DNA of 64,000 nt. Source: Bacteroidia bacterium (GTDB lineage Bacteria > Bacteroidota > Bacteroidia > Bacteroidales > UBA932). Shown in pieces: positions 1 through 64,000 of this stretch. The stretch is from NCBI GenBank assembly GCA_009929175.1, contig SABC01000001.1, forward strand, positions 42,593-106,592. Direction: 5' to 3'. Under the pieces are notes generated by a model. The model searched no databases and was not told the origin of the DNA. It worked only from the letters and a program-made list of their open reading frames with translations. Both the position numbers and the translations under genes were made by a program. The stretch's first letter is position 1. Every line of letters begins with the position of its first letter.

Positions 1-14
1 CTTCCTAAAAGCAG

Positions 15-1994
15 ATGATCAGTAAGGATACTATAGACAGGATACTGGATGCCGCGCAGATCGTCGACGTTGTCAGTGATTTCGTGGCTTTGAGGAGAAG
101 GGGGGCAAACTACACAGCTTGCTGCCCTTTTCATCACGAAAAAACACCATCCTTCTCAGTATCCCCGGCAAAAGGGATATACAAATGCTTTGGTTGCGGC
201 AAAGCCGGTAACTCAGTCAACTTTATCATGGAGCATGAGCATCTCGGTTACGTGGATGCCCTCAAATACCTCGGCAGAAAGTTTGGAATCGAGGTCCAGG
301 ACAAAGAGGAGACCCAGGCAGAGGCCGAAAACCGGTTACGTTCGGAGTCCATACTTGCTGTTACCCAGTTTGCATCGGAGTTTTACCAAAAATCCCTTTG
401 GGAAACCGACCAGGGAATATCCATTGGAATAGGTTATTTCAAAGAGCGCGGGTTCACCTCCGAAACCATCAAGAAGTTCTCCCTTGGTTGGGCTCCCGGC
501 GGAAGGGATTCCATGAGCAGCGCTGCCCAAAAGGCCGGGTACAAAAAGGAGTACCTTGTGGATTCGGGGCTCTCGGTAGAGAGGGAAGCCGGCAAGGATG
601 TGGTTGACAGGTTTTACGAAAGGGTCATGTTTCCGATACACTCCATATCGGGCAGGGTGATTGCCTTTGGAGGGAGGACCTTGCGGAGTGACAAAAACAT
701 AGCAAAATACATCAACTCCCCCGAAACCGAAATCTATGTAAAGAGCAAATCCCTTTACGGTATCTACCAGGCCAAGAGTTCCATTGCCAAACTTCAAAAG
801 TGCTACCTGGTCGAGGGTTATACCGATGTAATTTCGTTCCACCAGGCAGGCGTAGAAAATGTTGTAGCCTCGAGCGGCACCTCCCTTACAACCGAACAGA
901 TTCGGCTTGTAAAAAGATTCACCCCCGAAGTTGCAGTCCTGTACGATGGTGACCCTGCAGGTATAAAAGCCTCCCTCAGGGGTATAGACATGCTGCTGGA
1001 AGAGGGCTTGAGAGTGAAGGTTGTACTCTTTCCCGACGGCGAAGACCCCGACTCTTTTGCCCGCAAAAAAGGGCCACAGGCACTACGAAAGTTCCTGGAT
1101 GAGTCCGAAGAGGATTTCATCGCTTTCAAGACCCGCCTGTTGAGCGACGACACAAAAAAAGACCCGCTCAAAAGGGCACAACTCATATCGGAGGTGGTTG
1201 CAAGCATCTCGGTGATTCCCGATGCAATCAGCCGGGCTGTCTATATTGAGGAGTGCTCCCAGCGGCTCAACATTGCCGAGGAGATTCTCTCGGACGAGGT
1301 AAAGAAACTGAGGAAAAAGAAGCAGTACGGAGCCTATGGGCAAACTACCGAAAGCCGGTCCGAACCCGGAATGCCCAAATATTTCCCTCCGTTGGAAACA
1401 GGGGAAAAGATTCCCGAGTTTATCACCGGCACTTACTGTGAGCCCGCCGAGAAAGAGCTGCTTTACTATCTTATCAGACACGGCGAATCCAACTTGTACG
1501 GGACAGAATCCCAAAACGACCCAACGTCTCCCGAGGCTAAGGTTGCAATTAGTGTTTCTCAATTCATACTCAATGAATTGCAAAACGACGACCTGGAGCT
1601 GCAAAACCTGGTTTATAAAAAAATCTTTGACGAGTATTACAAAATCAGGGAAAAGGGACAGGAATATATCCAAAAATATTTCATAAACCACCCCGACCCG
1701 CAAATCGTACAGGTAATTTTAGATATACTGCATCAGGAGCACTCCCTCACAGTGAAGATTTTTGTAGAATCCGTAACCCCCGAGGAGCAGATGCTGCCGG
1801 TTGTCGTACCCAAGTCAATCCTAATATATAAGGCCAAGATTACCGCAATTGCATACCAAGAGATATGTAACAAACTGGCCGATGCCGAAAAATCCGGAGA
1901 CGCACAAATACAAAACGAACTGATGGAACAGGTTCAGATATTGATGCACATCCGCAACTCCTTTTCCAAGGAGCTCAAAAGGTTGACCATTTAA
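15..1994 (+). CDS. dnaG: DNA primase DnaG
   Basis: DnaG makes the RNA primers for replication together with the replicative helicase (dnaB is also in this window). The 659-residue product has the three expected parts. An N-terminal CHC2 zinc finger has Cys37, His40, Cys58 and Cys61. A catalytic core with a Toprim domain shows the EGYTDV motif near residue 267 and DGDPAG near 311-316. A less conserved C-terminal region would bind helicase. The length is normal for the family. The start at 15 gives the canonical N-terminus (MISKDTIDRIL). Only 14 bases precede it, so its promoter and upstream neighbour are outside the window. The next gene, metG, begins 63 nt downstream behind its own promoter-like box. 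Confidence 0.97.
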   Translation: MISKDTIDRILDAAQIVDVVSDFVALRRRGANYTACCPFHHEKTPSFSVSPAKGIYKCFGCGKAGNSVNFIMEHEHLGYVDALKYLGRKFGIEVQDKEETQAEAENRLRSESILAVTQFASEFYQKSLWETDQGISIGIGYFKERGFTSETIKKFSLGWAPGGRDSMSSAAQKAGYKKEYLVDSGLSVEREAGKDVVDRFYERVMFPIHSISGRVIAFGGRTLRSDKNIAKYINSPETEIYVKSKSLYGIYQAKSSIAKLQKCYLVEGYTDVISFHQAGVENVVASSGTSLTTEQIRLVKRFTPEVAVLYDGDPAGIKASLRGIDMLLEEGLRVKVVLFPDGEDPDSFARKKGPQALRKFLDESEEDFIAFKTRLLSDDTKKDPLKRAQLISEVVASISVIPDAISRAVYIEECSQRLNIAEEILSDEVKKLRKKKQYGAYGQTTESRSEPGMPKYFPPLETGEKIPEFITGTYCEPAEKELLYYLIRHGESNLYGTESQNDPTSPEAKVAISVSQFILNELQNDDLELQNLVYKKIFDEYYKIREKGQEYIQKYFINHPDPQIVQVILDILHQEHSLTVKIFVESVTPEEQMLPVVVPKSILIYKAKITAIAYQEICNKLADAEKSGDAQIQNELMEQVQILMHIRNSFSKELKRLTI

Positions 1995-2003
1995 CATTTT
2001 TTG

Positions 2004-2011
2004 TAACTTTG
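2004..2011 (+). promoter_or_regulatory. Bacteroidetes -7 box for metG
   Basis: TAACTTTG matches the Bacteroidetes -7 consensus TAnnTTTG and lies 46 nt before the metG start. A TTG sits 18 nt upstream at 1983-1985, only a partial -33 match. This suggests metG can be transcribed independently of dnaG. Confidence 0.5.
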
Positions 2012-2057
2012 TCGCCTCATAAAAATAACCAATAGTAACAATATAACAGACATTCAT

Positions 2058-4130
2058 ATGGATAGCAAATACAAAAGACATCTTGTGACAGCAGCACTGC
2101 CCTACGCAAACGGAGCGGTTCATATCGGGCATCTGGCAGGAGTTTACGTTCCTGCCGATATTTACTGCCGTTATCTCCGAATGCGTGGTGAAGATGTCCG
2201 TTTTATTTGCGGTTCGGACGAGCACGGTGTCCCTATCACCATAAAGGCCAAGCAAAACAACTGCACCCCACAGGAGATAGTCGACAAATACCACCATATA
2301 ATCAAAGATTCTTTTGAACGGTTAGGGATAACATTTGACATTTACTCCCGTACCAGCTCTGCAATCCATCACAAAACGGCTGCAGAATTCTTCCGCAAGC
2401 TATACGACCAAGGCAACTTCATAGAGAAGGAAAGCGAACAATACTACGATGAGGAAGCCGGTCAGTTCCTGGCCGACCGCTACATAACAGGCACCTGTCC
2501 CAAATGCTCTGCCGAAAATGCATACGGGGACCAATGTGAGAAATGCGGCAGCACCCTCTCTCCCACCGAACTGATTAACCCGAGGTCTACCCTGAGCGGA
2601 AACACCCCTGTAATGAAAAAGACATCCCACTGGTATCTTCCGCTGGACCAGTACGAGCCATGGCTCAAGGAGTGGATACTTGAAGGGCACAAGGATTGGA
2701 AAACCAATGTATATGGCCAGTGTAAATCATGGCTGGATGGAGGGCTGCAACCAAGGGCTGTGAGCCGCGACCTGGACTGGGGTGTCCCTGTACCGGTGGA
2801 GGGGGCACAAGGGAAGGTTCTGTATGTATGGTTCGATGCACCAATAGGATATATCTCCAATACTATAGAGCTTATGCCCGATGAATGGGAAACCTGGTGG
2901 AAGAACGAAGAGACCAAACTGGTCCATTTCATAGGAAAGGACAACATAGTATTCCACTGTATTGTATTCCCATCCATGCTCAAAGCCTTCGGAGATGGCT
3001 ATATCTTGCCCGAAAACGTACCTGCCAATGAATTCCTAAACCTTGAGGGGAATAAGATATCCACCTCCCGGAACTGGGCCGTGTGGTTACATGAATACCT
3101 GGAAGAGTTTCCCGGCAAAGAGGATGTGCTCCGCTATGTGCTTTGCGCCAATGCTCCCGAAACCAAAGACAATGATTTTACCTGGAAGGATTTCCAGACC
3201 CGCAACAACAGCGAGCTCGTAGGCATCTTCGGGAATTTCGTGAACAGGGCTGTGGTACTTACCCATAAATACTTTGGAGGGGAAGTCCCTTCGGCTGGTA
3301 ACCTGGTGCAAGCCGACAAAGAGGTACTGGCGGCAATACCCGCCATCCGCACCAGTATCGAACAAAACCTGGAGACATACCATTTCCGTGAAGCCTTGAG
3401 GGAGGCCATGAACCTTGCAAGGCTTGGCAACAAATATCTTACCGATACCGAACCATGGAAACTTGCGAAAAGCGATATGGAGAGGGTTGCAACAATACTG
3501 AATGTTTCACTCCAGATATGTGCCAACCTTTCGGTTGCGTTCGAACCTTTCCTCCCTTTCACCTCTGCAAAACTGCGGGAAATCCTTAACCTGGGGAACA
3601 TCAGCTGGGAAGCCTTCGGGCAACCGTCAATCCTCGCTGCCGGCCACAAGTTGAACGAAGCCCGCCTTCTTTTCGAGAAAATTGAGGATAGCGAAATCGA
3701 GTTCCAGATAAACAAACTCAACAACACCAAAGAGAGCAACAATACAAACGATACCGGCCAGGCAGCAAGCCAACCCTTGCAACCCGCAGCTTTACCTCTA
3801 AAAGAGGAGTGCAGCTATGACGATTTCATTAAAATGGACATACGTACAGCTACTGTCCTGGAAGCCAAACGAGTCCCCAAAACCGACAAGTTACTCGAAC
3901 TAACCATCGACACCGGGCTGGACAAACGCACGATAGTTTCCGGAATTGCCGAATACTACACAGCCGAAGAGATGGCAGGCAAACAAATATGCATATTGGC
4001 AAACCTTGCCCCAAGGAAAATCAAGGGAATAGAATCCCGTGGAATGATTCTGATGGCTAAGGAAGAGAATGGCAAAATGAAGATAGTGACACCCGAGGAG
4101 AGGCTCTCCAACGGATCAACAATCAGCTGA
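2058..4130 (+). CDS. metG: methionyl-tRNA synthetase
   Basis: This enzyme charges tRNA-Met in the cytoplasm. The class I signature HIGH is at residues 22-25, and the KMSKS-type loop appears as KISTS. A CPKC...CEKC pair shows the zinc knuckle inside the connecting peptide. After the anticodon-binding helical domain there is a low-complexity linker rich in Asn and Gln, followed by a C-terminal EMAP/Trbp111-type tRNA-binding domain (roughly residues 585-690, with [11 protein letters not shown] and ESRGMIL). The 690-residue length fits the dimeric MetG form with this extra domain. The start at 2058 gives the expected N-terminus. The gene converges on the next one with only 3 nt between stop codons. 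Confidence 0.97.
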
Positions 4131-4133
4131 TTT

Positions 4134-5183
4134 TTAGTAAGAAGACCCGGCACTACGGAGGAGTTCACGCTCCTCCTTATTGTATAATATCCACTCCCAA
4201 AACGGGCGAAGCTCATCTTTGAACACATAGAGAAGCACAATCACAACTATTACAGTGAAGATTATGCCAAGTATCATAATTACCCTCTTAACAAACTTAC
4301 CGGAGTCACTTTTTTTGCTTTCATCATTTTTTGGGGAAACAATCTCTGCATATCTTGCAGGTTTTGAGGCAGGACGATGTTCCGATACCAGGGGTTGTGA
4401 CTCATCTGTCTGAGAATGCGCAGAATGAGAAACTTCTTTGGTTTGGACTACTTCTTCAATTTGAACAGGCTGAGAATCGGCTGATTCCGGCTCATCAAAT
4501 TGTAAATCTATATGTTGTTTTTCAACCGGTTGCGAGTCCATAGGTTGAGATTCAGGTTGGATTACCGGTTGGATTACCGGTTGTATATCCGGTTCAATAT
4601 CTGGTTGAGACAGCACAACATCTTCAATAACTGGCTCATGAACAGTGGGCGTCAATGGTCTCCCATGTTGGATCTCCCTGATCAATGGTTCATGGCTCTC
4701 TTTTTGGAAAAAATTTGGCACAGGTTTGCCCGTCAACTCCTCAACCAGCCCCCTTTTGGGCATCAACTTTACGTTCACAGGCTTAAGACCAAATGTTTCG
4801 GTGTAATTGAAAAGATCCTTGTCTGCTACAAAGAAATAATCGTTTTGCTCGGTAGCCCTCATGGTCCCAAATTCGGGAATCCTTACGCTTTTGGCCACAT
4901 TGAGTTCCGACTTAAGGCTTTTTACAAGCTCCGATATCTCCCTCCTGGCCTCCTCTTCACTTACCCCTTTGTTTGCTGCATACTCTTTTTCCAACAATTG
5001 GTCATTCCAAATTTCGCTCGGGCGAAACAGTATCCTCCTGAATGGCGGATGTATGACTCTGGCCCTGTCCGAAAACACAGAGGGTGCCATCTCTGCAATG
5101 AAACTTCCCATACCTGGCAACGAAACCCTGTCGTTTTCCAGAATAAGGGCTTTAAGTATTTTTGAAATCAGCTCTAAATCCAT
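4134..5183 (-). CDS. HU-CCDC81 domain membrane protein
   Basis: The N-terminal ~130 residues (from MDLELISKILKALI, with SLPGMGSF) match the HU-CCDC81 family known from Bacteroidetes. A Pro/Gln/Glu-rich middle follows, with tetrapeptide repeats of the QPVI type. Next comes one transmembrane helix of about 20 hydrophobic residues (IMILGIIFTVIVVIVLLYVF), and about 25 residues end the protein. Relatives usually carry a periplasmic SPOR domain after the helix; none is seen here. The ORF track starts at 5201, but a -7 box lies at 5203-5210. I therefore prefer the second ATG at 5183, which also gives the family-like N-terminus. The molecular role is not established; the family is thought to bind DNA or protein at the cytoplasmic face. 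Confidence 0.75.
   Translation of the reverse strand: MDLELISKILKALILENDRVSLPGMGSFIAEMAPSVFSDRARVIHPPFRRILFRPSEIWNDQLLEKEYAANKGVSEEEARREISELVKSLKSELNVAKSVRIPEFGTMRATEQNDYFFVADKDLFNYTETFGLKPVNVKLMPKRGLVEELTGKPVPNFFQKESHEPLIREIQHGRPLTPTVHEPVIEDVVLSQPDIEPDIQPVIQPVIQPESQPMDSQPVEKQHIDLQFDEPESADSQPVQIEEVVQTKEVSHSAHSQTDESQPLVSEHRPASKPARYAEIVSPKNDESKKSDSGKFVKRVIMILGIIFTVIVVIVLLYVFKDELRPFWEWILYNKEERELLRSAGSSY
4157..4176 (+). terminator. possible metG terminator hairpin
   Basis: GGAGGAG and CTCCTCC form a perfect 7-bp stem around a 6-nt loop, followed by a weakly T-rich stretch. It lies 27 nt after the metG stop, inside the 3' end of the convergent HU-CCDC81 gene. No strong T-tract is present, so the terminator role is only a suggestion. 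Confidence 0.3.
4555..4602. repeat. 12-nt coding tandem repeat
   Basis: Four imperfect 12-nt units (GGTTGGATTACC twice, then GGTTGTATATCC and GGTTCAATATCT) lie in tandem. On the minus strand they encode tetrapeptides of the (V/D)IQP type in the linker of the HU-CCDC81 protein. Confidence 0.8.
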
Positions 5184-5202
5184 AATTTTCTTTGCAATCA
5201 TA

Positions 5203-5210
5203 CAAAGTTA
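5203..5210 (-). promoter_or_regulatory. -7 box for HU-CCDC81 gene
   Basis: CAAAGTTA is the reverse complement of TAACTTTG (TAnnTTTG). It ends 1 nt before the ORF-track ATG but 19 nt before the downstream ATG at 5183, a distance typical for other genes in this window. This decides the start codon choice. Confidence 0.5.
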
Positions 5211-5230
5211 AAAAAATTACCATTAAAAGA

Positions 5231-5261
5231 TTTGTATATTTAATTTTTCGCCTTATATTTG
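5231..5261 (+). promoter_or_regulatory. tRNA-Asn promoter (-33/-7)
   Basis: TTTG at 5231-5234 and TATATTTG at 5254-5261 are separated by 19 bp. This is an almost ideal Bacteroidetes primary sigma promoter, ending 23 nt before the mature tRNA. Confidence 0.75.
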
Positions 5262-5284
5262 CAGTCCCAAAACGGAAATAACAC

Positions 5285-5358
5285 TCCTCGTTAGCTCAGT
5301 TGGTTAGAGCACCTGACTGTTAATCAGGGGGTCCTAGGTTCAAGTCCTAGACGGGGAG
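5285..5358 (+). tRNA. tRNA-Asn (GTT)
   Basis: The 74-nt sequence folds into a full cloverleaf. The acceptor stem TCCTCGT pairs with ACGGGGA (one G-U). The D arm contains TAGCTCAG and the anticodon loop CTGTTAA carries GTT. The T arm is CTAGG-TTCAAGT-CCTAG. The discriminator base is G, as expected for tRNA-Asn. The 3' CCA is not encoded. The gene has its own promoter and terminator, so it is a single-gene transcript. Confidence 0.96.
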
Positions 5359-5367
5359 CAAAAAATT

Positions 5368-5406
5368 AAAGGTCACTTTCTCAAAAGAAGTGACCTTTTT
5401 CTTTTT
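5368..5406 (+). terminator. rho-independent terminator of tRNA-Asn
   Basis: AAAGGTCACTT (5368-5378) pairs with AAGTGACCTTT (5388-5398) over 11 bp with a 9-nt loop. TTTTTC tracts follow. It starts 10 nt after the tRNA. Confidence 0.85.
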
Positions 5407-5429
5407 CAGAGACTTTTAAAGAAACCCCT

Positions 5430-5437
5430 TATCTTTG
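5430..5437 (+). promoter_or_regulatory. -7 box abutting sbcD start
   Basis: TATCTTTG matches TAnnTTTG and ends only 4 nt before the sbcD ATG. The tRNA terminator lies just upstream, so sbcDC needs its own promoter. If this box is used, transcription would begin at or next to the ATG. Confidence 0.5.
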
Positions 5438-5441
5438 CTGT

Positions 5442-6653
5442 ATGAAAATCATACACACAGCAGACTGGCACCTTGGGCAGACTTTTTTTGATTACGACCG
5501 TACTCCGGAGCATGTTGCTTTCCTGGAGTGGTTGAAAGTGGTAGTTGTTGAGCAAAAAGCCGACCTGCTCCTGGTAAGCGGAGATGTGTTCGACAACTCG
5601 AATCCCTCTGCACGGGCACAAAACCTATACTATACCTTCCTGTGGGAGATATCCCGGTGTGCCCCCGGCTTGCAGGTAATCATAGTGGCGGGGAACCACG
5701 ACTCGGCAGCCAGGCTGGAGGCCCCTGCACCATTGCTTGAGGGGCTCAACATTACTGTCAGAGGGATAGTAAGACGTGACCCATCGGGTGAAATCGATTT
5801 GGGATACCTGGCAGTCCCTGTAAATGTCAACGGAGAACCGGCTGCGGTATGCCTTGCCGTTCCCTACCTGAGGCAGGGTGACTATCCTGATGCCGGTAGT
5901 TACTCCCTGGGGGTTGAGGCATTGTACAAACAACTGCACGGTTTTGTAAAGGATTCCGATTCGTACAAAGATCTGCCAATAATTGCCATGGGTCATTTAC
6001 AGGCCACAGGATCCCGGTTATCCGAAAACGACAGGTGGGAAAGGAGTGTAATAGGGGGATTGGAAGCTGTTTCGCCCGATTCTTTCCACCAGGAGTTTCT
6101 CTATACTGCATTGGGGCACCTGCACAAAGCACAACGAGTAAGTGGCCGCGAAAACGTAAGGTATTCCGGGTCTCCGCTCCCGATGTCCTTCTCCGAAAAA
6201 AACTACAAGCAAGGGGCAACCATAATAGCCCCGGATGGAATTTCCCAATTGGTATTTGACCCCCCGGCCCGTTTGGTAACAATCCCCTCTGCACCGGCAG
6301 CAATAGAGGAGGTACTATATCAGCTGGCACAGCTTCCAGAGGGCGAAGCTACAGTACAATCCCCCTATATAGAGATCAAAGTGCTGGTTGATGGTCCGGA
6401 GCCATCACTCAGGCACAAAATAGAGCGGGCTTTGACTGGCAAAGCCGTGAGACTTACCCGTATAGAGGCCGTACTTAAAGAGAAGGGTCCGGGCACAAAA
6501 ATGATATCGTCCAGTGAGGTCAAAGAACTAAACCCTCTGGAAGTAGCAAATGGATATTTTGTTGCAAAGTATGGAGGAGAGGGGATGCCGGAAACGATGC
6601 AGAGACTTTTCTCCGAGGCATTGGAAAAAGCACAAAAGGAGGTTCAAAGATGA
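5442..6653 (+). CDS. sbcD: exonuclease SbcD (Mre11-like)
   Basis: SbcD is the metal-dependent nuclease subunit of the SbcCD complex, which cleaves DNA hairpins and processes double-strand breaks. Calcineurin-type phosphoesterase motifs are clear at the N-terminus: HTADWHLG, SGDVFD, AGNHDS, and later GHLHKAQ. The 403-residue length is normal. The start at 5442 gives the canonical first residues (MKIIHTADWHLG), so it is secure. Its stop overlaps the sbcC start by 4 nt (ATGA), implying translational coupling. No ribosome-binding site is visible and the -7 box ends 4 nt upstream. Confidence 0.96.
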   Translation: MKIIHTADWHLGQTFFDYDRTPEHVAFLEWLKVVVVEQKADLLLVSGDVFDNSNPSARAQNLYYTFLWEISRCAPGLQVIIVAGNHDSAARLEAPAPLLEGLNITVRGIVRRDPSGEIDLGYLAVPVNVNGEPAAVCLAVPYLRQGDYPDAGSYSLGVEALYKQLHGFVKDSDSYKDLPIIAMGHLQATGSRLSENDRWERSVIGGLEAVSPDSFHQEFLYTALGHLHKAQRVSGRENVRYSGSPLPMSFSEKNYKQGATIIAPDGISQLVFDPPARLVTIPSAPAAIEEVLYQLAQLPEGEATVQSPYIEIKVLVDGPEPSLRHKIERALTGKAVRLTRIEAVLKEKGPGTKMISSSEVKELNPLEVANGYFVAKYGGEGMPETMQRLFSEALEKAQKEVQR

Positions 6654-9600
6654 AGATTTTGCAAATAGGTGGTAAAAACCTGGCCTCATTGGAGGAGGAA
6701 TTCCTTATAGATTTTAATGACGAGCCTTTGAAGTCGGCTGGTATTTTCGCAATTTCGGGTAATACCGGATCGGGTAAATCCACCATCCTGGACGCGCTTT
6801 GCCTTGCCCTGTACGACAAGACTCCCAGGACAAACCAGGCTGTGGAAAACATTCCCATAGAGGATATTCCCGGCCAGAGTATCAACCAAGGAGACCCCCG
6901 CTCGGTCCTCAGGAGGGGTTGTGCAGAGGGGTACGCAACGGTAACATTCGTAGCTTTGAATAGGGAGGTCTACCGTTCCGAATGGCGTGTAAGGAGGGCC
7001 CGTGGCAGGGCTGACGGTGCCCTCCAGAGCACCACAATGGTATTGACCAACCTAACCCAAAATCGGGAAGAACAGGGAACCAAGACCGAACTTCTGGAAC
7101 GGGTGAGGGAATTGACCGGGCTTACATTTGACCAGTTTACCCGCTCTGTCCTGTTGGCTCAGGGAGATTTTGCAACCTTTCTCAAAGCAAAACAGTCCGA
7201 AAAAGCCGATCTGCTCGAAAAGCTCACAGGCACGGAAATCTACTCCAGGATTTCCATTGAGATCTATAACATGGCCAAGGAGGCTGAGGGGCAAAAAAGA
7301 TCGATCCAAGAGAAGATCGGTTCCATTTTACTGTTGACACCGCAGGAGGAGCTCTCCCTTTTGAATGAACATAAGAGCAAAACCACAGAGCTGGTTGCAA
7401 CAGCAACATCAATAAAAGAGACCGAAAACATCCTACGTTGGTCAAAACAGCGAGACGAACTGGAAAAGTCAGTGGAAGTTTCGCGCAAAACATTCGAAGA
7501 CCTTACAAAAGAGCAAACCGTTGCCGGACCACGGAACCTTTTCCTGCAACGCTACGAACAACTGCAGCAAATCAGGGATCCTTACAACCTGATGACACTC
7601 TCTGCCCGGGAACATGCCGGCAAGGAAAAAACCCTTAAAGATCTTACCGGACAAACAGAGGAGAAACGGATTGCACTCACAAATTGCGAAGCCAAGGTCC
7701 GGGAATCCAAGGATAAACTACTGGAATTGAGTAAAGAACACTCACTTTGGGAACCGGTCATAGAAACAGCAATCCAAACTGCATCTGTAACAGCACAAAA
7801 AGAGTTATTGTACAACCAGCTCAATAAAGAGCACCAACTCCTCTCCGCTACATTGATGGGTATTAACCGGGAAATCACGGAAATAGAGAAGTTACTCAAA
7901 GCAGAGGAAGCAAAAACAGAGTATTGTAACAAATGGTTTGAACGATACCAGCCTTTTACAACAGCCTATCTCGATAAAAAAAACCTGCAAAAATCCATCG
8001 ACAATCTCATGGTATTGCAAAAAGGTGCAGCAGGCTCAAGGCAAATCATTGACCGGTGTAATATTACGCTAAAGAATAAAACAGAACGGAAAGCAGAACT
8101 TCAAAAAACCATTGAAGAGCTGGACAAAATCCTGCCTGCAGAGATTGCAAAACTAAGGGCTTCTCTTTCGCCTGACACCCCCTGCCCTGTTTGTGGCAGC
8201 ACCACACACCCCTACACCGGGCAAGTTACCGCCGTCACACTCAGGGAAGAGGAGTTGAACCAAAGAAAAAATATAGCAAAAACGGAGTTGGAAGAGATTG
8301 AGAAATCCCTGGTAACCACCATGGAAGAGATTACCCGTGCAACTCAATCAGCCCAGATTTACGACAGCCAGCTCAAGGATAGTGAAGATTCTGTAGAAAC
8401 CATCCTCAAAGGTACCGGACTTGATTGGAAACCTTTGGTGGCCGGCGGAGCCTTGGCACAAAAGCTTGACAAACTTTTCGGTTACTGGGATAAATACAGC
8501 CGTGACCTCCAAGAGGCTACCGAAAAGGAAAAAACCATTCGGAACACCCTGTTGATTCTGAATGAAAAGGCAAAGGAACAGGGAGGGATTATTGAGAGAG
8601 GTACAAAAGAGATTGAAAACCTCAAGAGGGAGATAGAGGCACTCCGGGAAAAAAGCAGCTCCCTTTTGGGAGGGAAAAGCGTGAAAGAGTTCCGTGAGGA
8701 GCAGTCGGCAGCACGCAAACAGATGGAGAAAGAGTTGGAACAGCTTGGCGCAGAATATGCGGAGTTTTCAAAGGAACACTCATCTTTGACTGCCACCTGC
8801 AAAGCTGTCCGGGAAGAGACAAAACGTTTGGCCGGCCAGGCAGCCCTTGCCCTTTCACAAATACGGGAATGGATCAGCAAAACAGGCAACCAATACACAA
8901 TGGATGAGATAGCCGAGATCCTTTCGAAGGAGCACTCCTTTATTGAAAGTGAAAAATCCTATATCCTGGATTTATCTCAAAGGGTTACTATGGCAAAGGC
9001 TACATTGATTGAGAGGGAGGGTCAGCTGACCCATCATATCGGTCTCAATCCGGCACCCGGGCAACGGGAAGAGCCAATGTCCCTTCAAAGAACTTTGGAC
9101 TCCCTTTTGGAAAGCCGTGACACCCTTCAAAAATACATCACTGCAATAGAGGTAAAACTCAAAACCAACGAAATTGAAACAAAAAAAAGCACTCAACTCC
9201 GCAAAGAACTCGAAGAAAAAACTTTGGTGGCAGAAGAGTGGAACCGGTTAAACTCCCTGTTTGGATCGGCTAACGGAGGCAAATTCAAGGAGATTGCCCA
9301 GAGTTACACACTGGACATACTGCTCAGCCATGCCAACATACACCTGACGGAGCTCACCTCCAGGTACAAGCTGGAGAGGACGGGCTCTTCCTTGGGGTTA
9401 CAGGTAAGTGATCTGGATATGTTGGGTGAGATCAGGTCTGTCCATTCACTTTCGGGGGGAGAGTCATTTTTGATCTCCCTGGCTCTTGCGCTCGGCCTGG
9501 CATCACTCTCCACCAACCGGATGAGCGTGGAGTCACTCTTCATAGACGAAGGTTTTGGCTCACTTGACATCGAGACCCTGAGGATCGCAATCGATGCACT

Positions 9601-9739
9601 CGAAAGGCTCCGCTCAAGCGGCAGGAAAATCGGGGTTATCTCACATGTATCCGAAATGACCGAAAGGATAGGTGTTCAGGTGAAAGTTGTGAAGAGCTCC
9701 AACGGAAAGAGCCGGATAGAAATTCTATCCGGCTCATGA
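6650..9739 (+). CDS. sbcC: exonuclease SbcC (Rad50-like SMC ATPase)
   Basis: SbcC is the ATPase and tether of the SbcCD nuclease. The N-terminal P-loop GNTGSGKST is at residues 37-45. Long coiled coils flank a zinc hook with CPVC near residue 511. The C-terminal ATPase half has the ABC signature LSGGES and the Walker B region LFIDEGFGSLD. At 1029 residues it is a typical length. It overlaps sbcD by 4 nt. The last codons form half of a perfect palindrome shared with the stop region. The gene converges on hydA with a 23-nt gap. Confidence 0.96.
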   Translation: MKILQIGGKNLASLEEEFLIDFNDEPLKSAGIFAISGNTGSGKSTILDALCLALYDKTPRTNQAVENIPIEDIPGQSINQGDPRSVLRRGCAEGYATVTFVALNREVYRSEWRVRRARGRADGALQSTTMVLTNLTQNREEQGTKTELLERVRELTGLTFDQFTRSVLLAQGDFATFLKAKQSEKADLLEKLTGTEIYSRISIEIYNMAKEAEGQKRSIQEKIGSILLLTPQEELSLLNEHKSKTTELVATATSIKETENILRWSKQRDELEKSVEVSRKTFEDLTKEQTVAGPRNLFLQRYEQLQQIRDPYNLMTLSAREHAGKEKTLKDLTGQTEEKRIALTNCEAKVRESKDKLLELSKEHSLWEPVIETAIQTASVTAQKELLYNQLNKEHQLLSATLMGINREITEIEKLLKAEEAKTEYCNKWFERYQPFTTAYLDKKNLQKSIDNLMVLQKGAAGSRQIIDRCNITLKNKTERKAELQKTIEELDKILPAEIAKLRASLSPDTPCPVCGSTTHPYTGQVTAVTLREEELNQRKNIAKTELEEIEKSLVTTMEEITRATQSAQIYDSQLKDSEDSVETILKGTGLDWKPLVAGGALAQKLDKLFGYWDKYSRDLQEATEKEKTIRNTLLILNEKAKEQGGIIERGTKEIENLKREIEALREKSSSLLGGKSVKEFREEQSAARKQMEKELEQLGAEYAEFSKEHSSLTATCKAVREETKRLAGQAALALSQIREWISKTGNQYTMDEIAEILSKEHSFIESEKSYILDLSQRVTMAKATLIEREGQLTHHIGLNPAPGQREEPMSLQRTLDSLLESRDTLQKYITAIEVKLKTNEIETKKSTQLRKELEEKTLVAEEWNRLNSLFGSANGGKFKEIAQSYTLDILLSHANIHLTELTSRYKLERTGSSLGLQVSDLDMLGEIRSVHSLSGGESFLISLALALGLASLSTNRMSVESLFIDEGFGSLDIETLRIAIDALERLRSSGRKIGVISHVSEMTERIGVQVKVVKSSNGKSRIEILSGS
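9709..9735. terminator. 13-bp palindrome at sbcC 3' end
   Basis: GAGCCGGATAGAA and TTCTATCCGGCTC are perfect inverted arms separated by one base, inside the last codons of sbcC and ending just before its stop. The site lies between two convergent genes, a natural place for a bidirectional transcription end. There is no T-tract on either side, so a classical intrinsic terminator is not proven. Confidence 0.5.
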
Positions 9740-9762
9740 CCTGGTTTCCAATCCAGCCTTCA

Positions 9763-11535
9763 TCAATAGATACCTCTCTCGGTATAGGCTGTATGCAGCA
9801 ATTCATGTGAGATATGTCCCAGAGGTTCTGTAAGGAACTCCTCGTATATGGCTTTGATCGCCGGATTCTCGTGGGATTTACGGATAGGGTGCAGTTTGTC
9901 TTCCCTGTAAATGGAATCTGCCCGTTTTTGGCGAATGGCCCATGTAGTTGGTATTGGTTGCCCGCCACCGCCAAGGCACCCTCCCGGACATGTCATAACC
10001 TCTATGAAAGCATAGGGTGATTTTCCCTCTTCTATCTGTTCCAAAAGGGTCCTGGCATTTTTAAGGGTATGTGCCACGGCAACTTTGATCTTGGTCCCGG
10101 CAAGGTCCAGCTCTGCCTCCTTGATCCCCTCAAAACCCCTCACCACATTGAGGTCTATTTTATCCAGAGGCTTCCCTGTAATCACCTCGTAGGCTGTTCT
10201 TACAGCAGCCTCCATCACACCTCCGGTAGCTCCGAATATGACACCTGCACCTGTCGATATGCCCAGAGGCTTATCAAATTCCTCAACATGCAGATGTTCG
10301 AAATCGACCCCTTTCCGTTTGAACATTTTGGCCAGCTCCCTTGTGGTAAGAACATAATCCACATCGTAGAAACTCTCACCCTCCTGCAAACCCATCTTCT
10401 CCTGCCAATAGTGGAAGGCCGACTTCATCTCGGGCCGTTTGCATTCGAATTTCTTTGCAGTGCAGGGCATAATTGAAACAACCACCAATTTGCGCGGGTC
10501 TATGTTCATCTTCTCTGCATAGTAGGTTTTGGCTACCGCTCCGAACATTTGCTGGGGCGATTTGCAGGTAGAGAGATGTTCCAGCGATTTTGGGAAGAAA
10601 TGTTCTATGAACTTAATCCAGCCGGGAGAGCATGAGGTAACCATCGGCAGGGTTCCCCCGCTCTTTATACGGTGTATCAGCTCATAACCCTCTTCCATGA
10701 TTGTGAGGTCGGCAGTGAACTGAGTGTCGAAGATCTTGTCAAATCCCAGCTTCCTGAGGGCTGCCACCATTTGGCCTGTAACCAGGGCACCCTCTTCCAT
10801 TCCCATGGCCTCACCTATACCCACACGGATAGCCGGTGCTGTCTGCACAATCACCACCTTGTCCTTGTCATATAGGTCCGCAAAAACTTCGTTGGTCTCA
10901 TCCCTTTCTACAATGGCTGCAGTAGGGCAAACCAAAGCGCACTGGCCGCAGCTGGTACAAGCCACGTTACCAAGTCCCTTATCTTCGAATGTCCCAATCC
11001 TGCTTCTCAGCCCTCTGCCGGTGAAGTCTATGGCGAAAACAGATTGTACCTCGGCACAAACGGCAACGCATCTGCCGCAAAGGATACATTTGTCGGGGTT
11101 CCTGATTAGTGCCAGGGAGGAGTTGTCGGGCTCCATATGAGGTTTTGTACGGGGAAAGGCATCTTCCTTGATTCCCAACACCGCCGACAGATCCTGAAGT
11201 TCACAGTTTCCGTTTCTTTCGCATACCAAACAATCCTTTGGATGGTTGGCAAGGAGTAGTTCAAGGTTCATTTTGCGGGCCTGGTCTATCTGCGGGGAGT
11301 GGGTAACCACCTCCATACCTTCACGGATGTTAGTCACACATGAACGGACCAAAGTCTTTGCCCCTTTGAGCTCCACCACGCAAATGCCACAGGATGCATT
11401 GTAGGAAACATCCTTCAAGTAACATAGCGAAGGGATACTTATCCCTATCTCGTTGCAAGCTTCCAGGATGCTTTTGCCTCCACCCACTTCGTAAGGGCGG
11501 CCGTCGATCGTTACATTTATTTTTTTCTTTTCCAT
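9763..11535 (-). CDS. hydA: [FeFe] hydrogenase catalytic subunit HydA
   Basis: This subunit reduces protons to H2 (or the reverse) at an H-cluster. From the N-terminus there is a [2Fe-2S] plant-ferredoxin-like domain (Cys38, Cys49, Cys52, Cys66). A His-Cys3 cluster follows (His98, Cys102, Cys105, Cys111), then two [4Fe-4S] motifs (Cys150-160 and Cys193-203). The H-cluster signatures are TSCSPGW (~300), MPCTAKKFE (~357) and MTCPGGCLGGGGQP (~514). Many stand-alone enzymes have TSCCPGW, so the Ser is a visible variant. The C-terminal small-subunit-like tail is complete. It is the last gene of hydC-hydB-hydA, 2 nt after hydB. The cluster architecture fits the trimeric, ferredoxin- and NAD-linked (bifurcating-type) hydrogenases, inferred from family knowledge. 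Confidence 0.93.
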   Translation of the reverse strand: MEKKKINVTIDGRPYEVGGGKSILEACNEIGISIPSLCYLKDVSYNASCGICVVELKGAKTLVRSCVTNIREGMEVVTHSPQIDQARKMNLELLLANHPKDCLVCERNGNCELQDLSAVLGIKEDAFPRTKPHMEPDNSSLALIRNPDKCILCGRCVAVCAEVQSVFAIDFTGRGLRSRIGTFEDKGLGNVACTSCGQCALVCPTAAIVERDETNEVFADLYDKDKVVIVQTAPAIRVGIGEAMGMEEGALVTGQMVAALRKLGFDKIFDTQFTADLTIMEEGYELIHRIKSGGTLPMVTSCSPGWIKFIEHFFPKSLEHLSTCKSPQQMFGAVAKTYYAEKMNIDPRKLVVVSIMPCTAKKFECKRPEMKSAFHYWQEKMGLQEGESFYDVDYVLTTRELAKMFKRKGVDFEHLHVEEFDKPLGISTGAGVIFGATGGVMEAAVRTAYEVITGKPLDKIDLNVVRGFEGIKEAELDLAGTKIKVAVAHTLKNARTLLEQIEEGKSPYAFIEVMTCPGGCLGGGGQPIPTTWAIRQKRADSIYREDKLHPIRKSHENPAIKAIYEEFLTEPLGHISHELLHTAYTERGIY

Positions 11536-11537
11536 GA

Positions 11538-14500
11538 TTATTCCTCCTCATTGTTTACAGTTACCCTTACATCACAACGCAGGCATCTGGCTACCTCTTC
11601 GTATGCCTGCTCTTTGGTGTAACCCAGGTTGATTTCCTTGAAATTCCCGGTCCTCTCTTCGAGGGGCCTTTTGACCGAGTAGTGCCTGTTGCCCCCTTCG
11701 GGTTTGAGTGGCACCTCGTTGCTGTAGTCAAATGCTCGGAACAATTTATGGAACCTTCGTTTGTTTGTAAGCTCAAAATCAATTACCTCAGCTGCCTTTT
11801 TGGCTATACCCATAGCCTCTGCCGCAGTAGAAGGGCCGGTAACGGCATCCCCAATCGCGTAGATTTTGGGGAAGTTGGTTTTAAAGGTGAAGTGGTCTGC
11901 AAAGATATTTCCGTTGGAGTGGGACTTGATCCCGAACTCTTTGAGGAAAGGTGCCTCAACCTCTTCGCCTACGGCCATGATCACGGTATCGCATCCAACG
12001 ATAAAGGATTCTCCGGTGGGCAATGGTTTGCGCCTGTTGGAGAGGTCAATATCGCCACATGCCATCCTGGCAAGCTCAATACCCCTGACCCTGTCGTTCA
12101 CGTCGGTAAGTATCTCCGTCGGATTGCTCAGGAACAAGAAGTTAACCCCTTCAATTTCGGCTTCCTTGATTTCGTCCTTGTTGGCAGGCATATCGGATTT
12201 GACCCTGCGGTAAACCACTGTAACCTCGGCACCAAATCTTTGGGCAGTCCTGGCAGCATCAATTGCCACATTACCTGCCCCTATCACAACCACATTCTTG
12301 CCAATGTCGGGCTGTACCCCCTTTGCAACATCTTTGAGGAAGTCCATCCCCGAAACCACGCCTTTGAGGTCATTACCTTTCACATTGAGCAAAACATCTT
12401 TATGGGCGCCAACCGCAATTATTATCTTGTTATAGTTATGCTCCAGCTCCTCCATTGAGATATCTTTTCCGACCTTGGTATTGTACCGGAAGGTTACCCC
12501 GAGGCTTTTGATAAACTCAATTTCCCTGTCAAGAGTTTCCAAAGGAAGCCTGTATTTAGGTATGCCCCACCTCAGGATTCCTCCTGCAGCAGGATCAGCC
12601 TCAAAGAGGGTAACCTCGTGACCCAACCTTACAAGGTAAAAAGCAGCTGTTAATCCGGCAGGACCTCCACCGATTATTGCAATTTTCTTGTATGTAGGAG
12701 CCAGTTTTTCACGTATCAAACGGTTGTATATCTTTTGGGATTTCCCCTCCAGGTATACGGTGTCGGCAATATATCTATGGATATCTCCCTGCGAAACCGG
12801 TGCATCCACAGTCTCTCTCAAGCACTTCATCTGACAATGGAAGTGACAGATACGTCCGATTGTCGATGGGAGAGGGTTGTCCCTCAAAGTAGACTCGAAT
12901 GCATCTTCGAGTTTGTCTTCTTTGAGCAACTGCAGGTAACGAGGAATATTCATATGCAGAGGGCAGCTGTTGATACACAATGCTGTAAAGAGCGAATGGC
13001 AGATGCCTGGTTCACACTTTTTCTCTATCATATGGTGGTCATATTCGTCCCGGAAATAACGCAAGGTGGTGAGTACCGGGTTTGGAGCAGTCTGCCCGAG
13101 CCCGCACAAAGCCGTGCTTTTTATAGTATTCCCAAGCTTTACCAAGGTATCCAGGTCTTTTTGGTCTCCTTTGCCTTCGGTGATACGGTTGAGGATATGG
13201 AGGGTCTGGGCAAGCCCTTCTCGGCAAGGGGTACATTTCCCGCATGATTCCCCATTGGAGAATTCCGTGAAATACCTCGCCACATCTACCATACAGTTGT
13301 CCTGGTCCATTACCACCATACCTCCCGAGCCCATAATGGTGCCTAAAGAGTTGAGTGACTCGTAGTCTACAGGCGTACTGAGGTACTCCACCGGGATACA
13401 TCCTCCCGAAGGTCCACCGGTCTGTACCGCCTTTACCCTTTTTTGGGTACCGGTCCCCTCTCCTATTTTAAACACGATGGTTTCCAGTGTAGATCCCAAA
13501 GGAAGTTCGACCAAACCCGTGTTTTTGACCTTACCTACCAAAGAGAAAACTTTAGTTCCGGGGCTCTTTTCGGTTCCCGTACCGGTTAGCCACTCACCTC
13601 CCCTGGAAATTATCACCGGCACATTGCACCATGTCTCAACATTGTTGATATTGGTGGGTTTTCCGTAAAGACCCTTTTCGGCAGGGTAAGGAGGTCTTGG
13701 AGTAGGCCTTCCTGCCTTACCCTCAATACTGTGGATAAGGGCTGTCTCCTCCCCGCAAACAAAAGCGCCTGCCCCCTCAACAATGTCTATGTCAAAGGAG
13801 AATCCCGAATTGAGGATATTCTCTCCCAACAACCCGTGCTCTTTTGCCTGCCTGATTGCTCCTTTGAGACGTTGTACCGCCAATGGGTACTCTGCCCTTA
13901 TATAAACAACACCTTTGGAAGCACCCATTGCGTAGGCCCCTATTGTAAGGCCTTCCAGCAACATGAACGGGTCGCTTTCAATTTCGTTACGGTTCATGAA
14001 TGCACCGGGATCACCTTCGTCGGCATTGCATATCACATATTTTTGATCGGCTTCTACTTTGGCCATCAATTCCCACTTGACTCCGGTTGGGAAACCGGCT
14101 CCTCCGCGCCCCCTGAGTTTTGATTTCTTGACCTCATCGGTTACTGATTCCGGAGTCAATTGGTTCAAAGCTTTGTAAAGGGGGAAATACCCGCCTACGC
14201 CAATGTACTCTTCAATATCGTCGGGAACAATTATCCCGCAATTACGGAGTACAATCTTTTTTTGCCACTTGAAAAAGGGAACTTCGTTCCAAAGCGGGTA
14301 TTCATGCAGCCCTTGGCCGTACTTGAATTCCCCTGTTATAAAGTCCCACTCCTCAACCCGGCACAAAACATTCCTGTATGGCATTATGCCCCTTTCGATG
14401 CCCATAATTATTGGAACCACATCGTTTTCGGTTACCCGGTGCATTATTATAAGGGGCTTCCCTGGAATAAAGATATTTACCAGTGGTTCCTCGGCACAAA

Positions 14501-14702
14501 ATCCAAAACATCCTGTCTTTTTTAGGATTATATCAAGATTGCGCTCCTTGATGCTTCTTTCGAAACTATCATAGAGTACCTCTGCACCCCGGCCAATCCC
14601 GCATGTGCCCATCCCTACTGCAATGTAGGGCTTGCCAGGAACAATCTTACGGGCACCGTTCTCTTTGATTTTTAGTAAATCAGCATAGTCTGATATTCTC
14701 AT
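11538..14702 (-). CDS. hydB: HydB (NuoF-like) fused to GltD-like flavoprotein
   Basis: The 1054-residue protein has two halves. Residues 1-560 are a HydB/NuoF-type diaphorase: an N-terminal thioredoxin-like [2Fe-2S] domain (Cys34, Cys65, Cys69), the FMN/NADH region with GRGGAGFPTG (198-207), and the [4Fe-4S] motif ESCGKCTPCREG (485-496) with Cys533. Residues 560-1045 resemble the glutamate synthase small subunit (GltD/NfnB family). They have an N-terminal Cys-rich ferredoxin-like region (CINSCPLH, CHFHC), an FAD-binding IGGGPAG (677-683) and a second dinucleotide fold VIGAGNVAIDAA with a downstream VYRR that often marks NADPH use. The usual HydB C-terminal ferredoxin domain is replaced. It overlaps hydC by 23 nt. 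An extra NAD(P)H site is inferred, not shown. Confidence 0.9.
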   Translation of the reverse strand: MRISDYADLLKIKENGARKIVPGKPYIAVGMGTCGIGRGAEVLYDSFERSIKERNLDIILKKTGCFGFCAEEPLVNIFIPGKPLIIMHRVTENDVVPIIMGIERGIMPYRNVLCRVEEWDFITGEFKYGQGLHEYPLWNEVPFFKWQKKIVLRNCGIIVPDDIEEYIGVGGYFPLYKALNQLTPESVTDEVKKSKLRGRGGAGFPTGVKWELMAKVEADQKYVICNADEGDPGAFMNRNEIESDPFMLLEGLTIGAYAMGASKGVVYIRAEYPLAVQRLKGAIRQAKEHGLLGENILNSGFSFDIDIVEGAGAFVCGEETALIHSIEGKAGRPTPRPPYPAEKGLYGKPTNINNVETWCNVPVIISRGGEWLTGTGTEKSPGTKVFSLVGKVKNTGLVELPLGSTLETIVFKIGEGTGTQKRVKAVQTGGPSGGCIPVEYLSTPVDYESLNSLGTIMGSGGMVVMDQDNCMVDVARYFTEFSNGESCGKCTPCREGLAQTLHILNRITEGKGDQKDLDTLVKLGNTIKSTALCGLGQTAPNPVLTTLRYFRDEYDHHMIEKKCEPGICHSLFTALCINSCPLHMNIPRYLQLLKEDKLEDAFESTLRDNPLPSTIGRICHFHCQMKCLRETVDAPVSQGDIHRYIADTVYLEGKSQKIYNRLIREKLAPTYKKIAIIGGGPAGLTAAFYLVRLGHEVTLFEADPAAGGILRWGIPKYRLPLETLDREIEFIKSLGVTFRYNTKVGKDISMEELEHNYNKIIIAVGAHKDVLLNVKGNDLKGVVSGMDFLKDVAKGVQPDIGKNVVVIGAGNVAIDAARTAQRFGAEVTVVYRRVKSDMPANKDEIKEAEIEGVNFLFLSNPTEILTDVNDRVRGIELARMACGDIDLSNRRKPLPTGESFIVGCDTVIMAVGEEVEAPFLKEFGIKSHSNGNIFADHFTFKTNFPKIYAIGDAVTGPSTAAEAMGIAKKAAEVIDFELTNKRRFHKLFRAFDYSNEVPLKPEGGNRHYSVKRPLEERTGNFKEINLGYTKEQAYEEVARCLRCDVRVTVNNEEE

Positions 14703-15216
14703 CTTTGTTGTCCTCCTGTAAGTTTTTTAGAATTTTCTTGATTTGTTCCGATGTTACATTGCTGTAAATGATTCCATCCACGGCAACGACAGGAGCCAAG
14801 GCACATTGGCCAAAGCATGCAACCGTCTTTACGGTTATCTGCCTGTCTTCGGTAGTAAAACTTGACTCCCCTGCTTCGAGTGCCTCTTTGCAACCTTGCA
14901 GGGAGGAGAGGTCATCCAGTAAAACCTTGGACCCTTTAGTGTGGCATGCTGTACCACGGCAAACAATTATTGTGTGCTTGCCTTGGGGTTTGAGGTTAAA
15001 GAATGAGTAAAATGTAGCTACACTGTACATTTGGGACAAAGGTGTCTTTGTTTTGGCTGCCAGGTATTCCATGGCATTGCTGTCCAAAAACTTGAACTCG
15101 TTTGCCTCTTGCATCTCTTCCATCATTGTCAGGAGAGCGCCTGGTTTTCCATTGTGCCTGGAGATTATCTCGTCGATGGTTACCCTATCGGCAAGATTAT
15201 CATCGCTGGTATTCAT
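14680..15216 (-). CDS. hydC: hydrogenase subunit HydC (NuoE-like)
   Basis: This small subunit carries a thioredoxin-fold [2Fe-2S] cluster. CRGTACHTKG and CFGQCALAP supply the four cysteines in the NuoE pattern. It passes electrons within the HydABC hydrogenase or the diaphorase module of complex I-type enzymes. The 178-residue length is normal. It is the first gene of the operon, and its 3' end overlaps the hydB start. The nearest -7 box lies about 140 nt upstream, so the mRNA may have a long leader. Confidence 0.92.
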   Translation of the reverse strand: MNTSDDNLADRVTIDEIISRHNGKPGALLTMMEEMQEANEFKFLDSNAMEYLAAKTKTPLSQMYSVATFYSFFNLKPQGKHTIIVCRGTACHTKGSKVLLDDLSSLQGCKEALEAGESSFTTEDRQITVKTVACFGQCALAPVVAVDGIIYSNVTSEQIKKILKNLQEDNKDENIRLC

Positions 15217-15355
15217 AGGCTGATTTTTTTATTGGTTAATATATGGTGCTTAATGAGTTTCCATGGATACAGGTAATCTCTGCATAACCTTAACCTTTGC
15301 CTTTTCTGCTATCTCTCAGGGCTATTTTTTTTGACAAAACAAACTTTTTGCCATT

Positions 15356-15363
15356 CAAATATA
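15356..15363 (-). promoter_or_regulatory. candidate -7 box for hydCBA
   Basis: CAAATATA is the reverse complement of TATATTTG. A CAAA (TTTG on the minus strand) follows at 15378-15381, only 14 bp away, so the -33 match is poor. It would give a leader of about 135 nt before hydC. Confidence 0.4.
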
Positions 15364-15432
15364 ATAATTTTATACACCAAAACAACAATAAATAGTATAT
15401 TTTTAAACATCTACTAACTAATTAATTAAATG

Positions 15433-15472
15433 TTATTACAAATTGAAAGTATACGATTGCGATTTGTAATAA
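15433..15472. promoter_or_regulatory. operator-like inverted repeat
   Basis: TTATTACAAAT (15433-15443) and ATTTGTAATAA (15462-15472) are perfect 11-nt inverted arms around an 18-nt centre. The right arm ends 7 nt before the -33 element of the araC promoter. The position between divergent genes suggests a regulator-binding site; the binding protein is unknown. Confidence 0.5.
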
Positions 15473-15479
15473 TGATTGT

Positions 15480-15511
15480 TTTGGGCTTTTATAATAATAT
15501 TTTTAAATTTG
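15480..15511 (+). promoter_or_regulatory. araC-type gene promoter (-33/-7)
   Basis: TTTG at 15480-15483 and TAAATTTG at 15504-15511 are separated by 20 bp, close to the Bacteroidetes consensus. The box ends 19 nt before the ATG at 15531. Confidence 0.7.
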
Positions 15512-15530
15512 TATAAACCTAATATTTTTT

Positions 15531-16685
15531 ATGATCCGGGATATAGTGCTTACGCTACCTTTTTTTGTCTGTTTCTTTTGGTCCTTGACTCTTTTGGTGG
15601 ACTACAAGAAAAACGACCGGTCAAAAAATATTTTGTTGCTTTTTATGTCCATATTGGCACTGTTGTATGCCGGTCATGCATTTTATTTTTCCATGGACAA
15701 AAAAGTGTATACATTGATAGATCCTTTTTACACTTTCTCCAACCTTGCAGTATTTCCCCTCTTCCTTGTCTACATAAGGAGCCTTACAAAAGAGGGCCCT
15801 TTGGACAAACGGTTATACTGGCTTTTTGCCCCTTCATTCGTGTTTTCAATAACTTCGGCAGTTGTTTACATTCTGCTCCCTCCTGACGAGTTAAGTGAAT
15901 TCGTCAATTCTTTCGTTTACGGAGAAACATCCGGTATCAGATTTTCCGGTCTGGCACTTTTCCAGACTTGGGTCCTCAAATCGGCCAGGATATACTTTGC
16001 CCTCTTTTTAATCCCATTTGCATACTACAGCTGGATGTATATCCATCAATACGAAAAGAAAATCAGGGAGTTTTACTCCGATACCGAAAAACGCACCTTG
16101 ATCTGGACCGGCAAACTGCTGAGTGCAGTAATCCTGGCTGTGGTTTTTGCAATGGTGCTCAATTTTATCGGGAAGTCCTTTTTTGTCCATGACTTTACAT
16201 TGGTAATTGCCCCTTCGCTCATATTTGCATCCCTTTTGTACAGCATAGGATACCTTGGTCAAAAACAATCTTTCAATATATCTGATTACGAACTGGATTC
16301 CACTGAACCAGAAAGGGGAAACCACCATGACTCCTCAAGGTCAAAGCTGTACGAAGAAATTCTGCTCCTGATGGAAACCAAACAGATATTCCGGAACCCG
16401 GATCTGAGGATTACAGATGTTTCCAACCTCTTAAAAACAAACAGGACATATGTTTCGGGTATAATCAACACCGAATTCAACAGTACATTCTGCGACATGG
16501 TAAACCAATACCGGATAGAATATTCCAAAAAACTTCTTTTGGACCGGAATTTGTACATCCTCCACTATATTTCCGAAGAATCGGGGTTTGCATCGGTCAA
16601 CTCTTTCATGAGGGCATTCAAAAAGTTCACCGGCATGACCCCCGGCCAATTCCGGAAACAGAACATTACTAACAACAATAATTGA
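15531..16685 (+). CDS. membrane-anchored AraC family regulator
   Basis: The N-terminal ~235 residues contain about six or seven hydrophobic segments, the first near residues 5-22. The C-terminal ~110 residues form an AraC/XylS helix-turn-helix domain (RITDVSNLLKTNRTYVSGIIN ... SGFASVNSFMRAFKKFTGMTPGQFR). This architecture, a membrane sensor fused to AraC, is common in Bacteroidetes. The signal it senses is not evident. It lies divergent from the hydrogenase operon with an inverted repeat between them, and is followed 7 nt later by a SIMPL-domain gene, probably in one transcript. Targets are unknown; autoregulation or control of hydCBA are inferences. Confidence 0.87.
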   Translation: MIRDIVLTLPFFVCFFWSLTLLVDYKKNDRSKNILLLFMSILALLYAGHAFYFSMDKKVYTLIDPFYTFSNLAVFPLFLVYIRSLTKEGPLDKRLYWLFAPSFVFSITSAVVYILLPPDELSEFVNSFVYGETSGIRFSGLALFQTWVLKSARIYFALFLIPFAYYSWMYIHQYEKKIREFYSDTEKRTLIWTGKLLSAVILAVVFAMVLNFIGKSFFVHDFTLVIAPSLIFASLLYSIGYLGQKQSFNISDYELDSTEPERGNHHDSSRSKLYEEILLLMETKQIFRNPDLRITDVSNLLKTNRTYVSGIINTEFNSTFCDMVNQYRIEYSKKLLLDRNLYILHYISEESGFASVNSFMRAFKKFTGMTPGQFRKQNITNNNN

Positions 16686-16692
16686 TAATTAT

Positions 16693-17391
16693 ATGAAAAG
16701 GACAGCATTGGCACTGATCTTCTTGTTTTCGGTGCTTACAATTTATTCACAGGAGTACACCAAAGAGAATATTCGTTATGTAGAGGTAAACGGCAAAGCC
16801 GAGAAAGAGTTTGTCCCGGACCAAATCTATACCAAGCTTGTTATTACCGAAGCCGACACCAAAGGCAAAAAGTCACTTGAAAAAATTGAAAAGGACCTCT
16901 TCAAGGATTTAACCAATGCCGGGATAGACCCTCAAAAAAACATAACCATCTCGGACATGCAGTCCGACCTGGAGAAGTTCTTGTTAAGGAAAGACAATAT
17001 CGCAGCCACACGCGAGTACATAATAATGGTAACAAGCTCCGGGCAGCTTGCTGAGCTCTTCGGGATACTCAAAAAGCATGAATTGACCGATATCACCGTT
17101 ACCCATGCCAAACTATCCGATCCGGAATCGGCAGGCAGGCAGCTAATCAAGGAGGCAGCAGAAAATGCCAGGAAAAATGCAGAGGCAATTGCAGCAGGGT
17201 TGGGACAACAACTGGGCAAGGCTATATATGCTCAGAGTTACTCCGGTTTCCAGGGTCAGTTGTTTGTGAATACTGCTTCCCGCAGTTTGAAAACCCAGGA
17301 AATGGTCGTTATGGATTCCTCTTACGAGTTACCCGATTTTAGAAAAATCAAACTTACACACAGTGTAACTGTCCGTTTTGAGCTGGAGTAA
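16693..17391 (+). CDS. SIMPL (DUF541) domain periplasmic protein
   Basis: An N-terminal signal peptide (MKRTALALIFLFSVLTIYSQ) precedes a SIMPL/DUF541 domain that covers most of the 232 residues. Family features include the opening VEVNGKAEKEFVPDQIYTKL and the middle section on pairwise angle-like repeats ending in a KLTHSVTVRFEL strand. The protein is probably periplasmic or outer-membrane associated. The biochemical function of SIMPL proteins is poorly known. It begins 7 nt after the AraC-type gene, so co-expression is likely. Confidence 0.8.
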   Translation: MKRTALALIFLFSVLTIYSQEYTKENIRYVEVNGKAEKEFVPDQIYTKLVITEADTKGKKSLEKIEKDLFKDLTNAGIDPQKNITISDMQSDLEKFLLRKDNIAATREYIIMVTSSGQLAELFGILKKHELTDITVTHAKLSDPESAGRQLIKEAAENARKNAEAIAAGLGQQLGKAIYAQSYSGFQGQLFVNTASRSLKTQEMVVMDSSYELPDFRKIKLTHSVTVRFELE

Positions 17392-17412
17392 CCATTGGCC
17401 CAAAAAGAAAAA

Positions 17413-17445
17413 GGCTTTGGCAAACTAACCCCTTTTGCCAAAGCC
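17413..17445. terminator. strong hairpin after SIMPL gene
   Basis: GGCTTTGGCAAA (17413-17424) pairs with TTTGCCAAAGCC (17434-17445) over 12 bp with a 9-nt loop, 21 nt after the SIMPL stop. The A-rich flank is upstream, so a T-tract exists only for minus-strand transcription. It probably still helps end the araC-SIMPL transcript. Confidence 0.6.
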
Positions 17446-17482
17446 CGAAGCATTCGGTAAACACCGCAATTGTCCTGCAAAC

Positions 17483-17545
17483 ATAACTATAAATATTCAA
17501 AAACGAAAGTTATTTTCACATTTTAGCTAATATTTTTATAGTTAT
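17483..17545. repeat. inverted repeat upstream of MATE gene
   Basis: ATAACTATAAA (17483-17493) and TTTATAGTTAT (17535-17545) are perfect 11-nt inverted arms separated by 41 nt. The second arm ends 8 nt before the MATE start. It could be an operator pair or an mRNA leader stem. Confidence 0.45.
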
Positions 17546-17553
17546 TCCCAGTA

Positions 17554-18957
17554 ATGCTTTCACTTATTAATATTTTGCCAAAATTGCCATTTCTCCCGAA
17601 AAGCTACTATATCAAGAATATCAGGATTGCATTTCCTGTAATATTATCCTTTGCCGGGCAAGCTTTGGTTCAAATAGCCGACAGTATAATGACTGGCCGG
17701 CTTGGCCCGGTTCCGCTGGCTGCAGTCTCCCTATCGGGAGCTATCGTAATGAATATCCTTGTGCTTGGCATAGGCCTCTCGGTTGGCCTCACCCCAATTG
17801 CCGGAAACTTTTGGGCAACCGGGAAGTTCCGCAAGGTTGCATCCTATTTCCAGAACTCTTTGTTGGTAAATTTCGTTGCATCCATCCTGCTGACAACACT
17901 GCTATTGGCCTTTCTTCCATTTTTGGGAGTCATTGGCCAGCCTCCCGAAGTTGTTGCAATAACAGGCAACTACTATACCTATATTTCTGTTTCCATTATA
18001 CCGTTCATGCTCTTCCAGGCATTCAAACAATTCCTGGAGGGAACAGGAAACACCCGAATCTCCATGCTGATTACACTCTTTTCGGTAGTTTTGAACATCT
18101 TGCTCAACTATTTGCTGATCTTTGGAAAAATGGGATTCCCCCAAATGGGAATTGACGGAGCCGGTCTTGCAACCCTGATAAGCAGATTATTCATGCCGGT
18201 GGCATTCTGGATTGTACTACGTTATAACCAAAGTTATTCCAGATATTTCAAATTCTTTGGCAACACCCGCTTTTCAATACTCAAACAAAAGGAGCTGGTG
18301 AGGATGGGCCTTCCAATTTCCGGACAGATGTCCCTGGAGTTCTTGTCCCTTAGCCTTATAACCCTGATGATGGGTTGGATTAGTACCGCATCGCTTGCCG
18401 CCAACCAGATAGTACAAGCCATGATCAACTTCACATTCATGGTTTCCAACGGCATAGCTGCAGCATCCACAATCCACGTCAGCCACGCATACGGGAAAAG
18501 AGATGTAGGGGAGGTCCGTAAAAACGGATTCGCAGGAATACACCTTTCTACCCTTTTCATGTCGGTTGCAGCTGCTGTTTTCCTGTTTGGGGGGGAGTTC
18601 ATTGCATCCCTCTTTAGCTCTTCTCCCGAAGTGATTGCCATAGCAAAAAAAATATTCGTTGTGGTTGCATTTTTTGAGCTGCTAGACGGGCTGCAGGTAA
18701 CTGCCCTTGGGGCGTTGAGAGGCATTATGGATGTAAAGAAGGCAATGAACTATGCTATAATCTCTTACATCTTTGTATCTATACCTTTTGCCTATTTTGC
18801 CGGCTTTATCCTCGGCTTTGGGGAGATGGGTCTTATCTCTGGTTTTGCAGTAGGCCTTCTTACTGCATCCATCCTTTTTATATCCAGATTCAGCCGCAAA
18901 TGTTCCAATTCTCATACTCTTTTTATAAATTTGGGGTATGAAAAGAAAAAGCATTAG
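17554..18957 (+). CDS. MATE family efflux transporter
   Basis: The 467-residue protein has about 12 hydrophobic segments in two similar halves, as expected for MATE cation/drug antiporters. Family-typical stretches include FAGQALVQIADSIMTGRLG near the N-terminus and FLEGTGNTRISM in the first half. It sits in the inner membrane and would export organic compounds in exchange for Na+ or H+; the substrate cannot be read from sequence. The start at 17554 has no good upstream -7 box, but an inverted repeat lies just before it. Its 3' end overlaps the following serine hydrolase gene by 20 nt. Confidence 0.9.
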   Translation: MLSLINILPKLPFLPKSYYIKNIRIAFPVILSFAGQALVQIADSIMTGRLGPVPLAAVSLSGAIVMNILVLGIGLSVGLTPIAGNFWATGKFRKVASYFQNSLLVNFVASILLTTLLLAFLPFLGVIGQPPEVVAITGNYYTYISVSIIPFMLFQAFKQFLEGTGNTRISMLITLFSVVLNILLNYLLIFGKMGFPQMGIDGAGLATLISRLFMPVAFWIVLRYNQSYSRYFKFFGNTRFSILKQKELVRMGLPISGQMSLEFLSLSLITLMMGWISTASLAANQIVQAMINFTFMVSNGIAAASTIHVSHAYGKRDVGEVRKNGFAGIHLSTLFMSVAAAVFLFGGEFIASLFSSSPEVIAIAKKIFVVVAFFELLDGLQVTALGALRGIMDVKKAMNYAIISYIFVSIPFAYFAGFILGFGEMGLISGFAVGLLTASILFISRFSRKCSNSHTLFINLGYEKKKH

Positions 18958-20272
18958 AAAAAAACCATCAAGATACCTCCTCATCATCTCAATAACTCTA
19001 CTGCCCCTCATCGTATACGGCTTTTCCAAAAAGTTGAATAACAGTCAACCCGAGGAGAGCAACGAAAGCGAAGAAATTCTCCCCGAAGCCCTCAACCACC
19101 TGCTTACAAATCAGCTATCGGATACATCCACAACGGAAAAACTGGATGCGCAAATAGAGCGTTTTATGCGCCAATGGGAAATCAAAGGTGCATCCCTGGC
19201 CATCATGAAGGACGAAAAGCTCATCTACGCAAAGGGCTACGGCTGGGCCAACCAAGAGATGGAAGAGCATACCGAGGTTAAACATATTTTCCGTATTGCC
19301 TCGCTGTCCAAACTAATCACAGCTGTAGCCGTCATGAAGCTTCATGAAGATGGATTGATTGACCTCAGCGACAAGATATTTGGGCCCGATGGCCTGTTGG
19401 ACAATCCGGACTTCCAGGAATACAGGGACAAAAAGGCAGAGAATATTACTGTAGAACACCTTTTACGGCACAAAGGCGGGTTTGGGACACGTGGAGGGGA
19501 CCCCATGTTTTCCCTGTCGCTTATAAGCAATCGCTTAGGGTTTGGAAGGGCCCTTACACAGGACGAACTTGTCTCTTATGTGCTTTCACAGAGGCTCCGT
19601 TTTGCACCCGGTACAGCAACAAGTTACTCCAACTTCGGGTACCTGCTCCTTTCCATGGTTGTGGAAAGAGTAACCGGAATTGGCTACGAACAATATGTTA
19701 AAAGCAATATCTTGTACCCAAACGGTATATATGACATGCACCTTGCCTGCAATTTATTTGAGGAGAGATATCCCAACGAAGTAAAATACTACGAGCCCTC
19801 CAACGAAGAGCCAATCCCGTCTTATGATGGGTCAGGGATTCTAAAACCACGCTGTTATGGTGGAAACGACATCCGACTGTTATCCGGAGCCGGAGCCTGG
19901 GTAGCCTCTCCCGTGGAACTCCTCAAGTTTGTCTCAATGATAGACGGTCGTGAAAATGTAAAGGATATACTCTCTGCACAAAGTATATCCCATATGACAT
20001 CATCCTCTGCAAGCACCCTTCCGATAGGATGGGCAAAGTGTACAAGCTCCGGTAGCTGGACCAGGACCGGAACCCTTTCGGGTACAAGTGCCCTGATCAA
20101 ATACAACGCTAACGGATACTCATGGGTTTTTATAACCAACACAAGTTCTTGGAAAGGATCCCGTTTTCCAAGGAACATAGAACAATTTTTTAGGGGAGCC
20201 ATGCAAAAGGTCTCCGAGTGGCCCCAAAGGGACCTGTTCGAGGTTAGAACTCAATTGTCAGGCCTATCGTAG
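18938..20272 (+). CDS. serine hydrolase, beta-lactamase class C-like
   Basis: One N-terminal membrane anchor (residues ~13-29) is followed by a beta-lactamase/transpeptidase-like fold. The catalytic SxxK is SLSK at residues 122-125, and YSN supplies the second motif. The family includes class C beta-lactamases, DD-peptidases and esterases, so the substrate is open. The anchored form suggests action in the periplasm. The gene overlaps the MATE gene by 20 nt, which points to translational coupling, and its 3' end overlaps the convergent TonB-receptor gene by 29 nt. Confidence 0.85.
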   Translation: MKRKSIRKKPSRYLLIISITLLPLIVYGFSKKLNNSQPEESNESEEILPEALNHLLTNQLSDTSTTEKLDAQIERFMRQWEIKGASLAIMKDEKLIYAKGYGWANQEMEEHTEVKHIFRIASLSKLITAVAVMKLHEDGLIDLSDKIFGPDGLLDNPDFQEYRDKKAENITVEHLLRHKGGFGTRGGDPMFSLSLISNRLGFGRALTQDELVSYVLSQRLRFAPGTATSYSNFGYLLLSMVVERVTGIGYEQYVKSNILYPNGIYDMHLACNLFEERYPNEVKYYEPSNEEPIPSYDGSGILKPRCYGGNDIRLLSGAGAWVASPVELLKFVSMIDGRENVKDILSAQSISHMTSSSASTLPIGWAKCTSSGSWTRTGTLSGTSALIKYNANGYSWVFITNTSSWKGSRFPRNIEQFFRGAMQKVSEWPQRDLFEVRTQLSGLS

Positions 20273-22667
20273 GTAATACCGTACCACTCACCTGCTCTAT
20301 CCTTTTCATTTCGTACCTCTGCTCTTCGTATGGTGCCTGCGGGTTTGTAATGGTTCCGGTACTTATAACCACATCTGAATCTTGATACTGTTTGTTGAGT
20401 ATATTCTGAATATCAATATAGACTTTCAAAGCAAACCGTTCAAAGTAAAATTCCTTGTCGGCCCTTATGTCTAATTGATTGAATTGTTTGAGATAGACCG
20501 AATTATAACGTGAATAGTCGCGGTAGGCCCTTCCCGATGCATCCCATGCAGCTACCAGGGAGGAGCGGTCCAGGTCGAGCGGAGTGTAAGGGCTGCCTCC
20601 CGAGTAGCGGAATTTTGCTCCCAAAACATAGTTCTTGGGGAACCTGTAACTTCCCGATAATGTCATCAACCTGCGATTGTTCCATAATGTTGGCTTGTAT
20701 GAGTCGTCTTTGTCCTTGAACTCGCTTTTGAAAAGGGTTATTGAACTTATGAGGTTAAACTTTTCTGATACAAACCAACGGAAAGAGAACTCTGCCCCGT
20801 AAGATCGTCCTTTGATATCCGATGAAATCTCTTCGTTACCCACAACCCCGTAATTGGTTCCTTTTCCCTCTACAGGGATTGAATCGTTCAAGGAGTACAT
20901 CCCGTCAAAATTCCATTTATGGAAAAGCTCCACCCCAAACTGCAACCCCTCGCTGCTACGGTAATCAAAACCAAACGCCACCTGGTCCGACCCTATGTAT
21001 TTCATCCCTTTGTTCACATATACACCGTTATTATCGGTAAAACCAAGGGCAGTAAGAGGAGGTAACTGGTAGTAACGCCCTGCAGAGCCATTGAGATATA
21101 AATTAGGTGCAATCTCGTATGATGCCGACACCCTGGGCGAAAACTGATTGAATGGGTTGGACATGTATGAAGAGAAGGAATTCCCGTCTGCGCGGACTCC
21201 TACATTGGCTGTGAATTTTTGGTCAGCCGACGTAAAGTTAAGGTTTGCAAACAAAGAGTATTTGACAAAATTTAGATCAGTATTGTAATTGATTACAACA
21301 GGCCTGTCGTAAAATACCTTTTGGTAAGTGTTATTGGTATACATTGGCAGGTCAGTGCCAAAACCGGCCGTTAGCCTCACCCGGTCCATCCGAGTAATGT
21401 TCTCCAGTCGGAATTTGGTCTCCTGTTCCACCGAACGGTATTTAAGGGTCAAATTATCCTGCGAGCTCTCGTCGTTGTTCCTGTATTTTGTATTCCTGTT
21501 ATTCAGATAACTATGGCTAAGATAAAGGTTCAATGTATTCCTGCCGTAAAAATACCTGTATGCGGTACCAATTGTAAAAACCTCCTGCTCTATCACCGGC
21601 AGGTAAGCAAGTATGTACTCGTTAGATTCTTTGCCTCCGGTATCGTCGTTAAGGGTCATGTTGTCCAGCCCGGCAATGCCCAAAAAGGTCAATTCATGTT
21701 TGTTGTCAAACCGTTTCTCTACCTTGAACTGGAAATCAGAGAAAGAGGGTAAAAAAGGCAATCCTATCGCTTTGAATAAAAGTTGCAGGTAAGAAGTCCG
21801 TGCAGAGACCAGGTAGTTGGTCTTTTTTCCAAAATGGCCACTCGAACTGAATCCCGCCTCCGATGCACCGACTGTGAACTTGAAATTGTTTCTCAAAGGA
21901 TCTCCATCCTTTAACTTGAGATCCAGCACCGAACTCAAAGCACCTCCCCTGGAGACAGGAAAGTTACCGGCGTAAAAATCCACCTCCCTGATAAAATCGG
22001 CATCAATTATCCCCACCGGACCACCCGAAGCCCCTTGGGTACTGAAGTGGTTGATTGTAGGAATCTCTATCCCGTCATAAAAGAAACGGTTTTCCGAAGG
22101 ACCTCCGCCCCTGACAAGCAGGTCGTTCCTGTAGCCACCGGTCACAACTCCTGCCACACCCGGCAACGAACCAACCACCCTTGAGATATCCCTGTTTGCC
22201 CCGGGATTCTTCTCTATCTCCTGGACTCCTATGCTTTTTTGCGAAAGAGGACTTTCGGGCAGGCGGCGGAAAGGATCGGCTTTTGGTTTTACAGTTACCG
22301 AATTGAGCAAAACGCTCTCCTCTTCGAGCTCCAGCCTCAGGAAATTCCCCATTGCAGAAACCATGAACTCTTCCGATATATACTGGTTGTAGCCAAGAAG
22401 GTCGGCCTGGACCCTGTAACTCCCTGGTGTAACACCTTTAATCTCGAACTGCCCCTGCTGGTCGGTTATTGCAAAAAGACTCCCTCTCCATACCGAAACC
22501 GTCACAAACTGGACCGGTTCTCGGCTCGTCTTATCTATTACAACTCCCCTGATTGAGTAGAGCCTCTGTTCCTCGGAACGAAGCAATCCCGGTAAGGTTA
22601 AAAACACAAAGGCAACAACTAAAAACAAGCCATTGCCCCTTTTATTTAATAAAAATATATTCTTCAT
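20244..22667 (-). CDS. TonB-dependent receptor
   Basis: A signal peptide (to about residue 30) precedes a CarboxypepD_reg-like beta-sandwich (VIDKTSREPVQFVTVSV ... GSYRVQADLLGY). Next come a plug domain with GGYRNDLLVRGGGPSENRFF and a long beta-barrel rich in alternating aromatic strands. It ends in LPTIGLTIEF with a terminal Phe as in outer-membrane barrels. The length of 807 fits. It lacks a SusD partner nearby. It is the last gene of an RND efflux operon, 39 nt after the TolC-like gene. Ligand unknown. Confidence 0.9.
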   Translation of the reverse strand: MKNIFLLNKRGNGLFLVVAFVFLTLPGLLRSEEQRLYSIRGVVIDKTSREPVQFVTVSVWRGSLFAITDQQGQFEIKGVTPGSYRVQADLLGYNQYISEEFMVSAMGNFLRLELEEESVLLNSVTVKPKADPFRRLPESPLSQKSIGVQEIEKNPGANRDISRVVGSLPGVAGVVTGGYRNDLLVRGGGPSENRFFYDGIEIPTINHFSTQGASGGPVGIIDADFIREVDFYAGNFPVSRGGALSSVLDLKLKDGDPLRNNFKFTVGASEAGFSSSGHFGKKTNYLVSARTSYLQLLFKAIGLPFLPSFSDFQFKVEKRFDNKHELTFLGIAGLDNMTLNDDTGGKESNEYILAYLPVIEQEVFTIGTAYRYFYGRNTLNLYLSHSYLNNRNTKYRNNDESSQDNLTLKYRSVEQETKFRLENITRMDRVRLTAGFGTDLPMYTNNTYQKVFYDRPVVINYNTDLNFVKYSLFANLNFTSADQKFTANVGVRADGNSFSSYMSNPFNQFSPRVSASYEIAPNLYLNGSAGRYYQLPPLTALGFTDNNGVYVNKGMKYIGSDQVAFGFDYRSSEGLQFGVELFHKWNFDGMYSLNDSIPVEGKGTNYGVVGNEEISSDIKGRSYGAEFSFRWFVSEKFNLISSITLFKSEFKDKDDSYKPTLWNNRRLMTLSGSYRFPKNYVLGAKFRYSGGSPYTPLDLDRSSLVAAWDASGRAYRDYSRYNSVYLKQFNQLDIRADKEFYFERFALKVYIDIQNILNKQYQDSDVVISTGTITNPQAPYEEQRYEMKRIEQVSGTVLPTIGLTIEF

Positions 22668-22706
22668 AAATCGACTCTATTACCTTTTTAGTGTAATAGA
22701 AACAAC

Positions 22707-24050
22707 TTAATCAGCAAAAAGTTCTCCTGCCATCAACCTTAACCTGATTTCGGAAAGTTTGGTTTCGTAGAGGGCCCTAAGCTTTCTGTCTGAGGCCGAT
22801 AGATATGACAACTGGTAGTCCCTGAATTCGATTCCCGAGAGTGATCCCAGCCTGTATTTGGCCATTGCAGCCTCGAGGTTAAGGAATGCCGATTCGCGGC
22901 TCTCCTCTTCGAAGTCTATTGATCGGAGATTGTTGTTGTAAAAGTTGTACAACTGCCTGATTTCGCTCTCCAGTTCCTTCTCGTACCTCAGCAGGTTCAA
23001 ACGCTCATTTTCCCGTGTGATTGCGGCATTCCGCACCCTCCTGTTCAGTTCTCCCCCACTGAAGATTGGCAACGATAAGGAAACCCCCCAGTTGAAACCG
23101 TCCGATTCGTTGTATTTAGAAGGAATCAGCTGACTCCTGTTGAAGTTGTAGTTGTATCCTGCTGTGAGGTCCAAGACCGGATATCTGGAAGATTGCGCTA
23201 TCTTGTAATCCAGCCCTGCAATATACTCCCGTGTCCTCATGGCATTGAGCTCGGTGTTCTTTCCCAACGCCGATTCCAGCAATAGCTGCAACTGCAACTG
23301 CCTTTCGGGGATAATCGTGTCTTGCACCCGGGCCGGAGAGTCCAATGGCAAATTCATTAGTTCGAACAATTCAATATAGGCATTCTTGAGGTTCTCCTTT
23401 TGAAGCATCAGACTGGAGGAGTCACTGTTAAGGTAAATCTTTGCCTGCTTGTATTCCAAACCCGAATCACTTCCTATATCATAACGGGTCAATGCCTGGT
23501 TATACCTTATCTGTGAAATCGCAACCAGCTCGTTCAAAAGATCCACCTGGTTCTGAAGGCTGATAATCTTGTAGTATTGGGAAGAGATGGTCATGATGAG
23601 GTTCTCCACAACCGAGCGGAAATTATACTGTCCTTGTTTCAAAAGCTCTTCCTGCTTCTCCCTGGCTGCAAACATGTAAAACCCATCGAACAATCTCCAC
23701 GAGGCATTCAGCCCGTTTATCACAGAAGTACTGTGGGTTTTGCTGTTTTCCACATCCCCTGTACTGTTGTAGTTCTTTTGCCCTGTGCGGCTGTCACTAA
23801 AACGTGAAGATGCACTCAGCGACGGTAAAAAGGGTTCCAGATTGACATTATTCTTTGCAATCTCCAGGTTATTTGTGGAAATTGCCACAGAATAATTGGA
23901 TTCCAAAGCAGTAGCGATACACTCCTCCAATGTCAGGAAACCAGTTTGTGAACCGTTATGGTTTTGCGCCCCGGCATCATAAATGGAGAGGAGTACTGCA
24001 AACAATATAATACTTAAACTACTTTTTAACACTTTCGTCATAATTTGCAT
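22707..24050 (-). CDS. TolC family outer-membrane efflux protein
   Basis: A signal peptide is followed by two related halves with long helices and GF-type strands characteristic of TolC (LEECIATALESNYSVAISTNNLEIAKNN ... repeated later as AKYRLGSLSGIEFRDYQ). At 447 residues it is a standard length. It forms the outer-membrane channel for the upstream RND pump. Its start overlaps the end of the RND gene by 32 nt; the in-frame ATG at 24041 is an alternative start. Confidence 0.92.
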   Translation of the reverse strand: MQIMTKVLKSSLSIILFAVLLSIYDAGAQNHNGSQTGFLTLEECIATALESNYSVAISTNNLEIAKNNVNLEPFLPSLSASSRFSDSRTGQKNYNSTGDVENSKTHSTSVINGLNASWRLFDGFYMFAAREKQEELLKQGQYNFRSVVENLIMTISSQYYKIISLQNQVDLLNELVAISQIRYNQALTRYDIGSDSGLEYKQAKIYLNSDSSSLMLQKENLKNAYIELFELMNLPLDSPARVQDTIIPERQLQLQLLLESALGKNTELNAMRTREYIAGLDYKIAQSSRYPVLDLTAGYNYNFNRSQLIPSKYNESDGFNWGVSLSLPIFSGGELNRRVRNAAITRENERLNLLRYEKELESEIRQLYNFYNNNLRSIDFEEESRESAFLNLEAAMAKYRLGSLSGIEFRDYQLSYLSASDRKLRALYETKLSEIRLRLMAGELFAD

Positions 24051-27000
24051 TTGATGAAGAGATAAACGAATACATGGCCGGGATTATATACAAAGTAAAG
24101 AATGTAGAAAAGATAAGCCCTCCAGCTACGGCAACCCCCATTGAAATCCGGCTTTCGGCCCCGGCTCCTGTTGCAAAAACCATGGGGGCAATACCCAGGA
24201 CAGTCGATAGACTGGTCATAAGGATTGGTCTGAACCTGGAGGCTGCAGATTCCATAATGGCATCCATTTTCCCGAGCCCAAGGAGTTTCCTCTGGTTGGC
24301 AAATTCCACCATTAGGATTCCGTTCTTGGATACTAACCCGATGAGCATGATCAAACCGATTTGGCTGAATATATTTAAAGTTTGTCCGTAGGCCTTGATT
24401 GAAACCAAGGCTCCGAATACCGCAAGCGGAACAGTAAACATTATTATCAACGGATCCCGGAAACTTTCAAACTGAGCTGCCAGCACCAGGTATATCAGGA
24501 CAAGTGCAAGGATGAACGCAAACAACAAACTGGATGTACTCTCCACAAAATCCTTGGACTGGCCGGTAAGGGTTGTTGAGTAATTGTTGGGGTCAAGCAC
24601 TTTGTCGGCTATCCTGTCCATCTCGGCAAGTCCCTGCCCCAATGTGTAACCTTTCGACAAGGAGGCCGATACAGTTGCCGATACAAATCTGTTGTACCTG
24701 TATAGCTGGGGAGGCGTACTGCTCTCCTCCAGCTTGATCAGGTTGTCCAGTTGTATAAGTTCGCCTTTGTCGTTCCTTACATAAATATTTGCCAGGTCCA
24801 CGGGCTTGTTTCGCATACTCTGGTCTATCTGGCTCATTATCTGGTATTGCTTACCATTACGGATAAAATACCCGATCCTTTGTTCACTCATGGTAAGTTG
24901 GAGGGTCTGGGCAATGTTCTGTATTGAAACTCCTAGCATGGAGGCCTTGTCCCTGTCTATACTCACACTCAGTTCGGGTTTTGTGAACCTCAGGTTGACA
25001 TCGGAATTTGCAAAGACATCGCTCTGGGCAACCTCAGCCATATAATATGGGATAATCCTCTTGAGAGAATCTATGTGGTTGGCCTGAATCACATATTGCA
25101 CCGGCATCCCGCCTCTCCGGCCACCGAAGGTTTGCTGCTGGTTTACAAAACTGCGGGCACCGGTCAGCATCGATACCTTTGGCGAGAGTTCGTCGGCAAT
25201 CTCCTGTTGGGTTCGTGACCTCTGCAGAGGATCAACCAGTGCAATCTGGAAATTGGCCCTGTTGTTTCCCCATGTGCCAATCATCTGCATTCCCATCTCC
25301 TTTTCCGGCACCTCTTGCTCTATAAGTTCAAACATCTCATCGGAGTATTTTAACATATAGTCATATGTAGCTCCCTCCTGTGCAGTACTGGAGACAGTAA
25401 TCATAGAGCGGTCTTCCAGCGGCGCCATCTCGGATGGCAATGTTAACCACAGGTAAGCAATCACCCCGAAAGAGACAACCAAGAAAAGGATTGCAATCCA
25501 CCTGGCTTTCATAAATGCACTAAGGGAGGTATTATATAATCTGTTAAGACCAATAAAGAAAGGTTCTGTAAACCTGTAAAATCCCCCTTCTGCAGAACCT
25601 CTTTTCAAAAGTTTGCTGGATATCATAGGTGTGAATGTCAAGGCAACAAAACTGGATATCATCACAGCACCGGCTATAACAATTGAAAACTCCCGGAAAA
25701 GCCTGCCTGTAACTCCCTGTAAGAAGACAATCGGGAAAAAGACTGCCACCAGTGTCACGGTCGTTGCAATCACGGCAAAGAAAATCTCTTTAGACCCCTC
25801 GATTGCTGCCTTCTTGGGATTCATCCCCCTCTCTATCTTGGTATATATGTTTTCCATCACCACAATGGCATCATCCACAACAAGTCCGATCGCAAGCACC
25901 AGGGCAAGCAAAGTAAGGATGTTGATGGAAAAGCCGGCCAGGTACATAATAAAGAAAGAACCCACGAGCGAAATTGGTATGGCAATGATCGGAATCAAAG
26001 TAGTTCTCCAGTTACGCAAGAACAGGAATATAATGAGCACCACCAGGAAAAAGGCCTGTATGATTGTATTTTGCACCTCACTGATAGAATCCCTGATAAA
26101 AATTGTGTTGTCAAAACCAATACCAACCTCTATATCATCGGGCAGGTTGCTCTTCAACTCCTCAATCGCCTTTTTGGCATCATCAACAATGTTTATATAA
26201 TTGGCACCAGGTTGTGGCACAAGGATACATGCAACCATAGGTACTCCGTCCCTTTTAAGGATTGAGCGTGTGTTTTCGGCTTCGACCTCTGCAACACCGA
26301 CATCCGAAAAGCGGACAACACGATCGCCACTCCTGAATATTATCAGGTTGTTAAAATCATCCAGGGTTTGGAGCCTTCCCAAAGTCCGGACAGTGAGTTC
26401 CATTGTAGAGCCTTCTATCCTTCCCGAAGGGAGTTCTACATTCTCCCTTGAGACTGCCTGCCTCACATCCAAAGGGGTTATCTTATAGGCTGCCAACAGC
26501 AACGGATCCATCCTCATCCTCACCGAAAACCTTTTTGACCCCCAGATACCAACATCGCTGACCCCGCTAATAGTTTGTAGTCTCTCCTTGAAGTTCACCT
26601 CGGCATACTCGCTCAAATCAATTATATCCCTTGTGGGGCTGGAGATTGTGACAGAAAATATTGGTTGTGCGTCGGCATCCGACTTGGATACAACCGGAGG
26701 GTCCACATCTTGCGGCAGCCTTCTCTGTGCACCGGAAACCTTGTCCCGCACATCGTTGGCAGCAGTTTCCATATCTACCTCCAGGTTAAACTCAATATTT
26801 ATGGAGCTGGAGCCATCCCTGCTGGTACTGGAGATGGAGCGTATACCGGGTATCCCGTTTACAGCCGCCTCCAACGGTTCAGTTATCTGGGTCTCTATGA
26901 CATCGGCATTGGCTCCCGGGAAGGAGCACCTTACCGAAATCACTGGGTTGTCAACACTAGGGTAATCCCTGACTCCTAGCGAAGTATAGCCTATTGCTCC

Positions 27001-27072
27001 AAAAATAAGGATCAACAGGCTCATCACTGTTGCCAGTACGGGTCTGTTTATAGTAGTTGTCGATAGACTCAT
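24019..27072 (-). CDS. RND efflux pump, inner-membrane component
   Basis: This is a 1017-residue HAE1/AcrB-like proton-driven pump. The N-terminus (TINRPVLATVMSLL) gives the first transmembrane helix. Helices 2-6 include the segment VDDAIVVMENIYTKIERG, with the acidic pair used for proton translocation just before it (LAIGLVVDD). The second half repeats the pattern (LIGLVSKNGILMVEFAN). Large periplasmic loops lie between. It takes compounds from the inner membrane or periplasm to TolC. It lies 12 nt after the HlyD-type adaptor gene. Confidence 0.95.
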   Translation of the reverse strand: MSLSTTTINRPVLATVMSLLILIFGAIGYTSLGVRDYPSVDNPVISVRCSFPGANADVIETQITEPLEAAVNGIPGIRSISSTSRDGSSSINIEFNLEVDMETAANDVRDKVSGAQRRLPQDVDPPVVSKSDADAQPIFSVTISSPTRDIIDLSEYAEVNFKERLQTISGVSDVGIWGSKRFSVRMRMDPLLLAAYKITPLDVRQAVSRENVELPSGRIEGSTMELTVRTLGRLQTLDDFNNLIIFRSGDRVVRFSDVGVAEVEAENTRSILKRDGVPMVACILVPQPGANYINIVDDAKKAIEELKSNLPDDIEVGIGFDNTIFIRDSISEVQNTIIQAFFLVVLIIFLFLRNWRTTLIPIIAIPISLVGSFFIMYLAGFSINILTLLALVLAIGLVVDDAIVVMENIYTKIERGMNPKKAAIEGSKEIFFAVIATTVTLVAVFFPIVFLQGVTGRLFREFSIVIAGAVMISSFVALTFTPMISSKLLKRGSAEGGFYRFTEPFFIGLNRLYNTSLSAFMKARWIAILFLVVSFGVIAYLWLTLPSEMAPLEDRSMITVSSTAQEGATYDYMLKYSDEMFELIEQEVPEKEMGMQMIGTWGNNRANFQIALVDPLQRSRTQQEIADELSPKVSMLTGARSFVNQQQTFGGRRGGMPVQYVIQANHIDSLKRIIPYYMAEVAQSDVFANSDVNLRFTKPELSVSIDRDKASMLGVSIQNIAQTLQLTMSEQRIGYFIRNGKQYQIMSQIDQSMRNKPVDLANIYVRNDKGELIQLDNLIKLEESSTPPQLYRYNRFVSATVSASLSKGYTLGQGLAEMDRIADKVLDPNNYSTTLTGQSKDFVESTSSLLFAFILALVLIYLVLAAQFESFRDPLIIMFTVPLAVFGALVSIKAYGQTLNIFSQIGLIMLIGLVSKNGILMVEFANQRKLLGLGKMDAIMESAASRFRPILMTSLSTVLGIAPMVFATGAGAESRISMGVAVAGGLIFSTFFTLYIIPAMYSFISSSNANYDESVKK

Positions 27073-27084
27073 AATCGGAAAATA

Positions 27085-28179
27085 TTAAAGATTAGCCGGA
27101 TTTACAGACATGCCCTCCCTGAGCTGCATCAATCCTGTTGTTATCACGGTATCCCCTTTTTCTACACCCGAAAGGATTTCAAGCATGTCGGCAGTTCGGT
27201 TTCCGGTCTGTACCGGTATAAGTAAAGCTTTACCGTTTTTAACCAGCCAAACCGACCTTCCGTTCACATCGGGGACAACCGACTGGTTCGGAACATATAC
27301 ATTGGCCTCCCTGTCTCCGGTACTCAACATTACTTTGGCCGACATCCCCGGCCTTAGCCGATACTTGTCATTCCTGTAGCGTGCCCTGATCAGTATTGTC
27401 CTTGTGGTAATATCTATCTGGGGATCTGTTGCATAAACCAACGCTTTGAAATCATCGATCATACCCTCAACATTGAAGATTATTGTAGATCCGTTGAGTC
27501 TGTCGGCAACATACTTTTCAGGGATTGCCACCTCCACTATGAGGTTTGCAATGTCCACCAATGTTGTGATCTTTGTATTGGGTTGCAGGAAAGCACCCAG
27601 GCTGATATCCCGGAAGCCAACAACTCCGTCGAAAGGAGCCCTTACCAGCATTTTCTCAATCCTGATCTTAAGGTGCTCGATATCTTGTTTGAGAACATTG
27701 TATTCTGTCAGTACCTGGTCATAATCTTCTCGGCTCACCGCATCCTTTTCCAAGAGTATCCTCTGCCTCTCCAGCCTCTCCTGCAAAAGAGTATGCTGGT
27801 ATTCGGCCCTGGTCAGCTGTACCCTGAGCTCATCGTCATTGAGTTTTACGAGTATATCTCCCTTCTTGACAAATTGTCCCTCCTGGAAATTGATTGAAGT
27901 TACCCTTCCGGACTGCTCGCTCACAATATCGACCCTCTCATTTGCCACCAGATTGCCAATCCTTAAAAACCCTTCGTTTTTTGACATCATTTCGGCAATA
28001 TAAACCGAAACCGGCAGAGATCTGCCGCCTCTGCCCGGTTGGGCTGCCGGCCTCCCTGCAGACCCTTCGGTTATTTCCGGGGTTTTATTCCTGAACAACT
28101 TGTTGTAGGCGAACATCGCCAAAGCAAAAAATAACGGTATGCTCAAATAAAGCAGATACTTTTGTGTTTTTTTCATCAA
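27085..28179 (-). CDS. RND efflux periplasmic adaptor (HlyD/MFP)
   Basis: The N-terminal membrane segment (residues ~8-25) is followed by a Gly/Arg-rich linker, a lipoyl-like beta barrel (RVTSINFQEGQFVKKGDILVKL), an alpha-hairpin and the membrane-proximal domains. At 364 residues it fits the AcrA family. It links the RND pump to the TolC channel. It is the first gene of the four-gene operon. No regulator gene of the TetR type is adjacent, and no consensus -7 box was found upstream. Confidence 0.93.
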   Translation of the reverse strand: MMKKTQKYLLYLSIPLFFALAMFAYNKLFRNKTPEITEGSAGRPAAQPGRGGRSLPVSVYIAEMMSKNEGFLRIGNLVANERVDIVSEQSGRVTSINFQEGQFVKKGDILVKLNDDELRVQLTRAEYQHTLLQERLERQRILLEKDAVSREDYDQVLTEYNVLKQDIEHLKIRIEKMLVRAPFDGVVGFRDISLGAFLQPNTKITTLVDIANLIVEVAIPEKYVADRLNGSTIIFNVEGMIDDFKALVYATDPQIDITTRTILIRARYRNDKYRLRPGMSAKVMLSTGDREANVYVPNQSVVPDVNGRSVWLVKNGKALLIPVQTGNRTADMLEILSGVEKGDTVITTGLMQLREGMSVNPANL

Positions 28180-28274
28180 TCGTCAATTTATCTTTTCTTT
28201 GACAACAAACCAGCCAAAAGGTTTAATCACAAGAGGCCTTTTTGCCCATATTTATTGATAGCCGTTTTATTGCC

Positions 28275-28282
28275 TATATTTG
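28275..28282 (+). promoter_or_regulatory. -7 box for trmH-moa operon
   Basis: TATATTTG matches TAnnTTTG and ends 25 nt before the GTG start of the trmH-like gene. A TTG at 28255-28257 is a partial -33 element 17 bp upstream. Confidence 0.5.
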
Positions 28283-28307
28283 CAGTTGAAGTCAAATCAG
28301 GCAAAAA

Positions 28308-28859
28308 GTGTACAGGAAACTTAACAACAATGAATTGAACAGGGTATCCATTCCCGAATTCCGGGAAATGGAAAAGATGCCCCTGGTTGTTGTGCTGGAC
28401 AACGTAAGGAGCCAACATAACATTGGAGCAGCATTCCGCACAGCTGATGCTTTTGCTGCCCGATCACTGGTACTATGCGGGATCAGCGCGACCCCTCCCT
28501 CTCCCGAAATCAGGAAAAGTGCATTGGGTGCCGAGGAGAGTGTCCCATGGGAATTTTTTAAAGAGACAACCCAAGCTGTGCAGCAGCTAAAGGAAAAAGG
28601 GTACACTGTACTTGCAATGGAGCAGACCGTGAACTCCGTAGAACTCCAAAAATTCCAACCTGCGGCAGGCTCCCGTTATGCAATTGTATTCGGCAACGAA
28701 GTCAAAGGGGTTTCACAGGATGTTATAAACTTGTGTGACGGAACATTGGAAATACCCCAATTTGGCACCAAACACTCACTCAACGTTTCGGTCTCGGTGG
28801 GGATTGCCCTTTGGGATTTCACTTTCAAATACAACCAACTTAATGATCATGGTAGATAG
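28308..28859 (+). CDS. TrmH/SpoU-family RNA 2'-O-methyltransferase
   Basis: The 183-residue protein has the SpoU SPOUT methyltransferase motifs: NVRSQHNIGAAFRTADAF (motif 1), VFGNEVKGVSQ (motif 2) and IPQFGTKHSLNVSVSVGIAL (motif 3), which bind S-adenosylmethionine in a knot. The target nucleotide in tRNA or rRNA cannot be told. The chosen start is GTG at 28308, which gives an N-terminus (YRKLNNNELNR) like Bacteroidetes relatives. It leads the molybdenum cofactor genes and overlaps moaA by 11-17 nt. Confidence 0.88.
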   Translation: MYRKLNNNELNRVSIPEFREMEKMPLVVVLDNVRSQHNIGAAFRTADAFAARSLVLCGISATPPSPEIRKSALGAEESVPWEFFKETTQAVQQLKEKGYTVLAMEQTVNSVELQKFQPAAGSRYAIVFGNEVKGVSQDVINLCDGTLEIPQFGTKHSLNVSVSVGIALWDFTFKYNQLNDHGR

Positions 28860-29649
28860 CTTTGGAAGGAAAATCAACTACCTGAGGATATCTGTCACGG
28901 ACAGGTGTAATCTCAGGTGTATCTACTGTATGCCACCCGAAGGGGTCAAGCTGATTGACCATGGCAAGATCCTGACTTACGATCAGATTGCTGATTTCAC
29001 TCGCGTTGCAGTATCCAAAGGAATCGACAAAGTCCGTATTACCGGCGGGGAACCCCTCGTCAGAAAAAATATAGCGACACTTGTAAAAATGCTCTCCTCA
29101 ATACAAGGGATCAAAGACCTCTCAATGACCACCAACGGCATCCTGCTTGAGGAGTATGCCCACACATTGAAAGAGTCAGGACTGATGAGGGTAAATGTCA
29201 GCCTGGACACAATGGACCCTGCAAAATACAAAGAGGTCACAAGGGGTGGAGATCTCTTTGCTGTGTTACGAGGGTTGGTTGCAGCAAAAGCTGCAGGGCT
29301 GAGCCCGGTAAAGATCAATTGTGTTGTAGAGCAAAACAGGCACGAAGCCGACGCTGTGGATGTAGCCGGTTTTACAGACAAGATGGGATACCAGGTAAGG
29401 TTCATCCCAAAGATGGATCTGGAAAGCGGTAGTTTTGGAGTTGTGGATGGTGGCAACGGTGGTGATTGTGCAGCATGCAACAGACTCCGGCTGACCCCTT
29501 CGGGAATGCTCAAACCTTGCCTTTTCAACGACATGGAGCTGGACATCCTGAGCTTGGGTTACGCAACAGCCATTGAAGCCGCCATTGCAGCCAAACCATC
29601 CAAAGGCAAATGCAACCATACAGGAAACTTTTACAATATCGGGGGATAA
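28849..29649 (+). CDS. moaA: GTP 3',8-cyclase MoaA, shortened form
   Basis: MoaA is a radical SAM enzyme that converts GTP to the first intermediate of molybdopterin. The radical SAM motif is CNLRCIYC; the second cluster is CAAC followed 13 residues later by Cys. TGGEPLVRK and the C-terminal GG (YNIGG), both family hallmarks, are present. At about 266 residues it is clearly shorter than the usual 320-340. The missing stretch lies between VRFIPKM and the second cluster. The ORF track begins at 28735, inside trmH; ATG at 28849 (or 28843) starts the real protein. moaC follows 6 nt later. Confidence 0.88.
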   Translation: MVDSFGRKINYLRISVTDRCNLRCIYCMPPEGVKLIDHGKILTYDQIADFTRVAVSKGIDKVRITGGEPLVRKNIATLVKMLSSIQGIKDLSMTTNGILLEEYAHTLKESGLMRVNVSLDTMDPAKYKEVTRGGDLFAVLRGLVAAKAAGLSPVKINCVVEQNRHEADAVDVAGFTDKMGYQVRFIPKMDLESGSFGVVDGGNGGDCAACNRLRLTPSGMLKPCLFNDMELDILSLGYATAIEAAIAAKPSKGKCNHTGNFYNIGG

Positions 29650-29655
29650 AATACT

Positions 29656-30117
29656 ATGGAAAACAAAAAACTTACACATCTGGACAACGACGGGAATGCA
29701 AACATGGTGGATGTTGGTCAAAAAGCAATTACCGCACGCAGCGCATCGGCTTCGGGCCATATATCACTCTCTGAAAACACAATTGAACTGATTTTGGAGA
29801 ACCGCATAAAAAAAGGATCAGTCCTTACAGTGGCAAAGATTGCCGGCATCATGGCTGCCAAAAAGACCTCGGATATAATTCCGTTATGTCATCCGCTGCT
29901 GCTTAACGTTGCCGATGTCAACCTTACGATTGAAGAAAACGGAGTCAAGGCAGTTTCTTACGTTTCATGCAATGGCAATACCGGAGTCGAGATGGAGGCA
30001 TTGAATGCTGTAAGTTCATCATTACTTACTATCTATGATATGTGCAAAGCAGTCGACAAAGAAATGGTGATTTCCGGAATCAAATTACTTTCAAAAGAAA
30101 AAAAAGAGATACTGTAA
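29656..30117 (+). CDS. moaC: cyclic pyranopterin monophosphate synthase MoaC
   Basis: MoaC completes formation of cyclic pyranopterin monophosphate after MoaA. The 153-residue sequence shows NMVDVGQKAITAR, AKIAGIMAAKKTSDIIPLCHPL and the end motif GVEMEALNAVSSSLLTIYDMCKAVDK, all typical of the family. It lies between moaA (6-nt gap) and the MOSC-MoaB gene (1-nt gap). Confidence 0.96.
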   Translation: MENKKLTHLDNDGNANMVDVGQKAITARSASASGHISLSENTIELILENRIKKGSVLTVAKIAGIMAAKKTSDIIPLCHPLLLNVADVNLTIEENGVKAVSYVSCNGNTGVEMEALNAVSSSLLTIYDMCKAVDKEMVISGIKLLSKEKKEIL

Positions 30118-30118
30118 A

Positions 30119-31054
30119 ATGGAGAAAAAACTTGAAATAATATCTGTCAACATTTCGTTGGAGAAAGGGACCATAAAAAAACCTGTCGATTCCATAACCT
30201 TGGACAACACCGGGATATCGGGAGATGCACATTCTGGGGATTGGCACAGGCAGGTAAGTTTGCTTTCCAAAGAGAGTATCGACAGCTTTTCCAAAATAAG
30301 CAAACGCAAGCACTTGCCCGGTGAATTTGCCGAGAACATCACCCTGTCGGGAATGAAACTCAACGAAGCCTATCCCGGAGACATCATTAATGGAAAAGGG
30401 ATCGAGATGATGGTAACCCAGATAGGGAAAAAATGTCATGGAGGAGGTTGTGCAGTATTCAGGGAATCCGGCGCTTGTGTAATGCCCAAAGAGGGGATCT
30501 TTGCCAAAGTCACCAAAGGTGGTCGCCTCAAGGCTGGTGATATTCTCACTTATATTCCCAAGGTTATAAACTGTGCCGTAATAACACTCAGCAACAGGGC
30601 ATTCAATGGTGTTTACCCCGACCTGGGAGGGCCGGAGGCAGTTAAGGCTATCAGCGATTTTTTCAAATCCAAAAACAGGGAGTTTCAAACACAATACCAT
30701 TTGCTCCCCGACAACAAAGAGATGCTGGAAAAACTGTTGAATGACCTTAAATTTAACGGTACAGACCTGATATTCACTACAGGAGGCACTGGTATAGGGC
30801 CACAGGACTTTACCCCCGAAATTGCAAAAGGGTTCATAGAAACCGAAATTCCCGGAATAATGGAACACATCCGCACAAAATACGGCAAAGAGATTCCAAA
30901 TGCATTGCTGAGCAGGAGCATTGCCGGAGTAACAGGGAACACTTTCCTGTTTACCCTGCCAGGCAGTGTCAAAGGTGTAAAGGAGTATATGGCAGAGATC
31001 CTGCCGTTGACAGAACATATGATATACATGAGGTTGGGAATTGACACCCACTAA
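30119..31054 (+). CDS. MOSC-MoaB/Mog fusion protein
   Basis: Residues 1 to about 150 form a MOSC domain, as in Moco sulfurases and YiiM-type proteins (DNTGISGDAHSGDWHRQVSLL; a Cys-rich KKCHGGGCAVF). Residues 150-311 form a MoaB/Mog domain (ITLSNRAFNGVYPDLGGP, TTGGTGIGPQDFTPE, LPGSVKGVKEYMAEILP) that adenylylates molybdopterin before metal insertion. Combining both in one chain suggests coupled steps in cofactor maturation. It is the third moa gene in the transcript. It converges on the NapH-like gene with a 26-nt gap. Confidence 0.9.
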   Translation: MEKKLEIISVNISLEKGTIKKPVDSITLDNTGISGDAHSGDWHRQVSLLSKESIDSFSKISKRKHLPGEFAENITLSGMKLNEAYPGDIINGKGIEMMVTQIGKKCHGGGCAVFRESGACVMPKEGIFAKVTKGGRLKAGDILTYIPKVINCAVITLSNRAFNGVYPDLGGPEAVKAISDFFKSKNREFQTQYHLLPDNKEMLEKLLNDLKFNGTDLIFTTGGTGIGPQDFTPEIAKGFIETEIPGIMEHIRTKYGKEIPNALLSRSIAGVTGNTFLFTLPGSVKGVKEYMAEILPLTEHMIYMRLGIDTH

Positions 31055-31080
31055 AAAGCAGATTTACACCCCTTCCATCA

Positions 31081-32085
31081 TCATATCCTTGCAACTGCGA
31101 GGAAAACAGAATGGAGGACAACTGTTGCCACTATCCATAAACGCTCTGCATTCTTAGGATCAAGCCAGGCAAACCGGTACTCAAATCCGTTATGCCGGCA
31201 GGCAACCAAACAATCCCCACAATAGGTACACGTAGCACCTATTTTTTTCTTGGAAAGGCTCTCCGGAGTCAAAGCCATATAGCTGCACTTTGGGATACAA
31301 GCATTGCAGCCGGTGCAATTATCGTTGACCACAAACCCGAAGGGGGATATTTTTTTTGCATACCCCACAATTGTCCCTATGGGGCAGTAAAGGGTGCAAT
31401 TGATCATCATTCCATTGCGTGGAGTTGCAAAAACCACAAGCAACAAACCCAAAACACCTGCAGCAAGGCCACAAAACGTAGCAATTGACGACCCGGTTCC
31501 GGTGATTCTCAAGACCAGTGCTGCCAACACCATGGTTAGCAGGACAACCAGTTTGATCTTCAACTTGTTCTTGAATGCAGCTGATTTCAAAAAACCTCTC
31601 CTTTTTTTACTGCCAATTGATGCCGCATTGGCATCGGCAGCTCCGAAGTAGCATAACTGGCTGCACCACGCAGGACCCGTTAGAAGAATAGTGGATAAAA
31701 AAAGGATGATCATAAACCATGAGCTAAAGCGGTACAACGGAGCAGCAAGGATCATTGCAGGGATTGGAAGGTGCAACTTTCCGGTTAACAAAAAGAGGGA
31801 ATCTGCTGTTACTCCAAGAATTAGCTGTCCATAAAAAAAGAGTGAAAAAAGAGTCCAGGCCCTCAGCCTCCACTTTTTCCTCTCTTCCCTTCCTGCCATC
31901 TTGTAGCAAAGGAATCCCGAATACAACGAAACGCACCCCACTTGAAGCCACCCTCCAATTCCCGGTAAAAGTCTCTCGGCCAATAGCAAAGGGTTTTCTG
32001 GGACGGTATTCACAATAGAAAGAAGAGCAGCAGTAAGCACAAATGCTACTGCTGCAATTCCCGGATTTTTACAGTTGATCCACAC
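31081..32085 (-). CDS. NapH-like membrane 4Fe-4S protein
   Basis: The 334-residue protein has about five or six hydrophobic segments. Two Cys-containing loops in the membrane part (GPAWCSQLCYF and INCTLYCPIG) and a C-terminal double [4Fe-4S] ferredoxin domain (CTGCNACIPKC, CTYCGDCLVAC) match the NapH/polyferredoxin family. Such proteins pass electrons at the inner membrane. No reductase partner is adjacent. It overlaps the metalloprotease gene by 17 nt and is probably co-transcribed with it. Its specific donor and acceptor are unknown. Confidence 0.82.
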   Translation of the reverse strand: MWINCKNPGIAAVAFVLTAALLSIVNTVPENPLLLAERLLPGIGGWLQVGCVSLYSGFLCYKMAGREERKKWRLRAWTLFSLFFYGQLILGVTADSLFLLTGKLHLPIPAMILAAPLYRFSSWFMIILFLSTILLTGPAWCSQLCYFGAADANAASIGSKKRRGFLKSAAFKNKLKIKLVVLLTMVLAALVLRITGTGSSIATFCGLAAGVLGLLLVVFATPRNGMMINCTLYCPIGTIVGYAKKISPFGFVVNDNCTGCNACIPKCSYMALTPESLSKKKIGATCTYCGDCLVACRHNGFEYRFAWLDPKNAERLWIVATVVLHSVFLAVARI

Positions 32086-34570
32086 TCAATGTCTTTTCTA
32101 TATGTCTAATCAAATATTGATTGTGTGCCCTGGTAGAAAAATCTCCCGAAGATGTTCTCTTGAGCCTGTTTAAAAGATCGTTCATCTGCATGAATGCAAT
32201 TGCTGAGCATTCAGTTGCATCCTTAGGATTTGGTGTAGGTTTGGCAACCATACGTCCCGATGCTGCAGCTCCAGTATAAAGATCACAAAGTGCGTGGACA
32301 TAAGTCTTTTGCAATAATCTCTTGTATGTGTCTGTTGGTCTGCCCAAGCCACTCCAGATTGATTTATCGAGCCTGTCAAACAAATCCTTTACAGTAAAAG
32401 CCGATTTGCCCATGGAGGTTTCGGCAGAAACAAGATTCATTATTACCCTGCGGCTAAGCAGGCTGGACAACGCTGTTGCGTAACTTCTTTCCAGGTACGA
32501 CTCGGCCCTGCTGGGAAACTTGTTTAAGTACTCATCGGGAATCAGCCAAACAGGAGTATTGGCAAACAGATGCCTGTGGAGGAAATCCATAGCCTCTTCT
32601 TGCTTCTGCCTTTCTACATTGCGGTAAACATCCCCAGGCATTTCAACGGTTTTGGGATCTTGGTACACACCTCCCACCCATTTGACAACATGACCTATGT
32701 AACGACGGAACTGGTTGTTGACCTCGCTGTGCATTGTCCTGAGGTTCTCATACCCTTCGTTGGGGCTTTTAGTCCATTCGTCCAAATTGCTCATCACGTA
32801 TTTAAGATTCCGGATACCCAGCTCGTTGGTCTCCATTTGATTCTCACCAAGGTCTTCGGCCTGCAAACGAGGATCGCTGGCACTGCTTTCGGTGCCAAAC
32901 TGGAATTTGGGATCTTTGGTTTTCTCGATTATCCAGCTGTTTATCTTTGGAAGCTCTTTGATAGGATCGTCAATCTCGGGAAATCTCCTGTAACCCCACT
33001 CGATGCACCAGTAATCGTAATGACTTATGCGAGGGAACAGCAGCTCCCTTGGTATATTGTCCTCGGGTTGGGCTACAAAGTTAAACCTTGAGTAATCCAT
33101 GATTGAGGTGGTATGACCGTTCTCTCTCAGGAATTCGGGATCCCTCAGCTGTTTTGCTGTATAGAATGCGGTTCCGGCAAAATTATGCCTCATTCCAAGT
33201 GTATGGCCTACCTCGTGGGAAGAGACAAAACGGATAAGCTGTCCCATAAGCTCGGTGTCGAACAACATTTTACGTGCACCCGGATCGGATGGCGAACACT
33301 GTATAAAATACCAGTTTCTCACCAAAGACATTACATTGTGGTACCAGTTTATATGGCTCTCAATGATCTCTCCCGAACGGGGATCGTTCACGTGAGGACC
33401 GCTTGCATTGGGAATCTCCGAAGGCTTGTAAACTATTGCAGAGTAACGGGCATCTTCCAGGGACCACTCTGGATCCTCTTCGGGTGTAGGAGCCCTTTTA
33501 CCAATGATTGCATTTTTGAATCCTGCCTTTTCAAAAACAGGTTGCCAGTCGTTTACACCTTGGATCAAAAAAGGAACCCACTCCTCAGGAGTTGCAGGAT
33601 CTATGTAAAAAACAATAGGTTTTGCAGGCTCTACAAGTTCCCCCCTTTTGTACTTTTCAACATCTTCGGGCCTGGGTTCCAGACGCCATCTGGTAATCAT
33701 TCTGATATCTTTTACTCCCTGTGGGTTTTGGTCAAAATCGGTATATCCGGTCGTAAAATAACCAACCCTGTCATCGGAATATCTTGGAGTCATCGGCTCT
33801 TTGGGTAACAGGACAAAAGAGTTGTTCAGTTCATATGTTGCAGTTTCGCCTCTGTCCGAACGCATGTAGGTTTTAACTGTCTTTACCTCGGTGTTGATTG
33901 GGTATGTGGTTATATCCGAAACATAACTGCTCTCCCTCTGGATAGAACCCAGCTTGAAAGCAGCTTTGCTTGCTTTCCGGAAAAAGAGAGACTCCGAATC
34001 AGTCCCAAAGAAATCGGTGACATCGATCAGGTTGTCCTTTTTGTCGGCCGATTGTGCCTTGATTTCGAATGTAGCGGCAATTGCAGCCAGGTTGGACCGG
34101 AGTACTGCCTCGTACATGGCTTGGGTGCTGTCTTTGGAACGCTCCCTGTTGTAAGTTTTCCTCAGGAAAATCTTATTATCGGGCCCCCTTTCAAAACGGA
34201 ACACACCCGAGTTGAGTTGGTCCCCGGCATAACCGTCAAAGCTGGAACGGATACCTTCGGCAGCTTTGGAAATCCTTGTAACCATTATGATTTCACGTCC
34301 AAAAAGGGAATCATTCACATTGATGAAAAATTTGCCGTCTTGTTTGTAGACTGTAGTTAGCCCCTTCATGGGTTTCACGTCGGGTTTGATGAATTTTTCG
34401 ATGGTTGCCAAACCTTTTGCCTCGGGCTTTTTCACTGAATCTGCACTGTTGTTTTGCTCAGTATTTTGCCGTGAAGCGATATTGGCCTGCCGTCTCGGCT
34501 GCGAGCCAAGGGAGAGTGTCAAAGCCATTAAAATGGCCGTGAGAGTGATTAACTTGTTAAAGCGTTGCAT
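32069..34570 (-). CDS. zinc-dependent metalloprotease (DUF5117/DUF4953 type)
   Basis: The 833-residue protein begins with a signal peptide (LITLTAILMALTLSLGS). It carries the extended zincin motif HEVGHTLGMRHNF near residue 450, in which three His bind zinc and Glu is catalytic. This domain arrangement is common in Bacteroidetes and is annotated as DUF5117/DUF4953 zinc-dependent metalloprotease. It is likely periplasmic or outer-membrane facing. The -7 box at 34596-34603 lies 25 nt upstream. Confidence 0.88.
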   Translation of the reverse strand: MQRFNKLITLTAILMALTLSLGSQPRRQANIASRQNTEQNNSADSVKKPEAKGLATIEKFIKPDVKPMKGLTTVYKQDGKFFINVNDSLFGREIIMVTRISKAAEGIRSSFDGYAGDQLNSGVFRFERGPDNKIFLRKTYNRERSKDSTQAMYEAVLRSNLAAIAATFEIKAQSADKKDNLIDVTDFFGTDSESLFFRKASKAAFKLGSIQRESSYVSDITTYPINTEVKTVKTYMRSDRGETATYELNNSFVLLPKEPMTPRYSDDRVGYFTTGYTDFDQNPQGVKDIRMITRWRLEPRPEDVEKYKRGELVEPAKPIVFYIDPATPEEWVPFLIQGVNDWQPVFEKAGFKNAIIGKRAPTPEEDPEWSLEDARYSAIVYKPSEIPNASGPHVNDPRSGEIIESHINWYHNVMSLVRNWYFIQCSPSDPGARKMLFDTELMGQLIRFVSSHEVGHTLGMRHNFAGTAFYTAKQLRDPEFLRENGHTTSIMDYSRFNFVAQPEDNIPRELLFPRISHYDYWCIEWGYRRFPEIDDPIKELPKINSWIIEKTKDPKFQFGTESSASDPRLQAEDLGENQMETNELGIRNLKYVMSNLDEWTKSPNEGYENLRTMHSEVNNQFRRYIGHVVKWVGGVYQDPKTVEMPGDVYRNVERQKQEEAMDFLHRHLFANTPVWLIPDEYLNKFPSRAESYLERSYATALSSLLSRRVIMNLVSAETSMGKSAFTVKDLFDRLDKSIWSGLGRPTDTYKRLLQKTYVHALCDLYTGAAASGRMVAKPTPNPKDATECSAIAFMQMNDLLNRLKRTSSGDFSTRAHNQYLIRHIEKTLSVDQL

Positions 34571-34595
34571 AGAGTTATTATTTCATGATAAAAAA

Positions 34596-34603
34596 CAAAG
34601 ATA
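34596..34603 (-). promoter_or_regulatory. -7 box for metalloprotease gene
   Basis: CAAAGATA is the reverse complement of TATCTTTG. It faces away from an identical box for wtpB 11 bp to the right; together they form a perfect inverted repeat (AACAAAGATA / TATCTTTGTT, 34594-34624). Confidence 0.55.
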
Positions 34604-34614
34604 TAAAAAATGTC

Positions 34615-34622
34615 TATCTTTG
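34615..34622 (+). promoter_or_regulatory. -7 box abutting wtpB start
   Basis: TATCTTTG lies 5 nt before the ATG at 34628. The ORF-track start at 34610 lies upstream of the box and would not be on the transcript, so 34628 is preferred. Transcription would then begin at or next to the start codon. Confidence 0.5.
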
Positions 34623-34627
34623 TTTTG

Positions 34628-35410
34628 ATGGGAGAGTTAAAAAACCTAAGCGCATCAAGGCTGCTGCTGCTTTTCACAGGTGGTGCGGCCCTCCTTTTCA
34701 TAATCGCCCCTATGGCAGGAATGTTCCTATCCCTAAAAGCCCCACACCTCTTTGAAACCATTGCAGACTCAAAAGTAAGCCATAGCATTGGCCTTACCTT
34801 GTCTGTCTCATTCCTTGCAACGCTCTTTTCGTCTGTTTTTGCCATACCCCTGGCCTACGTACTTGCCAGGCGTAACTTTCCCCTGAAAGGACTGGTCGAG
34901 GCACTGATAGATATTCCTGTAGTGATCCCTCACTCTGCAGCCGGAATTGCCCTTTTAGGATTTATTTCCAGGGACTCGGTAGTCGGATCCCTTGCATCAA
35001 AAGCAGGATTCACCCTAATTGGTTCTCCTGTTGCCATTGGTATGGCAATGGCCTTTGTCTCCCTCCCTTTTTTGATCAACGCGGCCAAAGAAGGTTTTGC
35101 AGCAGTCCCGGTAAGGCTGGAACACGCAGCAGCCACCCTTGGTGCCGGGGAGTGGACAATATTCAGCAGGATAACACTTCCACTTGCATCACGTTCGGTG
35201 GTTTCCGGCCTTGTCATGATGTTTGCCCGTGGGATGAGTGAGTTTGGGGCTGTTGTGATAGTTGCATACCACCCTATGACAACCCCCGTACTTATATTTG
35301 ACCGTTTTAACTCCTTTGGGCTGGATTATGCCCGGCCTGTTGCCGCAATATTCATAGTTATAACCCTTTTGCTTTTCTTTGTTTTAAGAGCCTACCAAAA
35401 AAATAGATGA
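34628..35410 (+). CDS. wtpB: molybdate/tungstate ABC permease (WtpB/ModB-like)
   Basis: The permease has about six transmembrane helices and the EAA loop EHAAATLGAGEWTIFSRITLP that contacts the ATPase. The stretch ARGMSEFGAVVIVAYHP is very close to the WtpB/ModB pattern of oxyanion importers. Its place next to molybdenum cofactor genes supports molybdate or tungstate as substrate. It is 1 nt from the ATPase gene. No substrate-binding protein gene is present in the window. The start is taken as 34628, giving 260 residues. Confidence 0.85.
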   Translation: MGELKNLSASRLLLLFTGGAALLFIIAPMAGMFLSLKAPHLFETIADSKVSHSIGLTLSVSFLATLFSSVFAIPLAYVLARRNFPLKGLVEALIDIPVVIPHSAAGIALLGFISRDSVVGSLASKAGFTLIGSPVAIGMAMAFVSLPFLINAAKEGFAAVPVRLEHAAATLGAGEWTIFSRITLPLASRSVVSGLVMMFARGMSEFGAVVIVAYHPMTTPVLIFDRFNSFGLDYARPVAAIFIVITLLLFFVLRAYQKNR

Positions 35411-35411
35411 C

Positions 35412-36041
35412 ATGCTGGAAGTAACTAACCTGGAGTACAGTATCGGGAAGTTCAATCTTGGACCTCTTTCAATAAAGCTCGGCAAAGGAGAGTATCTTGC
35501 CATCTTTGGCCCTTCGGGCAGCGGCAAATCCCTCTTTTTGGAACTAATTGCAGGAATCCGGTATCCCGGAAACGGAAGTATAAAGCTCCAAGGGGAGGAG
35601 ATAGCGGGTAAACCTCCTCGTAAAAGGGGAGTATCCTTGCTTTTCCAGGATTACGCTCTTTTCCCGCATCTGAGCGTCAGGGAGAATATCGCCTTCCCGT
35701 TAAAATTGAAAAAGATCTCAAAAGAGAGTGCCGTAAACAAGATAAACGAGATCTGCAGTTATCTCTCCATCGGGCATTTGCTGGATCGTAAGATAGAGGG
35801 ATTGTCGGGAGGAGAACAGCAGAGGGTTGCCTTGGCCAGGGCCATAGCAAACGAGCCAAAGCTTTTGTTGCTGGACGAACCTCTTTCGGCCCTGGATCCG
35901 GAGCTGAGGGAGGAAGCACTCGAACTTCTTAAGCTGGTCAAGAGTTCGGGGATTACCACAATACACGTGACACACAACAGGGAAGAGATCAAAGATCTGG
36001 CAACTTGTATATTAAACTTCACCCAAAATATTAAACCATGA
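35412..36041 (+). CDS. wtpC: ABC transporter ATPase (WtpC/ModC-like)
   Basis: This 209-residue ATPase has Walker A GPSGSGKS (~35), the signature LSGGEQQRVALARA and Walker B LLLLDEPLSALD, followed by the switch His (TIHVTHNREE). It powers the adjacent permease. It stops right after the core and lacks the C-terminal TOBE/regulatory domain of full-length ModC/WtpC. The gene overlaps the following serine hydrolase start by 4 nt (ATGA). Confidence 0.85.
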   Translation: MLEVTNLEYSIGKFNLGPLSIKLGKGEYLAIFGPSGSGKSLFLELIAGIRYPGNGSIKLQGEEIAGKPPRKRGVSLLFQDYALFPHLSVRENIAFPLKLKKISKESAVNKINEICSYLSIGHLLDRKIEGLSGGEQQRVALARAIANEPKLLLLDEPLSALDPELREEALELLKLVKSSGITTIHVTHNREEIKDLATCILNFTQNIKP

Positions 36042-37540
36042 AAAAATTTATTATCCTGCTTACCATTATTCCGGTATTGATAGGCTCCTCCCTTGAGGCA
36101 CAAAACAAAGGAGCAACCTGCTACCAGACGCAGATTGACTCAATCTGCAAAGCTGTATTCGAAGAGTGGAACATTCCCGGAATGGCTGTGGTAGTCATTA
36201 AGGATGGAAAAGAACTCCACCTGGGAGGATACGGGAAAACCTCCTATGACTCCCAAGGCACCAAGGTTACTCCCGAAACCCAATTTGTGATTGCATCTAC
36301 CACAAAAGCGATGACTGCTGCCCTGTTGGCAACACTTGCAGACAAGGGTGAAATCAAATGGGGAGACACAGTCATCAATCACCTTCCCGATTTCAAGCTC
36401 TACGACCCATGGGTCACACAAAATTTTCTGATAAAAGATATCATGGTACACAAAACAGGCTTCCGGGCATACGCAACCGACGACCTGCCCCATTTTGGGT
36501 ATGACAGAGACGAAATCTACACACTATTGCGCCACATTCAGCCTACTTACAGCTTCCGGACCACGTATGCATATAACAATGCAATGTACACCGTAGCTGC
36601 AAAAATCATAGAGAAGTATTACGGGATGAGTTGGGATGATGCAATAGCAAAGTACCTTTTTGAACCCCTCGAAATGCATTCCAGCACAACCGGTAAGAAT
36701 GCCTATCACACCTCTGCCCGGTTGGCAAAAGGGCACCGCCACTTCAAGGATGGAGACAGCATCCGTTTCGAATTACGTAGAGATACAACCAACGGATACA
36801 GGTGGCTTTCGGCAGTTGCACCTGCCGGGTTTGCAGTCACCACAGTAAAGGATATGGGTAATTGGCTGCGCATGCACCTTGGGAAAGGGGAATTCAATGG
36901 CAGGAAGTTCCTCTCAAAGGAGAGCCACAGCTACCTTTTCAATCCTCAGACCATCACCGGTGCAGATTCCGGATCAATCTACAACTATGCTCAGGGATGG
37001 ACGATAGAACAAGGGCCCAACGGCAGGATGGTAAGGCATACCGGCCTTGCATACGGATACACGGCACTTGTAACTTTTTTACCTTCACAAAACCTTGGGA
37101 TTGCAATTCTTACCAATGCCGGCAACACCACTAACCCCCATATGGCAATAGCAAGGGAAGTATCTGAACTGATTGCAGGAACCGACACTCGCGACTGGAG
37201 GAAGCATTATATGGATGCATTCATGAACACTCCTGCAAGAAGGGACGATGCCCGAAAAGAAGACTCAATTGCACCTAAAAGGCTCGATTTATATACCGGT
37301 ACATATTACAAGGCCGATTTTGGCGAAGCCAAGGTAACATTGGAAAACGGCGAGCTCCAATTCTCCATTAAAAAGGTGAACGTTGCTCTCAGCCACAAAA
37401 ACGGGAATGTATTCACAATGGTTGTACCGGGTGCCGGAACAATCGAGGTGGAATTCTTCCCTGGAACAAATGTTCCTTTTGAATCCCTAACCTTCAATAT
37501 CGGAGACCCGATCGGACGCTTTTACAAGAACCCCATTTAG
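36038..37540 (+). CDS. serine hydrolase, class C-like, with C-terminal domain
   Basis: A signal peptide (to about residue 21) leads to a beta-lactamase class C-type fold. SxxK is STTK at 87-90, YNN occurs in AYNNAMYTVA, and RHTG takes the place of the KTG triad. A C-terminal ~100-residue beta-rich domain (from about residue 405, LDLYTGTYYKADFGEAKVTLENG) resembles DUF3471. Substrate unknown; periplasmic peptidase or esterase are options. The 4-nt overlap with wtpC suggests coupled translation, though the link to metal uptake is unclear. Confidence 0.85.
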   Translation: MKKFIILLTIIPVLIGSSLEAQNKGATCYQTQIDSICKAVFEEWNIPGMAVVVIKDGKELHLGGYGKTSYDSQGTKVTPETQFVIASTTKAMTAALLATLADKGEIKWGDTVINHLPDFKLYDPWVTQNFLIKDIMVHKTGFRAYATDDLPHFGYDRDEIYTLLRHIQPTYSFRTTYAYNNAMYTVAAKIIEKYYGMSWDDAIAKYLFEPLEMHSSTTGKNAYHTSARLAKGHRHFKDGDSIRFELRRDTTNGYRWLSAVAPAGFAVTTVKDMGNWLRMHLGKGEFNGRKFLSKESHSYLFNPQTITGADSGSIYNYAQGWTIEQGPNGRMVRHTGLAYGYTALVTFLPSQNLGIAILTNAGNTTNPHMAIAREVSELIAGTDTRDWRKHYMDAFMNTPARRDDARKEDSIAPKRLDLYTGTYYKADFGEAKVTLENGELQFSIKKVNVALSHKNGNVFTMVVPGAGTIEVEFFPGTNVPFESLTFNIGDPIGRFYKNPI

Positions 37541-37812
37541 GGATTCATAAGGTCGTCGTGACGGAAGCTTAGTATTTCGTAAATATGCTCAATAGCGTGG
37601 GCTGCAGGCCCTGCAGGGTCAAGGAATTTGGCCCTGTTGAGGGCATTGATTGCCTCTCCCCACTGCTGCTCCCTTCGCAGTATCCCTCCCATCAGGTACC
37701 ACGCCTCTGCGTTGTCCGGGTTTTTGTCAAGGAATTGCTTGAGCTCGTTATACGCCCTCTGCGTACCCTCCTCCCTCATGAGTTGTTCTATCTCCAGTAA
37801 ATTATCTACCAT
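37537..37812 (-). CDS. small TPR-repeat protein
   Basis: From the ATG at 37812 the product has 91 residues with two tetratricopeptide-like helix pairs (NAEAWYLMGGILRREQQWGEAINALNRAKFLDP). The ORF-track start at 37854 would overlap rnfA and adds an unrelated stretch, so the later start is preferred. TPR proteins mediate protein contacts. It follows rnfA by 25 nt and may be the last gene of the rnf transcript. Its 3' end overlaps the convergent hydrolase by 4 nt. Confidence 0.7.
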   Translation of the reverse strand: MVDNLLEIEQLMREEGTQRAYNELKQFLDKNPDNAEAWYLMGGILRREQQWGEAINALNRAKFLDPAGPAAHAIEHIYEILSFRHDDLMNP

Positions 37813-37837
37813 CTTTCTCTCGTTTACAGTGTGACCC

Positions 37838-38437
37838 TTATACCAAACCTGCAAATCCCATGAAGGCCAGAGCCAGGATACCTGCAGTTATAAGTGCGAT
37901 CGGAGTACCTTTGAATGCTTTAGGAACATTTGCAAGGTCCAATTGTTCACGCAACCCCGCAAAGAGTATCATTGCCAGCCCGAATCCAAGGGCAGTTGCA
38001 ATTGCAAAGACCACTGACTGGGCCATATTGAGCATCGCCGGCTCCCCTCCAAAGGAGAACTCCTTGGATACAACCAGTATAGCCACACCAAGAACAGCAC
38101 AGTTAGTAGTAATCAGCGGTAAAAAAATACCCAAAGCCTGGTAAAGTGATGGACTTATCTTTTTCATGATTATCTCTACCATCTGTACCAGCGAAGCTAT
38201 CACAACAATAAATGTGACAGTTTGCATAAACTCAATCCCTAGCGGGACAAGCACATAATATTGGAGAATATAGGTTACAAGTGTTGCCACCGCCATTACA
38301 AAAGTCACAGCTCCCGACATGCCCGCGGCTGTACTAACTTTGTTTGAGACCCCCAGGAACGGACACACTCCCAAAAACTGGGAGAGTACAATATTGTTGA
38401 CAAAAACTGCCGATATTATTATTAGGATATATTCCAT
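37838..38437 (-). CDS. rnfA: Rnf complex subunit RnfA
   Basis: RnfA is a six-helix membrane subunit of the ion-translocating ferredoxin:NAD oxidoreductase. The start [29 protein letters not shown], with its membrane Cys, and the central [12 protein letters not shown] match the RnfA/NqrE family. In structures of related complexes RnfA and RnfE hold an iron-sulfur centre between them. Length 199 is normal. It is the last rnf gene. Confidence 0.95.
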
Positions 38438-38448
38438 AATCTGCGGTT

Positions 38449-39036
38449 TTAAGAAATTTTAGTTTTAAGTTTATTGAAAAGTACCAACAGGTATCCCAAA
38501 GCAAGGAAAGCTCCCGGAGCCAGGACAAACACCAGCATTCCGTCACCCTCCATCAACTTTATCCCAAATATGGATGCACTCCCAAGCAACTCACGGACAG
38601 CTCCTAACACAGTCAAACCAAGGGTAAATCCCAATCCAATCCCGATCCCGTCCAAAGCAGAGTCTGTGATGTTGTTTTTGGAAGCAAATGCCTCGGCCCT
38701 TCCCAAAACGATACAGTTAACTACAATAAGCGGTATAAAGAGACCCAAGGTCTCGTAGAGACCTGGTGTATAGGCCTGCATAATCAGCTGCAAAACAGTA
38801 ACGAAAGCAGCAATTATCACAATGAAAGAAGGAATCCTTACTTTATTGGGGATTACAGACGAAACTGATGAAATTACCACATTGGACATTATCAGGACAA
38901 AAGTTGTTGCAAGCCCCATTCCCAAGCCGTTTATAGCCGAGGTGGTAGTCCCAAGTGTAGGGCACATACCCAGCAAAAGGACAAATATGGGATTCTCTTT
39001 AATAATCCCTTTGGTTATCAAGTTTAGCTTACTCAT
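38449..39036 (-). CDS. rnfE: Rnf complex subunit RnfE
   Basis: RnfE is the RnfA-like second membrane subunit. It has six hydrophobic segments with the paired Cys motifs [12 protein letters not shown] and [19 protein letters not shown]. The 195-residue length fits. It overlaps rnfG by 8 nt and lies 11 nt before rnfA. Confidence 0.95.
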
Positions 39037-39628
39037 TGCTTACCTCCTTTGAATCATTTTGAGAATTGCATTTTTTAAAAACCTCCCACGCAGTGTTAAC
39101 AGCATCACAAAATGCCCTGGAGGTTATTGTTGAGGCTGTGATAGCATCCACATCACCACCGTCCTTTTTTACCAGGAGCTGGAAGTCATCGGGATTCTTC
39201 CCTTTGAACTGGACGCTGAAATCACTTTTGGAAGCATCGATCTTGTCTCCCAGTCCGGGAGTCTCTGCATGTGAAAGCACAGCTGTTCCGTTGATTGACC
39301 CGTCGACATTGAAACCCACCATCAGGGAGATCCTTCCGCCAAACCCCGAAGCAAAGCTCTCTATAGCATAGCCGACAATCGCCCCTCCCATTTTGGCAGG
39401 ATAAACCTTGTAGCTTTTGCCAGCCAGCTCAACCACCAACTGGTCAGCCGAAGGATCATTGTCGAATTCAGGGGCAACCCCTGCTATTGCATTGTTTGTT
39501 TTCAATGTCATCGCCTCTTCTATCGGACCCTTGGTAAGGGAGTAGACAACACCCAAAAGGGAAGATGCCACAAGGGTTATTGCCGATAGGGTCAGCAACA
39601 TGTTTTTCAAAGTTGATTCCTTAGCCAT
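39029..39628 (-). CDS. rnfG: Rnf complex subunit RnfG (FMN-binding)
   Basis: RnfG has one N-terminal transmembrane helix and an extracytoplasmic FMN_bind domain. The flavinylation region is seen as DAITASTITS near residue 170; in this family a Thr here carries covalent FMN. At 199 residues it is a normal length. It overlaps rnfD and rnfE by 8 nt each. Confidence 0.94.
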   Translation of the reverse strand: MAKESTLKNMLLTLSAITLVASSLLGVVYSLTKGPIEEAMTLKTNNAIAGVAPEFDNDPSADQLVVELAGKSYKVYPAKMGGAIVGYAIESFASGFGGRISLMVGFNVDGSINGTAVLSHAETPGLGDKIDASKSDFSVQFKGKNPDDFQLLVKKDGGDVDAITASTITSRAFCDAVNTAWEVFKKCNSQNDSKEVSNE

Positions 39629-40622
39629 GTTTTACCTCCTTTCCAAATTTTGCAGGTTTGAAGTAGTTGTTCAATAGGGGCACTGTTGCATTCATGATCA
39701 GTATTGCGAAGGAGATTCCCTCCGGGTAAGCACCAAAGTTCCTGATCAAAACCGTAATAACACCAATACCTATTCCGTATATTATCATCCCTTTTGTGCT
39801 CATAGGCGAAGTCACATAATCAGTTGCCATGAATATTGAGCCAATAAGGATACCTCCTGTAAGGATTGTGAAAAGAGGATCGGGGTTGTGTGAAGGATCA
39901 ATTATCCAAAAAATACCCGAAAAGATAACAATCGTCCCTAAAATCGCAACCGGGATATGTGGCCGGATTACCCTTCTTATCAACAGATAAGCCAATCCCA
40001 CAAGCAATGCCAGTGCAGAGACCTCTCCCACGGAACCTCCAATTTTGCTGAACAACATCTGGGCATAGGAAAAATTATGCTCTGCAAAAATCTGATCCAT
40101 TGTCATTCCTTTGGACAACCCCTCCTTAACAATTGAAAGGGCCGTTGCTCCGGTGTTTGCGTCAATACCCTCCCGGAACCACGATGTCGGAATAGTCCAG
40201 TCTGTCATGATGACCGGGAAAGAGACCAATAAAAATACACGTCCTACCAAAGCAGGGTTGAAAAGATTTTGCCCCAGGCCGCCAAAACTCATTTTGGCAA
40301 CACCGATAGCCACCACCGAACCAATGAAAACAATCCACCAAGGTGAATTGGGCGGCAGATTAAGGGCCAGCAGGAGTCCTGTCAGGGCAGCCGAATAATC
40401 GTTTATCTCTACTTTTGATTTGATTACATATTTCTGGATCACATACTCTACAAGGACACAGGCAATGACACCGACAAAGGCCAGTTTTATGGCAGAGAAT
40501 CCAAAGAAATAGACGGATACAAGGAGGGAAGGCGATAATGCAATTACCACATCCCTCATCAAACCCCTCGTACTCTCATTCCCGTGTAAATGCGGTGCCG
40601 GAGAAACTAATAGTTTTTTCAT
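39621..40622 (-). CDS. rnfD: Rnf complex subunit RnfD
   Basis: RnfD is a multi-helix membrane subunit (NqrB family). The covalent flavin site is visible as ANTGATALS, with the TGAT core, near residue 155. The stretch FNPALVGRVFLL is also characteristic. At 333 residues it is typical. It is thought to form the main ion path. It follows rnfC by 13 nt. Confidence 0.95.
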   Translation of the reverse strand: MKKLLVSPAPHLHGNESTRGLMRDVVIALSPSLLVSVYFFGFSAIKLAFVGVIACVLVEYVIQKYVIKSKVEINDYSAALTGLLLALNLPPNSPWWIVFIGSVVAIGVAKMSFGGLGQNLFNPALVGRVFLLVSFPVIMTDWTIPTSWFREGIDANTGATALSIVKEGLSKGMTMDQIFAEHNFSYAQMLFSKIGGSVGEVSALALLVGLAYLLIRRVIRPHIPVAILGTIVIFSGIFWIIDPSHNPDPLFTILTGGILIGSIFMATDYVTSPMSTKGMIIYGIGIGVITVLIRNFGAYPEGISFAILIMNATVPLLNNYFKPAKFGKEVKHG

Positions 40623-40635
40623 ATCTCTTATTAAG

Positions 40636-41973
40636 TTACTTTTTAGGTCTGCTTCTTATGATTTTCAATACTTGGGCTTTTGAAAGCCGGATAGTATCCA
40701 GCAGTGGAATATTGGCAGGACAACTGTACATACAGCTGCCACACTCAATGCAATCATGCACCATGTTTGCTTCCAGGTCCTCCACTCTTCCAGCCCTGGA
40801 CAACCTGTTGAGAAGGTAAGGTTCAAGGCCCATCGGACAGGAATCCACACACTTTGCACATCTGATGCAATTTCCTTCCTCCCCACGTTTGGTCTCCTCT
40901 TCTGTTAACAGTAAAAATGCAGAGGTGCTTTTCACAGATGCCGCCTCCATACGTGAAACAGCCTTACCCATCATGGGACCACCACTTATCAGTTTTACTG
41001 CATCTTTGGGGAACCCTCCAATCGCAAACATGACGCTGTTCATATTAGCTCCGACCCTCAAGCGGAAATTCCTTTGCTCAGTCATGCATTTGCCGGTAAC
41101 GGTTACAATTCCCTCAAAAAGAGGCTTGTTCTTTTGAACTGCCTCATAGACAGCCAAAGCAGTACCAACATTCTGGACCACAACACCAGTCTCAATTGGC
41201 AACCCCAAGGAAGGGACCCTTCTCTTAAGAATCGCATCAATCAACTGCTTTTCGCCCCCTTGCGGGTATCTTTTTTTAAGTTGTACAATTTTTATCTGAG
41301 GGTAACCGGCAGAGGCAATTTTCTTCATTGCCTTTATTGCTTCGGGCTTGTTCTCTTCGATTCCGACGAATGCGTGGTCCACACCAAGTGCCTTCATCAT
41401 AATCTTTGTGCCAATCAGGATCTGCTCCGGATACTCCAGCATGATCCTGTAATCCGACGTCAGGTAAGGCTCACATTCCGCGCCGTTTATCAATAGATAC
41501 TCTGCCTTATTGCCCGGAGGTGGCGAAAGTTTGATGTGGGTGGGGAATGCAGCACCGCCAAGACCCACAATCCCGCACCGGGCAATCCTCTCTATTATCT
41601 CTTTGGGGCCCAGGGTAATCTCCCTTTCTATTTGAGGAGAACGATCGATAGACTCCTCCCATTCGTCTCCCTCTACCTTGACAACAATGTGTTTCACAAG
41701 GTTTCCTGCAATATCTGGTAACATCTCTATGGATGTTACGGTACCGGATACCGATGAATGGATATTCGCAGAGATGAATCCGGAGGCTTTTGCCACCAAC
41801 TGGCCTGTCTTTACCTTGTCGCCCTTTGCAACAACGGGTTCTGCAGGAGCTCCCAAATGTTGGGAGACAGATATGTACGCCATATCCATGATCGGAAAAT
41901 CTTCTATGGCAGCATTTGCTGATATTTTACTGTCATTCGGATGTATGCCGCCAATGGAAAAAGTTTTACTCAT
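40636..41973 (-). CDS. rnfC: Rnf complex subunit RnfC
   Basis: RnfC is the peripheral NADH/FMN-binding subunit. It shows an N-terminal barrel-like region (VAKGDKVKTGQLVAKA), the nucleotide-binding GLGGAAFPTHIKLSPP and two [4Fe-4S] motifs near the C-terminus (CIRCAKCVDSCP, CIECGSCMYSCP). The 445-residue length is that of the short RnfC form without the long alanine-rich tail. Confidence 0.95.
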   Translation of the reverse strand: MSKTFSIGGIHPNDSKISANAAIEDFPIMDMAYISVSQHLGAPAEPVVAKGDKVKTGQLVAKASGFISANIHSSVSGTVTSIEMLPDIAGNLVKHIVVKVEGDEWEESIDRSPQIEREITLGPKEIIERIARCGIVGLGGAAFPTHIKLSPPPGNKAEYLLINGAECEPYLTSDYRIMLEYPEQILIGTKIMMKALGVDHAFVGIEENKPEAIKAMKKIASAGYPQIKIVQLKKRYPQGGEKQLIDAILKRRVPSLGLPIETGVVVQNVGTALAVYEAVQKNKPLFEGIVTVTGKCMTEQRNFRLRVGANMNSVMFAIGGFPKDAVKLISGGPMMGKAVSRMEAASVKSTSAFLLLTEEETKRGEEGNCIRCAKCVDSCPMGLEPYLLNRLSRAGRVEDLEANMVHDCIECGSCMYSCPANIPLLDTIRLSKAQVLKIIRSRPKK

Positions 41974-41985
41974 ATTTTAATGATA

Positions 41986-42846
41986 TTACTGTTCAATGGT
42001 TTCTGCTTCTGCTTTTTTGGGCACCCTCACCGGGAAGTTCACCTCCCAAATTGCATGTGTAGGACATTCGGTCACACATTTACGGCACAATTTACATTTG
42101 TTGTAGTCAATGTAGGCCAGATTGTCAATGATTGTGATGGCATCATAGGCACACGCCTTTTGGCATTTGTAGCAACCTATACATGCAACCGCACAGGCTT
42201 TGCGTGCTACGCCCCCTTTATCTTTGTTCACACATGAGACAAAAATCCTTCTGTTCTTGGGACCTTTGTTCCTTAGTTCTATTATGAATTTAGGACAAGC
42301 CTTTACACATGCCCCGCACGCCGTACATTTCTCCTCGTCAACCTCGGGCAATCCGGTCCTTGGATCCATCTTGATGGCATCGAAATTACACACCACAACA
42401 CAATCTCCCTGCCCAAGGCAACCATAACTGCATCCGGTATCTCCGGCATACAACCCGGCCATAACGGCACACGAACCATACCCGTCATAATGGTTGACCT
42501 TTTCCCTTGCATCACAGTTTCCGTTACACCTCACTACTGCAACCTGGGGAGCCTTGGCAGCTACTGTCTTTCCAAGAGATCCGGCAACACCCTTCATCAC
42601 ATCATTGCCCCCGACAGGACAAAAAAGAGGTTCAAGGTCGTCGGCCTTGACACAAGCCTCTGCGAATGCACGGCATCCGGCATAGCCACACCCCCCGCAG
42701 TTCGCACCGGGCAGGATTGCCTCCACATCATCGATCCGGGGGTCCTCCTTTACCATGAATTTTTGAGCTACCAAATAGAGTATCCAGGCCAGTACAAAGC
42801 CCAGGAGAGTCAGGCTGACAATTGTAAAAATAATTGTATTAGTCAT
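41986..42846 (-). CDS. rnfB: Rnf complex subunit RnfB
   Basis: RnfB accepts electrons from ferredoxin. An N-terminal membrane helix (residues ~3-26) is followed by the Fe-S (FeS4) domain with NCGGCGYAGCRAFAEAC. Further cysteine groups follow: a cluster in CSYGCLGQGDCVVVC, then CTACGACVKACP, CIGCYKCQKAC and CKLCRKCVTECP, enough for several [4Fe-4S] centres. At 286 residues it is a typical length for Bacteroidetes. It is the second gene of rseC-rnfBCDGEA. Confidence 0.95.
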   Translation of the reverse strand: MTNTIIFTIVSLTLLGFVLAWILYLVAQKFMVKEDPRIDDVEAILPGANCGGCGYAGCRAFAEACVKADDLEPLFCPVGGNDVMKGVAGSLGKTVAAKAPQVAVVRCNGNCDAREKVNHYDGYGSCAVMAGLYAGDTGCSYGCLGQGDCVVVCNFDAIKMDPRTGLPEVDEEKCTACGACVKACPKFIIELRNKGPKNRRIFVSCVNKDKGGVARKACAVACIGCYKCQKACAYDAITIIDNLAYIDYNKCKLCRKCVTECPTHAIWEVNFPVRVPKKAEAETIEQ

Positions 42847-42852
42847 TATATA

Positions 42853-43281
42853 CTAAAGTTTTTCAACAGTAAAAACAAATTCCTTTTTCAATTTATCCCT
42901 CATTAGCCAAACAACAAAATAATAGAGTGCGAGGGTACCTATTATCGAAAGTGCAGTGCCGAGTTCTGATAACCCTGCGGAGGACAAAGATACTAATAAA
43001 ACCACAAGGATAAGCAGAGGAATCACATAGGAAATCCATAGAGCTTTGTAACCAAGGGTTCGCCGGAGTTTTACAGAGACCCTTTGCCCCTCTGCATACT
43101 CATGTCCCGGTTCTTGTTCTACCTCCACTAACTTTGCCTTGATATCACCCATGCTGCATGCACCTTGGGCGTGGCACGATGAGCATGCCGATTTATTTAA
43201 GATTTCCACCAAAACGTAAGTTGGTCCGACCTCTTTGACCACACCTTCGTGATCAATGTATTCAGGTAATTTTTTGTTCAT
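42853..43281 (-). CDS. rseC: RseC family protein (SoxR-reducing system)
   Basis: The 142-residue protein has an N-terminal soluble part with the Cys motif CSSCHAQGACSM and two transmembrane helices near residues 75-115. This matches the RseC/MucC family, which is regularly placed before rnf genes in Bacteroidetes and is linked to SoxR reduction in Proteobacteria. Here it likely assists or assembles the Rnf complex. It overlaps the DUF3108 gene by 4 nt. Confidence 0.85.
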   Translation of the reverse strand: MNKKLPEYIDHEGVVKEVGPTYVLVEILNKSACSSCHAQGACSMGDIKAKLVEVEQEPGHEYAEGQRVSVKLRRTLGYKALWISYVIPLLILVVLLVSLSSAGLSELGTALSIIGTLALYYFVVWLMRDKLKKEFVFTVEKL

Positions 43282-44111
43282 TTAAGTTTGCTTGACAATG
43301 GATACTTCAGATTATCAAATAGCGACAGACGTCCTGTTACCTTCCCTACCATAATAGGTGTTTCAAAAAGCAAAGGTACCATGTTTGCATCGTCCGAAAC
43401 CCACAGGATTATCTCTTCTTTTCCGCTGAATACCTCCCCTGCAACAACCTTGGCGGCAAACTTCATGGTCTTGAAATGACCCAACCCGGGAATACGTTTG
43501 TTTTCTCGTCCCAAAAACTTGTAATACAAGTTAAAAACCTCATCGTCTATTGCAAATGAGATTGGTTGTGGCACACCGGCCGGCACTTCCGAAAAATCAA
43601 GGTTCCTTGCAAAATAAAAGAGGGAAACCAGGTCAAATGTACATACAGTGCCTTTGAGCAGAGTATCCCTGGCCGGGTCACTTTTACGCTGGACAGTAGC
43701 ATTGATTGTGTAATTCTTGTTATAGTGATGGGTATTTTTCATACGGTACCTTCCCTCAGCAATATCCCGGTGGAAATAGAACGGACGTCCATTTACAGTA
43801 TTGAACCTGGATTCGAAAAGATCCCTTACCTTGAAGAAAATATCGTAGAACTTATAGGTTGTTCCCTTTACAACTGCATGGAAATGCTCCCCGTACCTCT
43901 CATTGCGGTCCATCCTGAGCATAGCCTCTGCCTCCCCGACATCTGTTTTAACCATTCCCCACTCATAGTTTATAATGTAGACCAGCTTCTCTCCACTTTT
44001 GTATGCCTTTTGGCTATTGGGTATATCCCTCACTGGCAGGCACTCCTTGCCCTGGGAATAACTATGAAATGTAATGAACGATATTATAATCAGTGCAAGA
44101 TATCTCTGCAT
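43278..44111 (-). CDS. DUF3108 domain exported protein
   Basis: A signal peptide (MQRYLALIIISFITFHSYSQ) precedes a DUF3108-like beta-rich domain (SGEKLVYIINYEWGMVKTDVGEAEAML ... ILWVSDDANMVPLLFETPI). At 277 residues it is the usual size. The function of the family is not known; it is probably periplasmic or lipid-associated. It lies between dnaB (5-nt gap) and rseC (4-nt overlap). Confidence 0.8.
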   Translation of the reverse strand: MQRYLALIIISFITFHSYSQGKECLPVRDIPNSQKAYKSGEKLVYIINYEWGMVKTDVGEAEAMLRMDRNERYGEHFHAVVKGTTYKFYDIFFKVRDLFESRFNTVNGRPFYFHRDIAEGRYRMKNTHHYNKNYTINATVQRKSDPARDTLLKGTVCTFDLVSLFYFARNLDFSEVPAGVPQPISFAIDDEVFNLYYKFLGRENKRIPGLGHFKTMKFAAKVVAGEVFSGKEEIILWVSDDANMVPLLFETPIMVGKVTGRLSLFDNLKYPLSSKLK

Positions 44112-44116
44112 AACCT

Positions 44117-45616
44117 CTAAAAATCAGATTCAAAGTCAGAATTGGAAAGGAAGCTTTCGCTGTTCATCCTGGAAGGATAAGTTTCCACACCCCCCTCTCC
44201 AAAAGGATCCACATTAAGGGCGTTGTCGGTAACATCCACAAACTTGACTTCGGAATTGCGGAACCTCAGCTTCACATCACATACAGCACCGTTACGGTGC
44301 TTTGCAATGATGATATCGGTCATTCCTGTCAAGGCGGGGTTTTCCTCCCCTGTCCCGTAATAATCGGGCCTGTGGATAAACATCACGATATCGGCATCCT
44401 GCTCGATAGCTCCGGACTCCCTGAGGTCACTCAATTGCGGACGCTTGGAGCCACCCCTTGTCTCTACAGCCCTGCTCAGCTGGGAAAGGGCTATGACCGG
44501 AATATTCAACTCCTTGGCAATAGCCTTTAGCGACCTTGATATTGCCGAAACCTCCTGCTCCCTCATACCCCTTAGCTCATGTGGCCCGGTCATCAATTGC
44601 AGGTAGTCGATTATGATCATCTTGACCCCGTGAATGGAAACAAGTTTCCTTGCCTTGGACCTCAGCTCGTTGATAGAAAGAGACGGGGTATCATCTATAT
44701 ACATGGGTGCTTTGACCAGCTGTTTGAGCCTCGTGTTAAGCTGCTCCCACTCATAATCCTTCAATTTGCGTCCACCTTTGATTTTGTCGGCATCCAAGCC
44801 GGTCTCACTTATCATAAGACGCTTAACCAACTGAACACTTGACATTTCCAAAGAGAAAAACGCAATAGGCACTTGATGGTCCACAGCCATATTCCGTGCC
44901 ATTGTCAATACAAAGGCAGTCTTACCCATCGAGGGGCGTGCTGCTACTATAACCAGGTCAGATGGTTGCCATCCAAGAGTAACCCGGTCTATCCCGGTGT
45001 AGCCCGACGGCACTCCGCTGAGACCATCCTGCCTCAACTGGTTTTTTTGCAGGTCATCGATTGCTTCGTTGATCACATACTGGATCACCTGCGAATCCTT
45101 ACGCATGTTCCTGTCCGACAAGGTAAAGATCTTTTGCTGGGTGGTATCGAGCAGCTCATCCACCGAAACAGCATCGTCGAAAGCCTCTTTTTGAACCCCG
45201 TAAGAGATGGAAATGAGCTCCCTCTGGATATATTTTTGGAGTAAAATCTTTGCGTGGTAATCTATGTGCGCAGCAGCTCCAATCTTCATGCTGAGCTGGC
45301 TAAGGTAAGAGACCCCGCCCACAACTTCCAGGTCACCGGTATTTTTAAGTTCTTCTGATACCGTAAAAAGGTCTACCGGTGCATGTTTGGCAGCAAGGGC
45401 AGATATAGCTGTGAATATCTTACGGTTATTCTCTTTGTAAAAACACTCGGGGCTGATAATGTCCAAGACATCTGTCACAGCAGAGGGTTCGAGCATCAGC
45501 GCCCCTAATACCGCCTCTTCTATATCGGGTGCCTGAGGTGGTTTCTTTCCCATCTCCAGCCCGATTGCGTCAAAATTCGTATCGCTTTTTGCCTTTGCCC
45601 TTATGTTTTTTGCCAT
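44117..45616 (-). CDS. dnaB: replicative DNA helicase DnaB
   Basis: DnaB is the hexameric helicase at the replication fork. The N-terminal DnaG-interacting domain (PPQAPDIEEAVLGALMLEP) is followed by a RecA-like ATPase. Walker A is ARPSMGKT near residue 229, Walker B is MIIIDYLQLM, and the later motif is LSQLSRAVE with the arginine-finger region. At 499 residues there is no sign of an intein. It sits in a long co-directional cluster, 7 nt after the aminotransferase gene. Confidence 0.97.
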   Translation of the reverse strand: MAKNIRAKAKSDTNFDAIGLEMGKKPPQAPDIEEAVLGALMLEPSAVTDVLDIISPECFYKENNRKIFTAISALAAKHAPVDLFTVSEELKNTGDLEVVGGVSYLSQLSMKIGAAAHIDYHAKILLQKYIQRELISISYGVQKEAFDDAVSVDELLDTTQQKIFTLSDRNMRKDSQVIQYVINEAIDDLQKNQLRQDGLSGVPSGYTGIDRVTLGWQPSDLVIVAARPSMGKTAFVLTMARNMAVDHQVPIAFFSLEMSSVQLVKRLMISETGLDADKIKGGRKLKDYEWEQLNTRLKQLVKAPMYIDDTPSLSINELRSKARKLVSIHGVKMIIIDYLQLMTGPHELRGMREQEVSAISRSLKAIAKELNIPVIALSQLSRAVETRGGSKRPQLSDLRESGAIEQDADIVMFIHRPDYYGTGEENPALTGMTDIIIAKHRNGAVCDVKLRFRNSEVKFVDVTDNALNVDPFGEGGVETYPSRMNSESFLSNSDFESDF

Positions 45617-45623
45617 TTTCCTG

Positions 45624-46829
45624 TTAAAGCTTTATTCTGTCCAATGCTCTCAATATCGCTTCCGAAGCCATTTTTACCTCATTTACAGTAATGGGTAAAG
45701 GAGGAGCAATCCTAAAAGCTCCTGGGTAAAAAAGGAACCAGTCACTCAAAACCCCCTCTTCCAGTAAAAGAGGCAGGATTTGTTGGGCATAATCCTCATT
45801 TTTAAGGTCTACTGCAATCAGCAGACCCTCTGCCCTGATCTCCTTAACCAAAGGATGAGCTTTTAGTGTATTTGCAAATATAGCACTCTTTTCATAAACC
45901 TCCCCAAGCCAACTTTCATTTAACAATAGTTTGAGGGATGCAAGAGCGGCAGCACAAGAGACAGGGTGACCGCCAAAGGTAGTGATATGTCCGAGCACCG
46001 GATCTGACTTCCAGTTTTCCATCAGCTCCGAGGATGCTACCAGAGCACCAAGCGGCATCCCTCCTCCAAGTGCTTTGGCTAGGGTGAGGATGTCGGGGAC
46101 AATACCGTATTTTTGGTGGGCAAACATCTGGCCGGTCCTGCCAAAAGCAGTCTGGATTTCGTCAAGGATAAGCAAAGTTCCCGTTTGATAACACCTCTCC
46201 CTCAGGGCACTAAGATAACCTCCTATTGGAGCGAAAACACCACCTTCGGCCATAACCGGTTCTGCTATCACACATGCTGTCTTTTCGGTGATTAGTCCTA
46301 GCTGTTCAAAGGAGTTGAAACATATGTGCCTCACACCGGGCAACAAGGGGCGGAAGGAATTTTTGAATTCTTCGTTACCCATCACGCTAAGGGCTCCGTG
46401 GGTGCTTCCGTGGTAACTGTTGTAAAAAGAGATCATTTCGCTCCTGCCGGTAACCCGCTTTGCCAGTTTGAGTGCTGCTTCATTGGCTTCGCTGCCCGAA
46501 TTTACGTAGTAGACCGAATCAAGGGAGGGATCCAGCAGGGATGTAAGTAATGCAGCGTGTTCACTTTGGGGTGCCTGAATAACCTCTCCATATACCATCA
46601 GATGCATATGTTTGTCTATTTGATTCTTGACAGCATCCAGTATGGCTTTGTTCCCGTGACCTGTATTTGAAACACAAACCCCGGAAACGAGGTCAATGAT
46701 TTTTTGGCCTTGAGGAGTAAACAAGAAAACCCCTTCGGCCCTATGAATCTCTAATCCCAGGGGAGAGGGGGAAGTCAACGCTACATGCTTGAAAAACAAA
46801 TCCCTTATTGTATAGGGTTTGTTGTCCAT
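45624..46829 (-). CDS. class III aminotransferase
   Basis: This 401-residue PLP enzyme belongs to the ornithine/4-aminobutyrate aminotransferase family (fold type I). The PLP Lys is in LTLAKALGGGMP near residue 251, and the Asp in LILDEIQTAFGRTGQ contacts the cofactor ring. YVNSGSEANEAALKLAK and SYHGSTHG are other family landmarks. The amino donor cannot be assigned; no arginine or lysine pathway gene is adjacent. It abuts the zinc-ribbon protein gene directly. Confidence 0.88.
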   Translation of the reverse strand: MDNKPYTIRDLFFKHVALTSPSPLGLEIHRAEGVFLFTPQGQKIIDLVSGVCVSNTGHGNKAILDAVKNQIDKHMHLMVYGEVIQAPQSEHAALLTSLLDPSLDSVYYVNSGSEANEAALKLAKRVTGRSEMISFYNSYHGSTHGALSVMGNEEFKNSFRPLLPGVRHICFNSFEQLGLITEKTACVIAEPVMAEGGVFAPIGGYLSALRERCYQTGTLLILDEIQTAFGRTGQMFAHQKYGIVPDILTLAKALGGGMPLGALVASSELMENWKSDPVLGHITTFGGHPVSCAAALASLKLLLNESWLGEVYEKSAIFANTLKAHPLVKEIRAEGLLIAVDLKNEDYAQQILPLLLEEGVLSDWFLFYPGAFRIAPPLPITVNEVKMASEAILRALDRIKL

Positions 46830-47648
46830 TTACTCCTGTGCCTCAAAGTCGGCATTGACAAGGATCCTGCCGCAATATTCACACACGATGATTTTCTTGC
46901 TGGAAGCAATGTCCAATTGTCTTTGAGGGGGAATCTTGTTAAAACAGCCCGAACAGGCATCCCTCCTGACAGTAACCACCGCAAGGCCATTGCGCGCATT
47001 TGTACGAACCTTTTTGTAGGCGGCAAGCAATCTGGCATCAATTTGTGATTGAAGCTCCTCGGAATACTTAAGCAACTCCTCCTCTTCTTTGGCTGTCTCC
47101 GAAACAATCGAATCCAATTCCTTTTTCTTGTTTTCAAGATCCAGCTTCCTCTCCTCCAATGCCTTTTTTGTCTCGTCCAGCAATGCTTTCCTCTCGGCGA
47201 GCAACAACGCGTTCTCCTTTATCCTCTTTTCGGAAAGTTGGACTTCGAGTCCCTGGAATTCGATCTCTTTGGAAAGAGAGTCATACTCACGGTTGTTCTT
47301 CACATTGTTTTGCTGTGCCGTATATTTCTCAATAAGGCTTTTGGAGTTTTCCAGGTCAATCTTCTTTTGGGCAACAGCCTTCTCAATCTCCTTGATTTCG
47401 TGCATCAGGTTGTCGGTGCGTGTTGTAAGGCCAAGAATATCATCCTCCAGGTCTTGCACCTCCAATGGCAGCTCCCCTCTTAACAGATGAATCTGGTCAA
47501 TGGTGGAATCCGTTTGTTGAAGTTTGTACAACAAATAGAGCTTGGACTCCATGGAGAGGTCTCCATCAACCGCACTCTTTTGTAATGAGATAAAAGTACC
47601 ACCGTCCAACGGGGTCTCTACCTGTATTTTTGTTTTAGCTGCTGACAT
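46830..47648 (-). CDS. coiled-coil protein with C4 zinc ribbon
   Basis: The 272-residue protein is mostly long coiled coil (heptad-rich stretches from about residue 45 to 200), then a C-terminal zinc ribbon with CSGC and CEYC pairs. This fits the zf-RING_7/C4-type family that sits next to nif3 in many genomes. The function is unknown; nucleic-acid or protein binding is possible. It lies 6 nt after nif3. Confidence 0.82.
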   Translation of the reverse strand: MSAAKTKIQVETPLDGGTFISLQKSAVDGDLSMESKLYLLYKLQQTDSTIDQIHLLRGELPLEVQDLEDDILGLTTRTDNLMHEIKEIEKAVAQKKIDLENSKSLIEKYTAQQNNVKNNREYDSLSKEIEFQGLEVQLSEKRIKENALLLAERKALLDETKKALEERKLDLENKKKELDSIVSETAKEEEELLKYSEELQSQIDARLLAAYKKVRTNARNGLAVVTVRRDACSGCFNKIPPQRQLDIASSKKIIVCEYCGRILVNADFEAQE

Positions 47649-47654
47649 AATCTG

Positions 47655-48431
47655 TTAATGATAATGTATGGGATTATTATTTTTATTACTCTTGCAAACC
47701 GCAAAGTTAGGTATTTTTTTCAGAATTATCTCCTTTATCAGGTCCAGTACTCCTATTTCACTCTCATAATGGCCAATGTCCATTACCATGAAACCTGGTT
47801 CACAAAAAAAGTTGTGGTACGAAATATCTCCTGAGATATAGACTTGTGCTCCCGATGCCCAGGCTGCTCCAATCAAAGAAGAACCACTCCCTCCGCAAAG
47901 AGCTATCCTTGAAATCATCTCTTTGACAGGATCGGAACTCCTGATCCATTTTAATCCGAATTTATCCTTAACCATGCCGATGAAGGCAACCACATCCATC
48001 GGATTCTCCAAATCCCCCACTATCCCAAGACCTTGCCCGGGATCCTTGTCTGCATTCAGGATCTCCCTGTTGCGAAGGGAGAGTTTGTCGGCCATCAGAC
48101 CGCTTACTCCATCGGGAACTTTATCTACATTTGTGTGTATGGAGTATAGGGAAATATCTTGTTTTATGAGGGTCTTCACAACCCTCTCCACATAAGTATC
48201 GTTGCCGACACTCTTCAGTCCCTTGAAGATAAGCGGGTGGTGTGTAATAATGAGATTAGCCCCCATATCGATTGCCTCTGCAACAATCTCTTCGGTACAA
48301 TCCAGGGCAAGGAGTACTTTGTTGACGACAGCCTCTCTGTCTCCAACCATAAAGCCCGAATTATCCCAGCTCTCCTGAATCTTTTCGGGTGCAAATTCCT
48401 GCAGGGCCCATATGACATCCTTTACCTTCAT
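47655..48431 (-). CDS. Nif3-like dinuclear metal protein
   Basis: The 258-residue sequence has the metal-binding signature ITHHPLIFKGLKS near residue 64 and HYESEIGVLDLI near the C-terminus, as in the YbgI/Nif3 hexameric family. It is the short form without the inserted PII-like domain present in some relatives. It is sometimes annotated as GTP cyclohydrolase I type 2, but the reaction is not established. The neighbour order nif3 then zinc-ribbon protein is widely conserved. Confidence 0.9.
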   Translation of the reverse strand: MKVKDVIWALQEFAPEKIQESWDNSGFMVGDREAVVNKVLLALDCTEEIVAEAIDMGANLIITHHPLIFKGLKSVGNDTYVERVVKTLIKQDISLYSIHTNVDKVPDGVSGLMADKLSLRNREILNADKDPGQGLGIVGDLENPMDVVAFIGMVKDKFGLKWIRSSDPVKEMISRIALCGGSGSSLIGAAWASGAQVYISGDISYHNFFCEPGFMVMDIGHYESEIGVLDLIKEIILKKIPNFAVCKSNKNNNPIHYH

Positions 48432-48440
48432 CCCGGAAAA

Positions 48441-48779
48441 TTATAGCGAAGCCGAAACAGCCTCAAGTCTCTCTTTGATATTGTTTAGCATCTCCACTAC
48501 ATCTACCCGGCGGTCCACTCCTTCCTTATTGTCCTTCATCCTTTTTGAAGCACCTTCCAAGGTCATTCCCCTCTCTTTTACCAAAAAGTGGATCATTTTG
48601 AAATTGGTCACATCCTGAGCAGTAAACAGCCGGTTTCCCTTTTTATTCCTTGCAGGCCTGATGAACTCCGGGAATTTCTGTGCCCAGAATCTCACAAGAG
48701 AGGTGTTTTCGTCCAGCATTCCGGCTACCTCACCTATTGTGTAATAAAGCTTTTCGATTTTAAATTCTTTGTATGGCAT
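48441..48779 (-). CDS. MerR family transcriptional regulator
   Basis: The 112-residue protein has a MerR winged helix (EKLYYTIGEVAGMLDENTSLVRFWAQKFPEF) and the short following helices (MIHFLVKERGMTLEGASKRM). It lacks a long effector domain. Such short MerR proteins are common in Bacteroidetes; its target is unknown. It lies 38 nt after the downstream M23 peptidase gene. Confidence 0.87.
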   Translation of the reverse strand: MPYKEFKIEKLYYTIGEVAGMLDENTSLVRFWAQKFPEFIRPARNKKGNRLFTAQDVTNFKMIHFLVKERGMTLEGASKRMKDNKEGVDRRVDVVEMLNNIKERLEAVSASL

Positions 48780-48817
48780 GGCAGGTAGAATTAGTTGTTT
48801 ATAAAAAAAGAGCAGGA

Positions 48818-49768
48818 TTAATCCAGTGACTGGCCACTGTTGAGTGCCGATATCATCATCTCCCTGTAGTCTCCAGGGGTAAGGTCTGCAAAGAAAAAAT
48901 TGACAGGATCAACAACCTTGCCATTGAACATCACCTCGTAATGCAAATGAGGTGCAAAGGAGAGACCACTATTCCCTACCCTTGCAATAACCATTCCGCG
49001 ACTAACCTTTTGACCACTCCTCACAAATATCTCTCCGAGATGGGCATAGTATGTCTCAATACCGTCAGAATGACTTATCCTTACCTGGTTGCCCCTCCCT
49101 CTGTCGGAGCGGATAACCTCCCTGATTACACCATCTGCAGTAGCTATGACCTCTGTTCCCAGACCTGCAAGGAGATCCAGCCCGGTATGGTTTTCTTTGG
49201 TTTTGTAAAAAGGGTGTATCTTGAGTCCTACCCCGGCACCTGTCTGGGAAACTGAAAGTCCTTTTATGGGCAGGGCTGTAGGAAGGGCGGTAATGTTCTC
49301 TATTTCCGATAACGATTGGTATATGCTCTCTATCCTGCGTGTCTGTTCCGATGCCAAAAACTCGGTAAACTTTATCCTGTCGGCAGTAAAGCTGACAAGA
49401 CTCCTGTCGCTGGAAGTATCAAGCTGGGCATACAAACCTGAATTGTGCTCCACAAGCATGTCGGGAGGTGTGGATTTGAAAATGCTTTTGTAAATCTCCC
49501 TGTCCTTGGTTTTAAGATCCGTAAGTACCTCGTCAAGTATACCCAGTTTTTCGAGTGAACGCTGGTACTCTGCATTGAGTATTTCGTTTTCCCTTATCAA
49601 TCTCTCCTCCTGAGTGGTATTGAACAGTAAAGCAAACACCAGGTAATAGATTACTGCCAACAAAACAGTACCCAGCAAATAGCGGAACACCATCTTTAAT
49701 GTTCCCAATATGCCAAGTTTCTCCTCTACAAAGCTAAGTTGCTCCCTGTTGAATTTATACTTGCTCAT
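48818..49768 (-). CDS. M23 family metallopeptidase (second of pair)
   Basis: A short cytoplasmic start (MSKYKFNREQLSF), one transmembrane helix (residues ~31-50), a coiled-coil region and a C-terminal LytM/M23 domain are seen. HTGLDLLAG and HLHYEV give the His/Asp zinc ligands, so it could cleave peptidoglycan peptide bridges or act in envelope division. The ORF-track start at 49816 adds 16 residues before this conserved N-terminus; the ATG at 49768 is preferred. It overlaps the first peptidase gene by 14 nt and is its paralogue. Confidence 0.88.
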   Translation of the reverse strand: MSKYKFNREQLSFVEEKLGILGTLKMVFRYLLGTVLLAVIYYLVFALLFNTTQEERLIRENEILNAEYQRSLEKLGILDEVLTDLKTKDREIYKSIFKSTPPDMLVEHNSGLYAQLDTSSDRSLVSFTADRIKFTEFLASEQTRRIESIYQSLSEIENITALPTALPIKGLSVSQTGAGVGLKIHPFYKTKENHTGLDLLAGLGTEVIATADGVIREVIRSDRGRGNQVRISHSDGIETYYAHLGEIFVRSGQKVSRGMVIARVGNSGLSFAPHLHYEVMFNGKVVDPVNFFFADLTPGDYREMMISALNSGQSLD

Positions 49769-50732
49769 TATTACCGGCAGAATTGATAAGAGCAAGGAAT
49801 CCCTCCTCGTCCACATCCCTGTTATAGTAATTGAGTGGATTCACGGTCCTTCCCTTGAATATTACCTCATAGTGGAGATGAGGCCCTTTGGACCTGCCTG
49901 TGTTACCCATGAAACCGATGACTTCTCCCCTCTTTACTATCCTCCCTACGGTCACATTGGCCTCTTTCAGGTGAGCATACCTGGTCTTGTAGCCGAATCC
50001 GTGGTCTATCATTACAAAATTGCCGTATCCGAAGAAATCATGGCCAACCTCCACAACCTTTCCATTACCCGTTGCATAGATATGCTCGCCTGATGGTCCC
50101 GAAAGATCTATCCCGTTGTGCATGCGGAAGTCCCCGTGGAAAGGATCCCGGCGGTAACCGAAACTGCTGGAATACCGGATCCTGGATGATGCAATGTTGA
50201 CCGGAGGTATTGCGGGTACACACAAGGTCATTTCGTCGGCATTCCTGGCCAGTTGGGCGAGGTCGTCAAAAGACCTGGATTGTACATAAGCTTTTTTGTA
50301 CAGGACATCAAGGTTAAAAGCCGTCCGGCTCAAAATCCCCGATTTTTCAAAGTTCTGAAGGTAAGAGTAACGGTCAGTCCCGCCAAACCCGGCGTTGCGG
50401 ACATCCTCGGGAATTTCGTCCATACCAAAGATAGGACGGTATACATAATTGTCCCTCATCTGCAGCGCATAAAGCGACTTATTGAGGCTCTCAAACCTTT
50501 TGTTCACAAGCTCAAGGCTACTTGCCAGCTCCTCATTACTCCTTTTAAGCGACAAAAGTTTTGGAGTTTCCAATTTAAAATATTCTGTATAAATATAATA
50601 GTAGCCCAACGACAGGACCACGCTCATCATGAACATAAAGAATCCCCTTGACAACCTGACTCTTGCAGGTATCTTGTGGATTTCATATGCTAAGGTTTCG
50701 TGATTGAACTTGTACTTCTTATTTTTAGTCAT
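49755..50732 (-). CDS. M23 family metallopeptidase (first of pair)
   Basis: The 325-residue protein has the same plan as its neighbour: a conserved N-terminus (KYKFNHETLAYE), a transmembrane helix near residues 30-48, coiled coil, and an M23 domain with HNGIDLSGPSG and HLHYEV, which supply the zinc ligands. It probably acts on peptidoglycan in the periplasm. It is the first gene of the long minus-strand cluster that runs to the rnf genes. A -7 box lies 26 nt upstream. Confidence 0.9.
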   Translation of the reverse strand: MTKNKKYKFNHETLAYEIHKIPARVRLSRGFFMFMMSVVLSLGYYYIYTEYFKLETPKLLSLKRSNEELASSLELVNKRFESLNKSLYALQMRDNYVYRPIFGMDEIPEDVRNAGFGGTDRYSYLQNFEKSGILSRTAFNLDVLYKKAYVQSRSFDDLAQLARNADEMTLCVPAIPPVNIASSRIRYSSSFGYRRDPFHGDFRMHNGIDLSGPSGEHIYATGNGKVVEVGHDFFGYGNFVMIDHGFGYKTRYAHLKEANVTVGRIVKRGEVIGFMGNTGRSKGPHLHYEVIFKGRTVNPLNYYNRDVDEEGFLALINSAGNNEQV

Positions 50733-50758
50733 CCCAAATTTCGACTCTTATTACCTTG

Positions 50759-50766
50759 CAAATTTA
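50759..50766 (-). promoter_or_regulatory. -7 box for M23 cluster
   Basis: CAAATTTA is the reverse complement of TAAATTTG and lies 26 nt before the ATG at 50732. No matching -33 element is seen. It is the only convincing promoter found for the 13-kb minus-strand cluster. Confidence 0.5.
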
Positions 50767-50786
50767 TATAATTTTAAATAAAAACC

Positions 50787-50794
50787 TATTTTTG
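50787..50794 (+). promoter_or_regulatory. -7 box for alaS operon
   Basis: TATTTTTG matches TAnnTTTG and ends 39 nt before the alaS start. It is back-to-back with the M23 promoter, 20 bp away. Confidence 0.45.
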
Positions 50795-50833
50795 TGACTT
50801 AATTTCAAACACACTTTAATTACTTCCCGCAAT

Positions 50834-53446
50834 ATGACTTCAAAAGAGATAAGAGATAATTTTTTAAGTTTTTTCGAAAGCAAAGGACATGTGATAGTTC
50901 CTTCGGCACCTATGGTTGTGAAGGATGACCCTACCCTGATGTTTACAAACGCAGGTATGAACCAGTTCAAAGATTGGTTCCTGGGGAACACACAAGTGAA
51001 GTACCCAAGGGTTGCAGACACTCAAAAATGCCTGAGGGTAAGCGGCAAACATAACGACCTTGAGGAGGTAGGGCACGACACCTACCACCACACAATGTTT
51101 GAGATGCTTGGGAACTGGAGCTTTGGAAATTATTTCAAAAAGGAGGCTATTGCCTGGGCTTGGGAGTTGCTTACCAAAGTTTACAAACTGGACAGCAACA
51201 GATTGTACGCAACTGTATTTGAAGGGAGTGAGGAGGATAACATAGCCCCCGACAATGAAGCCCGTGAAGAGTGGCTCAAGTATCTCCCGGCCGAACGGAT
51301 CATATACGGCAATAAGAAAGATAACTTTTGGGAAATGGGTGAGACCGGCCCTTGCGGTCCCTGCAGCGAGATCCATGTTGACCTGAGGAGCGACAGCGAA
51401 AGGGCACAAATCGACGGAGCAACACTGGTAAATACAGGGCACCACCTGGTAATCGAAATCTGGAACCTGGTTTTCATCCAATATAACCGCAAAGCGGGAG
51501 GCGCACTAGTACCTCTGCCCAACAAACACGTGGATACCGGTATGGGGCTTGAGAGGCTCTGCATGGCAATGCAAGGCAAATTGAGCAACTATGATACCGA
51601 TGTTTTCACCGGAATGATTGCCAGGATATCGGAACTCACAGGTGTGGAGTATGGTTCCGATCCAAAGACAGGGATAGCAATGAGGGTGATTGCAGACCAT
51701 ATACGGGCTATTTCATTCTCTATTGCCGATGGACAACTCCCTTCCAACGTAAAGGCCGGATACGTGATCCGCAGAATCCTCCGCAGGGCTGTCCGTTATG
51801 CCTACACCTTCCTGGGTTGTGCAGAGCCTCTGCTTTGCAAGCTTGTCGGGCAGATGGTCAAGGATATGGGTAACGCCTTCCCGGAATTGGTTTCCCAGCA
51901 AGGATTGATAGAAAAGGTTATCCGCGAAGAGGAGGAGTCATTCCTGAGGACGCTGGAAAAGGGCATAAGGCTTTTGGATACCATCATGGAAAAGAGCAGC
52001 GGCAAAACCATTTCGGGAGAAGATGCCTTTACCTTGTATGACACATACGGCTTTCCGATTGACCTTAGCGAGCTCATAGCCAAAGAGAGAGGCTATTCGA
52101 TTGACCATACCGGATTTGAAAAGGAATTGGCAAAACAAAAGGAGAGAAGCCGCAAAGCTACCTCCACCGAAGAGGGCGACTGGACAGAGATCAGGCCTTT
52201 CACAGGTACGATCTTTACCGGTTACGAAAATACCCGGGAGATTGTGAATATTGTCCGGTACCGTGCCGTGAAAAGCAAAAACCGCACGGTATACCAGCTT
52301 GTGCTCGACAAAAGCCCGTTTTATGCAGAAAGCGGCGGACAAGTGGGCGATACCGGTACCCTGGAATACAACGGCTCTGCAATCACAATCGTCAATACCT
52401 TAAAGGAGAACAATCTGCATATCCACATTTCCGAGACCCTTCCTCAGGACCCTTCTGTCACTTTCATTGCAATCATTGACAAGGATAAAAGGGATTCAAC
52501 TGCAGCGAACCATACCGCTACCCACCTGCTTCACAACGCACTCAGGGAGATAATCGGAACCCATGTAGAGCAAAAAGGATCACTTGTAAACCACACCCGG
52601 TTCCGCTTTGACTTTTCCCATTTCGAAAAAGTGAGCGATGAGCAGTTGAGGGAAATCGAAAACCACGTGAACCGTCACATCAGGATGGATATTCCAAAGG
52701 ACGAAATGAGGGAGGTCCCGATCGGAGAGGCCAGGGAGATGGGGGCAATGGCCCTTTTCGGTGAAAAATACGGGGACTCTGTACGGGTAATCCGGTTCGG
52801 GGAGTCGGTGGAGCTTTGCGGAGGCACACACGCAACATCAACAGGCAGTATCGGACTCTTCAAAATCCTTTCGGAGGGTGCTATTGCAGCAGGTATCAGA
52901 CGGATTGAGGCTACCACCGGTTACAATGCAGAGTTGATGGTCCAAGAGATGGAAGACCTTTTAAGGACTGTCCGCTCCAGGATGAACAACTCTCCCAACA
53001 TACTCTCTGCAATAGAAAAGCTGGCTGCCGAAAACGAATCCCTTAAAAAAAGGGTGGACGAGGCAATCAAGGAACAGGCTGCCCAGATAAAGGAGCGTCT
53101 TGCCAGCCAGGCACAGACAATCAACGGGGTTAAGCTCCATTTGCTAAAAGGGGAGTGCAATTCTGAGGTAGTAAAGAACGTGGCATTTATGATCCGGAAC
53201 GGAAACAATTCCTCTGCTTTTGTAGCTGCATATACCGACCAGGGAAAAGCATCCCTGGCCCTAATGTACACAGACGACCTTGTCACACACGGCAAAAATG
53301 CTGCTAAAGAGATTCGGGAGGCTGCCAAATTCATAAATGGCGGCGGCGGCGGGCAACCTTTTTTTGCCACAGCCGGCGGGAAAGATACAACAGGCATGGA
53401 TTATGCAATGGACAAGCTGATTGAGTTAGCGACATCTCACGTTTAA
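50834..53446 (+). CDS. alaS: alanyl-tRNA synthetase
   Basis: This enzyme charges and edits tRNA-Ala. The class II core is at the N-terminus ([19 protein letters not shown] ... [15 protein letters not shown]). The editing domain carries HTATHLLH and CGGTHA with its zinc ligands. The C-terminal DHHA1/C-Ala region ends in the glycine-rich [14 protein letters not shown]. At 870 residues it is full-length. It leads a plus-strand operon with an LptF/G permease, fmt and thiN. Confidence 0.97.
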
Positions 53447-53465
53447 AATCTCTAAAATACGACTA

Positions 53466-54920
53466 TTGAAGAAGTTAGACCGGTTTTTGATCACATCCTT
53501 CCTAGGACCATTTATACTCACTTTTCTCATTGTGATCTTTGCCCTTATGCTACAGTTCCTTTGGCTATATATTGACGAACTTGTGGGAAAAGGATTGAGT
53601 ACCTGGGTTATACTGGAATTCCTTGCTTGGGGGTCGGCAACTTTGATTCCGCTTGCCCTCCCTATAGCAACCTTGCTCGCTTCCATCATGACTCTTGGTG
53701 GTATGGGAGAAGACAACGAATTGCTGGCAATGAAAGCCGCCGGAATACCTTTGCAACGTATACTCCGACCGCTCATTATCATTTCTTTTATAGTCAGTAT
53801 AGGAGCGTTTTTTGCCTCCAACAATCTTATACCTGTATCTTACAATAAGATATACTCCCTTAGGGATGACATCAGCAAAACCAAGGAAGAGATAAGGATC
53901 CCCACCGGGATATTTTACAACGGGATTGACGGTTATGTGATCCGTATTGCCCAGAGAGACGAGGAGAGCGGTTCAATGTACGGGGTGATGGTATACACTC
54001 ACAAAGAGGGGCAAGGGAACACCACACTGACTTTGGCCGATTCGGGATCACTCAAGTTTACAGCCGACAAACAGAACCTGCTCTTTTCTCTGCACAGTGG
54101 CTACTCATACGAAGAGGAGCCCAGGTCCTACGGATCTTATGATACCACCTTTACATTCAGGAGGATTGGGTTCCAAAAACAGGAGATGATAATTTCACTG
54201 GCCCAGTATTCATTTTCCCGGAGCGACGAAAGCCGGTTCAGCAACGAAATCATGGCCCAAAACCTTTCTCAGCTGAAGGTGGCAAGGGATTCCCTGGACT
54301 CTGCCTACACCAGGCTCAGGGTATACCAATACCGTAACCTTATCAGTGGAGGCGGGCTATCATATAGCCGGGAACTGGACACCTCATTTACTGACAATTA
54401 CCGGACTACCTTGGATTATGACTCGCTGTTTCAATGGAAATCCCTGGAAGACAAAAGGGAAAACCTGATGCTTGTGAGCGACCAGCTGCAAGGTGCAATC
54501 AGTATGATAGATACCTATATCATTGAAGAGGGCCAATACCTTTTGCCTCTGCGAAAAACAAAAATAGAACGGTTCCGCAAGTTCACACTCTCAATAGCAT
54601 GCTTTATCTTTTTCTTCATCGGGGCTCCGCTAGGTGCTATCATCCGAAAAGGGGGGCTTGGGACACCCGTAATAGTATCCATGCTGTTCTTTGTAGTCTA
54701 TTGGGTTGTGGATATAAGCGGTAAAAAACTGGCATCAGACGGCATGATCACTCCGGCTATGGGAACGCTTATCTCCTCTATGGTCCTCTTTCCTATTGGC
54801 GTATACCTTACCTGGAAATCCACAAAAGACTCTGCACTGTTCAATGCCGATGCCTACATCATGTTTTTCCGGAAGATCATGGACCGCATCAACAGGTACA
54901 AAGGAGAAAAAACTAATTGA
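53466..54920 (+). CDS. LptF/LptG family permease
   Basis: The protein belongs to the YjgP/YjgQ (LptF/LptG) family that forms the inner-membrane channel for lipopolysaccharide export with LptB. There are about three helices at the N-terminus, a large periplasmic beta-jellyroll (residues ~140-390) and three helices at the C-terminus. SIMTLGGMGEDNELLAMKAAGIPL is the family signature in the first part. The start codon is TTG at 53466, 19 nt after alaS. A second family member (59992-61080) is the probable partner; which is LptF and which LptG is not clear. It is longer (484) than the other. Confidence 0.88.
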   Translation: MKKLDRFLITSFLGPFILTFLIVIFALMLQFLWLYIDELVGKGLSTWVILEFLAWGSATLIPLALPIATLLASIMTLGGMGEDNELLAMKAAGIPLQRILRPLIIISFIVSIGAFFASNNLIPVSYNKIYSLRDDISKTKEEIRIPTGIFYNGIDGYVIRIAQRDEESGSMYGVMVYTHKEGQGNTTLTLADSGSLKFTADKQNLLFSLHSGYSYEEEPRSYGSYDTTFTFRRIGFQKQEMIISLAQYSFSRSDESRFSNEIMAQNLSQLKVARDSLDSAYTRLRVYQYRNLISGGGLSYSRELDTSFTDNYRTTLDYDSLFQWKSLEDKRENLMLVSDQLQGAISMIDTYIIEEGQYLLPLRKTKIERFRKFTLSIACFIFFFIGAPLGAIIRKGGLGTPVIVSMLFFVVYWVVDISGKKLASDGMITPAMGTLISSMVLFPIGVYLTWKSTKDSALFNADAYIMFFRKIMDRINRYKGEKTN

Positions 54921-54921
54921 T

Positions 54922-55902
54922 ATGACCCAAAATTGCAAGATAGTTTTCATGGGCACCCCTGGTTTTGCCGCCCAATCACTTGAGGCTTTATGCCGTGAAG
55001 GATTTGAAATAGCCGCTGTGGTAACTGCACCCGACAAACCCACCGGGAGGGGACTAAAGGTAACAGAAAGCGAAGTAAAGAAGAGGGCTCTTTTGGAGGG
55101 TATCCGGGTACTGCAACCCGACTCCCTCAAAGAACCTTTGTTTGTAAAGGAACTTGAAAAAATCAAAGCCGATATCTTTGTAGTGGTTGCATTCCGGATG
55201 TTGCCGGAAGTTGTCTGGAGTATACCCAGGCTTGGCACCTTTAACCTTCACGCTTCCCTCCTGCCCGACTATCGTGGGGCAGCACCTATCAACTGGGCCA
55301 TAATCAATGGCGAACAAAAAACCGGTGTGACCACATTCCTTATTGACCACAACATAGATACAGGGAAAATTCTTTTCTCACAAGAGGCATCTATCGACCC
55401 TGAGGACAACGCCGGATCTCTTCACGACAAATTGATGACAACAGGAGCCTCTCTTGTTGTCAAAACCGTCTATTCATTGCTCTCGGGCGACATCTCTCCT
55501 GTCGACCAAAACCTGATTGCAATAAACAAAAAAGACCTTAATGCTGCACCCAAACTCAACCGGGACCTCTGTAAAATTGACTGGGACAAAGAAGCCTTAA
55601 CAATCCATAACCTGATACGTGGCCTTAGCCCCTATCCTGCGGCATTTTCAACCATGACAAACGGCCAAAAATCTTTCATGGTAAAGATATTCGGATCCCA
55701 AATTACACCATGTAAATGCGACCTTATGCCCGGCCAATTAGAAACGGACGGCAAAAACTACCTCAGGGTGGGAACCTCAAAAGGCTCATTATTGATAAAC
55801 TCCTTACAGGCTGCTGGCAAAAAAAGGCTTGGGATTAAAGAGTTCCTTGCCGGAATGAGGGATGTCGGCACATACTGTTTTACTCAGCAAGAACCGGCAT
55901 AA
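54922..55902 (+). CDS. fmt: methionyl-tRNA formyltransferase
   Basis: Fmt formylates initiator Met-tRNA with 10-formyl-THF. The signature HASLLPDYRGAAPI marks the active-site loop, and FMGTPGFAAQSLEAL starts the Rossmann domain. A C-terminal OB-like domain follows. The ORF track begins at 54796, inside the permease gene; the ATG at 54922, 1 nt after the permease stop, gives 326 residues and the canonical start. thiN follows 3 nt later. Confidence 0.96.
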   Translation: MTQNCKIVFMGTPGFAAQSLEALCREGFEIAAVVTAPDKPTGRGLKVTESEVKKRALLEGIRVLQPDSLKEPLFVKELEKIKADIFVVVAFRMLPEVVWSIPRLGTFNLHASLLPDYRGAAPINWAIINGEQKTGVTTFLIDHNIDTGKILFSQEASIDPEDNAGSLHDKLMTTGASLVVKTVYSLLSGDISPVDQNLIAINKKDLNAAPKLNRDLCKIDWDKEALTIHNLIRGLSPYPAAFSTMTNGQKSFMVKIFGSQITPCKCDLMPGQLETDGKNYLRVGTSKGSLLINSLQAAGKKRLGIKEFLAGMRDVGTYCFTQQEPA

Positions 55903-55905
55903 ATA

Positions 55906-56532
55906 ATGAAAGAGATTGTTATACTGGCCGATGGAGAATTCCCCGAACATAAGCTGCCTTTAGGATTGCTGAGGGAGAGCAAATGCATCGTTTGCTGCGA
56001 CGGAGCAGCTGCCTCTCTGGACAAAGCCGGGATGACTCCTTTTGCCATTGTGGGGGATCTGGATTCATTGGACGACAGGCTAAGGCAAAAGTATGCAGAT
56101 ATACTCGTTTATGACAGCTGCCAGGAGACAAACGACCTTACCAAGGCATTCCGTTACTCATTAAGGTTTGATCCGGAATCAATAACCATCCTGGGAGCTA
56201 CCGGAAAAAGGGAAGACCACACATTGGGCAATATCTCCCTTTTGTGTGATTACACAGCAGAAACCAAATCGGATATAACCATGTGCACAAACCATGGAAT
56301 TTTCCGAATAATAAAAAAGAGCGGGATTTACAGCTCCTGTGCCGGCATGAAGATCTCTTTCTTTTCGATGGAGCAGCATCAGAGGATTCGGTCAAAAGGG
56401 CTCAAATACCCCCTTGACGACGTAATATTTGACATTTGGTGGAAGGCGACCCTCAATGAATGCACAGGGGAGCAATTTGAACTGGAACTCTTACTCGATG
56501 TTCCATTGATCATGTACACTTCCCATATGTAG
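55906..56532 (+). CDS. thiN: thiamine pyrophosphokinase
   Basis: This enzyme transfers pyrophosphate from ATP to thiamine. The 208-residue sequence has CCDGAAASLDKAG, IVGDLDSLDD and QETNDLTKAFRY, and GATGKREDHTLGN in the middle, all typical of the TPK catalytic domain; a beta-rich thiamine-binding C-terminal domain follows. It is the last gene of the alaS operon, ending before a bidirectional terminator. Confidence 0.92.
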   Translation: MKEIVILADGEFPEHKLPLGLLRESKCIVCCDGAAASLDKAGMTPFAIVGDLDSLDDRLRQKYADILVYDSCQETNDLTKAFRYSLRFDPESITILGATGKREDHTLGNISLLCDYTAETKSDITMCTNHGIFRIIKKSGIYSSCAGMKISFFSMEQHQRIRSKGLKYPLDDVIFDIWWKATLNECTGEQFELELLLDVPLIMYTSHM

Positions 56533-56559
56533 GGAGACATCGGTACATGACAAAAAAAA

Positions 56560-56588
56560 ACGCTCCTGTGCAGAGCGTCTTTTCTTTT
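56560..56588. terminator. bidirectional terminator between thiN and hup
   Basis: ACGCTC (56560-56565) and GAGCGT (56573-56578) form a stem with a 7-nt loop. An A-tract lies on the left and CTTTTCTTTT on the right, so it can end transcription from both convergent genes. Confidence 0.8.
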
Positions 56589-56597
56589 GGTGACAAA

Positions 56598-56870
56598 TCA
56601 GTTGACCAGATTTTCAAGTTCTGCCCCGGCTTTAAATTTGACAACCTTTCTGGCTGCAATTTTAATTTGGGTGCCTGTACGCGGATTGCGTCCGTTCCTT
56701 GCGTTTCTTTCATTCACTGAAAATGATCCAAAACCGACCAAAGTCAGTCTTTCTCCATTTTTCATAGTTTCACCTGCCACATTGATAAATGCATCCAGGG
56801 CTTTTTTGGCATCAACCTTTGTCAGGTTTGTCTGAGCAGCGATAGCTGATATTAATTCTGCCTTGTTCAT
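56598..56870 (-). CDS. hup: HU family DNA-binding protein
   Basis: This 90-residue nucleoid protein binds and bends DNA as a dimer. The full HU signature is present: MNKAELISAIA at the start, LVGFGSFSV in the middle, and GRNPRTG on the arm. It is transcribed alone from a well-formed promoter and ends at a terminator. Its length is normal. Confidence 0.95.
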   Translation of the reverse strand: MNKAELISAIAAQTNLTKVDAKKALDAFINVAGETMKNGERLTLVGFGSFSVNERNARNGRNPRTGTQIKIAARKVVKFKAGAELENLVN

Positions 56871-56909
56871 GATTTAGTATTTAGGATGTTGAGTTAACTG
56901 CGTTCGGTA

Positions 56910-56941
56910 CAAATATATAGTTATTAATTTTAAAATCCAAA
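56910..56941 (-). promoter_or_regulatory. hup promoter (-33/-7)
   Basis: On the minus strand TTTG (CAAA at 56938-56941) and TATATTTG (CAAATATA at 56910-56917) are separated by 20 bp, an almost ideal Bacteroidetes promoter ending 39 nt before the hup ATG. The remaining 140 nt up to 57083 are AT-rich with no convincing gene. Confidence 0.75.
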
Positions 56942-57082
56942 GCAAATAATATTTTTATATTTAAATATATATGTTAAATTATAGCCCAATATCCATTTCG
57001 TTCTCTTGGTTTTATAGCATCCTGCTCCAGGAAATGAACAAAACATATAACCATTCATTACTCAAAAAGGTTTGTCAGTCGA

Positions 57083-58006
57083 TTACAAACACATCGAAGC
57101 TATTTTTTGCTCAATTTCTTCAATTTTTTTTAAAAACAACTTATAATCTTTACTCTCCGGGAAAAGGACCTTGTGTCTCTTCATGAGGTTGAGTCTTTCC
57201 ACCAATTTAATCTTGTCATTACACTCTTGGGAAATTGCAAAATCGAGGAATTTTTCCCAGACATACCTGATGGAATCTGCCGACGGGTGAACCAAATCGG
57301 AGGCATAAAACCTGTAATCCCTCAGTTCGTCCATGAAAATTTCGTAAGCGGGGAAATAAGAGACCGAGGGCGATAATTGCTCCAGCATTTCCGATGCTAC
57401 TATCAAATTGGCTTTGCTGAGCTGGTTGCCCCTTGCACCATCCTTCAGGTGCCTCACCGGGCTAACTGTGATTATCCATTGTTTTTGAGGATATTTATCT
57501 ATCCAATAACGGATAAGGGCAAATGACTCCTGAGCATCCAAAAACTCTCTTTCAAAAGCGGAGGCAGGTAGCTTGTGACAATTGGAGACCACTTTCCCTC
57601 CTTCTTTTTCCCTGTAAATCCACGAAGTACCCAAAGTGAGAACAACATATTTACTCTCGTGGAAATGCCTGGATGCGTTCCTGAGTTTTTCATTGTTTGC
57701 CTCAAGGAACCCCTCTGCACTCATTGAAGCAAACTCACTACCGTGGTAAAAGCTTTTCCAGATGTCACCTTCAAGGAAAATATCACTCCGGGCAAACTCA
57801 TTTCCGGACGAAAGCCTCTCCAGGGAAAGTGAGATTGAGGCGGGATTGAACATCACACCAAACGGGTTGACCTCTGCATTAAACCTAAGGTCCCGCATTA
57901 CGGACCCTATCTCTGATGCAAAGCAAGATCCAAGGAACAAAACCTTATCTTCATACCGGATCCTCTCCTTGAGCGGAGCGATTTCCACTTTGGTTTGCCA
58001 ATTCAT
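57083..58006 (-). CDS. GSCFA domain protein
   Basis: The 307-residue protein contains the eponymous motif as GSCFASEIG near residue 26, and later TLGTSWIYR and SPVRHLKDGARGNQLSKA. These resemble a SGNH-hydrolase-like fold, suggesting an esterase, but the family has no proven activity. Its start overlaps the end of queG by 56 nt, an unusually long co-directional overlap, so the two are probably co-transcribed. Confidence 0.85.
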   Translation of the reverse strand: MNWQTKVEIAPLKERIRYEDKVLFLGSCFASEIGSVMRDLRFNAEVNPFGVMFNPASISLSLERLSSGNEFARSDIFLEGDIWKSFYHGSEFASMSAEGFLEANNEKLRNASRHFHESKYVVLTLGTSWIYREKEGGKVVSNCHKLPASAFEREFLDAQESFALIRYWIDKYPQKQWIITVSPVRHLKDGARGNQLSKANLIVASEMLEQLSPSVSYFPAYEIFMDELRDYRFYASDLVHPSADSIRYVWEKFLDFAISQECNDKIKLVERLNLMKRHKVLFPESKDYKLFLKKIEEIEQKIASMCL

Positions 58007-58940
58007 AATCTATGTTATTAATTAATTTTTCCAGTCCTGGTCTGAAAAGAGGGCTGTTTTTAAACTCTTGCTTGAAAAAATGGCTGTCAATCTTTTTCCA
58101 TTGCGCCCGGTCCATATGGGTAACCAACATTCCGTCACTCAATCTTAGGTGACGGAACTCTTCTATTGGTGTAACATCTCCCTTTCGGCTCCATGGACAT
58201 GCATCCATACAAATATCACATCCAAAAACCATCCCGGACCGGGTGTGGTAATCTTTAGCAGGGTCGTAAAGCCTATTGTCTTCTATTGTCTGGTATGAGA
58301 TACACCTTCGCGCATCCATCACAAAAGGATCCCTTAGTGCTTTGGAAGGGCAGGCATCCAGGCACCTTGTACAACTGCCGCAAAGATTTTTGCCTTTTTT
58401 GCCATAATCCGGATAATAAAGCTCCTGATTGGTGATTATCACCCCAATCAAAGTATGTAGTCCATGGTGGGGATTGATTAAAAATGTATTTTTCCCTATG
58501 AAGCCCAATCCTGCTTTTACAGCAAGACTCCTTTCAAAAATGGGTGCAGAGTCTGTAAAGACCCGGAAGGTTGTTCCACTATGATGATCACATATAAGGG
58601 AGGCAAGATCATTCAGCCGCTTCTTCAATACTATGTGATAGTCCAGTCCATAAGCATAGGAGGCTATTCCGGGCTTACCAGCAGGTTGCCTGTCGGCCGG
58701 TTTATAAGAGGTGATCGTAACTACTATGCTTTTCGTCCCTTCAAGGAGAAGGGCAGGTTCTTTACGTATATGGTGATTCCTTTCCAGATAGGTCATTGCT
58801 GCATGGTATCCTTTTGATATTGAATCCTCCAGGACTCCCAAGTCTGTTGACATATCCTCTGCCCTCACGACCCCCAACTGAGCAAAACCAAGTTCGCCAG
58901 CTCTCTCTTCCAACAACATATGGAAATCTTTTCTATCCAT
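57951..58940 (-). CDS. queG: epoxyqueuosine reductase
   Basis: QueG performs the last step of queuosine synthesis in tRNA using cobalamin and iron-sulfur centres. The 329-residue sequence shows GFIGKNTFLINPHHG and two [4Fe-4S] groups (CGSCTRCLDACPSKAL and CDICMDACPW) in the usual order. tgt, acting earlier in the same pathway, is also in this window. The -7 box ends 4 nt before the ATG at 58940; the in-frame ATG at 58919 (MLLEERAGELGF) is an alternative start. Confidence 0.93.
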   Translation of the reverse strand: MDRKDFHMLLEERAGELGFAQLGVVRAEDMSTDLGVLEDSISKGYHAAMTYLERNHHIRKEPALLLEGTKSIVVTITSYKPADRQPAGKPGIASYAYGLDYHIVLKKRLNDLASLICDHHSGTTFRVFTDSAPIFERSLAVKAGLGFIGKNTFLINPHHGLHTLIGVIITNQELYYPDYGKKGKNLCGSCTRCLDACPSKALRDPFVMDARRCISYQTIEDNRLYDPAKDYHTRSGMVFGCDICMDACPWSRKGDVTPIEEFRHLRLSDGMLVTHMDRAQWKKIDSHFFKQEFKNSPLFRPGLEKLINNIDYELANQSGNRSAQGEDPV

Positions 58941-58944
58941 TACT

Positions 58945-58952
58945 CAAATTTA
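58945..58952 (-). promoter_or_regulatory. -7 box abutting queG start
   Basis: CAAATTTA is the reverse complement of TAAATTTG and lies 4 nt before the queG ATG. Either the mRNA is leaderless or translation begins at the ATG at 58919. Confidence 0.45.
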
Positions 58953-58985
58953 TTAATAATAATAGAAAATTTGCTACATAATTCT

Positions 58986-58993
58986 TACTTTTG
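58986..58993 (+). promoter_or_regulatory. -7 box for threonine dehydrogenase gene
   Basis: TACTTTTG matches TAnnTTTG and ends 42 nt before the ATG at 59036. The closest TTTG is only 12 bp upstream, so the -33 element is not convincing. Confidence 0.4.
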
Positions 58994-59035
58994 TCCTCCA
59001 TTTTGCTTACAATATATTTATAAATAATAATAAGG

Positions 59036-59986
59036 ATGAACATTCTAGTAGTAGGAGCCGGAGGGCAAATAGGGACCGAACTTATACCTCACCTGCAATC
59101 TTTGTACGGCGAAGATAACGTCATTGCTGCAGACCTCAAAAAGGAAAACGTTGACAGGCTTCAGGAGTTTTCCCGAGCCGTTGAACTGGATGCCCTTGAT
59201 GTCAAAAACTACAGGGAAGTTGTAGAAAAGTTCAGGATCAACAGGATCTACAATCTTGTGGCGTTACTCTCTGCTACCGGCGAAAAAAACCCGATGCTAG
59301 CCTGGGATATCAACATGGGGGCTTTGATCAACTCCCTGGAATTGTCCAGGTCCTACAACTGCTCGCTCTTTACTCCAAGTTCGATTGGTGTTTTTGGTCA
59401 TTCCACTCCTCATGCAGGCACTCCTCAAGATACAGTAATGAGACCAAACACAATATATGGTGTGTGCAAGGTGTCGGGAGAGCTGCTCAGTGACTACTAT
59501 TTCTCCAGGTTCGGGGTTGATACCCGCAGTGTAAGGTTCCCCGGCATTATCTCGAGCGGGGCACTGCCAGGCGGAGGAACAACAGATTATGCAGTTGAGG
59601 TTTTCTACGAAATCCTTCAAAAAGGCAAATACACCTGTCCGATACCGGAAAACACCTATATGGATATGCTGTACATGCCGGACGCACTCAGGGCCTGCAC
59701 CGACCTTATGGATTGCGATCCAGCTTTATTGGTTCACAGGAACAGCTTCAACGTCACGGCAATGAGCTTTTCTCCTAAAGAGCTTTTTACCGAAATCCAA
59801 AAACATATCTCCTCTGCAGAATTCACATATGAGCCCGATCCTGTCAAAAGTGAAATCTCTGCCTCATGGCCAGATTCCATGGATGACTCTTGTGCCCGTG
59901 AAGAGTGGGGGTGGAATCCCGAATGGAACCTTGCTTCCATGACAAAGGATATGTTAAGCGAAATCAGTAAGAAAGTTTCCCGGTAA
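59036..59986 (+). CDS. NAD-dependent epimerase-type L-threonine 3-dehydrogenase
   Basis: This is an extended short-chain dehydrogenase of 316 residues. The NAD-binding GAGGQIG is at the N-terminus, and the catalytic YxxxK is YGVCK. The opening (MNILVVGAGGQIGTELIPHL) and FTPSSIGVFGHSTPH match the short-chain threonine dehydrogenase branch, which oxidises L-threonine to 2-amino-3-ketobutyrate. A related epimerase activity cannot be excluded. A partner glycine C-acetyltransferase gene is not in the window. Confidence 0.85.
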   Translation: MNILVVGAGGQIGTELIPHLQSLYGEDNVIAADLKKENVDRLQEFSRAVELDALDVKNYREVVEKFRINRIYNLVALLSATGEKNPMLAWDINMGALINSLELSRSYNCSLFTPSSIGVFGHSTPHAGTPQDTVMRPNTIYGVCKVSGELLSDYYFSRFGVDTRSVRFPGIISSGALPGGGTTDYAVEVFYEILQKGKYTCPIPENTYMDMLYMPDALRACTDLMDCDPALLVHRNSFNVTAMSFSPKELFTEIQKHISSAEFTYEPDPVKSEISASWPDSMDDSCAREEWGWNPEWNLASMTKDMLSEISKKVSR

Positions 59987-59991
59987 CCAGA

Positions 59992-61080
59992 TTATTTAGG
60001 TGCTATTCTATAAAGGAATGCAGCAATCAGTGCATAAAGCATATTTGGCACCCAAAGGGCTATCCATGGCGGTAAAACACCGGCGTGGACAAACATTTGA
60101 CTGAATCTCAGGAATAAGATATACGAGAAACTAAGCACCAGACCTATTCCAATATTCATTCCTATCCCCCCTTTCCTTTTCTTTGACGAAAGAGATACTC
60201 CGATGAGCGTAAGAATGAATGCCGAAAAAGGCAGTGCAAAACGAGTGTGTTTTTCTATCTGGGCATAAATAACCCTTTTGTCTCCACGCATTTTCTGTGT
60301 TTCGATAAGGTCATTCAACTGGTTGTAGTTGTATGATTCCACCACGTTATCCCTTCTGTTGAGATCCTCAGCCGAAAGGTTTATCACAGTATCTGTGCTT
60401 TGGCCATGGCTGATTTCTAACCCCTTGTTACCCTGTTTCCTGATATAATAGTTGTAGAGTTTCCATCCTTTTGCAGCGGTATCCCAAACTGCTGTCTCTG
60501 CACTTAGTTTGGAAACAATGGTGTGCCCGTCAATAGTCTCCAAAGTAAACCTGCTTGCAGTGTTGTTCCAGCTGTTGAATGATTCCATATAGACATATGT
60601 TCCTGGATGGAGTTGAAGGTGTATGTCCCTGCTTGTATTCACAAACTTATCCTTTATGAATTTGTCGGTAAACTCCAGCCTCACCTTGTTGGCTGGCGGA
60701 ATGACAAACAAATTGAGCGAAAGGGAGAAAACAGCAATTACAAGAGCCGATAAAAAATATGGGTAAAGTAATCTCTGAAAGCTGACTCCCCCGGCCAACA
60801 TGGCTGTAATCTCGGTGTGTGAGGCTAGTTTGGAGGTAAAGAATATTACTGCAATGAACACGAAAAGGGGGTTGAACATATTCATGAAGTAGGGAATGAA
60901 GTTAGCATAGTATTGAAAAACGATACCCTCAAGGGAGGCTCCCTTTTCAACAAAGTCATCTATCTTTTCACTGATGTCAAATATTATGACAATGACAATA
61001 AAAATCAGGATTGCAAAAAAATAGGTCCCGATGAACTTCTTAATTATATACTTATCTAGAATATTAACCCTTAAGTTCAT
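59992..61080 (-). CDS. LptF/LptG family permease (second copy)
   Basis: The 362-residue protein has the LptF/G plan: helices at the N-terminus, a periplasmic beta domain (residues ~130-260), and a C-terminal bundle. SHTEITAMLAGGVSFQRLL is the family signature in the first part. It likely pairs with the LptF/G protein encoded at 53466-54920. It follows tgt by 2 nt on the same strand, so both are co-transcribed. Confidence 0.88.
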   Translation of the reverse strand: MNLRVNILDKYIIKKFIGTYFFAILIFIVIVIIFDISEKIDDFVEKGASLEGIVFQYYANFIPYFMNMFNPLFVFIAVIFFTSKLASHTEITAMLAGGVSFQRLLYPYFLSALVIAVFSLSLNLFVIPPANKVRLEFTDKFIKDKFVNTSRDIHLQLHPGTYVYMESFNSWNNTASRFTLETIDGHTIVSKLSAETAVWDTAAKGWKLYNYYIRKQGNKGLEISHGQSTDTVINLSAEDLNRRDNVVESYNYNQLNDLIETQKMRGDKRVIYAQIEKHTRFALPFSAFILTLIGVSLSSKKRKGGIGMNIGIGLVLSFSYILFLRFSQMFVHAGVLPPWIALWVPNMLYALIAAFLYRIAPK

Positions 61081-61082
61081 GT

Positions 61083-62213
61083 TTACAGTTTATTTTCCAA
61101 GACCTTTACGTAGTTGTTTTTCCATACTTTGAAATCACCCGATTTAATATGCTTCCTTGCCTCTTTTACAAGGTTCAGGTAAAATGCCAGATTGTGCTCA
61201 CTGGCTATCTGTGCTCCCAAAATCTCCCCCGAAATAAACAGGTGTCTCAGGTAGGCTTTGGAATAATTACTGTCTACAAATGAAGTGCCGTTCTCGTCTA
61301 TAGGAGAAAAGTCGTCGGCCCATTTCTTGTTCCTTATGTTGATTGTCCCTTTTGATGTGAATAGCATCCCATTCCTTGCGTTCCTCGTTGGCATTACACA
61401 GTCGAACATGTCTATTCCCCTGTCAATGGCCTCCAGGATATTTGCAGGGGTACCCACTCCCATCAAGTACCGAGGTTTATCTTTAGGCAAAAGTGGATCA
61501 AGTACCTCCAGCATTTGATACATCACCTCTGCAGGCTCGCCTACAGACAGACCACCTATGGCATAACCCTCCCTGTCAAGGGAAACGGCGTGCTCTGCAG
61601 CCATTGCCCTTAACTCGGGGTAGACGCAACCTTGCACAATGGGGAAGAAGGTTTGGGAGTAACCGTATAGCGGCTCTGTAGAGTCAAAATGTTTTATTCC
61701 TCGTTCCAGCCACCGGCTCGTAAGTTCCAGTGATTTTTTGGCATATCTGAAATCCGAATCTCCGGGAGGGCACTCATCCAGTGCCATGATTATGTCTGCA
61801 CCGATAATCCTTTGGATGTCCACTACGCTTTCCGGAGTAAAAAGATGCCTCGAACCGTCAATATGGGATTGGAATGTGCAACCTTGGTCTGTCAGCTTTC
61901 TGTTGGATGCCAGGGAAAAAACCTGGTAGCCGCCACTATCTGTCAGGATTGGTCCGTCCCATGAAATAAAATTGTGGAGGCCCCCTGCTTTTTGAATGAT
62001 ATCTGTTCCCGGGCGAAGATAAAGATGGTATGTGTTGCCGAGGATTATCTGGGCTTTGATGTCTTCCCTGAGGTCCCTGTGGTAAACAGCTTTTACCGAA
62101 CCGACGGTTCCGACGGGCATGAAAATAGGTGTTTCAATCACCCCATGATCAGTATATAACAAGCCACATCTTGCCGAAGAATCACAGCTCTGGGCTATCC
62201 TTTCAAATCTCAT
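61083..62213 (-). CDS. tgt: tRNA-guanine transglycosylase
   Basis: Tgt swaps guanine for a queuine precursor at the wobble position of certain tRNAs. The TIM-barrel landmarks are present: TDSGGYQVFSLA with the catalytic Asp, ADIIMALDECPPGDS, GGLSVGEP and DMFDCVMPTRNARNG. The zinc site known from enterobacterial Tgt (CxCxxC) is not found; the equivalent stretch reads ENGTSFVDSNYSKAYLRHL, while the following His in EHNL is kept. The ORF track begins at 62237, but a -7 box covers that site; the ATG at 62213 gives the usual MRFERI start and 376 residues. Confidence 0.92.
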   Translation of the reverse strand: MRFERIAQSCDSSARCGLLYTDHGVIETPIFMPVGTVGSVKAVYHRDLREDIKAQIILGNTYHLYLRPGTDIIQKAGGLHNFISWDGPILTDSGGYQVFSLASNRKLTDQGCTFQSHIDGSRHLFTPESVVDIQRIIGADIIMALDECPPGDSDFRYAKKSLELTSRWLERGIKHFDSTEPLYGYSQTFFPIVQGCVYPELRAMAAEHAVSLDREGYAIGGLSVGEPAEVMYQMLEVLDPLLPKDKPRYLMGVGTPANILEAIDRGIDMFDCVMPTRNARNGMLFTSKGTINIRNKKWADDFSPIDENGTSFVDSNYSKAYLRHLFISGEILGAQIASEHNLAFYLNLVKEARKHIKSGDFKVWKNNYVKVLENKL

Positions 62214-62234
62214 ATTCTTTTTAATAACAACCCT

Positions 62235-62242
62235 CAAAGATA
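62235..62242 (-). promoter_or_regulatory. -7 box for tgt-lptF/G operon
   Basis: CAAAGATA is the reverse complement of TATCTTTG, 21 nt before the preferred tgt ATG. It overlaps the ORF-track start at 62237 and so argues against it. Confidence 0.5.
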
Positions 62243-62255
62243 ATAATATAATAGC

Positions 62256-62263
62256 TATATTTG
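62256..62263 (+). promoter_or_regulatory. -7 box for nucleoside transporter gene
   Basis: TATATTTG ends 31 nt before the GTG start at 62295. It lies 13 bp from the oppositely oriented tgt box, the same back-to-back design as at 34596-34622. Confidence 0.5.
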
Positions 62264-62294
62264 TTTCTTAATGCATTTTCAAAATTAACAACAA

Positions 62295-63806
62295 GTGAAA
62301 AAACTTTTTTTAATACTCTCCCTGCTCCTCATAGCAGTAATACCTGCCTCTGCAGAGTTACAGGACAACGCTCCTGGCATTGAACAATCACAAAAACAAG
62401 ATAGTACAGTCGTTACAACAGAGGAGGCCGCGGCTTTGACCTCCGTTGTGGATACTACGCCTGTTGTAGCTCCAAACCCTTACAAGGATATCCTTGCAAA
62501 AAAAGAGTTTGTTTTCAATATCGGATCCATACTTAGGGGAATCCTGGGCATGGCAGTATTGGTTCTTATTGCCTGGCTATTCAGTGCCGATCGCAAAAAA
62601 GTAAACTGGAAGACTGTAGGTTTCGCTCTGTTCCTTCAATTCATAATTGCAATTTCTGTAATTGCCTTCCCGGCTGTACAATCCATTTTTGAATTTTTGG
62701 GAAGTCTCTTTGTTGCTGTACTTGACTGGACCAAAGCAGGGTCCAACTTCCTGTTTGGTTCACTAATGAACATCGAAAGCTTTGGTTTTATTTTTGTCCT
62801 CCAGATACTTCCCACCATAATTTTCTTCTCTGCACTAACAAGCCTTTTCTTTTACCTTGGTATACTGCAGAGAGTTGTTTGGGCGATGGCCTGGTTACTG
62901 ACCAAAGGTCTCAACCTCACTGGTGCCGAGTCACTCTCTACTGCCGGCAACATTTTCCTGGGACAAACAGAAGCCCCTCTGATGGTAAAAGAATATATAC
63001 CCAAGATGACCAAAAGTGAGATCATGCTCATTATGACTGCGGGTATGTCTACAATGGCCGGCGGCGTATTGGCAGCATACATCGGAATGCTCGGTGGCGG
63101 AGACAGGGTTATGGAACTGGAATTTGCAAAACACCTTCTATCTGCATCCATAATGGCAGCCCCTGGAGCAATAGCAATGGCCAAAATACTTAAACCTCAA
63201 ACCGAGGAGATAGACAACAGCGTTGAGGTCCCAAAAGAAAAAATTGGTAAAAACGTTTTGGACGCAATCTCCAACGGCACTACGGAAGGTCTCAAACTTG
63301 CTGCCAATGTAGGAGCCATGTTATTGGTATTCTACGCACTCATTGCCGGCTTCAACGCAATTTTCATGAAAATCGGAGACCTTACTTCCCTGAATGGTTT
63401 TATTTCGGATCTGACAAACAATCGTTTTGATGGACTTTCAATGCAATTTATCCTGTCATATCTTTTTGCTCCCGTCATTTGGCTTACCGGAGTATCCGGC
63501 AGTGACATTGACCTCGTAGGGCGTCTGTTGGGTGAAAAACTTATCATGACCGAATTCATAGGATACCAAAGCCTTGCAGAGATGATTCAGAATGGGGCAT
63601 TCACCAACTCCAAATCAGTGATAATGGCAACGTATGTCTTGTGCGGGTTTGCCAACTTTGCCTCAATAGGTATTATCATCGGCGGAGTCGGAGGAATGGC
63701 TCCAAACCAAAAACCTATATTGTCCGCCTACGGATTTCGTGCCCTGCTAGGCTCCACCCTGGTAGCCCTAATGAGCGCCGCCATGATCGGCATGCTCATC
63801 GCCTAA
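62295..63806 (+). CDS. NupC/CNT family nucleoside transporter
   Basis: The C-terminal ~410 residues form a concentrative nucleoside transporter with about nine or more hydrophobic segments. Family motifs include GNIFLGQTEAPLMVKEYI, a substrate-contact loop, and GFANFASIGIIIGGVGGMAPNQ near the end. It imports nucleosides with Na+ or H+. The first ~75 residues are unusual: a signal-peptide-like stretch (MKKLFLILSLLLIAVIPASA) followed by a polar low-complexity region. The start codon is GTG at 62295. The gene stands alone after the divergent tgt promoter. Confidence 0.9.
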   Translation: MKKLFLILSLLLIAVIPASAELQDNAPGIEQSQKQDSTVVTTEEAAALTSVVDTTPVVAPNPYKDILAKKEFVFNIGSILRGILGMAVLVLIAWLFSADRKKVNWKTVGFALFLQFIIAISVIAFPAVQSIFEFLGSLFVAVLDWTKAGSNFLFGSLMNIESFGFIFVLQILPTIIFFSALTSLFFYLGILQRVVWAMAWLLTKGLNLTGAESLSTAGNIFLGQTEAPLMVKEYIPKMTKSEIMLIMTAGMSTMAGGVLAAYIGMLGGGDRVMELEFAKHLLSASIMAAPGAIAMAKILKPQTEEIDNSVEVPKEKIGKNVLDAISNGTTEGLKLAANVGAMLLVFYALIAGFNAIFMKIGDLTSLNGFISDLTNNRFDGLSMQFILSYLFAPVIWLTGVSGSDIDLVGRLLGEKLIMTEFIGYQSLAEMIQNGAFTNSKSVIMATYVLCGFANFASIGIIIGGVGGMAPNQKPILSAYGFRALLGSTLVALMSAAMIGMLIA

Positions 63807-63820
63807 CCACGCACACATCC

Positions 63821-63976
63821 ATCCCTCGGATAAATTAACAAGTGCCTGCCTTGCAGAGCTTTGCAGCCAAACGAATGATCCCTCGGATAAATTAACATGT
63901 TGCTGCCTTGCAGAGAGTTGCAGCTTCCCGATCATTTTCAACCACTTGCGGGATTGATCCCTCGGATAAATTAACA
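63821..63976. repeat. short direct repeat array at window edge
   Basis: ATCCCTCGGATAAATTAACA occurs perfectly three times, at 63821-63840, 63878-63897 and 63957-63976. The first two copies are followed by a second related block (CTGCCTTGCAGAG then TTGCAGC), so the unit is about 45 nt. The distances between starts are 57 and 79 nt. The array may continue beyond the window. On the minus strand the first two units can be read as a 15-residue peptide repeat (LQxSARQxxVNLSEG), but the third is out of frame, so coding is doubtful. Confidence 0.8.
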
Positions 63977-64000
63977 ACATCTTTATATTCAGGTTATTTG

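Follow-up and report, generated by a model that had tools for sequence, protein, structure and literature searches.

The window that we analysed, a stretch of 64,000 nucleotides from a Bacteroidia bacterium, carries on its minus strand a tight operon of three genes, hydC, hydB::gltD and hydA, with a fusion gene in the middle. The first, hydC (14680..15216), encodes a thioredoxin-like [2Fe-2S] subunit of 178 aa (PF01257, E=9e-40) and overlaps the start of hydB::gltD (11538..14702), a single open frame of 1054 aa, by 23 nt. Only 2 nt separate the stop codon of the fusion gene from the start of hydA (9763..11535), which encodes the H-cluster subunit of 590 aa. A terminator-like hairpin with a 12-pair stem and a T-rich tail, assigned by consensus match only, lies 3' of hydA on the same strand (9709..9735), as do all further features for which coordinates are given below. 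Within the operon, we saw neither an nfnA gene nor a BfuD-type fourth subunit. HydA scores 863.7 bits against the NCBIfam model NF040763 (group A6; cut-off 765) and shows the H-cluster motifs TSCSPGW, IMPCTAKK and EVMTCPGGCLGGGGQ, which its relatives have as well. With a score above the cut-off and all three motifs, it falls among the group A6/A3 trimeric [FeFe] hydrogenases.

Residues are numbered here according to the 1054-aa fusion protein, and counts out of 81 refer to this protein together with 80 relatives. A Pfam search, in which all matches were well over the cut-off, assigned the Nuo51 FMN domain to residues 191–362, NADH_4Fe-4S to 473–557, Fer4_20 (dihydropyrimidine dehydrogenase domain II, DPD_II) to 568–649 and Pyr_redox_2 to 673–965, and found no Fer4-type ferredoxin domain in the protein; a nuoF_fam match covers residues 162–557. 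Among PDB entries, residues 27–577 match HydB/StnB-type chains (E about 1e-193), the closest being the B subunits of T. sibiricus Nfn-ABC, A. mobile [NiFe] HydB, and A. woodii and T. maritima HydB, while residues 576–1044 match the GltD part of Stn-type A/C (Nfn-ABC/Stn) chains and NfnB. A HydB/NuoF-type diaphorase, comprising the first ~565 residues, runs unbroken into a complete GltD/NfnB-like half, with the border near residues 568–576. A Foldseek comparison repeats this two-part identity (HydB plus GltD) and adds nothing further. In an AlphaFold model, much of each half is well modelled; with a pTM of 0.52 and a junction pLDDT < 50, the model leaves the placement of the GltD half against the HydB core unfixed.

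An earlier note, written from the letters of this DNA, had described an unbroken fusion of HydB to a complete GltD-like half, the replacement of the usual HydB ferredoxin domain, and an enzyme in which an H-cluster partner is combined with two nucleotide sites, one of the FMN/NADH and one of the FAD/NAD(P)H type. The single frame with Pfam and PDB matches on both halves, the GltD-type C-terminus without any Fer4 match, and the motifs and domains detailed below agree with this description. The junction that it placed near codon 560 is real, although it lies rather at residues 568–576.

Within the HydB part, alignments delimit an N-terminal thioredoxin-like domain (about residues 25–105; 14388..14630), which retains C34, C65 and C69 and has glycine in place of the first canonical cluster ligands, as in StnB. 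The FMN/NADH domain (PF01512, residues 191–362; 13617..14132) retains the CGEE motif of the NADH site, with E318 conserved in 80 and E319 in 79 of the 81 sequences. In the domain of the NuoF-type [4Fe-4S] cluster B1 (PF10589, residues 473–557; 13032..13286), the ligands C487, C490, C493 and C533 are invariant (81/81). The same holds in the GltD half for C576, C580, C619, C623 and C627 of the DPD_II/GltD N-terminal Fe-S domain (PF14691, E=2e-22, residues 568–649; 12756..13001). This domain is followed by an FAD/NAD(P)H double Rossmann domain (PF07992, E=2e-37, residues 673–965; 11808..12686) with the motifs GGGPAG and GAGNVA, and its second dinucleotide fold (PF00070, residues 803–877; 12072..12296) is of the NADP(H) type, as judged from YRR (81/81) and K/R835 (78/81). 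Near the C-terminus, a two-part alignment with 5jca_L and 4ylf_B identified a CLRC motif (11574..11585), whose C1040 and C1043 are Cys in 80/81 sequences. By alignment, these residues are the counterpart of the N-terminal CLQC of NfnB but close the GltD part, as their equivalents do in StnC, and they probably complete the distal [4Fe-4S] cluster. We take the assignment of the GltD cysteines to a distal and a proximal cluster to follow that of dihydropyrimidine dehydrogenase.

At the border between the two halves lies a metal site formed by H557, C563 and C568 (12999..13034) with C470 as the fourth ligand, all of which are invariant (81/81). They align with C438, H525, C531 and C536 of the A. 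mobile subunit and correspond to the Zn2+ hinge/B2 site of bifurcating HydB. Structures of T. maritima HydB and of StnB assign Zn2+ to this site, which serves there as the hinge of the mobile C-terminal Fe-S domain (PMC9499530, PMC10482914); in A. mobile, the same site has been modelled as a [2Fe-2S] cluster, B2 (PMC9304861, PMC8880783). We dropped the cluster reading and kept the hinge out of the count of electron carriers, since the T. maritima and Stn structures place Zn2+ there. The hinge His is missing from non-bifurcating homologues (PMC9304861), and our alignment likewise shows that the short HydBs encoded in operons adjoining several of the fused ones are without the hinge site. Between the last hinge cysteine, C568, and the next cysteine, C576, there are exactly 7 residues in all 81 sequences, and the GltD module begins where the B3/B4 ferredoxin domain begins in canonical HydB. 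The GltD module thus stands where bifurcating HydB has its mobile arm for the reduction of ferredoxin, and the hinge is retained.

A further feature of the GltD half concerns the non-Cys ligand position of the FAD-proximal [4Fe-4S] cluster. This eighth ligand position, on the FAD side, is occupied by Glu in NfnB and by Lys170 in StnC (PMC10482914). Alignment with 5jca_L and 8oh5_C places His642 (codon 12777..12779) at this position, and it does so ungapped: in the fusion, NfnB and StnC alike, the final cysteine of the second Cys motif lies 15 residues before this position. Position 642 is His in all 81 fused proteins, and L142 and L152 share this residue. A sample of 50 non-fused GltD-like proteins from the phylum contained 34 with Glu, 16 with Lys and none with His. 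Judging from its position, His642 is a putative cluster ligand, which would give a Cys3His set.

Scanning the genomes of 84,980 species with the fusion protein yielded 179 confirmed relatives. The best 80, which we retained, span seven phyla, with 51 from Bacteroidota, 11 from Omnitrophota, 7 from Ignavibacteriota, 4 from Spirochaetota, 2 each from Lentisphaerota and Verrucomicrobiota, 1 from FCPU426, and 2 unplaced. Parts of both halves share one frame in 80/80, a few being cut at contig ends. Wherever a locus was long enough for three genes (71 loci), these follow one another as hydC-hydB::gltD-hydA on a single strand, and hydC is present at every locus whose sequence extends that far. Among 25 species of the same genus, 20 have the full-length frame free of stops, 3 are cut by contig ends, and 2, both draft assemblies, gave no match. 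An assembly or sequencing artefact, which the earlier note had raised as a sequencing error joining two genes, is ruled out by the uninterrupted frame in these 20 genomes of the genus and at the 80 loci in seven phyla, as well as by intact fusions in complete genomes (e.g., Bacteroidales bacterium CF and Petrimonas sp. IBARAKI).

Spirochaetota hold further HydB-GltD fusions (L153–L163; 45–48% identical overall) in which Lys replaces His at the 642 position; the hinge is retained, and hydC and hydA adjoin most of them. The His-type fusions form one clade in trees of the HydB part (support 100) and of the GltD part (support 99), so that the two halves have been inherited together. The Lys-type fusions are not one clade in the HydB-part tree. 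A joint His and Lys clade is not rejected for the GltD part (p-AU 0.63), which leaves a single origin of both types neither rejected nor shown on that part.

The source genome also encodes a canonical HydABC with a ferredoxin arm (contig C78) and NfnAB (contig C2), and RnfC lies within the window at 40636-41973. In several sister species, a short, arm-less HydABC adjoins the fused operon. One genus therefore holds trimeric hydrogenases with a ferredoxin arm, with a GltD arm and with no arm.

Taken together, these features may describe a soluble three-subunit [FeFe] hydrogenase (HydC, HydB-GltD and HydA) in which an NADP(H)-FAD arm replaces the swinging ferredoxin-reducing arm. H2 would be activated at the H-cluster of HydA, where the motifs are in place, and electrons would pass from the HydA clusters via B1 to the FMN in HydB, the site of the reaction with NAD(H); the sites are present, and the path is modelled on that of relatives. 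Along the other branch, electrons would travel from the FMN to the [2Fe-2S] cluster of HydC and cross the hinge into the GltD half, where the distal [4Fe-4S] cluster would hand them to the proximal (Cys3His) one, and from the proximal cluster they would reach FAD and NADP(H), a path suggested by the ligand residues. Stn requires the cluster of its HydC homologue for the low-potential branch (PMC10482914). The FAD of GltD would gather electron pairs and would itself be non-bifurcating. The net reaction would be 2 H2 + NAD+ + NADP+ <=> NADH + NADPH + 2 H+, running in either direction and without ferredoxin.

We favour this mechanism because HydA has the H-cluster motifs and the group A6 match; because B1, the hinge and CGEE are kept, as in canonical HydB and unlike in short HydB, from which the hinge is gone; because GltD is joined 7 residues past the hinge, where canonical HydB has B3/B4; because the cluster ligand positions of GltD, its FAD motif, and YRR with K/R835 are conserved and HydC is always encoded; and because the His-type fusion is a single clade on both halves. 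An exchange of the ferredoxin arm for an NADP(H) arm, leading to ferredoxin-independent coupling of H2, NADH and NADPH, has in our estimation an even chance of being correct, the mechanism being deduced from these features. The more specific proposal is possible but somewhat less secure, namely a ferredoxin-free confurcating hydrogenase that forms H2 from NADH plus NADPH through an exchangeable swinging HydB arm and bears a Cys3His FAD-proximal cluster, as opposed to the Glu, Lys or Gln of NfnB/GltD, Stn and dihydropyrimidine dehydrogenase. Energetics also speak for the mechanism: assuming typical E' values of -280 mV for NADH, -370 mV for NADPH and -500 mV for ferredoxin, we computed that H2 formation from NADH plus NADPH is downhill to about 37 Pa, compared with 1.3 Pa for NADH alone and 4.8 kPa for NADH plus ferredoxin.

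Some observations weigh against such a mechanism. The cofactor specificity of the second site is a prediction read from motifs, and with the junction unfixed in the AlphaFold model, the distances between clusters are not given by it. In the solved states of the T. maritima enzyme, B3/B4 lie > 30 A from the rest (PMC9499530), so that coupling depends on a motion of which the considerably larger GltD arm may or may not be capable. Moreover, the coupling of H2 to NADP+ is only mildly endergonic, and bifurcation may not be needed for it.

The main rival is ungated equilibration, in which the enzyme would be a non-bifurcating NADH hydrogenase of the Syntrophomonas wolfei kind and GltD a second port; H2, NADH and NADPH would then equilibrate in a hydrogenase plus transhydrogenase. 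S. wolfei HydABC, whose HydB is without the N-terminal [2Fe-2S] and C-terminal [4Fe-4S] clusters, works with NADH alone (PMC5626996), and the fused HydB is likewise without B3/B4 and has a degenerate N-terminal cluster. However, the hinge is invariant in the fusions and gone from short HydB of the non-bifurcating type; without gating, the NADPH pool would drain into NADH; and in several sister species the NADH-only task is covered by the separate short HydABC next door. We therefore regard equilibration as rather unlikely, while giving it real weight.

Ferredoxin could still be involved if it docked on the Fe-S domain of GltD as it does on NfnB, whose corresponding domain passes electrons to ferredoxin via its two [4Fe-4S] clusters (PMC10482914); the enzyme would then link H2, NADH, NADPH and ferredoxin, as the earlier note had suggested. 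This part of the note is not supported, as the ferredoxin-reducing part of the bifurcating relatives (B3/B4) is what the fusion has lost. In addition, the first cluster Cys of GltD is tethered 7 residues from the hinge, so that the distal cluster probably faces HydB/HydC, and both NfnAB and a separate canonical HydABC, ferredoxin domain included, are encoded elsewhere in the genome. A role for ferredoxin thus seems improbable to us.

Similarly improbable is the proposal of PMC11406978 that the FAD of GltD bifurcates as in NfnB, adding a second such centre to that at the FMN. R201 of NfnB, which contacts FAD N5, is conserved as R718 (81/81), yet the N5 Arg is shared by StnC, which has a non-bifurcating FAD (PMC10482914), and is not diagnostic; we have dropped it as proof of FAD bifurcation. 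The operon is, moreover, without NfnA, and the proximal position holds His and not the Glu of NfnB.

The architecture itself is already on record from sequence and is not new. The earlier note had asked whether such fusions have been described, and they have, in silico: a 2024 study of Hydrogenedentota (PMC11406978) reported a "sub-type I BfuB" in which B3/B4 are replaced by DPD_II and a C-terminal FAD/NAD(P) domain. Our literature search, for which most subscription journals and all bioRxiv preprints were out of reach, found no biochemical study or assay of the fusion. New here are the retained hinge with its exact 7-residue joint, the His at the position of a cluster ligand, the existence of two kinds of fusion, and the occurrence of the fusion across Bacteroidota, Omnitrophota and Ignavibacteriota. 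If the favoured ferredoxin-independent coupling is true, fermenting Bacteroidota and others would possess a hydrogenase for H2 levels between about 1 Pa (NADH-only) and about 5 kPa (NADH-plus-ferredoxin). An annotation from the HydB part alone would suggest NADH plus ferredoxin, which is probably wrong. The natural ferredoxin-arm, NADPH-arm and arm-less relatives within one genus could also help to test the roles of the disputed hinge metal and of the arm.

Among known systems, the sub-type I BfuABC of PMC11406978 is alike in having a BfuB with DPD_II and FAD/NAD(P) domains for B3/B4 and BfuA and BfuC as partners, which is what we find at this locus. Its reported hosts are Hydrogenedentota, Spirochaetota, Pseudomonadota, Planctomycetota, Verrucomicrobiota, Kiritimatiellota and Thermodesulfobacteriota, whereas ours are mainly Bacteroidota, Omnitrophota and Ignavibacteriota; many Hydrogenedentota sub-type I loci have the fourth subunit BfuD, of which we saw none in this operon. 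Measured against the Bfu family as defined in PMC9304861, the protein has the NuoF-type domains of BfuB (IPR011538, IPR019554 and IPR019575, via PF01512, PF10589 and nuoF_fam) and the His/Cys site (B2 or Zn hinge; 81/81) but not the ferredoxin domain IPR017896 (B3/B4). It is therefore not a Bfu member by that definition, though its core looks alike, and the larger Bfu census (PMC9304861), which required IPR017896 in BfuB, would probably have left out such fusions.

With the bifurcating HydABC of T. maritima, A. woodii and T. kivui, the enzyme has in common the H-cluster HydA, HydC, the FMN/NADH site, B1 and the metal hinge; it differs in the GltD module that stands where these have the B3/B4 arm, and in its degenerate N-terminal cluster. 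The NADH-dependent, ferredoxin-independent HydABC of S. wolfei (PMC5626996) is likewise without B3/B4, but its HydB is short (407 aa), without a GltD half, and the enzyme does not use NADP(H). NfnB of NfnAB resembles the GltD half in its fold, two [4Fe-4S] clusters, FAD, NADPH motif and N5 Arg; unlike the fusion, it is a separate subunit paired with NfnA and has a Glu ligand and an N-terminal CxxC. Stn/Nfn-ABC (S. ovata, C. saccharolyticus and T. sibiricus) likewise combines a Bfu-type core with a GltD-type NADPH module whose GltD part ends in CxxC. There, however, GltD is carried by the NuoG-like (A/StnC) subunit, B keeps its ferredoxin arm, and Lys (K170) holds the proximal position, whereas here GltD is on B in place of the arm, the A subunit has an H-cluster, and the proximal position is His642. 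If the proposed mechanism holds, evolution has given a bifurcating core a new partner by exchanging the arm at its low-potential side, in contrast to the other known cases (Stn, Fdh, F420 and Wor), in which it is the module on the opposite side that differs.

The hydA gene of the fused operon (window 9763-11535) encodes TSCSPGW as its first H-cluster motif, in which Ser replaces the Cys that follows the first H-cluster ligand in the usual TSCCPxW. This Cys serves as a proton relay in other hydrogenases. The substitution is shared by all partner HydA proteins in which the motif was found (71/71).

In sister species, the fused operon is adjoined by a complete second hydrogenase operon whose HydB is short (about 400 aa), lacking both the hinge metal site and the C-terminal arm. 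Examples are L007:11575-15100, L013:1979-5470 and L015:1729-5260, and similar loci also carry such an operon. The window's own genome (G000) encodes further [FeFe] hydrogenases or hydrogenase-like proteins on other contigs. Contig C78 (L097; 1146-5718 and 8163-9494) carries a canonical HydABC with a ferredoxin arm, preceded by a short separate thioredoxin-like ORF, and a nearby sensory-type [FeFe] hydrogenase; on C314 (963-5334; L098), a phosphatase-like protein is encoded directly after two sensory-type [FeFe] hydrogenase-like proteins in tandem. This genome also has nfnB genes on two contigs (C2, L086; C143, L087) that closely resemble each other and share the same following neighbour, a pairing that may reflect the assembly's 6.6% contamination. 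Within the window are also an Rnf-type cluster (37838-42846, minus strand; RnfC at 40636-41973) and a large Met-zincin protein (DUF4953/DUF5117/DUF5118; 32069-34570).

HydB-GltD fusions of a second and divergent group occur in Spirochaetota (L153-L163), most of them adjoined by hydC and hydA. Two other genomes encode a HydB and a GltD part together in one open frame, of 1750 aa (G188:C1:1231664-1235158) and 1704 aa (G190:C16:67576-70956); their GltD parts are 41-43% like that of the window fusion, and these frames are possibly StnB-StnC fusions. The Spirochaetota fusions themselves resemble StnC in carrying Lys at the non-Cys ligand position of the FAD-proximal [4Fe-4S] cluster.
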